64,000 bases of DNA from Linnemannia elongata (taxonomy: Eukaryota > Mortierellomycota > Mortierellomycetes > Mortierellales > Mortierellaceae): positions 1,302,001-1,366,000 of the forward strand of contig JAXBDG010000002.1 in assembly GCA_036320915.1 (NCBI GenBank). Reading direction: 5' to 3'. The notes below the pieces were generated by a model. That model searched no databases and was not told the DNA's origin. It saw nothing but the letters and a program-made list of their open reading frames with translations. The position numbers and the translations under genes are program-made. Of this stretch, positions 1 to 64,000 are shown one piece after another. How positions within the stretch are numbered: the stretch's first letter is position 1; each line of letters starts with the position of its first letter.

Positions 1-1100
1 CCTCAATCGATTTGGTAGCGGAGGATCGAGCACTGTACGAGAGGAGTTGAACTTTGAGAGTTGCGAGTTGCGAGTGCCAGTGCCCCGGACCTGAATGATC
101 GCCACTTTTGGTGTTTGTGTGTGTTGTGTGTGTTTGAGTGTTCATTGACTTTGCGGGTGAATGAGTAAGAAACCAAGCAAGGACGCGTATATTTGTGTGT
201 GTTAGAGAAAGTTAGCCAGTCCGTTGTAGCGTTGTTCTGTGTCCCGTTCCTGTCTGATAACTGACCACCACCATCACAATCGCCTTATTTTGTTCGTTTT
301 CTTGGTCCCTGGTCCATCTGAGATCCAAACCGTTCTTCTGCACCAAACGCAAAAGGGTGGGACGACCATCGATGGACTTGAGTTTTTCAAAGCGGAGAAA
401 CGCAACCTTCACTCTCAAGTCTCAACGGACGTGTGCACTGGAGTGTTTATGCCCATTCAAGGCAGTCCTCTGCTGTTGTTCACGCTCACAACGCATTAAG
501 GAGTTTTTCTAAAAAAAAAGGCGTTAGAAACTCGCTCGATACTCGTTGCTGTCCGTGTCTGCGTTTTGCTGTCAGCGTAGTCTGTCGGTAAGAAAACTTT
601 GGCCAAGAGCCATTGGGGACCCTGCATTTTTTCTTTCATTCCTTTGAACCCGACTCCGCTTTTTGTGTCTCCCTTTTTCTTGATCTGTCTGTTCAACCTC
701 TTCACCTCAGATCCCTGTGTAGCAGAGGAATAAGAATCACACTCAAGCAGAATGAGCGTCAGTCTTCAAGGGCGGGAACTGAAAAATTGGCTGTGTCTCA
801 CGTTCCTTTCCCTTGCCTTTTTGCTTTCGTTACAACAGAGCACGGCCTATACTTCCTTGATGTTTTATTCCGACCTTAATAGTGCCAACCCCTCCCCTGG
901 CGCGAAAGCGTTGTATGAAACTGCGGTGTGATCTGAACAGTGAATTGATTACTAAATGAAGAGCAGAAGGCATCCTATGCCGGGTGTCGCTTGGACTGAA
1001 GGGAAAAATAGAAAGTGACCCTGACTGAAAAGAACAAAGGGGGTCTAAGACCAACACAACCATCCCAGCAACTATTCAACTTACCGAAAGAGCGGAGAGA

Positions 1101-1143
<43 letters not shown>

Positions 1144-4100
1144 CGAGAGAGATGGAGAGATGGACGGAGAGCATCAAGAGAGGCTTATGTTTCTTTGATG
1201 GTTTTTGACTTTGTTATTGTTATTGTTTTTTTTTGTGTCACGACGATGTTTGGTTGCGTTTTAGTCGTTGCCGTCTCTTTTCGTCCATTCCACGCATGCT
1301 CGTTTGCACAATATGAAATAATAAAGTCGGTTGGCAACAGAATTAACGTCAAACATCCTGCAGGGGTAAGCGTTGATATGATTAGCCAGACAGGGGTTTA
1401 GGTCTGAATTGACTTTTTTTTTTATGGCTCCCCCTGTTGTTTATACATACTTTGTGCACTCTGTCACTTTCTCAGACATTGCCTTACTACTCACCACCAA
1501 TGGATGGCGTAGACAATAACGCATTTTAATAAAAGTGGATAGGTACTTTCCTTTCCTATGGCTGAGGAGATGAGAGAGAGAGAGGAGCGGTGCCCTTGTT
1601 TCTGAGGGATAATTGATGTGGACATAAAGTGGGTCTGTGGAGAATTCACATCAAGGCGTATGTTTGTTGACTGTGGGGGTGAATTGTGAGTAACAAACGA
1701 GGGTGTCTAGACCTTTCTCGTTTGCTATTTGTCTAGGTGGCACCTATAGTATGTCTGATGCAAACGAAAGCTGGTCGATTTAAGGTGTCGACTGTAGTAT
1801 TAACTTTCGGTTGTGATGTACAATACTAAAGAGATAGTCTTCTGTCCAGTGGACATGAATGGGGGTGTGTATGTCACCTTCCTGTTCTTTGTTTGTTTTG
1901 ATCAGTAGCTAATGATCAAAGGAGGGCGAAAAAATCGGTGAAATTAGTGGCGTTCGTCTTCACTGCGCACACGCAAACCTGAATTTTCAAGCTGAGAAAC
2001 AGCCAGCCTTACCACTTCGAAGTACAGTACTGTAAGGTCTCCATGGTCAATGGAAGTGAAGGAGGTTTACCCTTTCCACATCCGCATAAAGAGTGTACTG
2101 CCGAAGTAGTGCTCACTTCACGTGATGTGAAACCGAGAGGCCACCCATCCCCCAGGTCTTCCTCCGCTACAGACTGAATTACTCAGACAGCAGCTCTGGC
2201 AGCGGCAATGATGCAGCGCTGTAAATTGCCACTAGGCAAAAAATTCATCCGCTGGTTGCCAGGCCTATGTATATACAACGTGCAAACTCATTCCTTCGCG
2301 GCTCCCTCCCTTTTCCTCTTAGCCAGCTCTTCTCGCCGTGATATGAGCCACATTGTCTTGCTTTCTTTCATTGTAGGTGTACGTACCGTACACGACAGTG
2401 CTCGCTGGTTGTCCATTGAGATGTTCTATACGCCGCAATCATTTTATCTGCATCTCAATTGGACTGGATCAATTTTTTTTTTGCTGTAAAAAAAAAAAAT
2501 TGCTCACAGGGACAAGAAAGCAGACTGGAAATACATCATCGATGTTATGGTTTTGCACATGGAGCATTGAGTTCTTCTATTGTTCCAGGATCCAGGGGTT
2601 AACAATAATACAATATAATATTTTTTTTTTACTGAGCTGAGCCAATCCGGACTCAATAGAGATGGGAAGTACCTATTGTTATCCCTTCCGCTGTCTAATC
2701 GCCTTACATCCATATATTCCCCTTTAGATGATTTACTAGTATGCTAATAAACACATGTAGCAAGGAACATACATCTTTTCTAATTGTTTTCGCAGTCGAG
2801 ATAGAGAGCCTGGAATAAACGAACGACAGATGGTGATCCAGAGGAAGGTACCATCATTTTCGCGTTTTGTGAGGGAATAAAAAAAAAAAAAGGGGGGGGG
2901 GGGGGGGACAGAGGGAGGGGGGAGGAGGGAGGCGATGAAGGGGCTGAAAAAAGATGGAGGTTGATTGATTGACGATGCATACAAGGAATAGAAAAACAAA
3001 ACAACAAAAAAAAGAGCATCCCGCAAAGCGGGGTGGTTTGTGAAAGAAGAGAGGTACAAGAAGGGAGTTTAGTTTGAACGGCGGGTGGAAACGGACATCA
3101 AATAGGAGAAAGAGAGAGAGAGAGAGTGGGTGAGAGAGAGAGAGGGCTGGGCAGTGTTTGTCGTTTTGTCTACTCTTCCTTTTTTTTTTTTTTTTTTTTT
3201 TTTTTTTCACTTGATGATGATAATGCTGGCAACGGACAAACTCAAAAGTTCGCCACGTTTTCGTATTCTTTGCTTTTTCCTCTGATTTCTCAAACCTTCA
3301 ATCCATTACACACTCTTACCTTTCGTTTCTGATTATTGACTTGGGCTGACTGCCTGGGATGTTGGACGGAGCTTGATGTAGGCTGGGCTGGGCGGTTATT
3401 GGGCTCACTAACCTCACTTCGCTTTCTCTCATCTTCTTCATACCCTTTTTGGCCTATCCACTCGCCGTACACACCTATGCCTCCCACTTTCTTTTCCGTA
3501 TCTTTCCTACACGTTACGCTCACTCACCTGGTTTTTTTTTTTTTTTTTTAGGAACCGGTTGTCTATCCTACTCCTTCGGTTCCAATCAGTTTTTTTTTCA
3601 TTTCCAGGCGGGCGGACGCCATGTGGATGAACGTATTGCAATATGAGCGAGTGGCGGAGGATGGGACGAAAAATGAGGGTGAATATATATACAAAATGGG
3701 CTGCATGTTGCTGTTTGCTTGCATATATTATTGACACTATCCGATGCGCCCGATGAATATTAGTTGCCTCACTTATTTTTTATGTCCTGGTATAGTCCTA
3801 CCCATGTACCCACACCCATGAGTGGTATGTGTATATATGCAAATAGTACATGGGTGTCTGAAAAGACCCTCCGCTGCGGGATATGGATAGGAAAGAGTGA
3901 GAGAGAGCGAGCGAGCAAGCAGGGAGGTCTCAATAATAAAACTGCAACATTGTCACCGGACTTCTGGGTCATGTATGCCTATGGAGTACCTCTCTGTAGT
4001 CCGTACGGCAGACAAGAGAATCGCAAAAAAAACAAAACAAAAAACAACAACAACAACGACAACAACAAAAAGCGACGATGGAAGGAAATGCGGAAGGTGG

Positions 4101-5873
4101 TTTTTTTTTGTTCTAATTTTTCTTGTCACACTGCAAGGGGTGTGTGTGATTAATAATGAAGATCTATTATGCATAGGCAATGCTGTCAACTGAACAATTG
4201 AGGATGGTTCGGTCTGGGTAACAGGGAGCATAGGGCAGGCAAAAAAAATAAGGGTTCAGCCAACAGACAGCTGCACGGTGTTGCACAAAATGAGGTTATG
4301 TTTTGTTTTGTTTTTGGCCTTTTGCAATGCTAGATGGCATGCAACATTACAAAGGCAAGACAGATAGAAATAAAAAAGAGATGGCCACAGATCAAAACAA
4401 AAAGACAAAGTAGATCGACGTTGAAAAGCGAAAGGGCGAAAACAAAACATGTCCCTGCACTTTAGCGACAAGCAAGAGAGGCAGCAGAGGAGAAAGGAGA
4501 AAAAAAGCGCAGAAAACAAAGATAAAAGGAGGACGGGCCAAGTGTGTGCGCAAGCTAATGAAACGAGATAAAGGGATAGGTATGTGTGTAAGCGTGTTCG
4601 TGTCTGTGTGTGCTAACAGTAAGAATAAATAAACATGTTGTGGGTTGGGGAATTTTGGAAACGGCGCTATTATCAGCTTGGTGAACTGACAGAGAAGCGA
4701 ACGTTGTGCTGCCTGTTGGTTAGGTTAGCCATAAGGGCTGACAGCTGACAGGAGGATGAGAAGCAGAGAAAGAAGATGAAGAAGAGACGGCGTTGAACGG
4801 GGAGGGTACTCCCTCTCCCTCTCCCCCTCTTCCAAGAGGTGAGAGATGAAGACAAAGAAAGCAGAAGTCTGTTTGGAGTAAAGTTGATTTGTGTGGTTCA
4901 AGACCCTATCCCCTACTTTATTCCTTTGTCTTTTTCTTCCTCCGCTCACTCAATTCTGTTCTTTTCCTCCTCTTTCACGTTCTTCTTTTTCTACTTCTCT
5001 TCTTCCTTCTTCTTCTCTTCCTTCTTCTCTTCCTCCTTCCCTTGATATACCTCCTTCCCTGCCACCGCCCCCCGCCGTCTGCCATCGTTCAATTGCTGTT
5101 CTTTGTGCCCTCCCTTTTCTACCCTCTTCTTTTTTCTTAACTGCCCCACCTCTACTTCACTCTTTCGTACACTAACATACATACACTCGTACAAACAATA
5201 CAACGGACCCATTTCACAATCCACCAACAGCAACAACAACAAACAAACAACGACAACAAACAAACAACGACCAACAACAACCATTCTTTTATTTTTTTCC
5301 TATTGTTCCCTAAACTCTTCTTCTGTCCTTCACCTTCACTTTGTCCCATCCTTACTTTCCTCTCATTCATTCACTCATTCATTCCTCTCATTCATTCACA
5401 CTCATTCACAACCGGACTCACCCAACACAACCCAACGCCCTTTGACCTTTTGTTCACCTCCCTTTTTCCTCCTGTTGAAGTCCACCCGTGGTACCTTTTT
5501 CTTGCTTCTGGCACTTTTCTTTATTAGTTCTAGCTTCACTCAGTCTTAACCTTGGCCATAATTCAACCCTTCTTTAACACCAAAGTGTTCTTCTGCTGTA
5601 CCTTTTCCAAAACATTTTCGCTTCCTCGGATTGGCGTACCTTTATTCGTTCTCTTTTCGTTTCTGTCTCTCAGTTCCCTTATCAATCTCACTCATACCTC
5701 CCATCGCATACCTTCAACATCTCAACAACAACAATCGTGATAACAACGTCAACAAGCCGAGCCCACTCCCTGCCGTCTTTTCTTTTTTTACTTCTTTCCT
5801 TCGCTCCCAACTCTCCCATCCTTCCCCCCTCTCCCTAATCAATCACTTCACATCACACTCAACTTGGCAAACA
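1..5873. other. Gene-poor left flank with simple repeats and a pyrimidine-rich leader
   Basis: I find no gene here. The open frames are short, repeat-derived (poly-Lys/Phe, CT-rich or AC-rich) and match no family I recognise. The stretch holds a (TG)20 microsatellite at 1102-1142, a poly(G) run near 2890-2907, poly(T) near 3181-3206 and A/T homopolymers throughout. From about 4900 to 5870 the plus strand is strongly C/T-rich with CAACA clusters. This resembles the leaders before other plus-strand genes in this window, so it probably includes the promoter and 5' UTR of the monooxygenase starting at 5874. A non-coding RNA cannot be excluded from sequence alone. Confidence 0.5.
1102..1142. repeat. 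(TG)n microsatellite, about 20 units
   Basis: This is an uninterrupted TG dinucleotide run in the gene-poor left flank, followed by a GAGA-rich segment. A shorter (AC)n run lies at 8795-8822, just upstream of the zinc-knuckle gene. Confidence 0.95.
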
Positions 5874-8397
5874 ATGCCACACTCAAAACGATCACAATCG
5901 GTTGCCTCCAGCGCGAGGTCATCACAACCAGCAACAGAATCCTCCATCTCCACAACGCCCTCTTACTCTTCCGTCTACCCATACTCCAGCCTATTCGACA
6001 AGCCGCAATTCAGGGTCCTGATCGTAGGAGCAGGCATCGGAGGTCTCATGCTCGGCTACTGCTTAGAGCGAGCAGGGATCGACTTTGTGGTTCTCGAGAG
6101 GATGAATAAGCTCCAGGTGCCCAAGACGACGATACAATTAACCTCTAATACTCTTCATGCAATGGACCAGCTGGGTTTGTTGGACGAGATCATGGAGATT
6201 GCCAAACCAATCTCGTGTGTCAATCTGCGGAAACACAACATGTCCGTTGTCGGCAAACTCGACTGCACCTTTGCCAAAGACAGGTAAATACCATCGACAA
6301 CTACTCCACACATATGTTTGAATAATACCCCCGAGGGCCTGAACTCTCTTCAGGGGCTACTCAGCCCTTCTATACCCTATCCTATCCTATTTCGCGCTTT
6401 CAGTCTTTGCCGTGTTGCTTTGTCCATTGTTGGTATGGCGTCTTTTGCCGGTATTGATACGAACAGACAATACACGTATACACCAACGATAACAACCACA
6501 AGCACAATAACAACATAAAGAGCCTAGACCACGGTGCTTTATTTTTGTTTAGTCCTTCTTGTTGTTATGTAATATCAAACCATGCTTGTTTGTTGATATA
6601 TATATTTGCTTGTGCAACCATCTATTCTGCCCCATGTACCCAGTCATAACGTATCCTTTTACCTCATGCCCAGGCCACATTCTCACATCTCTCTCAATTT
6701 ACTCATGTCTATTCTCTCTTCATCCTTTCAATGCGCTTTGAAGGTACGGATTCTACTCCTACATTGTTCAACGGACAGAGTTTTGTCAAATCCTGATTTC
6801 GAAAATGCGTCACGACCGTATCCTCTGGGGCCGCTACGTTCTCGACGTCGTCAGTGGAGATGCCGGTGTCCAAGTCCGCTGTGCAAATGGCCACCTCGAG
6901 CAGGCTTCTGTCCTTGTAGGGGCGGATGGTGCCCACTCGGCTGTCCGACAAAACCTTTACCGAAACCTGAAAGAAAAGGCATGCCTGCCAAAGTCCGACA
7001 TGGAGGCGCTCAAGTTTACACAGAACGCCATCATTGGTCTGACCAATTCCTTGAACCCAACTCAGTACCCAGGTGTCAGCGATGAATTTGGCGAGTGTAA
7101 CATTGTCATCGGCAAGGATTCTCCCTATACGGTAAGTATTACCGCTCTCTTTCTGCTGATATCTGGCTAACTACAGCTTGGTTTAGTACAACATGTCTCT
7201 AACTTTGTGTGCTTGTCATATCAATAGCTGTGGATCTCTCCAACGTCAGGGGACAAGGTCAACTGGAGCGTGAGTGGGCCATTGCTGACGAACAATGCTG
7301 GCGATGAGAACTTTATGGTGTCCCAGTTTGGACAAGAAGAGGCCGAGAGGACGTGCCTATTGATCAAGGACCTTAAGATCCCGTTCGGCGGCACTCTCGC
7401 CGACTTGATCAAGAACACATCCAGAGAGTGCATTACCAAGATCCTAGTGGAAGAAAAGGTATGGACTTCGCATTACTTTTTTCACTGCACTGCGCCATTT
7501 TGCTTTGAGTTCCGACTCTTGGTGCGACACTGCATTAGCCTTGTGTTACGGTTGTTCATCTTTTCCATTTTCTCTTTCCCCTCCGACAGCATTACAAGAC
7601 ATGGCATTATGGACGCACAGTGCTCATGGGCGAAGGTAAAAAGAAGGCCAATCGATCGAAAGAACACTCCTCTAAGGCGCTTATTATTTCTTGAAGCTTT
7701 TGTCCTTCGCTTCGCTGTTTCTAACAATCTTAAATATCTCTTCCTGTTATCTGTTCTTTCACCATTTTCTCATGAAATACTTGTTCGTCCTTACTCTACT
7801 TAGCCTGCCACAAGGTAAGAAAAGCAACTTGGGGGGGTTTTTTTTCTACCGGATATATCCTCTTCCAGGATTTGTTCCGTTCTCCGGGGAGTCTTGTGGG
7901 AATTGTGTCAATGTCCACAATGAGACGAAGAAAAAAAAAAAACCACCCATCCACTAAACACCATTGTGAATCTCCGTACCTTCTCCGAATAGTTTGTCTC
8001 ATTCTCGGGTCAAGGAGCCGAACAAGCCATCATGGATGCAATCTGCCTCACAAACCTCTTTCACAAGCTCGAGCCACCCTATACCTACAGCGATATCCAG
8101 CTAGCCTTCGAAGCCTACCAAGAGGAGCGTCTGCCCGCAATCAAAGCCGCCGTTCAGTCTTCAGGCCAGGTTGCCAATATGATCAATAGCCAGGGGTGGA
8201 GTGCGGATTTCAAACGCAGACTGGTGTTCAACTTGCCGAACTGGATCCAGGCCGCGTCGGTGGACAAGACGCAAGTGAGGCCGCTGCTGAGTTTCTTGCC
8301 GCCGATTCGGGATCGCGGGGCGCGGTCTATCAAGTCTGTCAAGTTAGGTGCTGAGTATGGGCACCGATCTACTCGTTCCCTCAGCATCAAAAGCTAG
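5874..8397 (+). CDS. FAD-dependent monooxygenase (PHBH/UbiH-like)
   Basis: Six exons fit in phase: 5874-6283, 6744-7131, 7228-7458, 7590-7635, 7804-7814 and 7993-8397, giving 496 aa. Seen: a Ser-rich N-terminus, then the Rossmann GxGxxG (G52, G54, G57) ending in a Val-Val-Leu-Glu-Arg strand, and the DG motif (D198-G199, 'LVGADGAHSAVR'). The usual third FAD motif is present as 'MGEACHK' followed by 'SGQGAEQAIMDA'. The family binds FAD and NAD(P)H and hydroxylates aromatic or related small molecules; the substrate cannot be told. Oddities: the third motif has Glu358 where Asp is usual, and exon 5 is only 11 nt. No clear signal peptide, so probably cytosolic or organellar. It stands alone rather than in a recognisable biosynthetic cluster. 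The ATG at 5874 is the first one in frame with the Rossmann domain after a long CT-rich leader. Confidence 0.87.
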
Positions 8398-8850
8398 GCG
8401 CCTCATTACCTGCAATCAAAAGAGGCAGTGAAGCCCACAAACATCAACCATCATTTTTCTCTATCTAGTAACTTAATCATTTGGGCGGCTGCCCTCTTGT
8501 TCCATAACATATACATAATCGTATTGTAATATATCATCAAGTCCTGTCTTCGTTATTGATAGTCCTTTGTCTTTGGTATTGTAATCTGTGGCGAAGTGTA
8601 AAGGTATTTTACCACATCTTTTTTTTTTAATGATCAATAGCCAGTGCGCTTCATGTGCCTGAAATCCCCTTAACAATCTTGATTTTTTTGCCAGTCACTT
8701 GTTTTGCTTTCGAAGCTTCAAAAAAAAAGAAAAAAAAAAAGCGCCTTGCTATGAGGCTGGTTTAACCACTTCAGCGTCGTTCTCATTCCTTTTGACACAC
8801 ACACACACACACACACACACACCAACCCTCTCCATTCTCCACACAACAAC

Positions 8851-9946
8851 ATGACAAGATACACAAAACTGGAACGGAAACGCCATGTCGATGCCGGAGA
8901 GGCCTTTGCAGTCACTCCTCTGATGCCCGCCAAGCAGGTCCAGACGCCTGCCCCCGCTGCACCTGCACCTACTCCCAAGCCCGAGGGAGATAGCAACAAC
9001 AACAAGAAGCGGAAAGCAGAGGATTCGGGAGCACCAAAGGAGAAAAACACAGAGTCAGGAGCAGCTCAGGGCGAAGGTGCAGGACCTGGACCTTCCAAGA
9101 AGAAGAAGAATAACAAGAAGAAGGGTGGTGCCAAGGAGGGCAAGGATGGCAAGCCTGCCGCGCCTGATCAAGGTACTGCCTCGAGTGTTCCATGTCAGAA
9201 AAAAAAATGAATGTTGAAGGCCAGCATGTAGTTTGTTGGTGGTTCGAGTTGTCGTGTTTCTAACGTTTTCCCTTTTGATCTATTCCCAATGGCTATTAGA
9301 TATGAAATCTGTCAAGTCTGAGAGGAGACGGTTGAGGAGACAGAAGGAGAGGGGCAATGCATCTGTAAGTTTCGTGAACTGGGATGAGAGGGCGCCGCAA
9401 ATCACTGATCTTGAAGCAACAGATCAAACTTTCAAAGCAAAGGGGGGAAAAGCTAACCGGTTCGTTTTTTTCACGTCCCCTCAACAGGTCTGCTTTGCAT
9501 GCCGCAAGACGGGACACAGCGCAAAGAACTGCAAGGAGAGCACAGGAGTCGGGATGTGTTATAGCTGCGGGTCATTGGAACACACAACCAAGGATTGCAA
9601 AAAGCTGTCCAAGGATGGAAACAAGTTCAAATTTGCCACCTGTTTTGTCTGTAAGGAACAGGGCCATTTGGCAGGCGCCTGCCCCAAGAACGAGAAGGGA
9701 TTGTACCCCAAGGGAGGGTCATGTCGGTTCTGCAACAAAGTCGATCATTTGGCGAGGGACTGTACGTTGACCAAGGAGGAGGTTGGCACGGTGACCCTAG
9801 GCAAGATTGATTTGGTCCAAGGAGCGGATGATGATGATTTCCATATCTTTGTGGATGAGAAGCGCAAGCTGACGGAGGAGCAGAAGGCAGTCAAGCGGAT
9901 GGTCAAGGCCCCCGTCAAGGCAGCCAAGAAGGTCGTTTCCTTCTAA
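8851..9946 (+). CDS. CCHC zinc-knuckle RNA-binding protein, ZCCHC9-like
   Basis: Three exons fit: 8851-9172, 9300-9364 and 9488-9946, giving 281 aa. The N-terminal third is a basic, low-complexity Lys/Ala/Pro tail with nuclear-localisation-like clusters. An Arg-rich stretch follows ('SERRRLRRQKERG'). Then come four CCHC knuckles (C-x2-C-x4-H-x4-C): 'CFACRKTGHSAKNC', 'CYSCGSLEHTTKDC', 'CFVCKEQGHLAGAC' and 'CRFCNKVDHLARDC'. The end is acidic then basic (Asp run followed by 'FHIFVDEKRKL'). Four knuckles with this tail match ZCCHC9 and its fungal relatives, which are nuclear or nucleolar and RNA-associated; that role is inferred here. The second intron is 123 nt with no in-frame stop, so a retained form would insert 41 residues before the first knuckle. 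Confidence 0.85.
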
Positions 9947-10533
9947 GTTACCTTTCTTTTCTTCTAGCATAGACCAATACAATTCCACGCGCATATTCCA
10001 TTCACGTTTCACACAGACACAGGCAAACATAGAACCTGCTTTTTGTCGATCGTTCTTTGGTGCTAATGATGTCTGGTCGGTCTGTCGGGGAGTAGAAAAG
10101 AGAGTTTTCTCCAGAGGCAGAATGACACACCTTTTGGCGGCTCACCCCAATAAGGCAAGGGGTACTCAGGGCAATGTAAACATTCGAAGGTGACTGCTGG
10201 ATCTTGTTGTTTGCCCTTTTTGAATGTTGGCGTTCGCACTTTTTGTTGGGCAGCAGCAGAAGGGGGGGAAAAGAAAGCGCACTTCCGTTGGAACTGGAGC
10301 TAAAGGACTGCAGACAGTGCAGAGCGTTGATCTTTCCATTGGATTCTTTTCCGTTCCGACCATTCCTCCTCTTGCTTTTAGCACTTCACTTCCCGCTCCC
10401 TTTCTTTCCTCTTCTATTTCTACTCTTTCCTCCTCTTCCTACTTTTCCCTTTCCTTCTCTTTCTCTCTCTTTCTCTTTCTTTATTACTCAACACTCCCAC
10501 CCTCACTCATCACCAACTGCCTAAACAATAACA

Positions 10534-11542
10534 ATGTCGCTCGCCATCTTCTCGTCATCACTCAAGAGTTCGGCCTTCAAGACCGCCCGCGTTGCCACCA
10601 CCATCACATCAAGACCTTCCTCTGCTATCTGGAGCCAACGATTCTACTCTACAGAGAACAAGGAGAACAAGGACGACAAGGAGGCAGCACCAGCACAGGA
10701 GGCAGCACCAGCAGGAGAGGCTACTGAGGCTGCTGGTGAACAGAAGAACACTGCTCATGAGGAGGCTTTGGCTGCCAAGGATAAGCAGCTTGCTGAGGTC
10801 AAGGTAAACACACGCAAATCGAACTGAAGGGGGAAGAAGAAGAGAGTAAGGGAGGCAGAAGAGGATAATTGTACAGCATGCTTCTCTGGATCAATTGATT
10901 GATCTCGTTGGTGTTTGAGGTCATATTGTGCTTGTTTCTTCTTGTTCTTGCAAGAGAAAAGGAACGCGAAAGGCATTCGCACGTTTTCTGTTATTGGACC
11001 GTTGACTAACCCGATCTGTTTTCTGGATCTTTCTTATTATTATTCTCTCCCTTCACATACACTCTCCTTCAATTCATGTCAACGATATCCCTTACCTCTA
11101 ACAGGACCGTTTGTTGCGTACACTCGCTGATATGGAGAACCTCCGCCAGAGAACCGCCAAGGAGGTCGCCAACACCAAGGACTACGCCATCCAAAAGTTT
11201 GCCAAGGATCTCCTGGACACTGCCGACATCCTCAACATGGCGATCAAGAACGTCCCCCAGGACCAGATTGCTGAGTCCTCGGATAACATCCACTTGAAGT
11301 CGCTCCACACCGGAGTCGCCATGACCCGTGATGAGCTCCTCAAGACCTTCAAGCGGTACGGCGTCGAGTCGTTCGATCCCATGAACGAGAAGTTTGACCC
11401 TAACCTGCACCAGGCCAACTTCCAGGTGCCTATGCCCGGAAAGGAGCCCGGCACTGTCTTTGATGTCCAGAAGATTGGCTTCATGATCAAGGGACGTGTC
11501 CTCCGGCCAGCACAGGTCGGTGTCGTCCAGTCCACCGATTAA
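10534..11542 (+). CDS. MGE1: Mitochondrial GrpE, nucleotide exchange factor of mtHsp70
   Basis: Two exons, 10534-10803 and 11105-11542, give 235 aa, close to yeast Mge1. The first ~40 residues are Ser/Ala/Arg-rich without acids (a typical presequence ending near 'RFYS'). An Ala/Glu-rich linker follows, then the GrpE coiled coil ('LLRTLADMENLRQRTAKEV', 'FAKDLLDTADILNMAI') and the C-terminal beta-wing ('YGVESFDP', 'FQVPMPGKEPGTVFDVQK', 'LRPAQVGVV'). The family releases ADP from matrix Hsp70 during protein import and folding. The 301-nt intron separates the presequence/linker from the folded domain. A pyrimidine-rich leader precedes the ATG. The gene converges on COX23, another mitochondrial protein, across about 315 bp. 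Confidence 0.95.
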
Positions 11543-11857
11543 ATTTTTAAGCGAGAAGAAGCCGATCTGGGGGCTTTTTTTTGGTAGGGAGGAGGTAGTT
11601 AGGGCGAGTTGTTTGTAGATATGTTTTTCATTTTTGGTTCCTTGGGTTCTTTAGGGGGGATCCTCCCCCTTGTGTATTTTCTTTGTCCTTTTCATCACCC
11701 TTTCCAACATTACAATAATAGAAGCATTTGTCGTTTTTCTTTTGCAGCCAAACACTCCTTCCCCCGCTGCTGTCAGTGGCGCTTGATCGTCTTTCATTTA
11801 GCTGTTTATTGTTGGTGTCAATTGCTGGTCGAGTACATAAGGGATACAAAGAGATGA

Positions 11858-12198
11858 TTATGAGGAAGTGGAGGCGGACTCTTTCTTGATCTCTGGTGTC
11901 ACTATATCGTCGTCGTCTGTGATGCCCAAGTTTTTCTTCCTGCGGTCCTCGCGCAATGTCTCCAGCTATCCCGCCGAGGAAGGAGAAAAGAGTGACAGGT
12001 AAGTTTACGGATAGATACATTTGCGCAGAAAGGGGATACCTGCGCTGTGTAATGGAAATTTGCAAAGTGCCAAACCCAGAAAAGGCATTTTTTCCCTTGA
12101 AGGCTGCTCTCCCACTTCCGCGTATTCTTCCGCGCTTAGGCGGTCCCCACCACCTCCCCGCTGCCTCACGACAAACCATACCATATACCCAGACCCTT

Positions 12199-12236
<38 letters not shown>

Positions 12237-12531
12237 GTACCCATTTCCGCTTGCAGTCCGAATAATCTTTAAAGAACCTTGTACACTTCTTCTTATCAAA
12301 TCCATTCTCGTCCATACACTTCATCGAGGCCTTCGTCTGGGCTTGACAGGGGTCGAGGTACTGCGACTGGGCTTTGGCGTAATAGCCCTTGTTGAATTCC
12401 TTCATTTCCTCGTCCGAGGTGACGATGCGATCGTGGCGACGGATCCGGGGTGGGCGTGGGACGCCTTGTGGGTTCGTGGTGCTGTTCTGGCTGTCGCCTG
12501 CATCGGTCGTGTTCCTGAATTCGGTTGACAT
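11858..12531 (-). CDS. COX23: Cytochrome c oxidase assembly protein COX23 (twin CX9C)
   Basis: Minus strand, exon 1 12531-12241 and exon 2 11965-11858; phase 0 at the junction; 132 aa. The twin CX9C motif is intact: C62/C72 in 'PCQAQTKASMKC' and C83/C93 in 'KCTRFFKDYSDC', followed by 'KRKW' as in COX23/CHCHD7. Exon 2 adds 'LETLREDRRKKNLGITDDDD' and a short acidic tail. The family sits in the mitochondrial intermembrane space, is oxidised by Mia40 and supports copper delivery to cytochrome oxidase. Oddity: the intron carries a 36-nt homopolymer (12200-12235) only 5 nt from the donor, so reading through instead of splicing would give poly-Phe. Confidence 0.9.
12200..12235. repeat. 36-nt poly(A) tract inside the COX23 intron
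   Basis: This is an uninterrupted A run on the plus strand (U run in the COX23 transcript), almost abutting the intron's 5' splice site at 12240. Confidence 0.95.
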
Positions 12532-14841
12532 GCTGGGGTTGGTAGGTTGAGAAGAAGGAGGAGAAGGGAGGAAACGCGTGGGAAGGAGGGGTTGGTTGTT
12601 CTCGTTGCTGTCTTCCGAAGAACGCTCACGTGATGCATTTTGTTTCCCTTTGTTTCTAGGTTTCTAGGGACCGTGCGATGAAAAAGTGCATGGATGTTGC
12701 AATCCTCCTTCGTCTCTTCCGCTTCGCAACAGTTGAATGCTCTTCATCGCGAACCCTTGAACCCTTGTCTAATTTCAAGTCAAAAAAGACGGCGGCTGTG
12801 AGGTGTTTCTGTATGTCGTTTTTGTTCTTATTCCAATGAATGGTTGTACGAAAGGTGCAACATTTTTCTTGCTTTCTTCAAGTTTAAATCCCGTGCCAAT
12901 ATATAACGGGTTTTCAAGGGGATGGATGCCCCATCTTTTATTGTATAAGAAACTAACAACTATGAATAGTTCAAAAGAGTGTTAAGAGTTTTCAGAAAGA
13001 AAAGGGGGGGGGGAACGCGCGATGATGGAGTGTGAAGGATAGTAGACGAAATACAACTACGTCTGTTTTATGCAAGGTAGGCGCGATGGTCAGGATTCTG
13101 AACAAGAAGAGATACAAAAAGGTGTCGTAATAAAAAGAAGGGAAAATACATAAACATACATTTGAAAGTTATGGAGCTGTGAAAAGAAGACGAACATATG
13201 ATGGGAAAGATATGAAGAGAGTGATGATGATGATAAGGCATTAACGGGAGAACAATATCTGAGAATGGTACAAAGGTGTACCGAATCTCGCTTCCTGCTG
13301 GGAGGTGGTTGGAATGTGGGGGTGAAGGCAAGATGGTCTAGCGGTGGCGGCAGTGGGAGGGCGCTTAGTTAGCGTATCTGTGTCAAAGGGCGACTGGACG
13401 TCTCAACAGACTGAGTGCAGAACAAACCTCGGGGAGCGAAGAACTCGGTCGACAAGCACTGTTGTTGATGTTGATGTTAATGTTGATGTTAATGTTGTTG
13501 TTGTTGGATCTCCTGTTCGACTTGAGCTCCGAGTTGTTAATGCTGATGGAGTGTCAATGGTGGGTGCTATGATTTGTGCTGATCTATCAAAGGCAGTACC
13601 TGTTATTCCACTTATTTAGCCATTGGGATCAAAAACGACCCTCAGCTTCTTTCTCACCACATCCTCTTTCCCAGCTGTTCATATCACAGAGAGCATGTGG
13701 GTCTGCTGGTCATTCGTAGGCAACGTTTCCACTGAGACACCGGGAGTATTGAACATTGAACTGCGGGGTCATCTGTCGCCGTCACGCCGGTGGCAGGGTG
13801 GCCCCGTTTCCTGCGGCTTCCTTGGCCGTGTTCTTGCTCATGCTAACACCTCCGGACAGGCTGAGGTTCGCTGTAGCCGCGTTGTTGTTGAGCGGATCGC
13901 TTGCGATTACCAATGCTGAATTCTCGTCCGCCGAAGGATTGACATCACTCGTGCTAGCCACCCCGTTGTCTCCAGCAACTGTGCTGGGGTTTCTGGCACT
14001 ACATCGCCACCGGTTGTTGTTACACCTCCTGATCTGTTTAAGCTTGGGCCAGTTGTTGACGATATTAATATTAGCAGCAGCATTGATGGACTCGCCAACT
14101 TTAGCAAGTCCTGTCGGAGCATCTGCGGACGCTTGGTTCGTTGAAGTAGAAGCGAAAACTGCTTCCTCGGCAGCGATTAGAGCCTCTAGCAACAGAAAGG
14201 CGACCAAAACTCGGCAGTGAGGGAGGGACGTAAGAACGGTCTGCGTGGCGAGCTGCGGAAAAACGGGGGCTGCGTGCTGGCATATACACCATCTAAGAGA
14301 TGCCTAGCCTCAGTACTCATGGTAGCCTGCACCGGCCCGTTCCATTTTTGTGAAGTGTATTAGGGGCTATATCCTCCATAACAGAGCAGTGGTGGCATTC
14401 AAAACCCCTTCACCGCTTGGTAGCTTTTGCAAAGTAGGTTTTGATGGAGTAGTTAGATCGAACCCATTTCCTCTAGAAATCTTCGCGTGGACAAGACGCG
14501 GTGGGTTAGTGATGTGTCGGTCATAGTTTTGGTTCTTCCTGTTGTTGCTGTTGTTGTCTGTGAGCGGCAAGGGTAGGTTGTGGGCCGTTTCATACAACAG
14601 CGTAAGAGAGACGCTAGTGTTTACCCTCTTCTATAGGTAAAACTGGTAGAGGATGCTTAAGGTGCAAACAGCAGGAGGAACATATCTCGACGAACTCTTC
14701 CCTACTCTTTGTTATGTGGGAATGTCGGTAAGAAATACTTCGTACACATTACCATTCCTCTGTTCCCACAACCTTCGCGTATACATCCCGTTTGTACAAT
14801 ACATTCCCCTGCTTCTTTTTCGAAGATCCACTTTTTTCATT

Positions 14842-14928
14842 GGGCAGTTTCGGAAAATTTCCATGTAAGGGAAATATTGATAATTTTACACGGTGTGAGT
14901 CCACCAAAAATCTTTTCCGAAACTGCCT
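14842..14928. repeat. Short inverted repeat (15-16 nt arms), hairpin or tiny TIR element
   Basis: The left arm GGCAGTTTCGGAAAA (14843-14857) is matched exactly by its reverse complement at 14913-14927, with a 55-nt AT-rich spacer. Arms this long and exact are unlikely by chance. They could be terminal inverted repeats of a very small MITE remnant or a transcribed hairpin. No clear target-site duplication is seen. Confidence 0.6.
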
Positions 14929-15269
14929 ATTAGCGCACACGATGGGAATGTAAATTTACATCCAACCAATCATAGTGCGTGATAGTCCCATATGGGGGTG
15001 ATGGTCCCGTCTTGTATGAACATTGAGTTTCGAAGTGGTGGTTTCAGGCTGGGATGCGGACAACAGACTGGTCCAAGCCACTCCTTCAAAGAGGCATGAA
15101 ACCCCTATCAAGAGGGTCCCTGATGGCGCATGGTGAGCATCCCAGATTGCTATCTGTTGGTTGAGCAAAAAATGAGTACTTGAAGGGTCAAAGAAATTGG
15201 TAGAAACAACATGTCTTGAGAACAATGCGGGGAGAATAATAGGGCACCATATCATGGCTTTATCGATGG

Positions 15270-15530
15270 CACGTTGGCGCGGAGGAGCTAAGCTGGTTGT
15301 CTTTTATCGCGAGGATCAACTTCTCTTTCTTACCTTCTTTTAGTCTGTCACCTTGTATCCTTCTCCATCAAAGAGCCAACTTTACAACTTTTCAATGTTT
15401 TGGGTACGGATGTCATCATCAAAATGACCCACCTGAGGGCACGTTCGTTCCTAAGGGGTTTAAAGTTTCCCAAGTGCATCCCACCTGCAGTTACCGAGGA
15501 TTGACAAAAAAATTGCTCGTAGTATAAAAG
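15270..15530 (+). promoter_or_regulatory. Alkaline phosphatase promoter: TATA box and two CACGTT motifs
   Basis: TATAAAAG lies at 15523-15530, 137 nt before the ATG at 15667, followed by a C/T-rich stretch. CACGTT occurs at 15270-15275 and 15440-15445. CACGTG/CACGTT are the known core sites of the Pho4/NUC-1 bHLH phosphate-starvation factors in ascomycetes. Their use here is inferred from the gene they precede. Confidence 0.45.
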
Positions 15531-15666
15531 GAAGTATACGTCCCCTCTCTTTTTTTGTTCTTCAGCTCATCCAAGCCCTCTCCTCCTCTCCTCCTTCCGC
15601 CCTCTCTCCCCCTCCTTCACACCCTTCACCCGGTTTTTTGCTCTTCATAGCCCCTTTTCATTCACA

Positions 15667-18056
15667 ATGGTCAAGGTTCTCTCGTTGGCTTTGTACTCCC
15701 TCGCCACAGCCATTTCTGCTGTATCGGCCCAACTTGATCGCCCTGGTCAATTCTATCGTCTTGGTGCCTGCCCTGACCTTGGATGTGTCTTCCCCCCAGA
15801 CAGGTAACTTTTCACCTTTTCTTTCCCTGCATGCTCCCTACCTCCTTCACACACACATTCCTACGACAAAGTTAACAGGATACGTCAGACATATCGTATT
15901 CTAACGATCTGTTCGTTCATTTTTCCATACATACCTTGAATAGAACCAACTTCCTTGCTGGTGCAAAGTTCGACGTCCGTGTCGAGGTCCACGGTGAGGA
16001 TCAGATTCAACCCGACACCGACTACTCCCTTTCCATCCGCAAGCTCTCCAAGGCCGATACCAAGGACCGCAAGAACAACAGCAACAAACCCGTGGATTTC
16101 ACTAAGTTCACAAAGGTTCAGCCTGACGCCCCCGAAGCCTGGAACTTTTCCTACTTCAAGGACGCAGCCGCTTACTGGAAATCCCAGTCCGGTGACAGGA
16201 ACGCCTCAACAACCGTCAATGTTGCTTCGTCCGCTTGGCGCAACATCCAGCTCCGTGAACCCGGCACCTACGAAGTCCTCCTCAAGTACCAGGACAAGGC
16301 TTCGGGCAGTCAGAAGACTTTCCAATTGATTTGGAATGTTAACGCCGTCCCCAAGAAGCGCAAGGCCAAGAATGTTATTTTGTTCATTGGCGATGGCATG
16401 ACGACTGCCATGATCACGGCCGCCCGTTTGATCTCCAAGCCCCACGTCTCCGGTCTGTACCAGAAGCGGATGCATATGGATCAGTTCCCTGTCCTGGGCC
16501 ATGTCATGACCCACTCTGTCGATTCCTTGATCACAGATTCTGCCAACTCGGCCTCGGCCTACAATACGGGCCACAAGTCCTCCTCCGGCGCGCTGGGTGT
16601 CTATGCCGACTCGTCCCCTAGTCCCTTTGATGACCCCAAGCAAGAGTTGCTCGCTCAGTTGTTAAGACGTCGGTCCAAAAAGAACGGCGGCAAGGGCGGT
16701 GTCGGCATCGTCACGACCGCTGAGGTCCAGGATGCAACCCCCGCAGCCGTTTTCTCGCATACTCGCCAGCGTGGCGAGAAGGCCACCATTGTTGACCAGA
16801 TGATCCATGGACAGGACCCCGTCGTTGCAGATGTGATCCTCGGAGGCGGTGGAAAGTTCTTCCATAGCAAGAACGGCGGCAAGTCCCTCAACGGAACCGA
16901 CTATTATGAGGCATACTCCAAGGAGCGTGGCTACAAAACCGTCTTTGACCGCGACGAGCTGCTGGCCTACAATGGCAAGGATCCTCTCCTGGGAATCTTT
17001 CACTCGAGCAACCTGGACGTCTGGCTGGATCGCAATGTTTACAAGGGCAACCTCAACCAGACCGGCTCGGATCCCCGTGGCTCGGGATTGCCTGCTTTGA
17101 ACCAGCCTAACCTGGACGATATGGTCATCAAAGGATTGGAAGTTCTGGACAAGCGCTACCGCAAGGAGGGTTGGTTCATGATGGCAGAAGCGGCCTCGGT
17201 CGACAAAATGATGCACCCTCTCGACTATGACCGTGCTCTGGCCGATCTCTTGGAATTGGACAACACCATCGGCAAGACTAAGGACTGGCTCAAGCGCAAC
17301 AACCTTGACAAAGACACCCTCATCCTCACCACCGCCGACCATGGGTACGTTCACATGCTCCGTTCCATTCTTGTTCTTGTTGACTTTCAACCAACTAGCT
17401 AGATCATTCACTAACCCTCAATCCATACTCTCCTCTTCCTTCCCTCCATCTAGCCACTCATTCGACGTTTACGGCTCCGTTGATACCCAATACTTCAACT
17501 CCTTCTCAGACTCACAAGAGGTCGAAAAGAAGAACTCTATCGGAACCTACGAGAACTCGGGCTGGCCCTCCTACGTCGACGCTGACAGCGACGGCTTCCC
17601 TGATGAATGGAACGTCCGCTATACCTTGGCCGCCGGCACTGCCGGTTTCCCTACCCATCGTGAGGACTTCCAGGTCAACGTCAATGGTGCCCGTATCCCC
17701 GCCGTCGCTCAAGGTAGCTCTCACCACCACTTCAAGGGTAAGTCATTCTTTTCCGTTCATTCCTTTCTCCTATGCTTCTGTGCGCAGTATACAAGGCCGG
17801 AACAAAGCACTTCACACTAATTTTCCTTTCCTCTTCTTTTCATCCAACAGTCTACGAGGCTAACCCCGAGGATGCCCCCCATGGAATTAACAAAGCCGGC
17901 ACATTGGGCGGCAATGAGTCCGTCGGAGTCCACTCCCTTCAGGACGTACCCATCTTTGCCTCGGGCCCCGGATCGGAACTCTTCGCCGGTGTCCAGGACA
18001 ACACCGAGATCTTTCACAAGATTGCCGAGGTCTTGGGCTTGGGCGAGCAGAAGTAA
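15667..18056 (+). CDS. Secreted alkaline phosphatase with N-terminal beta domain
   Basis: Four exons fit: 15667-15803, 15944-17344, 17454-17737 and 17851-18056, giving 675 aa. Residues 1-21 form a signal peptide ending 'AVSAQ'. Residues ~25-180 form an N-terminal domain ('ACPDLGCVFPPDR', 'FQLIWNVNAVPKK') that I do not recognise by name. The phosphatase domain follows: 'NVILFIGDGM' (metal-binding Asp near 196), 'TDSANSASAYNTGHKSS' (nucleophile Ser near 245), 'SVDKMMHPLDY', 'TADHGHSFDVYG', and a late 'VGVHSLQDVPIFASGPGS' with the last metal-binding His. A 'DADSDGFPDEW' loop near the third exon resembles a calcium-binding DxDxDG loop. The enzyme should hydrolyse phosphomonoesters outside the cell or at the wall. 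TATA and CACGTT motifs lie upstream. It converges on U2SURP with 168 bp between stops. Confidence 0.92.
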
Positions 18057-18224
18057 AAATCCGAGCCAAAGAGTCAAAATGTAACAAAATACCATAAGGA
18101 AGAGCAACCTCCCCCTGTTTTTACATAGTTCATCATTCATCCATTAACCTCACATATCTTCACACGACATTGCACATATTTCTTCAAAGAATAAAATGTT
18201 CTTCACATATATTCGAAAACTTGC

Positions 18225-21200
18225 TCAAAGTGGTACACCGTCGAGATCATCGTCATCCATGGGTACACCATCCAGATCTTCATCCAGAGGGACACCATCC
18301 AAATCTTCATCCACATTGGTATCGTCACCCATCGGCTCGCCATCAATATCACCATCCCTTGCCTCAACCGTCTCCAAGTTACTCAGCCGCCCGAACCCAG
18401 CAGTCATCGAAGCAGTCGTCGAAGATATAGGCGAATCCACATTCGTCTGCTGCTGCTGTCCTGCTTCGCATGCCCCTGCTCCAACGTCCCTTCGAACCAA
18501 GAGGTTGCCCAAATTAGCAATATAGTGCTGAGGAAACACGATCCAGTTCTCCCAGACCCCCAAGACAGCCGTAATCTGCCTCCGGAACTGCTCTGCCTTC
18601 ATTCGTGCATCGATCTGGCGATAGATCGTATTAAGGCCCTCAAACATCACGGGAAGCTTGACCTCGAGCGCCGACCGGAGTTTCCACACGTTCGGTAGAG
18701 GGATACTACTGTTGTGCAAGATGTCCGAGATCAAGTAGAGACGGGCCATCCGCACTTGCTGTGGGGTCGTCGACAGAACCATTGCCTCCACTAAGATTTG
18801 CACAATCTATTGCAATAAAAAATATAAGAGTCAAAGGGTTGTTGTTTCGCCATCATCCAGTCCTCTTCGTATCCAAATACCATTTGGAGCGTCAAAGACA
18901 TACCTCGTCTGCGGCTTCAGCGTGTTGCATGCAGAATAACATGGCTCGACCAATCGACCGCCGTTGACTCGTAATCATCCTCAATTGTGCCTCAAAGAAC
19001 CCTCTCTCGCCTCGACTGAGTGTTCCCCTAACAATCGCCTTCTCAAACTCCTCCTCATGTGCCTCCAAGAGCCGTTGGTCCTCTTCCATGATCTCGTCCG
19101 AGAATGTCATCAAAGGTGGAACCCACATTGGCCCACCTTCAACCATCTTGAACGGCTCTGTCCTCCACCGCGTCGCTGTGTCCCCCTGTTTCATCGAATA
19201 CAACCTCCAGCGGTAATAGATATGTTCTGGCGACTATTCGTAAATAGCAGAGAAGCTGTTAGAGCCGTCCAAGGCACATGCTGTCTTATATATAATACAC
19301 AAGATCATAACTATAAGAAAATTACCTTGAGGTTAATCAAGAAGGCAAAGGAAGGATTCCGGAACTCTTTTTCGATGAGGACGTCTTCAAAATCAGCGCC
19401 GTTGATCAGTACTTTCTCAATCACGCGATGGATGATGACAAGCGTCTTGGGGTCCGTTGGTTTGGTCACAATTATATCTGTGCTTGAAGGGGGTACTGTT
19501 TTCCTGACCTGGATCTTGGCTGCTTTTGGTGGCGCCTTGTAGTCCTTGTGAACTGTAGCATGATCGTAATTTACCGTGTTAGCTTCGAAGTTCTTTTCGC
19601 CAACCATCTGAAAAACATCAGCATATTTTCCTTGTTCTTACCAAAGAGAGGTTCAGCAGGGATAGGGGCTGCTTTGCTCCAGCCGAGTTTCACAGGGAAG
19701 CTAAGAATTTCTTTCCCTTCCATCTCCCTCAACGCCTTTGCCGCATCTCCACGCTCCATAAAGTTGACAAACCCAATGTTGCAGCCCCTGTCAATCTCCT
19801 CCTGCGTCCTAGGCCACATGACCTTGACACTGGCGATAGGTCCGTATATGCCAAACTCCATGCAGAGTTGCTCTTCGTTAACTTGTGGGTGAAGATTTCC
19901 GACGTACAAGTTTGACGTGCTTGGATCACCCGTGTCTCTTGATTCCGTTTTATATTCACCTAGTAGACGAAAAAAAAAACATCGTACAGCAAAATGATAT
20001 TAGTACATGAACACAAGAGCATCCTAGGTAGTAGAATAGCCACATCCCGAAGAAGGCAGCATTCAAGTTCTTGTTACCAGCAGCTGTATGGCCTAGCTTG
20101 TTACTTGCACGCTCTTCTCGTTCTGCTTGAGCCCTATTATTGTTGCATGATTCCAGGGTTAAATATCAAAATGCTGTCAGATCCATGTCCTATAATCATA
20201 TCATAATGTGCGCTGCTAGTCTGCAATGTGAAAGTGGCCACTTTGCCGTACTTTTTGATTGCCTCTAAATGGTCATCCATCTCCTTCTTCCGACGGGCTT
20301 TGGCATCGCGAATATAAAGTGTGCTCTCCTGCTCCTGTACTGCCTTGGTGCCAGGCGACTTTATAGGCATTGCCGTCACTGACGCGGTTGTCGCTGCTGT
20401 AGTTGATGCTTGAACGAATCCTGGTGGCTTCTGTCCTGTCTTCGCTTTTGCCGCTGCTTCCTTTTCTGCCTCGTGCTCTTCCTCATCATCGTCCTGACCG
20501 AACACAGCTAATGTTGAATGTAATAGAAGAGTTGATTATTAGATCGATGCAAGTTCTATGCTGATTTAATTGACATACTTTTCGATAAACCAAAAGTATA
20601 GACACTTGACTTACAGACTGTTGGAACAAAGGTTGATTTCCCCTTGACAAACTTTTTGTTCTGCTTAGAGTTGTCCACATCAAAGGACGCAGTGAACTCC
20701 TCCAGTACCTTCTCTGCCTCCTCAGCTTCTTTCTATGATGGTGTGTAGAGCACAGATAAAAAGTGGGGCGGTTGCGTGGTGTGTGTGTTGGGTGTTTGAG
20801 GATGATGAGTTCTTGTGTTCAAACGAAAAAAGATCAAACAAGAACAAAAGGGTGCGGACCAAAATGTGAAGAAGAAGAAGCGCAAAAAGAACAAAAGAAG
20901 AAAGACGGATATCGCCAGAAGTAAAAGGAACGAAATAAAAGAAGGCTTTGGAGGTGATGCCAAGTGGTTGTCCTTCAAGATAGGATGTGCTGTACCCTTC
21001 GTTTCATCTCGGCTTCTTCCTTGTGTTTCTGGAAGGGGTTGGTGCGCTTCTGGGAGCCGATAGTGAATCCTGTGACCTTGCTATCGGCAATTGTCTATGT
21101 CATATACAATGGCATTTTTTCATAGACGGGTAAGTCTTTGGGTGCGCTAGTGTCAACTGGAGGTCATGTTGCTGGAGGCTGTTAAGGTTGACTTGGTTCC

Positions 21201-21271
21201 TTGTGGGCTACCTGTGCGGTGCTTGGCATGACCGATGTGATGCCGAATGGCAGCTTGCGTTCCTCTGCCAT
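18225..21271 (-). CDS. U2SURP: U2 snRNP-associated SURP motif protein (SR140/U2SURP)
   Basis: Nine minus-strand exons fit in phase: 21271-21212, 21094-20996, 20732-20615, 20507-20252, 20133-20078, 19959-19642, 19552-19326, 19233-18904 and 18806-18225, giving 681 aa. Seen: 'FTIGSQKRT' near the N-terminus, RRM at ~213-292 ('NLYVGNLHPQVNEEQLCMEF', 'VKVMWPRTQEE'), SURP module at ~320-395 ('LVIIHRVIEKVL', 'YYRWRLYSMKQGDTATRWRT'), and a CID-like helical domain at ~430-580 ('ARLYLISDILHNSS'). It ends in DLDGVPL-type acidic repeats. The family binds the 17S U2 snRNP. Unlike the human protein it stops after the DLDGVPL repeats and has no C-terminal RS domain. The acceptor of exon 7 was placed at 19552 because a CTAAC branch site precedes it and earlier acceptors run into a stop. 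Confidence 0.9.
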
Positions 21272-21572
21272 TGCTTCTGCTGCTAATAGTATAAGTGTAT
21301 GTCCTGTTGTGCTTTGCCAATGTGTATTCCTTGTGTCAGTCAGTCAGTCTCCTTGGTGATGTGAACGGTTCTAGGCAAAGACAAAAGTGTGCAGTCTTCG
21401 ACTGCAACGCTTCTCTTACAGTTGGTTGTTTGGCGGGTTCGAGCAGTCACATTGATATAGGTGTTGGGAACCGCACGCGAGAGAGCATGCGAACACAGAC
21501 TTCAAACCTTTTCTCTCTTTGTTCATTCCCTTCTTTCCCATTCACCGCACCCTTACACTCACTCCGTTCACG
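21272..21572. promoter_or_regulatory. Divergent promoter between U2SURP and CCDC97
   Basis: There are 301 bp between the two start codons, so both genes must share this region for initiation. The part next to CCDC97 is pyrimidine-rich. No TATA box or known binding site stands out. Confidence 0.5.
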
Positions 21573-23739
21573 ATGCCACTGTCACAGGAATCCATCGCAG
21601 CCGTACTTTCATACCTGGACCCATACCTCGACACCCTCGAAACAGGATTCCCAACGTCAACACGTCCCAATGAACCTTTGCTGACAAAGGAGCTCAAGCG
21701 CGCAAAAATCGAGGCAACCCTTCAAAAGGACGCAGCCATCTTTCTGGCCAAGTGGGGCTCCGTTATCCTCTACCCTCGGCCACAAGCAAAGATCGACGCT
21801 GGCAGCGAAGAGCCTAATGGTGTCAGCAGCGAGGCGTCACATAGAGTTGACTCGCTCACGTCTGCAAAGAACATTCTCGATTTATTTAGCCCCCTAGCAG
21901 GTGTGTAATGGTCAAGGTTGTGGATGGATTCGACATATTAATCACAAGGGATTGTTGCGTCTCATATTAACATTCCAATTTCGTTATTTTAATACTATAG
22001 TTGACTATGAAGTCAGGCATCATCTCACTAGGCTTTACCAACAGCTACAACAGCTCATGGAGCACGCCAGCTTTGAGGCATCGAGGCAGCAGCGACAGGA
22101 TCAGAGGCGGCCAACAGGATCCAGCAACGCCGATATAACCACAAGCAATAGTGTTCACAATCGATCGCACGGCTATAACCCAACTTCGACCACAAACTAT
22201 ATGGACATTGACCCCGATTTGTCAGCACAACAACCTAATGGCGATAGCAGGGACATCCCAGAAGAGGATCGCAAACCAAATCCGGGACAGAACGACCTCT
22301 TTACACGATCGACACTTTCACAGAAAACTCGTCGGAACAGGCGTCTAAACTATTTACTCCGCCACCTTGCGCCTCCAGATGCCAGTGGTGGATCCCCTGG
22401 TGTTGCTGCTGGCGCCTCTTCTACGAACTCCGCCTCCAGTGCCTCACGAGCCAAGGATGCCTCTAAAGGAACGTCGTCGTCTGCAGGGGCAAGTCAGAGT
22501 ACATCCAGTCGAGATCCTCGCAACCCGACCTTGGCCAGCATATTGTCCATCTCTGGATCCATGTCCAACCTCAGTTTCTCGGAGTCCACATATTTCTCGG
22601 ATGCAGAGATGGAAGCCAGGGCACCAGATCTGTACCAGCAGTACATTGGCCGATTCATGGATCAAGATGATGACCGGGACTCACAAGGTGAGGACGAAGA
22701 GGAGGAAGAGGAGGAAGATGACCAAGGAGAAGTGACAGGGGCAGAGGATGCGGATGACGAGCGAGAGGACACAGACACCAGACAGTCTTCGGCATCTCCT
22801 GAGCCGTTCGGCAAGGACGTTGGGTTGGTCGATCGGATACTGTGGAATATTGACCACCCGACAAGGAAACAGCAAAAGAAGCAGCGTCAGCAGGAACTCG
22901 AGAGGAGGAAGGAGGCACAAGAACGCAATGCAGGAGAGGCTCTCTCATCGTCCCAAGCCAGTACAGGGTCTTTGCACCAGCAGCAACGGTCTGCTGCTTC
23001 ACACGATCTGACAGATGCAGCAGTCGCACCCGCGGCTTCGGCATCTGAGTTTGAGGAAGAGTTTGACACCGAGAGTGAAGTCGACGATGCTGACATGGAG
23101 GATTCTGCTCAAAATCAGGAAAAGACATCAGAGCGAGGCGTGGAGGTGGAAATAGATGATCGTAAAGGTCCATTAAAGGACGTTGCCGACGACCAGCTTT
23201 TGGCCACGACCAGTGTCACTCCACCAATCCCTCCGACCCCGGTCCCTGGCATTGTATCATCAACATTTGCATCAGCAGCCATGACATTGGAGCAGCCCGA
23301 GAGTCGAGCACGATTTGCGGCGCTGGAGAGCGGGAACGGATTAGGTTCTTCTGAGGACGAGTCACCCGAGCTGGATCAGGAAACCAAGGAACGGAAAGAG
23401 GATCAGGAAATGCTTCGGCAGGAGTTTGTGTTGTTGATGAAGCAGCGGTTTTTGGACGGACTCGATTCGCAATTTGACTACTCTTTGGTTGACTTTGACG
23501 AAGACCTGGATGATCTGGAGCAGGAGGATCATGATGTGGAGGATCGATACTTTGACGCGGAGGATGAAGACGATGAAGACGATGATGATGATGGCGAGAT
23601 TTTGGACGGGCAATTGAGTTCGAGGCGACAGGTGGGCAGAGCTCCTGACTCTGGGCACCCGAGGCGGATGAATTATGACGAGCGAGTTCAGGCATGGGAG
23701 AATAGCGCACAGAATGGAGCTGGTGATTATGACTATTAG
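21573..23739 (+). CDS. CCDC97: CCDC97-family protein, splicing-associated
   Basis: Two exons, 21573-21900 and 22001-23739, give 688 aa. The conserved N-terminal part holds 'FLAKWGSVIL' and 'DYEVRHHLTRLYQQL'. The middle is a long Ser/Gln/Ala-rich, acidic insert with poly-Glu (near 'EDEEEEEEEDDQGE'), and it contains 'RRNRRLNYLLRHL' and 'LVDRILWNIDHPTRKQQKK'. The C-terminal signature is 'FVLLMKQRFLDGLDSQFDYS', then 'EDRYFD' and a poly-Asp tail, as in the CCDC97 C-terminal domain. Human CCDC97 is much shorter (~340 aa); the excess is low complexity. Association of CCDC97 with SF3B/U2 components is known from interaction studies, and the divergent pairing with U2SURP agrees with that. Coiled-coil content appears modest. 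It is tightly convergent with the next gene (48 bp between stops). Confidence 0.83.
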
Positions 23740-23787
23740 GACAGATCTCATTATTAAATGGCTATTATAGTATGATATATGGTTATT

Positions 23788-25500
23788 TTATGAAACAGCG
23801 AGAGGCAATAGTTCGTGCTGTTGCTGCTGTTGTGGATGTACTTGTTGTTGTTGCTGCTGCTGTCGTAGTCGTTGCTGCTGCTGATGCTGGAAAAAGAAGT
23901 CCTGAAGCTGCTGTTCATAATGCCTCCGCTCCTGAATCAATCCTTCATAAAACCGAACCTTCTTACTCACCCCCGGACAGACCATCCAGGCCGTCCTCAC
24001 CTCCGTCCTTAACATATGCCTCTCATTCATCACTACTGCAAGACTGGGTCTTTGGTGATACAACCAATGCCCCAACCGCTCCCCCTTTAGCAAAAAATTT
24101 AATTGGGTCGCTAGTGGGACCAGGTCCTTGGAGGTCGAGGTGTAGGCGATCAGATGGTAGGCATGTAGGACGGTTGCGGTTTTCGGGGACTGGTTGAGTT
24201 CTGAGGGGGAGGGGCGGCGTTGGACAAGGCGTGAGAGGCGATCTCGGTCCATTGCTTTCCGGAGGAGCTCGATTTTTGGGATAAGCACGTTGCTGATAGA
24301 TTTCTTTTGGCGCTGTGCTCGGGGTATTGTTGGTCCTTCTGACGATGGTAATGGCGATGAAGAGATCATGGCAGAGTTTGAGTTGGATTCCTGTGTGAGT
24401 TGGTGGTGGGAGTGTTGGTCGGTATTACTATCAAGGATATCGAAAGGATGCACTCCATCGACTTGCATGGGCTCAAACTGTTGCAGATCAGGTCGCTTTC
24501 TGTAGTAACCGTACTCCTCCTCTTTCAGTCCCTCATTCTCCACTTCCTCATTCCACTGTTGCTGTTGCTGCTGCTGCTGCAGTGGCTGCCGTTGATTCCG
24601 TTGCTGCTGCTGATACAACTTCCACCTTCTCTTCATCTCAAACTCCTCGCGCCCAAAAAACATCTCTTCCGGAATCAACCCCCTCTCGACCATCTCTGTC
24701 CAATCTGGCCTTGCCTTCAACTTTTTCGCAATCCGAATACTAACCATCTGTCTCTCCAGCCGACACGAGATATGGTACGACCGGACTGAGGATGCACCAC
24801 CAATGTACTGTCCCTGCTGGATATGTTGATGAATATGAATACCGCGGAGGATGTTTTGGTGGACAAGGGTGTCGCGGGTGGGACGGGTTTGGAGGGAGAC
24901 GGAGAGACGGGCGGGGTTGCGGATTAGGAGGATGTGTCGGCGGAGGGGACCATCCATGGTCAGGTTACGTAATTTCTTGCAGGATTGTGCGATGCTCTAT
25001 CACGATGCGAGGTAGTCTTAAGTTAGTGCATGGTTCCCCAAACGAAAAAAAAAATATGAAGGAAAGAAAGAAGGAAGACAAAAAACCACATATCGCAGTA
25101 AAGGAAAATAGAAACGAAATGACCCATGTTTGTCTACGTGAATGACCACGTTGTCCGTTGGACGGGAAGGACATGGTTTTTGCACAGACAAAAATTAATA
25201 TTAGAAACAGGAGGGAAAATTTTTTATGTTGTTCACCATGCGACGCAGAGAAGGAGGAAGTGAGAGGATAAGGAGAGGGAGAGTTAGTTACCGGAAAGTC
25301 AGTATCCTCAGCATACTATAACAATGATACGATGGGGAAGAAAAGACAAAGAGAGAGGTGATCGTCTGGTCAGCGAACTGCTTATCGTTGAAGGCTGGAG
25401 ATCGCTCTGACAAACCGACAAAATGGGAGCAAAAAGTGAGTGCGTGTCGTACGGTCAAGAGGTGATAGAGGATTTCGTCTGGGAGCTCAAGGATCGACAT
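23788..25500 (-). CDS. F-box-like protein with three RPEL-type motifs
   Basis: Three minus-strand exons fit in phase 0: 25500-25453 (16 codons), 25315-25292 (8 codons) and 24996-23788, giving 426 aa. Spliced, the N-terminus reads 'MSILELPDEILYHLLTYAED', then 'TDFPSIAQSCKKLRNLTM', a short F-box-like helix set. Three RPEL-like motifs follow: 'LQTRPTRDTLVHQNILRG' (~59-76), 'KKLKARPDWTEMVERGLI' (~115-132) and 'RLSRLVQRRPSPSELNQ' (~277-293). Poly-Gln stretches separate the second and third motifs and fill the C-terminus. F-box proteins recruit Skp1/Cullin ubiquitin ligases, and RPEL motifs of MRTF/Phactr proteins bind G-actin. A link between the two is inference. The 24-nt second exon is needed to join the F-box. 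Without it the protein would start at the internal Met38 and lack the F-box. Confidence 0.7.
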
Positions 25501-27250
25501 GGTTGTGAGCAAGAAGAGATCGTACTCGAGCAAGGTGAAAGCAGGTAAAATAGTTGTTGTTTGTGAGAGGATGAAGAAGGATTGTTATGAATGAAAGAAA
25601 GGAAGGTGAGGTCAAGGAGAGACAAAGGATGAAATGATGATAGGATGAAAATGAAGGTAAAGGTGAAAGTAACGCCAAAAATAAGTCAAAAGAAAAAAAT
25701 AGTGGGCGAGATGGGTTCTTATTGGTCAAAAGAGTCGCGTGGTGTAGGAAAAGTGAATCCTACGAGGTTTCTCTCATGTTCGTCATTGCGCACGTAAGAA
25801 GATGACTGAGGATGATCCCTTTTCGCCCTTTTTCTCTTCGTGGATTGGTTTCCAAACGGGTGAAATGAGGAAGCAGACAACATCAATCAACCGTCTACTA
25901 GATTCACTGAGCAAGGGTGGCGTGGATCACCACACGCACGGGCCACCGATGACTTATTAGTAAGTGAAACGGGCGGAGCGAAAAGTTGCTGTTAAATGAG
26001 TAAGTTGATCAAAAGGATTGGCAAAAACAAACTTGCTGAACAAACACAGGCAAGTGACCAGCATTGAGACTCGGCAATGAGTGTAACACGTCGAATGTGC
26101 TGGGTGTACGGTCCTAGTCCAAGCCTCCATTTCTCTTTGCTCCTAACGCCTTGATCGACGTCAAGATCAATGGTGAAGTTATCTCAAGGATTGCCAAGAG
26201 CTTTGACCTATCACAAAGACAGGACGCAAACGGCTTACGTTGAGTGCTCCATGCAAGCTAATAATCAAACTCTCATTCTTCAGCCGATGACCGGCGCCAA
26301 GTCAACAGCCCTTGGTTGAACACCAAGGAAGAGTCTCCGTCACAGTTCTGGGCTTTAATGAGCAGTTAGGTTATAAGTCTTTTAATTGATTGTAAGTGAT
26401 TGTTATTATTTTTCACCTTGTTTCTCTTGTTCTTCCCATGTCCGCCGCGTATTATAAGTACTTTAGGAAAATGGTTCTCTTTACTAATATCCTGCATGGC
26501 AGTCTTAGGCACTTGACCTGCACTCAAATATACCGTTCATTACATCCCGCACACTCTCCTTTATTCTCTCCTCTTTTAGACTGTTGAGTCCATGCCAAGT
26601 CTACAAGATCAAGTGTTAGTGCTCTTTTCGACATTCAATAACGATCTAGCCCATTTACTAATGATCGCTTCGAATCAGTATTACTCAAAAGCTATTCCCC
26701 TCCCTCGGGTTTCTTCTATATTGAAGCCATGAAGGTGGTCCCAACACGAGAAAGTAAGAGCTCTTTGTCATCAACAGCCTCTACTGCTGCAAGAGAAGAA
26801 AGAACAAGAATGTTCTGCCAAGAATATTTTTTGGTGGCCTTAAGGTCGGAAGATCAAAGACTCTTGTCTACACTCCCACGCCTCGTTAGCATGTGTGGAT
26901 CAAAGGAAGGCGAGAGTTTCATCTAAACAACTTCCCAACGGATTGTTCTTTTCTCTCTTCTCTCTCTTTTCTCTCTCTCTCTCACACGGTGCAGCCATTT
27001 TTCTGTCCAACGATTCCCTTGCTCGTCTAGGCCAAGAAGAGGCGCACCTACGCGAATGAACAGATGAAGCAGAAGAAAAAGATGTTTATGGGATGACGAC
27101 AAACAACCAAAGGTTCAGGGAACCAGCCAGGCTATGCCAAATACAGGATCTCTTTGTCATGACACGTAAAAGAGAGCCAAAGAGAAAAAAAAAGCGACAA
27201 GGAAACTTACACATACCAAATGCAACAAAGGTATAAGCGAACTCCATTAT

Positions 27251-27302
<52 letters not shown>

Positions 27303-27702
27303 CATCGGAGAAATGGATGTTGACAGAAGGCAGTGTTGTTCGAGACCCTGAAATCGATAAGCCTCGCCCATTCCGCATAAGTCTTTCAGGACTATCCGAG
27401 AAAGTGTTGTAATCCAGACCACACATCCTGCTTTGAGGCCTCGTTCTTCCTCTGCCTCGGTCCTTCCTTGATCAACAACGATATTTGTCTTTGGTTTGTG
27501 CTGTAAACAGTCTTCTTCATCCTGCACTTTAGTACTTTCCTTCTTCCTCCGAGCATGCGTGTATAAATACTGCAAGTATGTCTCCTTCTTTCACCCTCCT
27601 TCTCCAAACTCGTCCTACCTCCACTTCGATCTCACCATCGACAAAAAAAATCAAACGCTTCACCCTTCTTTTTTATTTTCATTCCTCAGCAAACACACAA
27701 GC
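25501..27702. other. Intergenic region, no gene seen
   Basis: Open frames are short and without recognisable domains. A 51-nt poly(T) tract lies at 27252-27302. A TATA-like element (TATAAATA, 27562-27569) sits 134 nt before the first small secreted-protein gene. A short frame at 26729-26926 starting 'MKVVPTRESKSS' is not supported. Confidence 0.5.
27252..27302. repeat. 51-nt poly(T) tract
   Basis: This is the longest homopolymer in the window and is uninterrupted. It has no oligo-dT-flanked retroposon body that I can recognise. Confidence 0.95.
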
Positions 27703-28104
27703 ATGAGATTTTCACTTTCATTCACCCTCGCGGCCATGGTCGTGGTCGCCATTATCGTCTCTTTCAGCTCCTCCGCACCAATCCCTCCCAGCATCAACAC
27801 CAATACCAATACCCACATCAACCACTATTGCTATATGGTTCCAGGGGCCTTGTGTCAACCGCAAAAGATCCCCGAACAACCCAAACCTGTCAAGAAACGA
27901 GACGTTCATGACGACCACAACAACAGCAGAGAATCGAACCCTGCTTACAAATTCCCTATCGGAGAACCGTGTATCATCAAGTCCCGCAGAGGACCCGGTT
28001 CGGACAACACCAAAGGCGATCTTTCTACAAGAGACTGGTGCCCGCCTCAGATGTTGGACCCTGAAGACCCCACCTGCACCATCTTGCCCTGCACCGGCGG
28101 ATAA
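27703..28104 (+). CDS. Small secreted cysteine-containing protein (1 of 3)
   Basis: Single exon, 133 aa. Residues 1-24 are a clear signal peptide ('MRFSLSFTLAAMVVVAIIVS' then 'FSSSA'). The mature part holds 'YCYMVPGALCQP', a dibasic 'KKR' site (possible Kex2 cleavage), then 'FPIGEPCIIKSRRGPG', 'RDWCPPQ' and a terminal 'PTCTILPCTGG'. Six cysteines in the mature chain suggest disulfides. I recognise no family. Two more small secreted ORFs follow in the same direction. A TATA-like element lies 134 nt upstream. Role unknown; effector, defence peptide and signalling precursor are all guesses. Confidence 0.65.
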   Translation: MRFSLSFTLAAMVVVAIIVSFSSSAPIPPSINTNTNTHINHYCYMVPGALCQPQKIPEQPKPVKKRDVHDDHNNSRESNPAYKFPIGEPCIIKSRRGPGSDNTKGDLSTRDWCPPQMLDPEDPTCTILPCTGG

Positions 28105-28797
28105 AAGCACGCATTCACACAGCAGAAAGCAGCTGCAGCCCAACAACAACAGCCCAACGTGGGTTCTCGTCCCCTCGGAGACGTTGACAAGATCGCCAGA
28201 TAGCCATAATGGCAGTAATATCAACACGTCATGGGTGAGTGTGCAAACACATTTTCTCTCCGACAGAAAGAAAAAAAAGTAGTAATAAACAACTTTTTCA
28301 ACAGAACGGCAGATCAAAAGGGTTGAGCAAACAGGCAAAGAATGAGAAATGTTCCCCTTGCTCTCAATTGAGTGTTCTCGTTGTGCACCACCCCTCCTGG
28401 CTGGAGAAGAAGGGACAAAGAAAAACGGCGCTTTCTCCTCGTTGATCTCCTTACCTCCTTGCCGGGGTATTTTCCTTTTCACTCTTAACCCTTCTTACAT
28501 TACATGAGCAGGCCTTGCGTTTTCACTCCTGTAACGAGACCTTGCACAGAGACAGTTACCAGATCAAAATATATACTGGGACACGCATCTCTTTTTCCTT
28601 TTCTTGTCTTTTTTTTTGACTTTTTTTCTTTTCTCATTTCTTCGCACTCACTTTTCATCCTCGTTATTCATCTCGTACGCTTCACTTCCTCACTCTCACT
28701 CCTACTGCCAGCACTCCTTCTCAATCCTATTACCAGCACTTTTTGTGCCTAGTCTCAGCAGCAACATCTTTACGTGCCTTTACATCTTCCTACAAAA

Positions 28798-29019
28798 ATG
28801 AGGCTTCCTATCACCTACAACCTCACATTAGTCGTCCTAGTCGCGATCACCTTCTCTCAAATCGCCTCTATGACCATCGTCGACGCGACGCCAGTTCCAG
28901 TAACAGACTCTTCGCCCGAGACGAGTAACGACGGGCAGCCAGAGAACACGTCGGGTCAGGTCCATTGTCCTGGTAAATGGAATCCATGGTGGGGACGTGG
29001 TTATGCCTGCCAGCGTTGA
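28798..29019 (+). CDS. Small secreted protein (2 of 3), Trp-rich C-terminus
   Basis: Single exon, 73 aa. The signal peptide 'MRLPITYNLTLVVLVAITFS' continues to about residue 30 ('DATPVP'). A short polar linker (Ser/Asp/Glu/Asn) leads to the tail 'HCPGKWNPWWGRGYACQR' with two cysteines framing a Trp/Pro/Gly-rich loop. A C/T-rich leader precedes the ATG, which follows a run of A. Its C-terminal pattern (C..[WF]xPW..RG..C) resembles that of the third gene, so the two are probably paralogues. No known family recognised. Confidence 0.6.
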   Translation: MRLPITYNLTLVVLVAITFSQIASMTIVDATPVPVTDSSPETSNDGQPENTSGQVHCPGKWNPWWGRGYACQR

Positions 29020-29631
29020 ACCATCTCGTCCAACCGACCAAAGGACGATTGCAGGCAATTTTGACCGTCATTACTTCCAACACTATTTTAAGAGAATAAA
29101 AAACTTGACTCCCTGTGGGTGCGGTGACCTGTTCATGAGGAACGGATGTTGACGAAATGTGTGGCATTTTGTGAACATTTTTTTTCGATAACATGCAAGA
29201 TGGACTGAACAAAACAACGAGACACATAACACGAAACCTCACATTTCTCCTCCACTTCTCTCTGTGCTCTCGCTCTCCTTGACTCCTATCCTGTTTCTCT
29301 CCTCTTTCAGTTTGACCAATGTGAGAGCCGCTTTTTGATCCCCGTTGACGTTTTATTTCTATCTTGTACTTTACACCTCCTGAAGATATCAAGGGGAAGG
29401 GTCCACACACGCAGTAGTTAAACCACGGAAAATCCATCATCACTTTTTCCTTTTTGTCATTCTTTCCCTTCTTAACTTTCATTCTCTCTCCTGCTTCTGT
29501 TCTTCAACTTTTCCTTCCTACATTACTTCACCATTAATCCGTTCCTACAGCAGACGTTTTCCTTCTCTCCTGCTCCTTCCTTTGTAACACAGCAGCCTTA
29601 GTCTTTTCGTCCCACTTTATAACTTAACATA

Positions 29632-29877
29632 ATGCGCCTTGCCTTCACCGATTCCCCAACCCTCGCGCTTCTTGGACTCGTTCTCTTAAACATCGCATCC
29701 AATGCCAACGCAGCACCCGTCCATCCTCCATACACTCCAATGGTCTTGGTAGCAAGGGAGGACTTCGATATCAACAAGTTGAACACAGACTTTGAATCGG
29801 GTCTTCCTCCATGCTCGCAGTTCGAGCCATGGCCCAAAAATCGAGGAATTGGTCCTCCCTGTAACCCCGATAGATGA
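29632..29877 (+). CDS. Small secreted protein (3 of 3)
   Basis: Single exon, 81 aa. The signal peptide reads 'MRLAFTDSPTLALLGLVLLN' and ends near 'SNANA|APVHPP'. The mature chain has 'VAREDFDINKLNTDFESG' and ends 'PPCSQFEPWPKNRGIGPPC' plus four residues. Two cysteines bracket an F-x-P-W...RG loop similar to gene 2. A long C/T-rich leader precedes the start. No known family recognised. Confidence 0.6.
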   Translation: MRLAFTDSPTLALLGLVLLNIASNANAAPVHPPYTPMVLVAREDFDINKLNTDFESGLPPCSQFEPWPKNRGIGPPCNPDR

Positions 29878-30278
29878 ACTCTCTCTACCCTAGGCTAGAC
29901 AACCTTTTTCTTTTTTCCTTTGCCCTCTCTCTCTTTCTCTCCAAAACCACATATTACTGTAAGAAATAAAAAGACGGAGAAGGACATGGGTTTTCGATAT
30001 CGACCTATTGATATACAAACACAAAACAACGTTAAACTCACTTCTACGTGTTGAGAGTGAACTGGAATGTGACATGATAATCTTCTTAACCCGAAACACT
30101 ACATGGACAAAGCGCACCAAATCATCGGTCGAGTCGGGGACGTTGTCCCCTTTGTTAGCTCAGACACACTTTCTTCGTCCCTATTCCATGTTCCCGTCTT
30201 GACCAACGTGTAGATTTCATAATCCACACGTTGGAGAAAAAAAAAAGACGTCGAGGGTTCTTTGAGGAAAAACAAAGA

Positions 30279-30313
<35 letters not shown>

Positions 30314-30406
30314 TTTCTTTCGCGTTTTTACTTCTCTTTATTCCAACCGTTCTCTCCACCCTACCCATTTCTGTTCATCACCACCCACCATAGAGGCAAC
30401 ATATAC

Positions 30407-31597
30407 ATGCAGGATCGAATGACAGACTCCCTTACTGACTCGAGATCATCTCAGAAATGGGCATTCTTTTTCGGTGAGTGAATCTCGAACACGGAAAAAA
30501 AGGAGGCAATTTGTCTGTTACGCAGTGGCATAAAAACGCAATCTAACGTCTGACTGTCTTTCTTTTTTTTTTTTTTTTTTTTTTTTTTGGCTCTTGATAG
30601 ATCTACCGACAGAGATACAGCTGCTGGTCATGAGCAAACTCAGTCTGTTAGAGCTACAAAGCTCCAAGCTGGTAAGAATCATCATCGGGATGTCACTATT
30701 GTATGAACCAATCGCTTCTTTATATGTTAACCATGCCACTTCTTTTAATCTTTGTTCGTCCACTGGTTCTAGATCAGTCAAAGGTTTAAACACCTTGCGA
30801 ATGTAGACCAACTCTGGCGCCGACACGCTCTTAGCTCTACCATCGAGGACAGTATCATGCGAGAAGCCCGGGAATGCTGTGGCTTCACCGACGTTAACTC
30901 CAACCTCAACTCTCACCTTCACACCCAATCCTCCCCATTTTCCTCGTCCATACCACAATCGACCTTATCATGGCAAACCCTCCTCCGAACCGCGACACTG
31001 ATCGAACGTGAGAACCGCCATCTCATCCAGGGGAACCTCTCGCAGATGACCCAAAAGATTCACCAAGTCCGTGAAGCGCTCGAACGACAGACCCGGGTGC
31101 TGGAGGAAACACATCAGAAGCTGGAGCTGTTGTCGGGTCGGTTGACACAGATGGAGCAGCAGAGTCGGGTGAGGGAATTGGAGAGGATTCGAGTTAGAAG
31201 GAGGGAGGAAGCGCGATTGGAGGATGAGAAGTGGTTCCGGGAGTGGGATGCACTTTGTATTAGTCATCGGTTGAAGGATGCTTCGTCTTCGTCGGCATTG
31301 GCTTGTGATGGGAAGAAGGAGGAGGAGGAGGAGAAGAAGAATGAGTTTAGGGTATCGATGGTTGGGTATGAGGAGGATATGGGTGTCGATGAGGAAGATG
31401 ATGACTATGAGTTGTTCACAATCAATAGCTCGTTCAAGAAGAGCTGCGCCATCAACCATGTCAATGGAGGCAATAGCAGCAGCAGTAGTAGTACCAGGGT
31501 GTCGCGTCCAGATTTCCTGGAAGAGATGCGATCACCAATCGAGGTGGCGTCCAACGGGAAAGATCGGCCTAAGAGGCGTGCATTACCCGGACTATGA
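30407..31597 (+). CDS. F-box protein with coiled coil
   Basis: Three exons fit: 30407-30473, 30601-30671 and 30773-31597, giving 320 aa. The F-box spans exons 1-3: 'FDLPTEIQLLVMSKLSLLEL' then 'QSSKLISQRFKHLANVDQLW'. This is followed by 'RRHALSSTIEDSIMREAREC'. Residues ~130-190 form a long Gln/Glu/Arg coiled coil ('MTQKIHQVREALERQTRVLE'). The C-terminal third is acidic then Ser-rich and disordered. It likely acts as an SCF substrate adaptor with the coiled coil as target or dimer region; the target is unknown. A second in-frame ATG lies at 30419. Intron 1 contains a 26-nt poly(T) at 30563-30588 that doubles as a polypyrimidine tract. Confidence 0.72.
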
Positions 31598-32054
31598 GCT
31601 CTCTTTTCTTTCCTTCGTCCACATCACCTTTTTGTCCAGTCCTTTTGTATCACTACGCACTATCTTTGTACCATATGTCCTTCTCTCTGAACACATTAAA
31701 GAATAAACAACATCTGAATATTTAACGCGCGACCACTGTTTAGCATAAAAGGAAATTTAGGCAATTGTCAATCCTTCGGAGAAAATTATCCATGTGATTC
31801 AAGTACCTCGTCTTACTCTCTCCACATTATTGAGTGGACGCGCAATGATCATAGTCCCAATTTTCGATCGCAGACAGACAGACATTCAAGGCGGCGTTAA
31901 CGTTCAGCATGCTGTATAGAAAAAGCCATGTAATTTCTCTTTCTTTTGAACGAAGACATTACGAGTTGCACAGCGAAAGGAGAGACCCAAAGTCGACGAC
32001 CACGACTGTTCTTGTTTTGTATGTGGTAAGAAGAGTGATCATCCTAGAAGTGGC
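31598..32054. other. Intergenic, nothing recognised
   Basis: Short spacer between the F-box gene and the inverted-repeat element; no ORF or motif of note apart from an AATAAA-like polyadenylation context near 31700 ('aaagaataaac'). Confidence 0.5.
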
Positions 32055-32642
32055 CCATCAGTTTAGGCTCGGTTCCATCCTGAGGGAAAGACAGATTCAC
32101 TTTACTAAGGTCGCAGTAAATGCTGCAAGAAAATTCTGTTGCCTTTTATGGCAACGACATTTTTCTTTCTCCTCAGGCTGGTCTCAAACTCGACGTTAAC
32201 AAGGGAGTTCTCCAAAAAGGAAGTTTGTTAAGGGTTTTTGGGCATTTATTAAGGGTCGACATGGCCCATACCCTGTGCCTGGGTGTACATGCCATGTGCA
32301 TGGTGCTTGCATTTGCAAGGAGGGCATTAAGGCTTGACATGGGGGTTGTCATATTGTGTGTCGTTGTGAGTGATGAGGTGCGAATGCAAAACGCATGCAG
32401 CAAGGCATGTACACCCAGGCACAGGGTATGGGCCATGTCGACCCTTAATAAATGCCCAAAAACCCTTAACAAACTTCCTTTTTGGAGAACTCCCTTGTTA
32501 ACGTCGAGTTTGAGACCAGCCTGAGGAGAAAGAAAAATGTCGTTGCCATAAAAGGCAACAGAATTTTCTTGCAGCATTTACTGCGACCTTAGTAAAGTGA
32601 ATCTGTCTTTCCCTCAGGATGAAAGCGAGCCTACCATCAGTT
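32055..32642. mobile_element. Mutator-like MITE with 230-bp inverted repeats and 9-bp TSD
   Basis: The body is 32064-32633 (570 bp). The left arm (32064-32293) and the reverse complement of the right arm (32404-32633) align without gaps. By eye they differ only at two positions near the outer ends. Outer ends read TAGGCTCG. The direct repeat CCATCAGTT occurs immediately outside both ends (32055-32063 and 32634-32642). A 9-bp duplication plus long inverted repeats is the hallmark of Mutator-like elements. The 110-bp centre (32294-32403) is only partly palindromic and encodes no transposase, so the element is non-autonomous. It lies 283 bp upstream of the aldehyde dehydrogenase ATG. Near-identical ORFs on the two strands here are by-products of the palindrome. 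Confidence 0.9.
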
Positions 32643-32916
32643 CATAACTGATCGATTGCACTCAGTTGGCCAATTGAATTCCTCGCTTCGCATTTGATAT
32701 CGAAAATCGTCGTTCACCTAAAGGCTGAGTTCGACCCTTCCAACCTTCAAGGGGTGGTCCGAGCCGAGGTGACGCCTCGTCCTTTTTATTCTTTGAGAAC
32801 TCCTTTGCTACATTCAATCGTTCGTTTCCATTCCCCCCCCCCCCCCCTTTTCTCTTTTCAGTTCTCATTCATTCTTCCCACGACAACAGCGCTTTTTCCT
32901 ACTTCTCATTAACACC

Positions 32917-34851
32917 ATGTCTGAGCTGACTTACACCCCCATCGACGACATCCCCCAGGTACTTTTCTGCCTTTGGAAGAGCTTGCACCCCACCACGTTG
33001 CCAACGTTCTGCCAACGAACAACTAATAAAATAACAATGTTTGTCTCCCTACATATAACCCAAAAAAAAAGATTGTCCAAGAGCTCAGAGCAACGTTCTT
33101 GACAGGTCTCACCCGCCCCCTGGCCTACCGCAAAGAACAACTCAAGGGTCTACACAACCTCATCGCGGAAAACGAGGCCCTCTTCAAAGAATCCGTCTAC
33201 CGCGATCTCCGCAAACCGCCTCAGGAACTCATGGCCGGCGAGACGGGCGCCATTCGTCAGGAAGCCATCGACGCCATCAAGCATCTTGACCAATGGGCCG
33301 CCCCTCAATCCGTCAAGACGACTCTGCTCAACAGGATGAACAAGCCCCATATCCGAAAGACCCCCCTAGGCACGGTCCTGATCATTGGAGCTTGGAACTT
33401 GCCAATTAACCTGTTGCTCGCCCCCGCGGTCGGTGCTATTGCGGCGGGTAATTGCGTTATCTTGAAGCCGTCTGAGGTTTCGACGCATACGGCCGCGTTG
33501 TTGACGAGGTTGTTACCAAAGTACTTGGATCCTAGGAGTGTCAGGATTATTAACGGCGCTGCTGCAGAGACAACAGTTCTGTTGGAGCAAAAGTTTGACC
33601 ATATGTTTTATACAGGCAGTGGCAACATTGGAAAAGTCATTATGGCTGCTGCTGCCAAGCAGTTGACGCCTGTGACCCTTGAGCTTGGAGGAAAGAGGTA
33701 AGAGGGAGAGATTCTCGAGAAAAATAGGAGGCAAAGCGAACAATGCATGCAAAAGCGCATGAACATAATCCTTTTTTTTTTTTTTTTTCACACGTCATTC
33801 GTATCATGTAACAAATAGCCCAGCATTCGTGAGCAAGGACGTAGACATTGCAGTCGCAGCGCGCCGTCTGGCCTTTGGAAAGCTCTTCAACACCGGACAG
33901 GCCTGTATCGCACCCGACTACCTCATCGTCGAACGTGGGATCGAACAGGAACTGGTCAAGGAGATGAAGCTCGCCATCCAGGAATTCTACGGAGCCTCTC
34001 CCCAGACATCCCAATCCTATGGCCGTATCATCAACAAGAACCATTTCAACCGCCTAAAGCGACTCTTGGACACAACCCGTGGCGAGATTGTGGTCGGAGG
34101 TGACACCCAGGAGGACGACCTCTACATCGCGCCCACGATCGTCCTTGACGTCAAGCTGGATGACCCTCTGATGGAGGCCGAGATCTTTGGACCAATCCTG
34201 CCCATCTGGGTAGTCGACACCATCAACGAGGGGATCGAGTATGTCAACAGGAACGACCAACCCCTGGCATTGTATGTCTACACCCACAATATGAAGCTGG
34301 CGAATCACATCCTCGAAAACACGCGGTCAGGAGGCGCGGTCATCAACGATTCTTTGATCCAGTTTATGGTCACTGCTCTGCCCTTTGGAGGTACGGGTCC
34401 CTCGGGTATTGGAAACTACCATGGCAAGCGGACTTTTGACATCTTTTCGCATGAGCGCGCCACCCTCGTCAAGAACTTGGGCATGCAAAAGGCCCTCACC
34501 ATCAGCTATCCTGTAAGTCTTTCCCGAGGATGTTGTCTCTTATACTTTGTCTTTTGCTTCTTTTCTGTGGTCTTTGTCTCTAATTAATTGCTTTCTTTAT
34601 CAACCTGTCAATCATAGCCATACACAGAGAAGAAGACCAGCTGGCTGGAATGGCTCTTGTTCGACAAGGTCAAGTACGCCGACAACGCCATCCTCAAAGG
34701 TAGATTGGGCTGAAGTGGATCGAAAATTGGGCCAAGCGCCCGTTTGTTGTGTTCTTTTGTTCACTTTAGATGACCTGGTATCTTCTGGTCGTGTCTCTGA
34801 TCTCTTTCGCTTCTACTTATTGTTTACCGTGCATCCTTAGGCAAGCTGTAA
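32917..34851 (+). CDS. Class-3 (fatty) aldehyde dehydrogenase
   Basis: Five exons: 32917-32958, 33072-33697, 33819-34512, 34618-34699 and 34841-34851, giving 484 aa. Family marks: 'GTVLIIGAWNLPINLLLAPA', 'GNCVILKPSE', 'FYTGSGNIGK', catalytic Glu218 in 'TLELGGKSP', catalytic Cys252 in 'NTGQACIAPDYL', 'EIFGPILPI' and 'LPFGGTGPSGIGNYHGK'. Length and the 'GQACIAPDY' signature place it in the ALDH3/fatty-aldehyde group, which oxidises medium- to long-chain aldehydes with NAD(P)+. The C-terminus 'TSWLEWLLFDKVKYADNAIL' lacks a clear membrane anchor. The last splice is uncertain: splicing 34700-34840 gives an ending GKL, while reading through gives GRLG and a stop at about 34713. A poly(C) run lies in the leader near 32837. 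Confidence 0.92.
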
Positions 34852-35142
34852 AGTTTACATGAATAATAGATGGACAACAGATCGGATATGAAACCTCGCG
34901 ACAAAAAAAAAAAGTATCTCTTTACTGGAAATAAACCTGCGTTGAGAGGAGCATTGATGACATCCTCTTCTTCGCCAGTCGAGATTCGTTACAGTTTGAT
35001 CATTTGTGTGGAGACAACTTTGGTTGACTCGGGGTTCTTTTTGGACATGATCGTCTAGTAGTAGTGGAGAAAAAAAAAGCCATTGTTCATGGTTAGTCAG
35101 GGCTACAGAAAGCGCCTTTCTTTGCTCGTCGGTTCGGGGAGG

Positions 35143-37204
35143 TTAAAATGGTTTATGTCGTACCGTCGGTTTGGTGTCCCGAGTTGACATATAGCCGATT
35201 CCCTATCGTCCGCAAAAATGTTTTGCACAGGAATGAATTAACAATAGATCTTCGCAGAAGCATAATAACCAGTCCAAAAAAAAAGTCAGTGAAAGCAAAA
35301 CACGCCCCTCGCTAAAACTTACCATGGTCTGAGTAGTATGAGCAAACACCAACTCTGCCCTCCCTCCACCAGACTCCCGGTCCACCCTGACACCAATCCA
35401 CCCGGCATGCTTGTCCGTGTAAGCCTTCAAGAGAGGATTTTTCATAAACCTATCCAAGACTTCATGCGCCGCTTCAGAGAGATCGTCGTGTAAGAGACAG
35501 GTCTCCATGCAAGTCCGAGCCAGGAGCGTCTTTGTGATCTGTTCGCCGGCGCCTGTTAGACTGCATGCGAACCCATCCGTATCCTCTGTCGTGTCCTGTG
35601 CCCAGCATCCTGCTCCAAACAGCGCCGCCTGTTTTCCATCATTAATGGGATTTGGATATGATCGCTTATTAGGAGGCTGAGACATTGTAAATGGTGTCTA
35701 CCCTAGTTTTCGTCCGCAATTGCTTGAGATCATATCTGTGTCTATTGTTGTCACATAACGGTTACCTCACTGACACGTCCAGGGAACTTCATGGCAATAC
35801 CTCCACTGCTAACCCCGGCGGCGACGCATCCTTGATCGTCGATGCAGATCGCGCCCACTGTATCCTGTAACCGATCGTCGTCGATATCCAAGACCTCGGT
35901 TGCGTGTTGTCGCTGTTTGGGACGTCTGGATCCTGAAACGCTTGATGGTGGTTCAAATGTCTCTATTCTACTCCTCTTCCGTGACTTTTCTTTATCCGTG
36001 GTCCCATCTGGTCCCTGGTGTAGACCCATTTGACCGTCCAAGGAGATTGTCCCTGAATCTGGCCCAGTCACCATTGCAGCCTTGTTGAGCATGCTCTGGA
36101 ACCGTACATGTCGTCGTAGCGCCTCCATAGTCACAAGTGAACCGCCTACTGAATCACCATCCGCCACTCCGGAATTGCCCTTGTTCTGCTCCTTTTCTGC
36201 TCCAGTTTCCGACATACATTGACGCGCCTTCATCAACGCGTCCGCCGAAGGCCGTCGATGAACCCTTTCAAGCCCTGAATGTGACGATGTAAAGTCCATG
36301 GTATCAACCCATTGCGCGACTCCTTGTCCAACTAACATGATAGGCGGGATCCTGCCCAGCGATAGGGGTCCTTGATCTGATTCATTTAGGATCTTTGCAG
36401 CTACTGAGATTGGGTTCTTGAAGTCTGTTTATCGAACCAAGGAGACGATATGTAAGTTAATTAGCCATTAGGTTAGTATTATCCGCCATTTCTTCGCTTG
36501 TGTATTTGAACCCAACGCATAAAGCTAGGCGTTGACATACCTGAGGCAGCACCAACAGATCCAAAGCCGAGGGTAGTCCCATCCATGAGGGAGGCATCAC
36601 ATTCGACAAGCCCGTCAAGGTTGAGGTTAGATCCTGTGCCGGCGTTGGTGACGGGGTCGTCCTCCAATATCCTGATCATGCATTCTACTACCGCTGCTGC
36701 AGTCACTCCTGTACTCTGCGTTGTCGTGGTTGATAAGGTAGATGGTTGTCGCAGGAGCTGGATACCTGCCATACATGCTCTATTTTCCGTGTGTCGATTA
36801 ATACCGAGGTAGTGCAAGTATTAGTCAAGCAGTGATCAATTGGTTGACAAGCTGTAACAGTTAGGCTCGACGTTGGTGAACAAAGGGATAAGGAGAGCCG
36901 GGGTTATGTACTTGTACCTTTTACAGGCATCGAGGTATCGAGTCTTGTTCGCTGCAGCATGAAGACCTATTAGTTGTCGGGGTAATTAATGATACGCGTC
37001 CAGGACGGTTGAGACACTTGACACGTTATTTTTTTGTTTTCTTTGGCGGAACATTTTTTTTATTAGTGATGAGGAGAAAAGAAAGGAGGGTGTACCTGCG
37101 CCGACATGAACAGCAACGAATCCTTTTGAAAGTGAGAATGAAGATGATCCCTGTAACGTCGTTGTCGTTGCTGGTGTAGTTGTTGGTGTGGTTGTTGTGT
37201 ACAT
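35143..37204 (-). CDS. TASP1: Threonine aspartase 1 (taspase), Ntn-hydrolase
   Basis: Six minus-strand exons fit: 37204-37096, 36966-36918, 36779-36541, 36424-35766, 35628-35323 and 35202-35143, giving 473 aa. Seen: 'FVAVHVGAGLHAAANKTRYL', 'DACKRACMAGIQLL', 'DDPVTNAGTGSNLNLDG', then a disordered ~120-residue insert, then the self-cleavage site 'QDTVGAICIDDQG' with nucleophile Thr near 321. The beta-subunit follows ('SSGGIAMKFPGR', 'AALFGAGCWAQDT', 'SLTGAGEQI', 'GIGYMSTRDTKP'). In animals taspase cleaves MLL and TFIIA after Asp; the fungal substrate is unknown. The linker before Thr is longer than in the human enzyme (Thr234). The ATG chosen is the first in frame; an upstream open stretch has only a TTG. 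It is divergent from the thiolase gene by 300 bp. Confidence 0.9.
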
Positions 37205-37504
37205 GACTTTGTTCCCTTCGGGTTGGCTCAATTAGGACTCTGTTCTTTTGTCAGCACTTCCCTGCAAGCAGCAGCACCTACGGAGCATTTTTTTCCTCCC
37301 TCTCACTCACATTTTTCACGTGTCGCGTCCATTTTTCTGATCCCGTGATCTCAAGATCTTCCACTTCCACCGCTTTGACCGCTGATTGGCTGCTGATGAA
37401 TAGCTTCCCCGGACACATGTATTATTCGCCCTGAACACTGTTTTTTCTTCTTTTGCTTCTTCTCCACTTCTCTCCCCACTCCTCCACTACATACTCATAC
37501 AACA
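37205..37504. promoter_or_regulatory. Divergent promoter between TASP1 and the thiolase
   Basis: 300 bp separate the two ATGs. The thiolase side is C/T-rich from 37440. No TATA box is evident. Confidence 0.45.
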
Positions 37505-39221
37505 ATGGCCAACGTCTTCATCGTCGCTGCTAAGCGTACCCCCTTTGGCGCCTTCGGTACGGTTCCTTCTTCTTCTTTGTCGTTTCCTTATGTTGCTCGT
37601 TGAACAAAGCTGGACATGTTGGTGAATGAAAGGCGCCATGGACATGACTCGAAGAGTGAACGATGACTAATCATTTCTTCCCACCTCCATCTTTTCCTTC
37701 AACTCTTTTTGGTTCTTTCTCGGTCGCTGTCTTTTCCTTGCGTTGTCAACCTTCAACAAACCCGACCAACTTCACCGAACCAACCAACTTAACAATAACA
37801 AACGAACATACATCACCACAAAAAAAACCGGACCAAAAAAAAAACAACAAACAGGCGGAAAGCTCAAGGATTACACCGCTGCTGAGTTGGGTGCCTTCGC
37901 TTCCAAGGCTGCCCTCGCAGATGTCGGCAAGCCGATTCCCATCGACTCTGTCATTGTCGGAAACGTCGCCCACACCGATGCCGCAGGCCCTTACCTCGCC
38001 CGCCACGTCGGCCTCCGCACCGGCCTCGACATCACCGTCCCCGCTCTCACCGTCAACCGTCTCTGTGGATCGGGCTTCCAGTCGATCATTAACGCTGCCC
38101 ACGAGATCATTACTGGTGATGCCAACATTGTCTTGACCGGTGGATCCGAGTCCATGTCGCTTGCACCTTATGCTTTGAGGGGTATTCGTTTCGGCGGTAC
38201 TAGATTTGGAGTTGATTTGAAGTTGGAGGACACCCTGGCCGCAGCTTTGGTCGATCGCTTCCCCAAGGAGACTCCTATGGGTATCACTGCTGAGAACTTG
38301 GCTCAGCAGCATAACATCTCCCGCCAGGATTGTGATGAGTACGCTCTCTTGTCCCAGCAGCGTTGGGCCGCTGGTAAGCTTTTTTTTTCTTTTCTTTTTC
38401 TTTGGTTTTTTACTACTGCAAGAGTTTTTTTTTCTTGTACATTTTGTTGCATACCCTCACTTTCTTTGTTGGTTCAATTTTTTATCCCGTGAAAGTGAAC
38501 AAACTTCTCTTGCACGAACAAAAAAAAAACGTGATATGCATCTTCCTCATCGACTTCTCATTTCCCCGCAAACTCACGACCTTCCTCTTCACTTCAACCC
38601 TAAATAGCCAACAAGGCCGGTCGCTTCACCGCAGAGATCGCCCCCGTTGAGTACAAGGTCAAGAAGAACGTCGAGACCCTGAGCCACGACGAGCACGCCC
38701 GCCCCACAACCACCATCGAGTCCCTCACCAAGCTCCCTTCCGTCTTCAAGAAGGAGGGAACCGTCACTGCCGGAAATGCCTCCGGTATCTCTGATGGTGC
38801 CGGTGCCATCGTCGTCGCCTCGGAGCAGGCCATCAAGGAGCACGGATTGAAGCCCCTCGCAAAGGTCGTCTCCTGGCACGTCACCGCCGTCGAGCCCTCC
38901 ATCATGGGTATCGGCCCCGTCTCTGCTATCCAGGGTGCCCTCAAGAAGGCCGGTTTGACCCTCAAGGATATGGACCTTGTCGAGGTCAACGAGGCCTTTG
39001 CTGCCCAGTACTTGGCTGTTGAGAAGGTTTTGGGTCTCGACCGTTCAAAGACCAACTTGAACGGTGGTGCCATTGCTCTCGGACACCCTCTCGGTGCCTC
39101 CGGCTCCCGTATTATGGCTCACTTGTCCCATGAGCTCCAGCGCACCCAGGGCAAGTACGCCATCGGCTCTGCCTGCATCGGTGGTGGTCAGGGTATCGCC
39201 GTCGTCATCGAGAGATGCTAA
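37505..39221 (+). CDS. Mitochondrial-type 3-ketoacyl-CoA thiolase (ACAA2-like)
   Basis: Three exons, 37505-37556, 37855-38373 and 38608-39221, give 394 aa. Thiolase marks: 'VAAKRTPFGAFGGKLKDYTA', acylated Cys88 in 'VNRLCGSGFQSI', 'GGSESMSLAPY', 'DMDLVEVNEAFAAQYLAVEK', His350 in 'GGAIALGHPLGASGSR' and Cys380 in 'GSACIGGGQG'. Order and wording follow animal ACAA2 closely. The enzyme cleaves 3-ketoacyl-CoA with CoA in beta-oxidation. As in ACAA2, the N-terminus is short and uncleaved-looking ('MANVFIVAAKRTP'), and there is no C-terminal SKL, which favours mitochondria over peroxisomes (inference). Acetyl-CoA acetyltransferase activity is an alternative. It converges on PAK across about 260 bp. 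Confidence 0.94.
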
Positions 39222-39482
39222 ATTATCCCCTCGACCATTTTTGTAATTTGACTCCATGAAATAAACAACACTCCCCCACCTTGTATAGACAACAACATCT
39301 TGCTCAAGTTTGAAAAGAAAATATGAACCGAGAAATGACGCGTGAATGTTGATGAGGGTATTATGGCTTTTTTTTGAATCTTTTTCTCTTTGCTGGCGGG
39401 GATCAAAAAAAAACTAGTATATGTTAACGTCTGTTGTTGTTTTATCCACCCCGCCTAATTCTGTAAATACTTTTTTTTTTTT

Positions 39483-42961
<3,479 letters not shown>

Positions 42962-43239
42962 GTTTTCCAATTGATTGTCGAAGAGAGGATGTGTTCCAGT
43001 TGGTTGTTGAGGAAAGGAAGAAAGAGAGAGTGCGTTAGTATGGTGGTTTTTGTTTAGTGAAGATATAGCAACAAAGGATGATGGGGAAGAAAAGGCAAGA
43101 CAAGGTAAGGTATGGCAAAGAAGGGGAAAGGGGAGGAGGGAGAGAGAAAGTAAGAAAGAAAGAAAGAAAGGAGGACAAAAAAAAGTGAGGGGCGAGCAAA
43201 AGACTAGCAAAAAGAAAAGAGAAGAGAGTGAAAGGATCC

Positions 43240-43277
43240 CAGCAGGCAATAACCAGCAGGCAATAACCAGCAGGCAA
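43240..43277. repeat. 14-bp tandem repeat, about 2.7 copies
   Basis: The unit CAGCAGGCAATAAC is repeated directly upstream of the PAK transcript start region; copies look identical. A 46-nt poly(T) tract (43381-43426) follows. Confidence 0.9.
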
Positions 43278-43378
43278 AGCATAAATAAAAGTAACGACGA
43301 ACTGGTTGCCTTGCACCATGGTCATAGTCGAAAGTAGGTGCTGATTTTTTTCTCAGCAGACAGGCACACTTCTTTGTG

Positions 43379-43380
<2 letters not shown>

Positions 43381-43426
<46 letters not shown>
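43381..43426. repeat. 46-nt poly(T) tract
   Basis: Uninterrupted T run upstream of PAK on its antisense side. Similar runs occur at 30282-30312, 46182-46221 (A), 48249-48276 (A), 61572-61602 and 61816-61843 (A). Confidence 0.95.
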
Positions 43427-43427
<1 letters not shown>

Positions 43428-43882
43428 GCTGAGTGACAATCAGGCAGGCAGGCAGTTGAAAATAGGAGGCCACTCTCGAGTCAGATGATCATCCACTCGG
43501 GTTGATCACAATTACGCGCATAATCCACAACCAGCTGAGTCATGCTGGCCATAAAGGAGACAGACAGAGAGAAGAGTAGAGGCAGACGCGTAGAGATGAA
43601 AAGTTGAGGTGTCGCTTTCTTGTTCACTCTTCACCACTTTATCATCCAACAGCAAGCCTACTCTCCAAACACCACCACTGCCATTCAAAAACAGCAGCAG
43701 GATGGAAGTGAGACCCTGTACTTTTTCCTTTGTTCACCCTACTCTCCGCTCCTTGTTCTATTCTTCTCATTTGCACAGCAGAACATCACCTCCACCCTGC
43801 CATTCATAACAGCAGGGTATAGGAGACTCCTGCCATTTTTTTTGTTCGCTCGTCTACTGCATAATACAACCACCACCGAAAC

Positions 43883-44446
43883 CTAACAACAACGACAACC
43901 AACAGCGTGTCGCAGGAATCCTGCAAGAAAAAGAGCAGTAAGCTGTCTCTTTCTCCTTTTCTGTTCCTGCAAGCTCCTGTCGTTCCTATGCTTGCTGCCT
44001 GTATGCTTTGGGGTTCATCCATATTTTTTTTGCCATCCTTTTATGTTATGCGGATCTCAAAAAAAAAAAAAAAAAAAGGTCAAGGGTTTACCTGGAATCT
44101 GAGAAGGACGAGAAGAGGGAGAGTTACTGGCACTGTTGGTTCCGTTGGTGGACGAGCCGCTGATATGGTGGAGGTTGGTAGGGTGGACATAGCCCAGACT
44201 ACCGTTGCTGCTGCTTGATGTATGTTTGTTTGACCCGACGGAGGAGTGCTTGTTGGAGCCAAAGGACGAGTGTTTGTTTGAACCAAAAGACGAGTGTTTG
44301 TTGCCGATACTGAAGCTGGTAGGGGCTACGGCATGTTGCTGGACAGTGAGTGGTGGGGAGGACGGAGGCGGGGGGAGGGGAGGGGAGGAAGGGGCGCTAA
44401 TGTTGTTGTTGTTGCTGCTGCTGTTGGAAGTAGGCGGAGAGGACAT
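43883..44446 (-). CDS. Possible low-complexity protein with octapeptide repeats
   Basis: Two tentative minus-strand exons, 44446-44092 and 43920-43883, would give 130 aa: 'MSSPPTSNSSSNNNNISAPS', Pro-rich text, three near-copies of GSNKHSSF, then 'GYVHPTNLHHISGSS' and a cysteine-containing end 'FLRHAVGCRCC'. The 'HPTNLHHISG' string faintly recalls a CRIB motif (small Cdc42 effectors), but spacing is wrong and I do not rely on it. The frame is also open upstream of the ATG after a plausible acceptor at about 44634 ('RRIATLAGISHPPFLPS'), with no ATG found further up. It may be an incomplete model or non-coding simple sequence. Confidence 0.3.
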
Positions 44447-44639
44447 TTCGTCTTCGAAGAGTGGTGAGAATGAGAGACGGAGGGAAGGAAGAGAGGGAGG
44501 AGGAGGGGTGGCGGGGTGTTCGACGACCTCGAAAGAGGACCTTGAGGAGGAAGGGGAGGGGGAAGGGGCGGAGGAGGACGACGAAGGAAGGAACGGGGGA
44601 TGACTGATGCCTGCCAGTGTTGCTATTCTGCGGACCCTA

Positions 44640-46181
44640 TTTCGTGAGGAGGAGTCGTAGTCGTCAGTAAAGGAGAGGAAGGAGAAGGAGAAAGAAAAAA
44701 AAATAAAAAAGAGAGAGCAGATGAGAAGATGAGTTTCTTTTTTTTTTTAGCTTTTTTTTTTCTCTTTTGATGTGCGTTGGTTGAAATAAAAGATGATGAT
44801 GACGATGGATAAGTGGAGTGGGGGGAAGAGAGGGGATGATGAGAGGGTTGGGAGCGAATGAGGATAGGTTTGTACCTGTGTCCAGCTAGGGGTAAGGAGC
44901 TATGTGAAGGGGGAAGAGGTGAGAAGAAGCAGGGGGAAGGGGGGGGTAGGAAAGTATAACGAAGGGGGGTTACTGAGAGCAAGAGTGTGAGTGGTGCGAG
45001 TGTGAGAAAAATAAGGGATAAGAGAAAAAGAAAAAGGGAAAAAAGGGAGAGGAAAAAGTAGAAAAGAAACTGGAAGAAGAAGAGGAAGATGAAAAGGTTG
45101 GACTGGAGTTCGAATCAATTGTCCGAAAAGGAAAAGGGGAGCCAGTGAGTTTCCGTGTGTGTGTAAGTGCTATAAGTTGTGGTGGAGGGTGATTGATTGA
45201 ATGAATCAATGAATGGATGAACAAAGGGAGCTAAAGGAGGTGGGACGAAAGGATGAGGATGACGATGAGGATGAGAGTGAGAGAAAGAGAAGGGAGGAGA
45301 AGGAAGAGGTGAAAAAGGCGTTGTTGTTGTTGTTGTTGAAAAAGGGATGGTGGTGGCAACGCGGTCAAAAAGAACGAAGGAGGAAGGGGAGGGGGATACC
45401 CTGGTCGGTTGAAAAGCGGCACTAGCAAGGAGTTGCCTGGTGTTTGTTTGTATTTTTTGACTTTTGTTGTACCTCACTGTTGCTAGATGGATAGCTCTCA
45501 CTCATGGCTCATGAGTAACAACAGCCTATGCCATGCCCATGTCAGTGCCATGTTTTTTTTAAAAAAAAAGGAAACAAAAAAAAACAAGCTTTCATTTCCG
45601 TCAATGTCAACTGAAATGAATGAAATGCTTGCTTAGTCATGAACATACTTGCCACAGAGTGTGGATACTTTTTTTTTCTTTCCTAAAAACACCTCTGTTA
45701 ATATCTGACTGACTTTGCGTTGATCAACCATTCATCCTTCCGTCGACTGAAACAGAACTCTTCTTCTCACTTCACACGCTCGATTTTTTATTTTTATTTT
45801 TTATTTTCTCCTCGTCACGAAAGACATGAGATGGTGCCTGAAAAACATAAACCTTGAAGATGAAAGTGCGAACCAAGAAGCCGTAGTCTACCAACCGCCA
45901 TTCAAGTCACTATTCTTTCATCACGCTTGTTCGCCTTCCAGGTTCTCAGGTTCGTTTATCCTTTATCGCCTATCGTCGTCATCGTCGTCCATCAATGCTG
46001 ATAAAGCCCACAACTGTCAGTGCCTGGGCGCAGGATCGGGCATGATAAAATGAGTGGGGAAAAAGAAAAGTTTTCATGTGGAAACTCCGACAGCTTTCAC
46101 ACTCCCATTTCCAATACAATACATTCAGCAACCAACAACCAAAAAGCAATCAAGCAGCAAACCTACTAGCGCTCTCACTTG

Positions 46182-46223
<42 letters not shown>

Positions 46224-48245
46224 AAGGAATACGAGTACCTCACACGTCTTCATTTCTTCACTCTATCTGTGCTTCTCAGCGACCATGCGATGCCATGCTC
46301 CTCCTCATCTCTGCCAGTTTCTTTGTCGCATGCTTGATAATCAATCCACAGTTTCATAAGGGCGTCTCACAGAATAGTATGGGGATAGTTGGGATGTGGA
46401 GGTCAGTTTCGGTTTCAAGGTGAAAAACACATGTTGTTTGCGCGCCGGTTTTTCTTTTACCACTTTTCCCAGTCGCTCACAACCATGGCTGTTGGCATTC
46501 TGCAAGATTTTCTTTCAAACCAAGAAAAATGAACAGCAACAACAAGAACGCACAAGACGAATAAGCAGGGACACACGTTTCCGCATGGTTTGCAATCCAA
46601 TCAATCAACTTGTTAATAAAACTTTTTTTGTGTTCAACAAACCGTTGGGCGCCCATCCATTATCCCTATCTTTCTTCCTCCCCACTCTCTCTCCGATCAC
46701 TTCTTCCGCCGTGTTACTTCTGACATGACAATATCTTTGGTTTATTTACTTTGTTTTGCATGCTGCTTCTTTTGTTTATTTGTTTGTCTCTCTCTCTCTC
46801 TCTCTCTCTTTTTATTTTCTTGCATCCAACCAGACATGTCACATGTGCCTTTTTTTCTCTTCTCATTTTTTATTCTGGCGCCGATTTCTGTAATTGATTT
46901 TTTCTGTAATTGAACATCTCTTCGTCCATGCTGATCGCCAACCAATAGGCGCGTCTCATCACTAACGCGCACCTTTTCACTGATATTTTCTGTCTGGCTG
47001 GAGGTTTAGTGAGATATAAAGACAGGAGTTCCTCGGAAATACAGTAGTTGTCATAGGAGTTAGATGCACTATGATACTTTTTTAAACCGTGCCGAGGACT
47101 CAAATTGCTGCTCACCTCCGCATTTTCTTTCCGTCGTCATCATTTCGGTCGCAAATACCTTCTCCTGAAAGCAGCGTGGCCTCTGATCATGACAACTAAA
47201 CACACACACACACAGGTATACGCCCACAAAAATATAACCCGAGACTAAAGAACGTTCTTCGTGACAACATGGCTGACACAAAAATAATCGAGAAAGCTCT
47301 TTAATCATCAACCCCACTCTACATTCCCGCGCACGGACTTTTATCATCGTTTCGTTTCGTTTTCTTTTTGCGAAAAGAAGACCTGTTTTTCAGTGTCTGA
47401 TAGAATATCGAGTCCACCGAACAAGCTAACCAGCAACCAAACAAACCCTCTTCCTCCACTTACTGCTCTCCCCTCTCTTCTCACGAAGGTCTCTTCATCT
47501 CCACGCCCTTGTTATATCCACTCGTCATGAGACACCATCGTGTGTCTCTATTCCTCTCCAACACCGTGGACTTTGCTACCAGATATTCACTTCATCACTA
47601 CTTCACAAACCGATTAGCCCTCCTCTCGTTACTTAGAGCGAATATTTTTCTTGCTGCTTAAATCTAAGCTCTTAACGCGCCGACGTTTAGACCTTTATTT
47701 TCGCGGACAATCTTTTTAACAGAGTTATAAACGAAGGCAAGGAACACCATTCTCTTAGGTCTCCCATGGACAACCTGGTCGTGTTAACATGTCTCACTGT
47801 GTAATTTTGTCAGTACTTTGCACTGTATCCTGCCAAGTCCATAAGTCATCGTTGCTCTCTTTTTTTTTTTTCTTTTGTTACATTCCTATGTGTCCGTATC
47901 TCTCATATCTATCGCGCCCAGTCCCACGCCAATGCTAAAATCAAAAATGAAGTCCAAAAAAAAAAAAGGCAGAAACTCAAGCATGTATTCCTGCCTACCG
48001 GCTCAAACAACTACAATCTCCTGGTCCATCTCTTACAAAAAAAAAAAAAACTTCGACCATTCTTTTGTTTCTTTGTTTATGGCATGCCACTTACTACATT
48101 CGTTGATTTATTGGTTTGCTCAAAAATGGGTTCTCGCATTATCATTGCAATCATATCTTAGCTCAGATGCGAAGAAAACTGTTATGGCTATCATTTTTTC
48201 TGTTGTTCTCTCTCCTTTAATTTTGATTTTCATGCTTTTCTGTCT

Positions 48246-48276
<31 letters not shown>

Positions 48277-49505
48277 CATGCTACCATTTCACTCAATGTC
48301 GGGACACATGCCTCCGATAATTGATTTTCTGAGCTCTCCCTCTCTCTCTTAGTCTCTCTGCCTTTCTCACTTTTCTCTCTCTCTTTTTCTTGGGAGAGTT
48401 CACCCAAAAAAGCACAATCGAAATATCGAAAACGATAAAATAAAAAAGAAGTTGTAGAGCCCTTTATTTTTTTTTCTCCCCCCTTCTCCTAGGAAACAAG
48501 TTTACTTTTTTTCTCTCTCTCTCTCTCCGCCCCTCCTACTTCGTTTTATTTATTTCTTCTCCTTCGGCGACGGCCATCGTGCATCATCTCACTTTACGCT
48601 AATAAGAATAACCCAAATATAATACATGCATCCAGGAACTTGGAGTCAAAGTCAAAAGTCCTTCAAAACATTCGCGGGGACAGAAGAAGAGACGAAGAAA
48701 GGAGGGATAATAAAAAATGAGGAGACGCGAAGGAGAGGGAGACACGAGAAAATGAGGAGAAAAAAGGGACGCTATATTATATGCGTTTTTTTTTCTCTCT
48801 TATTAATAGCGCTGATAAAGGTTTTTGAGGCTAGAGTTGGGTTCACATCTTTTGGTCCCCATGGGGCCGTCCTTTTCTAGCGTTTTGTATTTCGTATTTT
48901 GTGTTGCACCATTGAGCCATTCGGGGAAGGAAAGAAGGAAGGAGAGAAGAAAAGAGGAGAAAGAGGGGGAGGGGGAAAGGACGGAAGGAAGGGAAACGAA
49001 AGGAAGGTATGAGTGGAAACAAGGTTCAACAATTGTCCAAGGAGGTGGTGTCCCCGACCTCCTTTGCAATATTATTATTATTGATCTGTTGCCCATTGAC
49101 CATGATATTGATGCTGGCTGCCTGTTTTCTGTCCTACCATGGGTAATTATTGGTCCTACAAACCTCTCTTATGCACGCTATGCTCCTTGATAAACATTCA
49201 TTGATATCGCGAACGAAAAAAAAAAAAAAAAAAAAATACTGTATTTTTTTACATTTAAAACCATGCCAATTCGTTCGCGTATTTCTTCTCTTTTTTTCTA
49301 GATATTTTACTTTCTCTCCTTTCTTCTTCTCTCTTTTTTTCCTACCAGATCACGCAGCTTTTCTCCACACTTCTCAACAAACACACTCTCCACACTCCTC
49401 CCTTCCCTCCCACCGACTTCATCCTCAAGCCCTTCCCAGCTCTTTCAGCATCTCATTCTTTTCCCCTCCCCTCCCCTCCCCCCCAAACCCTCCCAACACA
49501 ACAAA
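44640..49505. other. Gene-poor region with homopolymers; no supported gene
   Basis: There is nearly 4.9 kb without a convincing coding region on either strand. It contains poly(A) at 46182-46221 and 48249-48276, several CT/GA-rich blocks (44900-45420, 46780-46810, 48330-48400) and short frames with no domain. The last ~200 bp before 49506 are the C/T-rich leader of the following gene. Confidence 0.5.
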
Positions 49506-50099
49506 ATGAAGTCCTTCATCGCTCTCGCCGCCTTGGCCTTGACCGTCTCTGCTGCCGCCCCCGGCGGTTCCTCAACCCTGAACCACATCTCGTTCACACA
49601 ACCCGTCGGCGAAGGCATCACCTACGCCGCAGGGACCAACCAAACCTTCTCCTGGACCATGGCCTGCACTCCTCCCTCAACCCTCGTCTCGGCCACCCCC
49701 TCGGCCACCGAAGTCGATTTCATGGACTCCAACAACATCGATAACGCATTCTATGTCAAGAAGGTCGGTACTATCGATTGCACCAAGTCTGTCGGTAACT
49801 TGGTCTGGACCGTCCCCGCCGATACCAAGCCTGGTGTTTATGCGCTCCAGTTGTTGTTGACTCCCAATAATGCTTACTCCGGTCGGTTTAACGTTACGGC
49901 CCCTGGTGGCGGAAATGGAGCAAGTGGTGGTGCGACCGGTGGAAGTGGTGGAAGCCAGGGTACTGGAGCGCCTGCCGGTGGTGCTAGCCAAGGAGGCCAG
50001 CCCACGGCCCAGACTGGAAGTGCTGCCCAGGAGTCGTTTGCCGTCGCCAAGACCCTCACCGCCCTCGTTGGTGCTGCCGCTGCATTTGCACTTTTGTAG
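49506..50099 (+). CDS. GPI-anchored cell-surface protein with Kre9/KNH-like N-terminal domain
   Basis: Single exon, 197 aa. The signal peptide 'MKSFIALAALALTVSAAAPG' is followed by an Ig-like domain ('ISFTQPVGEGITYAAGTNQT', 'FSWTMACTP', 'LVWTVPADTKPGVYALQLLL', 'YSGRFNV'), typical of the Ser-Thr-rich GPI-anchored/Kre9-Knh1 N-terminal family. Then comes a Gly/Ser/Ala/Gln-rich stalk. The last ~20 residues are hydrophobic ('TLTALVGAAAAFALL') and fit a GPI-attachment signal. Expected at the plasma membrane or wall; in other fungi the domain is linked to beta-glucan assembly, but the exact role here is not known. Two cysteines (in 'ACTPP' and 'IDCTKS') may pair. A strongly C/T-rich leader suggests high expression. 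Confidence 0.82.
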   Translation: MKSFIALAALALTVSAAAPGGSSTLNHISFTQPVGEGITYAAGTNQTFSWTMACTPPSTLVSATPSATEVDFMDSNNIDNAFYVKKVGTIDCTKSVGNLVWTVPADTKPGVYALQLLLTPNNAYSGRFNVTAPGGGNGASGGATGGSGGSQGTGAPAGGASQGGQPTAQTGSAAQESFAVAKTLTALVGAAAAFALL

Positions 50100-50604
50100 A
50101 AAAAAGAAAACCAAACAAAAAGGGGGGAGGAGGACGGCACTCGAAACCAACGTTACCCTTTTTACTGGAAATCTTCTCTTCAAAAAGAAACGTAGCTCCC
50201 CAACTCTCTCCACAAAATTATGCATTCCCAATACCCCCCTCCCCCCCTTCGCAAAGACTCCCAGCATTTGCACACACACTTTGATAGAGTTCATTTCTTA
50301 GGATCATGATCCGCATGTATTTGCATTTTTTTCTTCTTTCTTTCTCATCATCATCTTTCGTTATCTAATCGTTCATAAACGCACCCTTATCCTCAAAAAC
50401 CATGTCCCTTCAATCGTGAAAAATCCAAAATTTATTTTTTTGGAACAAAATGTCAATGAGAAAGCGCAATGGTGAAATAAGAAACGCGCGGATTGAGTAT
50501 TGCAATGGCGAGAATATATGCTACAGAAAATAAACGGAAGGAGAAGAGGTCCTACTTTTTGAACTTACGACCAATTTTCTCTCTCCAAGAGAACAAAAAA
50601 AGGC

Positions 50605-52222
50605 TTACTCGTCGCGTCCCTGACGACGAGACCAGGCCTTAGGAGGCCAGCTCCTACCGCCTCCGTTCTCCTGCTCCCGCTGCTGCTTCTCAAACTCGGC
50701 AGCCTTCTCTGTGGAGATGGCCTCTGCAACAACTGCAGCAATCACGTCCCGCTCCCGATCACCCTCATACTCCTCGTTCTTCCCATTGTTCCACTGGAAG
50801 AGGCGCGGTCGTCCTTCTCCACGTCCATGGCGGTGGTGATCATGTCCGTTTCCTTGGCGAGTAACAGTCTCTTCAATAGACCCGTCGGGATGCTGGATCT
50901 TGACCACCGTCTCTGTCTCGCCATTGAGAGTATTCACGGTTCGGTGCTCGACTGTTCCATCTGGACGAGTTACAGTTGTCTGGCTGAAAGACTAAGATAG
51001 GAAAAAAGAAAAAAAAAAGGTTTTTGTAGTTAACATCTATAATTCTGCTCTCACGTCCTGCATGTCTGTCATTCCTTTCGTTTATCTTTTGGTTTCGTCG
51101 CGTGAAAAAAAAAAAAGACAAAATCTCGGAGACAGAGTCTCTAATAAATCTTGCTTTCCATACCCATAAGCACATACAACCTTCCAAGCACACAATAAAG
51201 CACATATAAAAAAAAAAAAGAAAAAAAGAAAAGACAATTACCTCGCTACGTCCCCAGCTGCGACCGCGAGGCCAGCGGTGAGAAAGTCGTTCCTCCTCCT
51301 GATCCTGCTCACTCTGACTCGTTCCCGAAAACAAATGATGCTGGTGATCCGTAGCTACTTCATCAGCAACAGAAGTCGACTCTGGCTGACCACCATGACC
51401 GCTGGAACGCTTACGCTGCCACCAGTGTCGAGCATCCTTCTCCCAACTGGTTCCAACCTGCTTCACTTTCTCCACCAACGCTGGCACTCTACCACTTCCT
51501 CCTGCCTTCTGTCCTTCCTCAGACACAGCAGCGTTGGTAACAGCAACAGAGTCGTCCTTCAATTCCTGAATACTAGCTCCTCCTTGACTCTCCCCAGCAT
51601 CAGATCCAAGTCGTCGAAAGAACGAATCCTCATGCGTCGTAAACAACAACCAATCCAACAACCCGGGCGCAACAGCAGCAGTGATTACTGTCTTGCCCTC
51701 ATCCACCGTCCCAACCTTCCCTTGCGTAATTGTAAAATCCTCTCCATCCCTTCCCTCCACTCCTCCCTTATCGCCTATCTGCCCACCACCCGTTGTCAAA
51801 ACCTTCCTCGCCTTCTGCTCCCGGATCTCCTCCTCTGTCAACGGCGGCAACTCCTCAATCGTAATCCGATATCTCTTCTTGGGTCCATCCGTCCTCAAAC
51901 TCCAAGGAAACGCATGGTGTCCTACATGTTTCTCCACCATCTTCTCAAGAGGATGTTCTTCAAGATAAGTCCTGGAGGATTTCTCGAGGGCAGACATTTC
52001 TCGAGAGAGAGTTTCGAATCCGCCAAAGACAGAAGATTGCATGGTGTTGAGGAGGGTGTTGACGGTGGAGTGGAGGGCTTGAGTTGCTTGGTCAATCTCG
52101 TGCTCAAGCGCGTTTGGGTCCATCGTCAGAGTGAAGATGGGTCGACTGTTGTTGGAAGTTCCATTAGTGGTGGTAGTAGTAGAGTCCTGTTCGTTGCCGT
52201 TGTTATTGTTGGTGTTGCTCAT
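50605..52222 (-). CDS. Mpm1-like (mitochondrial peculiar membrane protein) candidate
   Basis: Two minus-strand exons, 52222-51242 and 50991-50605, joined in phase 0, give 455 aa. Exon 1 begins with an Asn/Thr-rich stretch, then a helical segment ('LEHEIDQATQALHSTVNTLL'), 'HHAFPWSLRTDGPKKRYRI', an acidic linker and 'VAPGLLDWLLFTTHEDSFFR'. Exon 2 has two copies of an RPDG-type motif: 'SQTTVTRPDGTVEHRTVN' and 'VVKIQHPDGSIEETVTRQ', which is why I suggest Mpm1/HAX1-like. An Arg/Glu-rich C-terminus follows. Mpm1 is a mitochondrial protein of unclear function. I see no strong membrane segment or presequence, so the assignment is tentative. A Ser-rich DnaJ-client-type protein is an alternative. Confidence 0.55.
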
Positions 52223-52485
52223 GTTGTAAGCGTGTGTGTTGAATGTGCTTGTGGTGGGAAATGAATGAGAAAGAAAAGAAATGAAAAGAAACAACCGTTC
52301 GAATAAAGTAGAAGCGCCGAGAAAAACGAAAAAAAAAAAAAAAAATGTCGTCGTTGATGTTCGACACAGGTCCAAAAAGGAAATTTCACACTCTTTTTCT
52401 TCTTGGGCTTGGGCCTTGGCAACCAGAGCGGCATCCACTCAATCTTTATTTGGTGAAAACATCCCAATTGAACGGGTTTCATATT

Positions 52486-54543
52486 TCACCAGGAATGGCT
52501 AGAAGGCGGAGCAGAGGGCGCCAGCAGCGATTGCTGCTGCTGCTGCTGTTGCCGTAAGGGCGGCTCAGGAATATATACCGGAACATGTGCAGGGTTGTAC
52601 GCAGGTGTCGGTGGATCATCAAACGGATTCGTGCTCGTCACCGCTGGTATCGTCGAATTCGTAACAGGGGTTGCCGAGGAACCTAGAACAGGGTACCCTA
52701 CATGTCCATGCTGCTGCTGCTGCTGTGGTACAGCTCCCGGATGGTGATGATGATACATTGACGATGGTCGATACTGCTCAGGAGGCTGCGGATAAGGCTG
52801 CGGATAAGGCTGATGCTGCTGCTGCTGCTGCTGCATCATGGGCTGAGGCAAAGGAGGAGGTGCAACAAGCTCGTGGTTCCAAGAACTGTACGGCGGCTGC
52901 TGAATAGTCGACAGTTCCTTCTTGGTATCCCTCCACAGCTTCTTCAACGACGTCACCGGGTTCTGAGTACTGAACGATCGGCGGATATACACATCGTTGG
53001 TCCCGTGATTGTCGCTTGTCGATGGCGACGAAAGGTACTGGTGTGTCGACGGAGGGTTCACCATCGACGTCGCTCGACCCAGTCCTCCTCCCGAGGATGG
53101 AGATTCGACCAAAGCTGGTGGACTTACAATATGTGCTGACGGTACAAACTCTTCGCTTCTGCGGGACCGGTTGTACTGTCGATGATTGAGATATACATCG
53201 CTAGTTCCATGGTTGGAGTCATGCACCGCCGACTCTGTCGATCCTTGACTCCCTACAGACGTTGACGATCCATTGTTGGGAGTAACGCCAGCGCTACTCT
53301 CATTTGCATGGGAGATCAATTTCCTGCGTTCGTTCAGATCGGCCTCTGTCGCCTGATTGGCCTGTTTGTCGCCACTGAATCCACCGACATGTATCCGTTT
53401 ACAGACCGCAGTGTCTGAATCGAGTGTCGCTCCACACTTTCGGCACTTGTACAACGTGACCAGATCTGGTAACGCAGCTGGCGAAGGCATGTAAGGTACT
53501 GGAACGGCCGGAGATGTTGCTACTCCTGTCTGAGGTACTCCTGATGCTGGTGTGGGTGATAAGACTGCAAAGGCCGACATGGGTGGCAAGACGGGCGAGG
53601 CGTAAGCATGCGATGCTCTTGGTAGTTCAGGCTGCTCCCACCGGCCATTGATATCGCCCAGGTCGATCAGTCTTTCCTCTGGCGCTGTTGGTTGTACAGC
53701 GGGCGTCGTAACTGCGACATTGGGCGTACTGGAGACAAGCACGGGCTGTTGTTGTTGCTGATGTGGCGGTGGGGCGACGATATGTGCAGCTGAGGGCGAA
53801 AAGTGTGGCGATGCTGTTGTCGATGTCGAAACTGTCGCTGTGGATGCTGCAGGTGATCCCGTTGCTGCTGTTGGAGGAGGTGGTGGTCCTGAAGGGGGTG
53901 CAAACTGTAACGGTGATGCAGGGTAATACTGATACTGTGGGAAATGGGACGACGGTGGCATCCCTGTCGCTGACGGATATGGCACCGGGTAAGCTGATCC
54001 ACTCCCTCCATGTGCTTGTTCATGTGTGTGTGCTGCTGGTACGCCTGGTCCTGAAGAAGTCGCAGCTGGCCCATAGGGCGATGAATGACCACCACCACTC
54101 ATCATCGGATACGCCTGTGGTGCAGGATAGACCGTTGCTTGAGAAACGCCAGGATATATCGGATACGAACTCACGCCTACCGCCGTACCTCCAACAGCCG
54201 TAGAGATCACCGGATACTGTGGATACTGCAATGGTGGGGGTGCCACAGTCGTCGTCGTCGATCCTGGCGTATGTCCAGTAACAGGCGCGGAGGACGACAT
54301 GGCGGGATAATAATGAATTGGTGGCGGCGGTGTACTCGGTAAACCCACAGATAACTGCTGCTGCAATTGCTGTTGCTGTTGTTGCTGTTGGACAATGTAG
54401 GAGGTGTCGAGAGTTGGGTAGGATTGTTGGTACTGCTGTGGGTCGGTCACCGTCGATTCTGACGCGGGCGCCGTGGCTGCATAGGGCGGTGGGGCGTCTT
54501 CTTCCAAGTCTGCTGGTCTGAATGTCCTTTCTGGTCGCGCCAT
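52486..54543 (-). CDS. Gln/Pro-rich protein with PY motif and one zinc-ribbon-like segment
   Basis: Single exon, 685 aa, family not recognised. The N-terminus has 'EDAPPPYAATAP', a PPxY motif of the kind bound by WW domains of Nedd4/Rsp5 ligases. Most of the chain is Pro/Gln/Ser/Tyr/His-rich with poly-Gln runs. The only compact part, near residue 360-395, reads 'LYKCRKCGATLDSDTAVCKR' followed by 'IHVGGFSGD'; the three cysteines suggest a half zinc ribbon. Two similar stretches, 'GTSDVYLNHRQYNRSRRSEE' and 'GTNDVYIRRSFSTQNPV', are an internal repeat. It may be an Rsp5 adaptor or prion-like regulator (inference). CAG/CTG repeats encode the Gln tracts and are likely length-variable. Confidence 0.7.
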   Translation of the reverse strand: MARPERTFRPADLEEDAPPPYAATAPASESTVTDPQQYQQSYPTLDTSYIVQQQQQQQQLQQQLSVGLPSTPPPPIHYYPAMSSSAPVTGHTPGSTTTTVAPPPLQYPQYPVISTAVGGTAVGVSSYPIYPGVSQATVYPAPQAYPMMSGGGHSSPYGPAATSSGPGVPAAHTHEQAHGGSGSAYPVPYPSATGMPPSSHFPQYQYYPASPLQFAPPSGPPPPPTAATGSPAASTATVSTSTTASPHFSPSAAHIVAPPPHQQQQQPVLVSSTPNVAVTTPAVQPTAPEERLIDLGDINGRWEQPELPRASHAYASPVLPPMSAFAVLSPTPASGVPQTGVATSPAVPVPYMPSPAALPDLVTLYKCRKCGATLDSDTAVCKRIHVGGFSGDKQANQATEADLNERRKLISHANESSAGVTPNNGSSTSVGSQGSTESAVHDSNHGTSDVYLNHRQYNRSRRSEEFVPSAHIVSPPALVESPSSGGGLGRATSMVNPPSTHQYLSSPSTSDNHGTNDVYIRRSFSTQNPVTSLKKLWRDTKKELSTIQQPPYSSWNHELVAPPPLPQPMMQQQQQQHQPYPQPYPQPPEQYRPSSMYHHHHPGAVPQQQQQHGHVGYPVLGSSATPVTNSTIPAVTSTNPFDDPPTPAYNPAHVPVYIPEPPLRQQQQQQQSLLAPSAPPSSHSW

Positions 54544-55456
54544 TGCTGTAATGTTTGTTGACTTTAGGAGAGTTGGCGGGCAGGAAAGTCTTGAATCAAG
54601 AAGTAGAAGGGAAAAAAAGAGAGAGAGAGAGAGGGTGAAATGGAAGAAAGAGTGAATGCGGAACGGTAGAGAGGAATTGGGAATGGTATGAAAAGAGTGA
54701 ATGGAAAAAGTCTATTTATGTGGTCTGAGTGTGAGTGAACTCTTCCAGGACTTCTTTTGAAGACAAAGGAAACGGTCGACTTTTGAAAAGGACAGCTCTT
54801 TACCCCTAAAAAAAAATCAAGGTTAAAACAAAAAATGGTAGAGGCAGAAACAGCCCTCAACCCACCTTATCAATTGGGCTTTTGGGTCAAGCGTAAAGCC
54901 TCAACGCCGCAAATCGACGTGTGGAGGTCCGTCGTTCATATCTTTACCCCTTTGCAGATATCATTGCGAAAAGGCAACCGACGCTTACAAAAGTCGACTT
55001 CTTCATCTGGACATTAAGGCGATATATGGGGGGTGTCATGCTATTTTTTTATTTGTATGTTTTTGAATGTTTGAGGTTTCTGCAAAGGAACGAAGAAAGG
55101 AAAATGAAAGGCAAGAAGGAACACATGTCGGTACAAGCAAGCAAAAGGAGGAAGAAGAAAGCAGAATAGAAGGTTGAAAACTGTACGCATGGTATTTGGA
55201 GGAATATGAAGATAAAAGGTAAAAAAAGTTGCCAGGAGGTTGCAAGAGAAAAGGACAGCGCGAAGTAAAGGAACTGGTCCTTTAAAGGGGAAAGAAGGAG
55301 TAATTAATGAAGTGCTGAGAAACCATTCATTTGATTTCAAAGGAAGGAGCGAAGGATAAAGGTCAAGGTGGCAAGAGGGAAGAGGAGAAAAAATACAAGG
55401 AATAATAGAAAAAAAAGAAATATGAAAAAGAGAACAAAAAGCATCTCGTTTTTTTT

Positions 55457-58178
55457 CTATGCACAGGAGGCCATAAGGGTCTTGATGGTCTTGGGTGTGC
55501 TAGAGTCGTTTAGGTGCTTGGTGTTGTACCGAAGAGCAGAGATCAGGTTGGGAGTATCGCTCGAGTTGCCATGAGAGTGGATCGCCTTGACGGATGACTT
55601 GATGTTGATGGGCGACGATTTGTTGAATGCTCCCTGGGGGTCGATGTGGTCGTAGATAATAATGGCAATCACCATGACCCGCAAACAAAACGCTGTCGTC
55701 TCTGGCCGCTGAGGCTTCTTCTTCAGGTTGCTGACAGTGTTGTAACAGACACCAGCCAAGGTCGCCAAGCACTCTGAGACACTCCTGACCACACGATGCC
55801 GGTCAACAAACGCGGTCGTTACCTCTGTCACCGTCTTGAGCATGGGCGTTGGATAAGCGTAGAAGAACGAGACCTTGTTGGCGAGCTCATCCTCGTCCAT
55901 GGCTGACTTGATATCGCCGTCGTTCGACAGCTTTCCGCGAGAAAGGCACCTCCTGTAGTACGAGAAGTCGTTCTGGATCTGGGGCGTCTTCATCTTGAGG
56001 GAGTCAAACTCAAACACAAAGTCCAAGAGTTGGCAGAGGATCCTGGCAAGCGTTTGATGTTTCTCCAAGTTCTTGTTGACGTCTCCAATGCAAAGGGTTT
56101 GAAGGATCTGAGGCAGGCAGTTTTCTTTTCACATCAAAAGGTTGACGAACATAATGTTAGTGACTACTCCTCTGCTCTTTAGTGACGAAACATTTCAAGT
56201 TGGTGGCGAAACAAATAAGCATTGATTGATCTCTGATCAGTATACACATATATCCAGCCAGTCCTTACCAATAGAGGTCGAGTACTTGTAGAACATCTTG
56301 AGCTTGGCAACTGCAGCACTGACGTGCTTCCAGGCTTCTGCCTCCGTCTCAGGCGAAGGTGATCCAATAGCCTATCAGACAAGAGAAAAAAGCATAGAAC
56401 GGTTTAGAATGGAAGATGGGAATGGACGGCATAGAATAAAAGGGATGGATGCTTGATCAAAGCATGTGTGTGAGTGCATGAATGTAGTGTGGGTGCAAAA
56501 GTGTGGAGTATGTGGTCTAGGCATAACCTCCTCTTGCTGTTTCTAAATGCTGCTTGTTTGCTCTTCTCTTCTTCTTCCTCTTCTTCCTCCTCCTTCTGTT
56601 GCCAGTTGCTCCAGTTTCTGCTCGTTGACGTTGTTGTGCAGGCTCAGTGGGCCAGAAAGCAGGCGCAGTATGAGCTCTCCTCCCTCTTGCATGGTATAAT
56701 GTCTCTCCAAATGAAAAAAAATGATATGACAGCGAGGCAGAGGACAATAGCGCAATGAATTCGTTGTGGAAGAGTAAAAGATGCATAAAATAAATGCAAA
56801 CACGCACGTGTTGAGACCTCCCTTCTTTAACCCCCTTCTCCTTCCCCAAGTGATAGGTTGTTGTTAATGTTGTAGTTAATGTTTTTGTTGTGATGTTGTT
56901 GTTGGCGATATGATATTGATGTTGATGCTGATAGACCAAGGCGCAATTCCACCCATGACCCTCCACTGAGAGCAGCTATACTGAATGCAGCTGAGGGAGA
57001 ATAGCGTGGCCATGGGTTGATTTAACCAGCACAAAGCAAAGCTAAAGGGTTCTTATCAGTCCATTCCAGAGGCACTAGACACTTCCTGGTATTCATTATG
57101 CCGCCTTTAGACGAGCTGTCAATCCGTCCGTCTGTCGGCGAGATGCATGAAATTTGTCTTGCTCGTTGCCCCTGAAGGACGCCAAGTTCACAACAGAGGA
57201 AATGTCGTTGTGATTCTGCTTTCCCGTTCTAGCCGTCTGAACCACTCACAGTCATTCCTTTCTTCCCCCCCCCCCCCCTTCTTTCTCCGTTCCAATGCCC
57301 TTCATCCCAGTTGTGTCTTTTTTCTCTCGTTTTTGCACCCTGTTCAGACCACCCCGCATCTGCCCACAATTCCCCTTTGTTAATGCACTGCACACTGGAC
57401 ACAGCCCTCTGTCCTTTTGCTCCAAAACGAATTATCCTGCAAATGCCTCCTCATCAAATCGCTGCCCTTCCTTCTCTGCCTACACAACGGCCCTGATGGA
57501 CGAGTTATGCAAGTAATAACGACAAGACAAGGGGGAGTGTATAGCGAAGGGCGAATAGGGATGGATTCCACCTACCCATCCTCTCTTGCATCCCTCATCC
57601 CTTTCGACTACCCCCCTTTTTTCGAATTAAACTGATCCATTGTAGAGTTGAAGCTGTTCCTCTGCACCTGCCATCCGTTGTTCATCTCTACTGCCATCGT
57701 TTGGTATACTAGCCAATTTTTTTTTTGACATCTCTCCTTGACGTTCTCTCCGTGAGTTCTTTCAGAAACAATTCGAAGGAGGGGTAGAATCCCGTTCAAT
57801 GTCGACGAAAGCTGGTCAACCGCGATAGCATTTGTTGTATTTTCAGTTAATTACCTGGCGAATGTGATCTCCACAACCCTGATAAGTGCGGAGGAGCTCC
57901 AACAGATCTGCAGTTGGTTCAAGCATATGCAGCACGTTGGAGTAGGATGCAGCATCCTCGTCTGACATCGAGGATCCTAGGGCTGTGAAAAAAAAATGTA
58001 GGTGATTGTGTGAGTTTTCACTTGGCAGTCGGGAGATTTTGACGAAGCCGAGCAAAAAAAAACAATACGCAAATGAAAGATAATGGTAATTACCCTCAAA
58101 GTCGAGTTGGACATCGGGCAAGTTGAGGTCGTTATCCTTGCTGATGAGGACGCTGAATTGTGAGAGAAAGTTGCCCAT
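55457..58178 (-). CDS. CYRI/FAM49 homologue (Rac1-binding regulator)
   Basis: Four minus-strand exons fit: 58178-58094, 57982-57855, 56371-56269 and 56124-55457, giving 327 aa (human CYRI-A/B are 323-324). Seen: the N-myristoylation start 'MGNFLSQFSV', 'LQLLRTY'-type text as 'LLELLRTYQGCGDHIRQAIG', 'KLKMFYKYS', 'PQIQNDFSYYRRCLSRGKL', 'ANKVSFFYAYPTPMLKTVTE', 'TTAFCLRVMVIAIIIYDHID', 'PQGAFNKSS' and 'LISALRYNTKHLNDSSTP'. Arg163-Arg164 correspond to the adjacent arginines needed for Rac1 binding in CYRI-B. The animal proteins bind active Rac1 and restrain the Scar/WAVE complex. In this fungus the partner is presumably a Rac-type GTPase. Exon 4's acceptor is purine-rich but has a CTAAC branch site. 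Confidence 0.9.
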
Positions 58179-61100
58179 CCTGTGTTGATTCTGTAGCCTG
58201 GCTTATACGTGTGTTGATCGAGCGGTAAAAGGCGTGATGTTCCTGAGGAAACGGGGAGTTGCGAGTCGAGATAGAGATAGTGAGGCGTTGAAATAGTGAT
58301 TAAAAAGAGGAGTGATGAAGGAGCAGGAGAGCAGGTCGAGTAGAGGAGAGTAAAGGGTTATAGAGGGTATAGAGGTGCCTGAAAGGAAACTAGACGTCGC
58401 AAGAAGAAGAAGAATACGTGTTAGGACACTGGAGTATTGCTTCTCATAAATGGAAGAAGGTGGCTGTTGCGGCCAGGGGTGTCGATGTATGATGAAAAAA
58501 GAATGAAAACAGACAAGAGAGTGAAAGACTAAGGAGGACTCACAAGTCAAGAAAGAAAAGGTGCAACAGTAAACAAGGAAGAGGGAAGAAAGTGAATGAG
58601 TGTACAGGGTAGAGAACGTAGGGGCTTTTCTTTATATCCCCAGGGGGATGTCTCGGCCACTGGGAAAGGGAGAGAAACACGGGAAATTGTCGTCAGAATG
58701 AGAGAGAAAGAAAAGGTGTTGTATTGGTACGGATAATGGATATCAAGCCATGTCGAATATTATGGTCAGGAGGGAGAAAGAAGGTCGTTGCAAGGAGAGG
58801 TAATATACAGCCAGCCGAGAGGTTGGAAAGGAGAAGAATGATCGAGAAAGAGGTCCGGGGGTATAGGGCTGTGTCGAAGGAAAAAAAAGCGTCCGCAGGG
58901 AAAGGAGGAAGGGAAGGAAGGAAGTAGGAAGAGAAGGAAGGAAGGAAGGAAGAGAAGGGAAGGGAAGGGAAGCGCGAGGGCGTAGGTGGGGAAAGGAGGG
59001 AGAGAGAGTGTGTGTGTGGAGAAAGAATAAAGCAAAAAAGGACAGCAAGGGACAAGCAAAAGAGAAAGGCGGACAGGAAGGAAAGGCACCCCGGATATTC
59101 ATCAATAGATCAACTCAAGTGCAATTGAAGGAGGGCAAAGGCACGGTTTTGAACGAACGGCGCAAGGAAAGGAGGACAAGAAAAGGAACAAAAAAAAAGG
59201 GACAGGTCGACAAAGATGGACAAGGAAAAGACTGGTTTGCTGGATCAGTTTGCTCAGTGTTGTTGCTGTTGCTGTTGCTGTTGCTGATGCTGATGCTGTT
59301 CCTTGTTTGAGGATTCACATTGCATTATGTTTTTGTGTTTTTGCTCACTTGTTTTTTTTTTTTTTTTTGGGTGCATGTTGTTTGCTTGACAAAGTCATTC
59401 AGTCTCCTTGTTTGCTCCAAACTCGGGCTTGGCCAAGTGTGTTTGTTTAGTGCAGTTGCACTTTTGTGTTTGGCGTTTATCGTCCGTAGTTGGGTCGTCA
59501 AGAGACTGAGGTGCCAAGGGAGAATAGGATTTTTCAGGAACAATCTCCCCCTCATACAAAAAAAGAATTTGATGGTCAAAGGGAACCAGGAACCCAACTC
59601 GGACGGAACAAAACGAGTTATTAAAAACTGCCTCAAGGGAAAACATAACAAAATAGAGAGCGTATTGTGAGGTAGGAATGAATGGTATGATATGAAGTAA
59701 CAGAGAGAGGGAGAGAGGAAGTCTGTGTGTATGTGGATGTGTGAAAGACGGTGAGCCAAGGACAGGAGTTGACGCAGGAGCACACACACACACACAGGCT
59801 GGCAGATTGACAGGAGGTGCAAGGGAAATAAAAAAAGGGAAAAGTGAAAAAGGGACAATAAAGGGACACGGGTTTAGAAAACTCACATTAAGGAAAGGCA
59901 AAGTCGGATCCGAAGAAGGGCATGCAAACAAGATGAAAGGAAGGTAGGGATGGAATGAGGGATGGTGGATTAGGAAGGGAGAAAGGAGGGATGGTAAAGA
60001 CTGATGAAGTAAAGAGGTGAAGAGGAGAGCAGATGAGGAATAAGAAGAGGAGAGATGATGATGATGATGATGATGTTGATGATGATGACAAGTCAAAGGG
60101 AATGAAGGGAAGGGACGAAGGGTGAAGAAAAAAGGGAGAGGGAGAGAGGAGGAAGGAAAGGAAGAAGAAGAGAAGAAGAGAGAAGAGAGAAGAGGAAGAA
60201 AATAAAATACGAGAGCACTGACACTCAATCGACGATGGAATGAATGGTTTGATAGTTATGTCCAACTGATTAGGAACGGCATGGTCAATGATCGTCCATA
60301 CCCACCAAACCCATGCCCAAGGCCCATTTCATGTCGTCCATCCTCGCATTAATGCACTCAAAAAAGGGCCTGTTACTGTTCAAAAGGAGAATATTTTTTT
60401 CACGGCCCCATGGAATGTTACAATGGGGTCCACAGCGCAACAAAATGCATTCAGGTTCCTTTTACTTGATGCTTCCTTGGACAGGACTAGACAGCAATAC
60501 TTCGGACCATTTCCACACTTGTCAACAGCATCCACCCTCCCCCTGTCTGCCTTGTTCACAACTTCACCTTTTTCCTCATTTGCATTTATTGCCCAGCTTG
60601 CAATTTGTATTCTCCCTTCGGCCTTGCATTCTCTGTGCAACCAACATTTAAAAAACTTTCATCGACTCATAAACAACAAAAAAGAGAGCTCGCTCAAAAA
60701 TATAATGAGTTCGTGGGCTTGGAAACAGTGCAAAGGGAACACGGCGGAGACCTTATTCTTGTTGTCGGATGAGGAAGACCATCTAGACCTCATATGCTTG
60801 ACCTGTTCGTGAAGCCTTCATTCACCTTTCTATTTGTTTTTTTCAGTTGTCATTTTAATAGAACAAACAAACAAATAAGGGCTCGTTCATGACTTCTTCA
60901 AAGAAGTCAACAAGTATGGGACTTGAACAAACAAGAGAAGCAGCAGCAGCAGCAGTAGCAGTTGGCAAAGGCAAGGGGGAATGGTTGATGGAAGAGAAAA
61001 GGTAAGAAGTGATCATCCAAAGAAGCAAGAAACTGACACAGGGATGTTTCGCACTCATCAATCATGTATCATCAGACCGTCAGACTGCGGTAATATCATC

Positions 61101-61569
61101 CACGAGTCGGTAACCTCTTCAAGGACCAGGTGTGAGAGAAGTGGTCTGAGCGCCTTCCACCTGACACATCCCCATCCTATCCCCCACACTTCCAAGCCAT
61201 TTCCCGCTTCCCGTTATTATTACTTTTTTTTTTTTTTTTTTTTTTTAACCAGAGAGGGATCCATGAAAAAAAAAAAAACAAAAAAAGGCAAGCAAAACAA
61301 ACAAAACAAGCTCCTTTGTTCGTTCGCTTGCTTGCCTGCTCGAATTGCCATTATATTGCTATCATTGACCGATAGGACATCTAACAAGGGTAAGGATGGA
61401 AATAGCGCTCGCCTATTTGCAACATCCACTGTAACAACATGGTGTTGGCCTGGGTAACCGTCCCTCTCACCCCCTTCTCCTCGGACATACTGGCCATCCC
61501 CTTCTTATCTTTCATCGACGCGACATTGGAATCAAGCGACTACAAATGGAGCCATGGCGCGACGATGCG

Positions 61570-61604
<35 letters not shown>

Positions 61605-61811
61605 TGTATTGTATTTCTTGGACAAAACAAGATAGATCCACTTTCCTCTCTCTCCATTGCTTTCCCCTCTCAACCCCTCCCTCACTAATATACTCTCTTT
61701 TTAGTCGTGCATTATAGGAAACCTACTCTTTTTCTTTCTTCGTTCACATACACACATACATACACGAGTAAAGCAAAAGCATTCCAGATTCGCACAGGTA
61801 CCTTGGATGGC

Positions 61812-61843
<32 letters not shown>

Positions 61844-62860
61844 GCATGGTGCAATGTCAGTAATGCTAGTATGCTAGTAGCATGCGGAGGTGGTTTTTTT
61901 GACCTAAAGATGAGAACGGAGAAAAATTCCTCAGAGGGCAATCGGTGTAATTGAGGCGTCTGTTCAAAGCAGCAGCGGAAACAGTGAAAAAATAAAAATA
62001 AACAAAGCAAACGGTAAGCAGCATTGATTGACACAAACTACAACGGTAGAAGATTTGCATGATGGACGGAAAAGAAAAACCAACGTTCGGAAAACAAGGG
62101 CGACAGGACAATGAGGCGAGTGGTGGGGGGGAGGGCTGGATGGACGAGGGGTCATAGCGAGTTGGAAGGAAGGAGAAGCGTGACCTGACTGAGCGTTTGT
62201 TTATATTTGATTGGAGACCCTTCCACCATGCACCATGGACCATGGACCATGCCCAGCACTTGGTTAGGGACCAATGGTCGACTCTTCGCTCTCGTTCTTT
62301 TCTTTCTGTTGGGTGGGCAACCAATCAGATTAAGGTTAATTATGCAAAACAATGACAAAGGAAAGTACAAGGAAAATAAAATGCACACAGACTGACAGAC
62401 GGACGGTCGGACATGCTAACCATCCCATTGGACTCCCACACTCCCGTCCACCGTCTCCGTTTCCCTTTCCTCCTCCTCCATTTTGTTGTTGTTGTTGTTA
62501 TTTTGGTATCTTATCAATGCGAGCCAAGCCTTTGACTCCGCCCATTGGGACAAAGAACAACCCCTCGTTCTGACCCACAGAGAACAGAGAAGAAGGCCCT
62601 AAAAATTGACTAAACGAAGAAGAGAGTACGTAGCGTCGATCAACGAAAGATCGGGGCACTGGAAATTCGGGTCCTCAACCTTCTTTCTTACTATTTTCTT
62701 TTTCCTTCGTTCTTACTCGTCCCTTTTCCTCCGTCCCGTCCAACATTTGTATTCTTTCTCCCTCCTCTCAACAAACAAACCATACATTGATGCGCCCTGA
62801 AATAGCGTCAAAGTCTGAAAAAGTCAACTTTATTGCTACTTTTCACACTCCCATTCTCTA
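58179..62860. other. Gene-poor region with purine-rich simple sequence
   Basis: 4.7 kb without a supported gene. 58200-60260 is largely GA-rich on the plus strand (probably 5' flank/leader of the minus-strand CYRI gene at its left end), with an imperfect (GAT)n run near 60056-60090. Poly(T) or poly(A) tracts lie at 59348-59368, 61227-61246, 61572-61602 and 61816-61843. Short frames such as 60288-60812 carry no domain. Confidence 0.5.
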
Positions 62861-64000
62861 CTACTGCCATCGATTGAGTCGTGCATCTCGGGAAGAAGAC
62901 GACTTTTCAATCGCTTCGTCCTGGGTCACCGAATCCTTCGAGGCCTTGCTCGCTACCCGTCTCAGGAGCCGTGCCCGTGAAGAGTCGACTGGCTTGGAAA
63001 GATTTACCAGAGCTGATGGAGGCTTTACGGGCTTCTTCTTTTTGACACCCTGACCGCGTTTCCGAGGCACTTCAATCTTCTCGAGTCCAAGGGCCAAATG
63101 TACATCGTCTTCAATATCTTCCCACGTAGAGGTATCCTTAGATTTTGCCTTGCCAGAGTCAGGTCCTCTGGACGACGTTGATAAAGATGAAGATGAAGAG
63201 GGAGCGGCAGCGGCAGCGATGGCTCTCGCGATTAAGGCAGCTTCCTGTTCATCATCAAGCACCTCCTCACCTGGGCGAACAAATCCACCCTCCCCTGGAG
63301 GCAACTGAATCTGACCCAACTCGTCTCGAGGGACAATCAAACCATGATAAGGACATCGTACTAAATCTCGACGCATGCAGAGACGCCCATTACTCATCGG
63401 GAACCGACATGCCTATTCAATACGTGAAGTCTTTATTTAGTTCAACGTGCTCCAGTAAAGAAAAATTGATGAAAAGAAGTCTATACGCAATTCATACCTT
63501 GATCTTTTTGGGTAGCTCTGGATTGTAAATCCGAGTCCGCATTTTCATTCGATCGAGAGTGTCCTGAGAGACCAAGTTGCTTCCATCGCCAACACCAAGG
63601 AACCTGTGCGAGTACTCCAGTCCAGACGTGTTGAAAGTCATGTCCTTCTTATCCCAAACAGCCAAGTCGTCGTCCCAAGGAACCACAGGAGCTCTTGCCA
63701 AAAGTTCTATTTGCCATCAAATAAATAAGTGAGTGAGCTGCCCTTGTTGAATACGCTTTCGCAAAGTTGACGTTTTGAACAAGAGGATGCGCTCATACCT
63801 TCTCTCGTCTCCTCGCCCTCGGGTGCAGTGGTCGACCCCAAATCCCTTGATCTGCCAGTGTCGGGTCTTGCAATAGCTCGAACGGGCGTCACATGAGTAC
63901 CGCCGGCATAAGTTGGATCGTCTTCCAGGATATCTTGCCCATGCATCGAAAAGACAGAGTTCTTGGATTTCTTAGTCTCTGGTTTCTGTTGATTCCTGAC
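62861..64000 (-). CDS. UVSSA: UVSSA homologue (UV-stimulated scaffold protein A), partial
   Basis: Three minus-strand exons are visible: an open first part from beyond 64000 to 63799, then 63706-63498 and 63412-62861; the N-terminus lies outside the window. The middle exon has 'PVVPWDDDLAVWDKKDM' and 'GLEYSHRFLGVGDGSN'. The last exon carries the conserved C-terminal domain with four Cys/His ligands: 'ACRFPMSNGRLCMRRDLVRC' then 'PYHGLIVPRDELGQ'. An Ala/Ser-rich, then Lys/Arg-rich tail follows ('RKRGQGVKKKKPVK', 'ARLLRRVASKASKD'). In animals UVSSA joins CSA/CSB at stalled RNA polymerase II and brings in TFIIH and USP7 for transcription-coupled repair. The N-terminal VHS-like domain and TFIIH-binding region cannot be checked here. 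Confidence 0.82.

Follow-up and report, generated by a model that had tools for sequence, protein, structure and literature searches.

The minus strand of the window, which is the whole 64,000-nucleotide stretch of Linnemannia elongata DNA that was analysed, carries a gene predicted to join an F-box to an array of RPEL motifs (Table 1). Splicing of its 48-, 24- and 1209-nt exons (window 25500-23788) gives a protein of 426 amino acids with every join in phase 0; left unspliced, exon 1 runs into a stop after 70 amino acids. P0001, an annotated L. elongata protein, is also 426 amino acids long and is 98% identical to the window protein over the whole query. An earlier note, made from the sequence, had joined the 48-nt and 24-nt exons in phase 0 to the long open reading frame, and that assembly is borne out by the GT..AG introns and by the matching length and identity of P0001. 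From the N-terminus, the domain order is an F-box split by the introns, RPEL1 about six residues further on, RPEL2, a basic element, a degenerate RPEL3 and a conserved C-terminus.

Converging on this gene is a CCDC97-like neighbour on the plus strand (window 21898-23739; PF09747, E 8.5e-21), with 48 nt between the two stops. The window also holds an open frame with zinc knuckles (9218-9946, plus strand; PF00098, E 1.8e-15), which may encode either a retroelement gag or a protein that binds nucleic acids. A run of 51 Ts lies at 27252-27302, about 1.75 kb upstream of the F-box/RPEL gene, and six further T runs of at least 20 occur in the window.

Table 1. Coordinates of the exons, introns, domains and motifs of the F-box/RPEL gene in the window, and of the motifs at the two other RPEL loci of the genome.
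Feature	Position	Strand	Description
Exon 1	25453..25500	minus	48 nt; MSILELPDEILYHLLT; F-box first helix
Intron 1	25316..25452	minus	137 nt, GT..AG
Exon 2 (microexon)	25292..25315	minus	24 nt; YAEDTDFP
Intron 2	24997..25291	minus	295 nt, GT..AG
Exon 3	23788..24996	minus	1209 nt including stop codon; F-box end, RPEL motifs, C-terminus
F-box-like domain, residues 3-47	24928..25494	minus	PF12937; interrupted by both introns
RPEL1, residues 59-75	24844..24894	minus	LQTRPTRDTLVHQNILR; PF02755 27.8 bits, cut-off 23
RPEL2, about residues 111-133	24670..24738	minus	RPDWTEM core; 12.2 bits, under cut-off 23
Basic element, residues 253-259	24292..24312	minus	RQKKSIS; conserved, upstream of RPEL3
RPEL3-like half-motif, residues 278-291	24196..24237	minus	RPSPSEL, without NIL half; 3.9 bits in P0001
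Possible fourth RPEL-like site, residues 332-353	24010..24075	minus	One residue too long; best HMM score 1.2 bits, in P0017
Other RPEL locus L003	1010-1381, 1291-1617, 1694-1936		Three clear RPEL motifs, separate open frames
Other RPEL locus L002 (C15 locus)	981-1130, 1477-1635, 1949-2224		Three clear RPEL motifs, separate open frames

The two small F-box exons are supported because gene models of relatives carry the same N-terminus. Among 34 aligned homologue models, the whole N-terminus with the eight residues of the microexon is found in 20, one of which (P0005) has additional residues following the microexon. Three models lack those eight residues alone; in P0007 and P0022, LLT abuts the first residues of exon 3 directly, and P0034 has LLA in place of LLT. 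A further model, P0028, has an unrelated start and retains the exon-2 residues. At least 19 of the first 37 residues are absent from ten models, four of them (P0004, P0008, P0025 and P0030) starting exactly at Met38. We infer that the Met38 starts reflect gene finders overlooking two tiny exons. The models without the microexon fit conserved junctions combined with an overlooked 24-nt exon. Alternatively, they may reflect regulated or real skipping of this exon.

The earlier note had described the N-terminus as F-box-like and had proposed searching the spliced protein with RPEL and F-box profiles. This search upheld the description, with PF12937 (F-box-like) at 26.9 bits against a curated cut-off of 24.3 and PF02755 (RPEL) above its own cut-off; the related profile PF00646 (F-box) reached 19.7 bits, under its cut-off of 20.5. 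Judged by sequence only, the F-box has an LPDE core of the LPxE type that contacts Skp1, with P7 and D8 in 23 of 24 aligned homologues and E9 in all 24. The F-box of human FBXO31 (5vzt) is a weak match over 37 residues (E 0.046), a likeness confined to the F-box, as the alignment stops short of the RPEL part. The Linnemannia genome has a large F-box repertoire, with at least 150 F-box-like matches (150 scored among 689 candidates). The window's F-box is absent among the matches listed, which is expected because the domain is split by introns.

RPEL1 is the strongest of the window protein's motifs, scoring 25.7 bits in a six-frame search and 27.1 bits when the excised piece was compared with the Pfam profile. 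Excised RPEL2 scored 12.2 bits, and the corresponding pieces of P0021 gave 18.6 bits for RPEL1 and 20.0 bits for RPEL2, both below the cut-off of 23; the excised RPEL3 and RPEL4 pieces gave no Pfam match. We also built a custom HMM from 12 RPELs outside the Mortierellaceae F-box/RPEL family, namely three from MAL, three from Phactr1 and six from loci L002 and L003 of the Linnemannia genome. On P0001 it scored RPEL1 at 17.9, RPEL2 at 6.3 and RPEL3 at 3.9 bits. As a control, 3400 shuffled family proteins gave at least 4 bits in 10 cases, at least 6 in three and at least 8 in none. Scores from this HMM are low in some homologues: for RPEL1, P0026 and P0030 score just 3.0 bits, and P0038 and P0040, which have RS instead of RP there, give no motif-length match; RPEL2 has 1.1 bits in P0031 and 2.5 in P0034; and RPEL3 drops to 0.4 bits in P0038.

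The residues expected of an RPEL are well retained in the first motif, with R62, the NIL and the helix-1 leucine invariant in all 31 aligned sequences and P63 in 29 of them. The glutamate position of its RPxxxEL is threonine in 18 of 31 and glutamate in only three, these being Actinomortierella models with RPSRVEL or RPSRGEL. RPEL2 has Arg-Pro in 34 of 34, with glutamate (29/34) or aspartate (5/34) at the glutamate position. RPEL3 likewise keeps Arg-Pro (32/32) and E290 (31/32), and its second half is mostly NQSP, not NIL. Around RPSLA and NER lies a fourth, well-conserved site (R340 in 31 of 32, P341 in 32 of 32), suggested to be RPEL-like mainly by eye. The HMM scores and family conservation therefore point to two RPELs, one half-motif and one suggestion. 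Of the three RPEL motifs claimed in the earlier note (RPTRDTL, RPDWTEM and RPSPSEL), all are present and the first two are convincing, but the third lacks the NIL half and rises only slightly above chance.

Two further segments are conserved across the family. The basic element, RQ[KR]KSIS, has R253 and S259 in 32 of 32 members and K256 in 31 of 32, and is a possible nuclear import signal. The C-terminal 90 or so residues are also well conserved.

Protein searches at E<=10 returned 38 matches for the whole protein, 43 for a 12-row alignment and 33 for residues 1-140 of P0009, amounting to 43 distinct proteins. Every homologue with an organism name belongs by taxonomy to the Mortierellaceae, across eleven genera, a family-only result that holds within the reach of a search relying on shared 5-residue words and similar length. 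The family analysis used 34 of the 43 proteins; the other nine (P0006, P0023, P0024, P0027, P0029, P0037, P0041, P0042 and P0043) are short, partial, unnamed or repeat species records. Pfam at E<=0.1 recognised RPEL in 30 of the 34 members, F-box-like in 25 and F-box in 19. In precomputed Pfam results, PF02755 and PF12937 occur together in five of the 43 (P0001, P0011, P0021, P0038 and P0040). Searched with the protein, the Linnemannia genome gives a single match at E<=0.01. Collectively, these sequence comparisons indicate that the F-box and RPEL architecture is real and conserved in Mortierellaceae, and that the gene is single-copy in the Linnemannia genome.

The same genome encodes a Skp1 domain and cullins, as well as a near-canonical actin (L009) that matches, over 342 residues at 711.9 bits, the actin common to structures 4b1x, 4b1y and 4b1z. 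The second of these is the Phactr1 RPEL3-actin complex, as given in the available text of the Phactr1 study (PMC8629116). Another actin candidate, L008, matched no solved structure at E<=1e-100. The RPEL profile found six matches in the genome at three loci, two of them besides this gene; the third motif of L002 (1949-2224) is missing among these profile matches.

Structure prediction was weak throughout. The AlphaFold2 model of the full-length protein has a pLDDT of 56.0 and a pTM of 0.27, and that of P0039, a naturally short homologue, has 60.6 and 0.36. The F-box part of the P0039 model has helices at 8-20, 24-38 and 40-50, where pLDDT is mostly about 50. Foldseek returned three matches at E<=10, none of which reached E<=0.001. 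We consider these predicted models too weak and draw no support from them.

The protein is most likely an SCF adaptor with a G-actin-binding RPEL array, as judged from its predicted domains. The earlier note had proposed a ubiquitin-ligase adaptor whose activity or localisation responds to the G-actin pool, a reading that is partly supported and reasonable given the two modules. The fuller mechanism that we prefer, with confidence a little short of even, is of a Mortierellaceae F-box protein that docks on Skp1 and SCF, binds G-actin through RPEL1 and RPEL2, and has its client breakdown controlled by actin occupancy. The F-box would dock on Skp1 and thereby join an SCF ubiquitin ligase, and RPEL1 and RPEL2 would bind monomeric actin, as do the RPELs of MRTF and Phactr. 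Bound actin might then hinder the binding of Skp1 or a partner beside RPEL1 or mask the basic element, and client breakdown would thereby track the G-actin pool. Competition of G-actin with Skp1, a client or nuclear import is expected by analogy with Phactr1, in which RPEL-bound actin blocks importin and PP1, according to the available text (PMC8629116).

In favour of this explanation are the two domains over their cut-offs in one protein, their recognition across the family, the conserved Arg-Pro pairs and RPEL1 NIL, the presence of Skp1, cullins and actin in the genome, the single copy, and the effect of RPEL-bound actin on importin and PP1 in Phactr1. Mutation of the RPEL arginine or proline also impairs actin binding in related systems: in scapinin, an RP-to-AA change in motif 2 abolished it, according to the available text (PMC2626280). 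Counting against it are the threonine for glutamate in RPEL1, the sub-cut-off RPEL2, the RPEL3 without a Pfam match, the weak RPEL1 in four homologues and the weak models. The available text on scapinin describes a construct with a single RPEL that did not bind actin, which we also count against it (PMC2626280). On the supporting side again, the R507A change in RPEL3 of Phactr1 lowered affinity about 18-fold, as stated in the part of that study available (PMC8629116).

The main rival, somewhat unlikely and still a serious alternative to actin as a regulator, is that the RPEL array serves as substrate receptor, such that, when G-actin is in excess, SCF ubiquitinates either monomeric actin itself or a protein that actin carries. 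In F-box proteins, the substrate is usually held by the part after the F-box, and here Pfam found no known interaction module after it other than RPEL. However, actin bound to the RPELs of Phactr1 acts as a regulator in the available text of that work (PMC8629116), and the conserved C-terminal segment could hold a different client. Additionally, a 2026 review, in the portion available, assigns gamma-actin to the E3 TRIM3 and names no F-box protein for actin (PMC12868001).

As a doubtful alternative to both, the F-box might bind Skp1 outside an SCF ligase, leaving the protein as a G-actin buffer or scaffold. Yeast offers examples of non-SCF uses of F-box proteins, and the presence of cullins alone does not prove that this protein uses them, but no sequence feature speaks for a buffer or scaffold. 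Also doubtful is that the RPEL sites have drifted, losing actin binding and serving some other contact. The threonine at the RPEL1 glutamate position in 18 of 31 and the low scores of the window protein's RPEL2 and RPEL3 would suit such drift, yet RPEL1 keeps its arginine, NIL and helix-1 leucine in all 31 sequences, and Actinomortierella retains RPSRVEL or RPSRGEL. Finally, it is very improbable that the gene model is wrong and translation begins at Met38 with no F-box, as in the four models that start there, given the 20 of 34 that retain the entire F-box with the microexon, the GT..AG, phase 0 introns and a spliced N-terminus that exceeds the F-box-like cut-off.

Much work has established RPEL proteins as sensors of the G-actin pool, and the known animal examples have transcription, PP1 or Rho-family GTPases as their targets. 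MRTF and Phactr are not known from this fungal lineage. The effector domains of the MRTF, Phactr and ArhGAP12-type families include SAP, RhoGAP and the like, none of which was found by Pfam in the spliced protein at E<=10. We call the F-box/RPEL combination unreported because the literature searches turned up no protein described as combining the two; the earlier note, too, had known of no characterised protein with an F-box followed by RPELs, and none with that order emerged. In the available text of one basidiomycete genome paper, fungal RPEL appears as an annotation name. The architecture brings two known modules together in a new way and is conserved within a single fungal family. Through such a fusion, ubiquitination in this fungal lineage would be coupled to the state of actin, and protein breakdown could come to depend on the condition of the cytoskeleton. 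Tentatively, we suggest that the SCF adaptor reading may extend to a fungal SCF ubiquitin ligase that monomeric actin gates directly, in which the RPEL sensor would act through protein degradation and not through control of transcription, a phosphatase or a GTPase.

Several known systems resemble this putative adaptor in part. The stand-alone fungal RPEL repeat proteins of the same genome (L002 and L003) also place RPEL motifs in a fungus, with three clear motifs each and no F-box seen in the stretches read. MRTF-A/MAL likewise has an RPEL tandem near its N-terminus that reads G-actin, as described in the available text (PMC2626280). Unlike MRTF-A/MAL, the Linnemannia protein has no SAP or other DNA-regulatory domain in Pfam and has an F-box instead. 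Phactr1-4/scapinin, which bind PP1, share with it the tandem RPELs and a basic element adjacent to an RPEL, the latter corresponding to the nuclear import signals of Phactr1 in the part of that study available (PMC8629116). In contrast to Phactr1-4/scapinin, the Linnemannia protein matches no PP1-binding domain family in Pfam; it carries an F-box, and its RPEL3 is degenerate.
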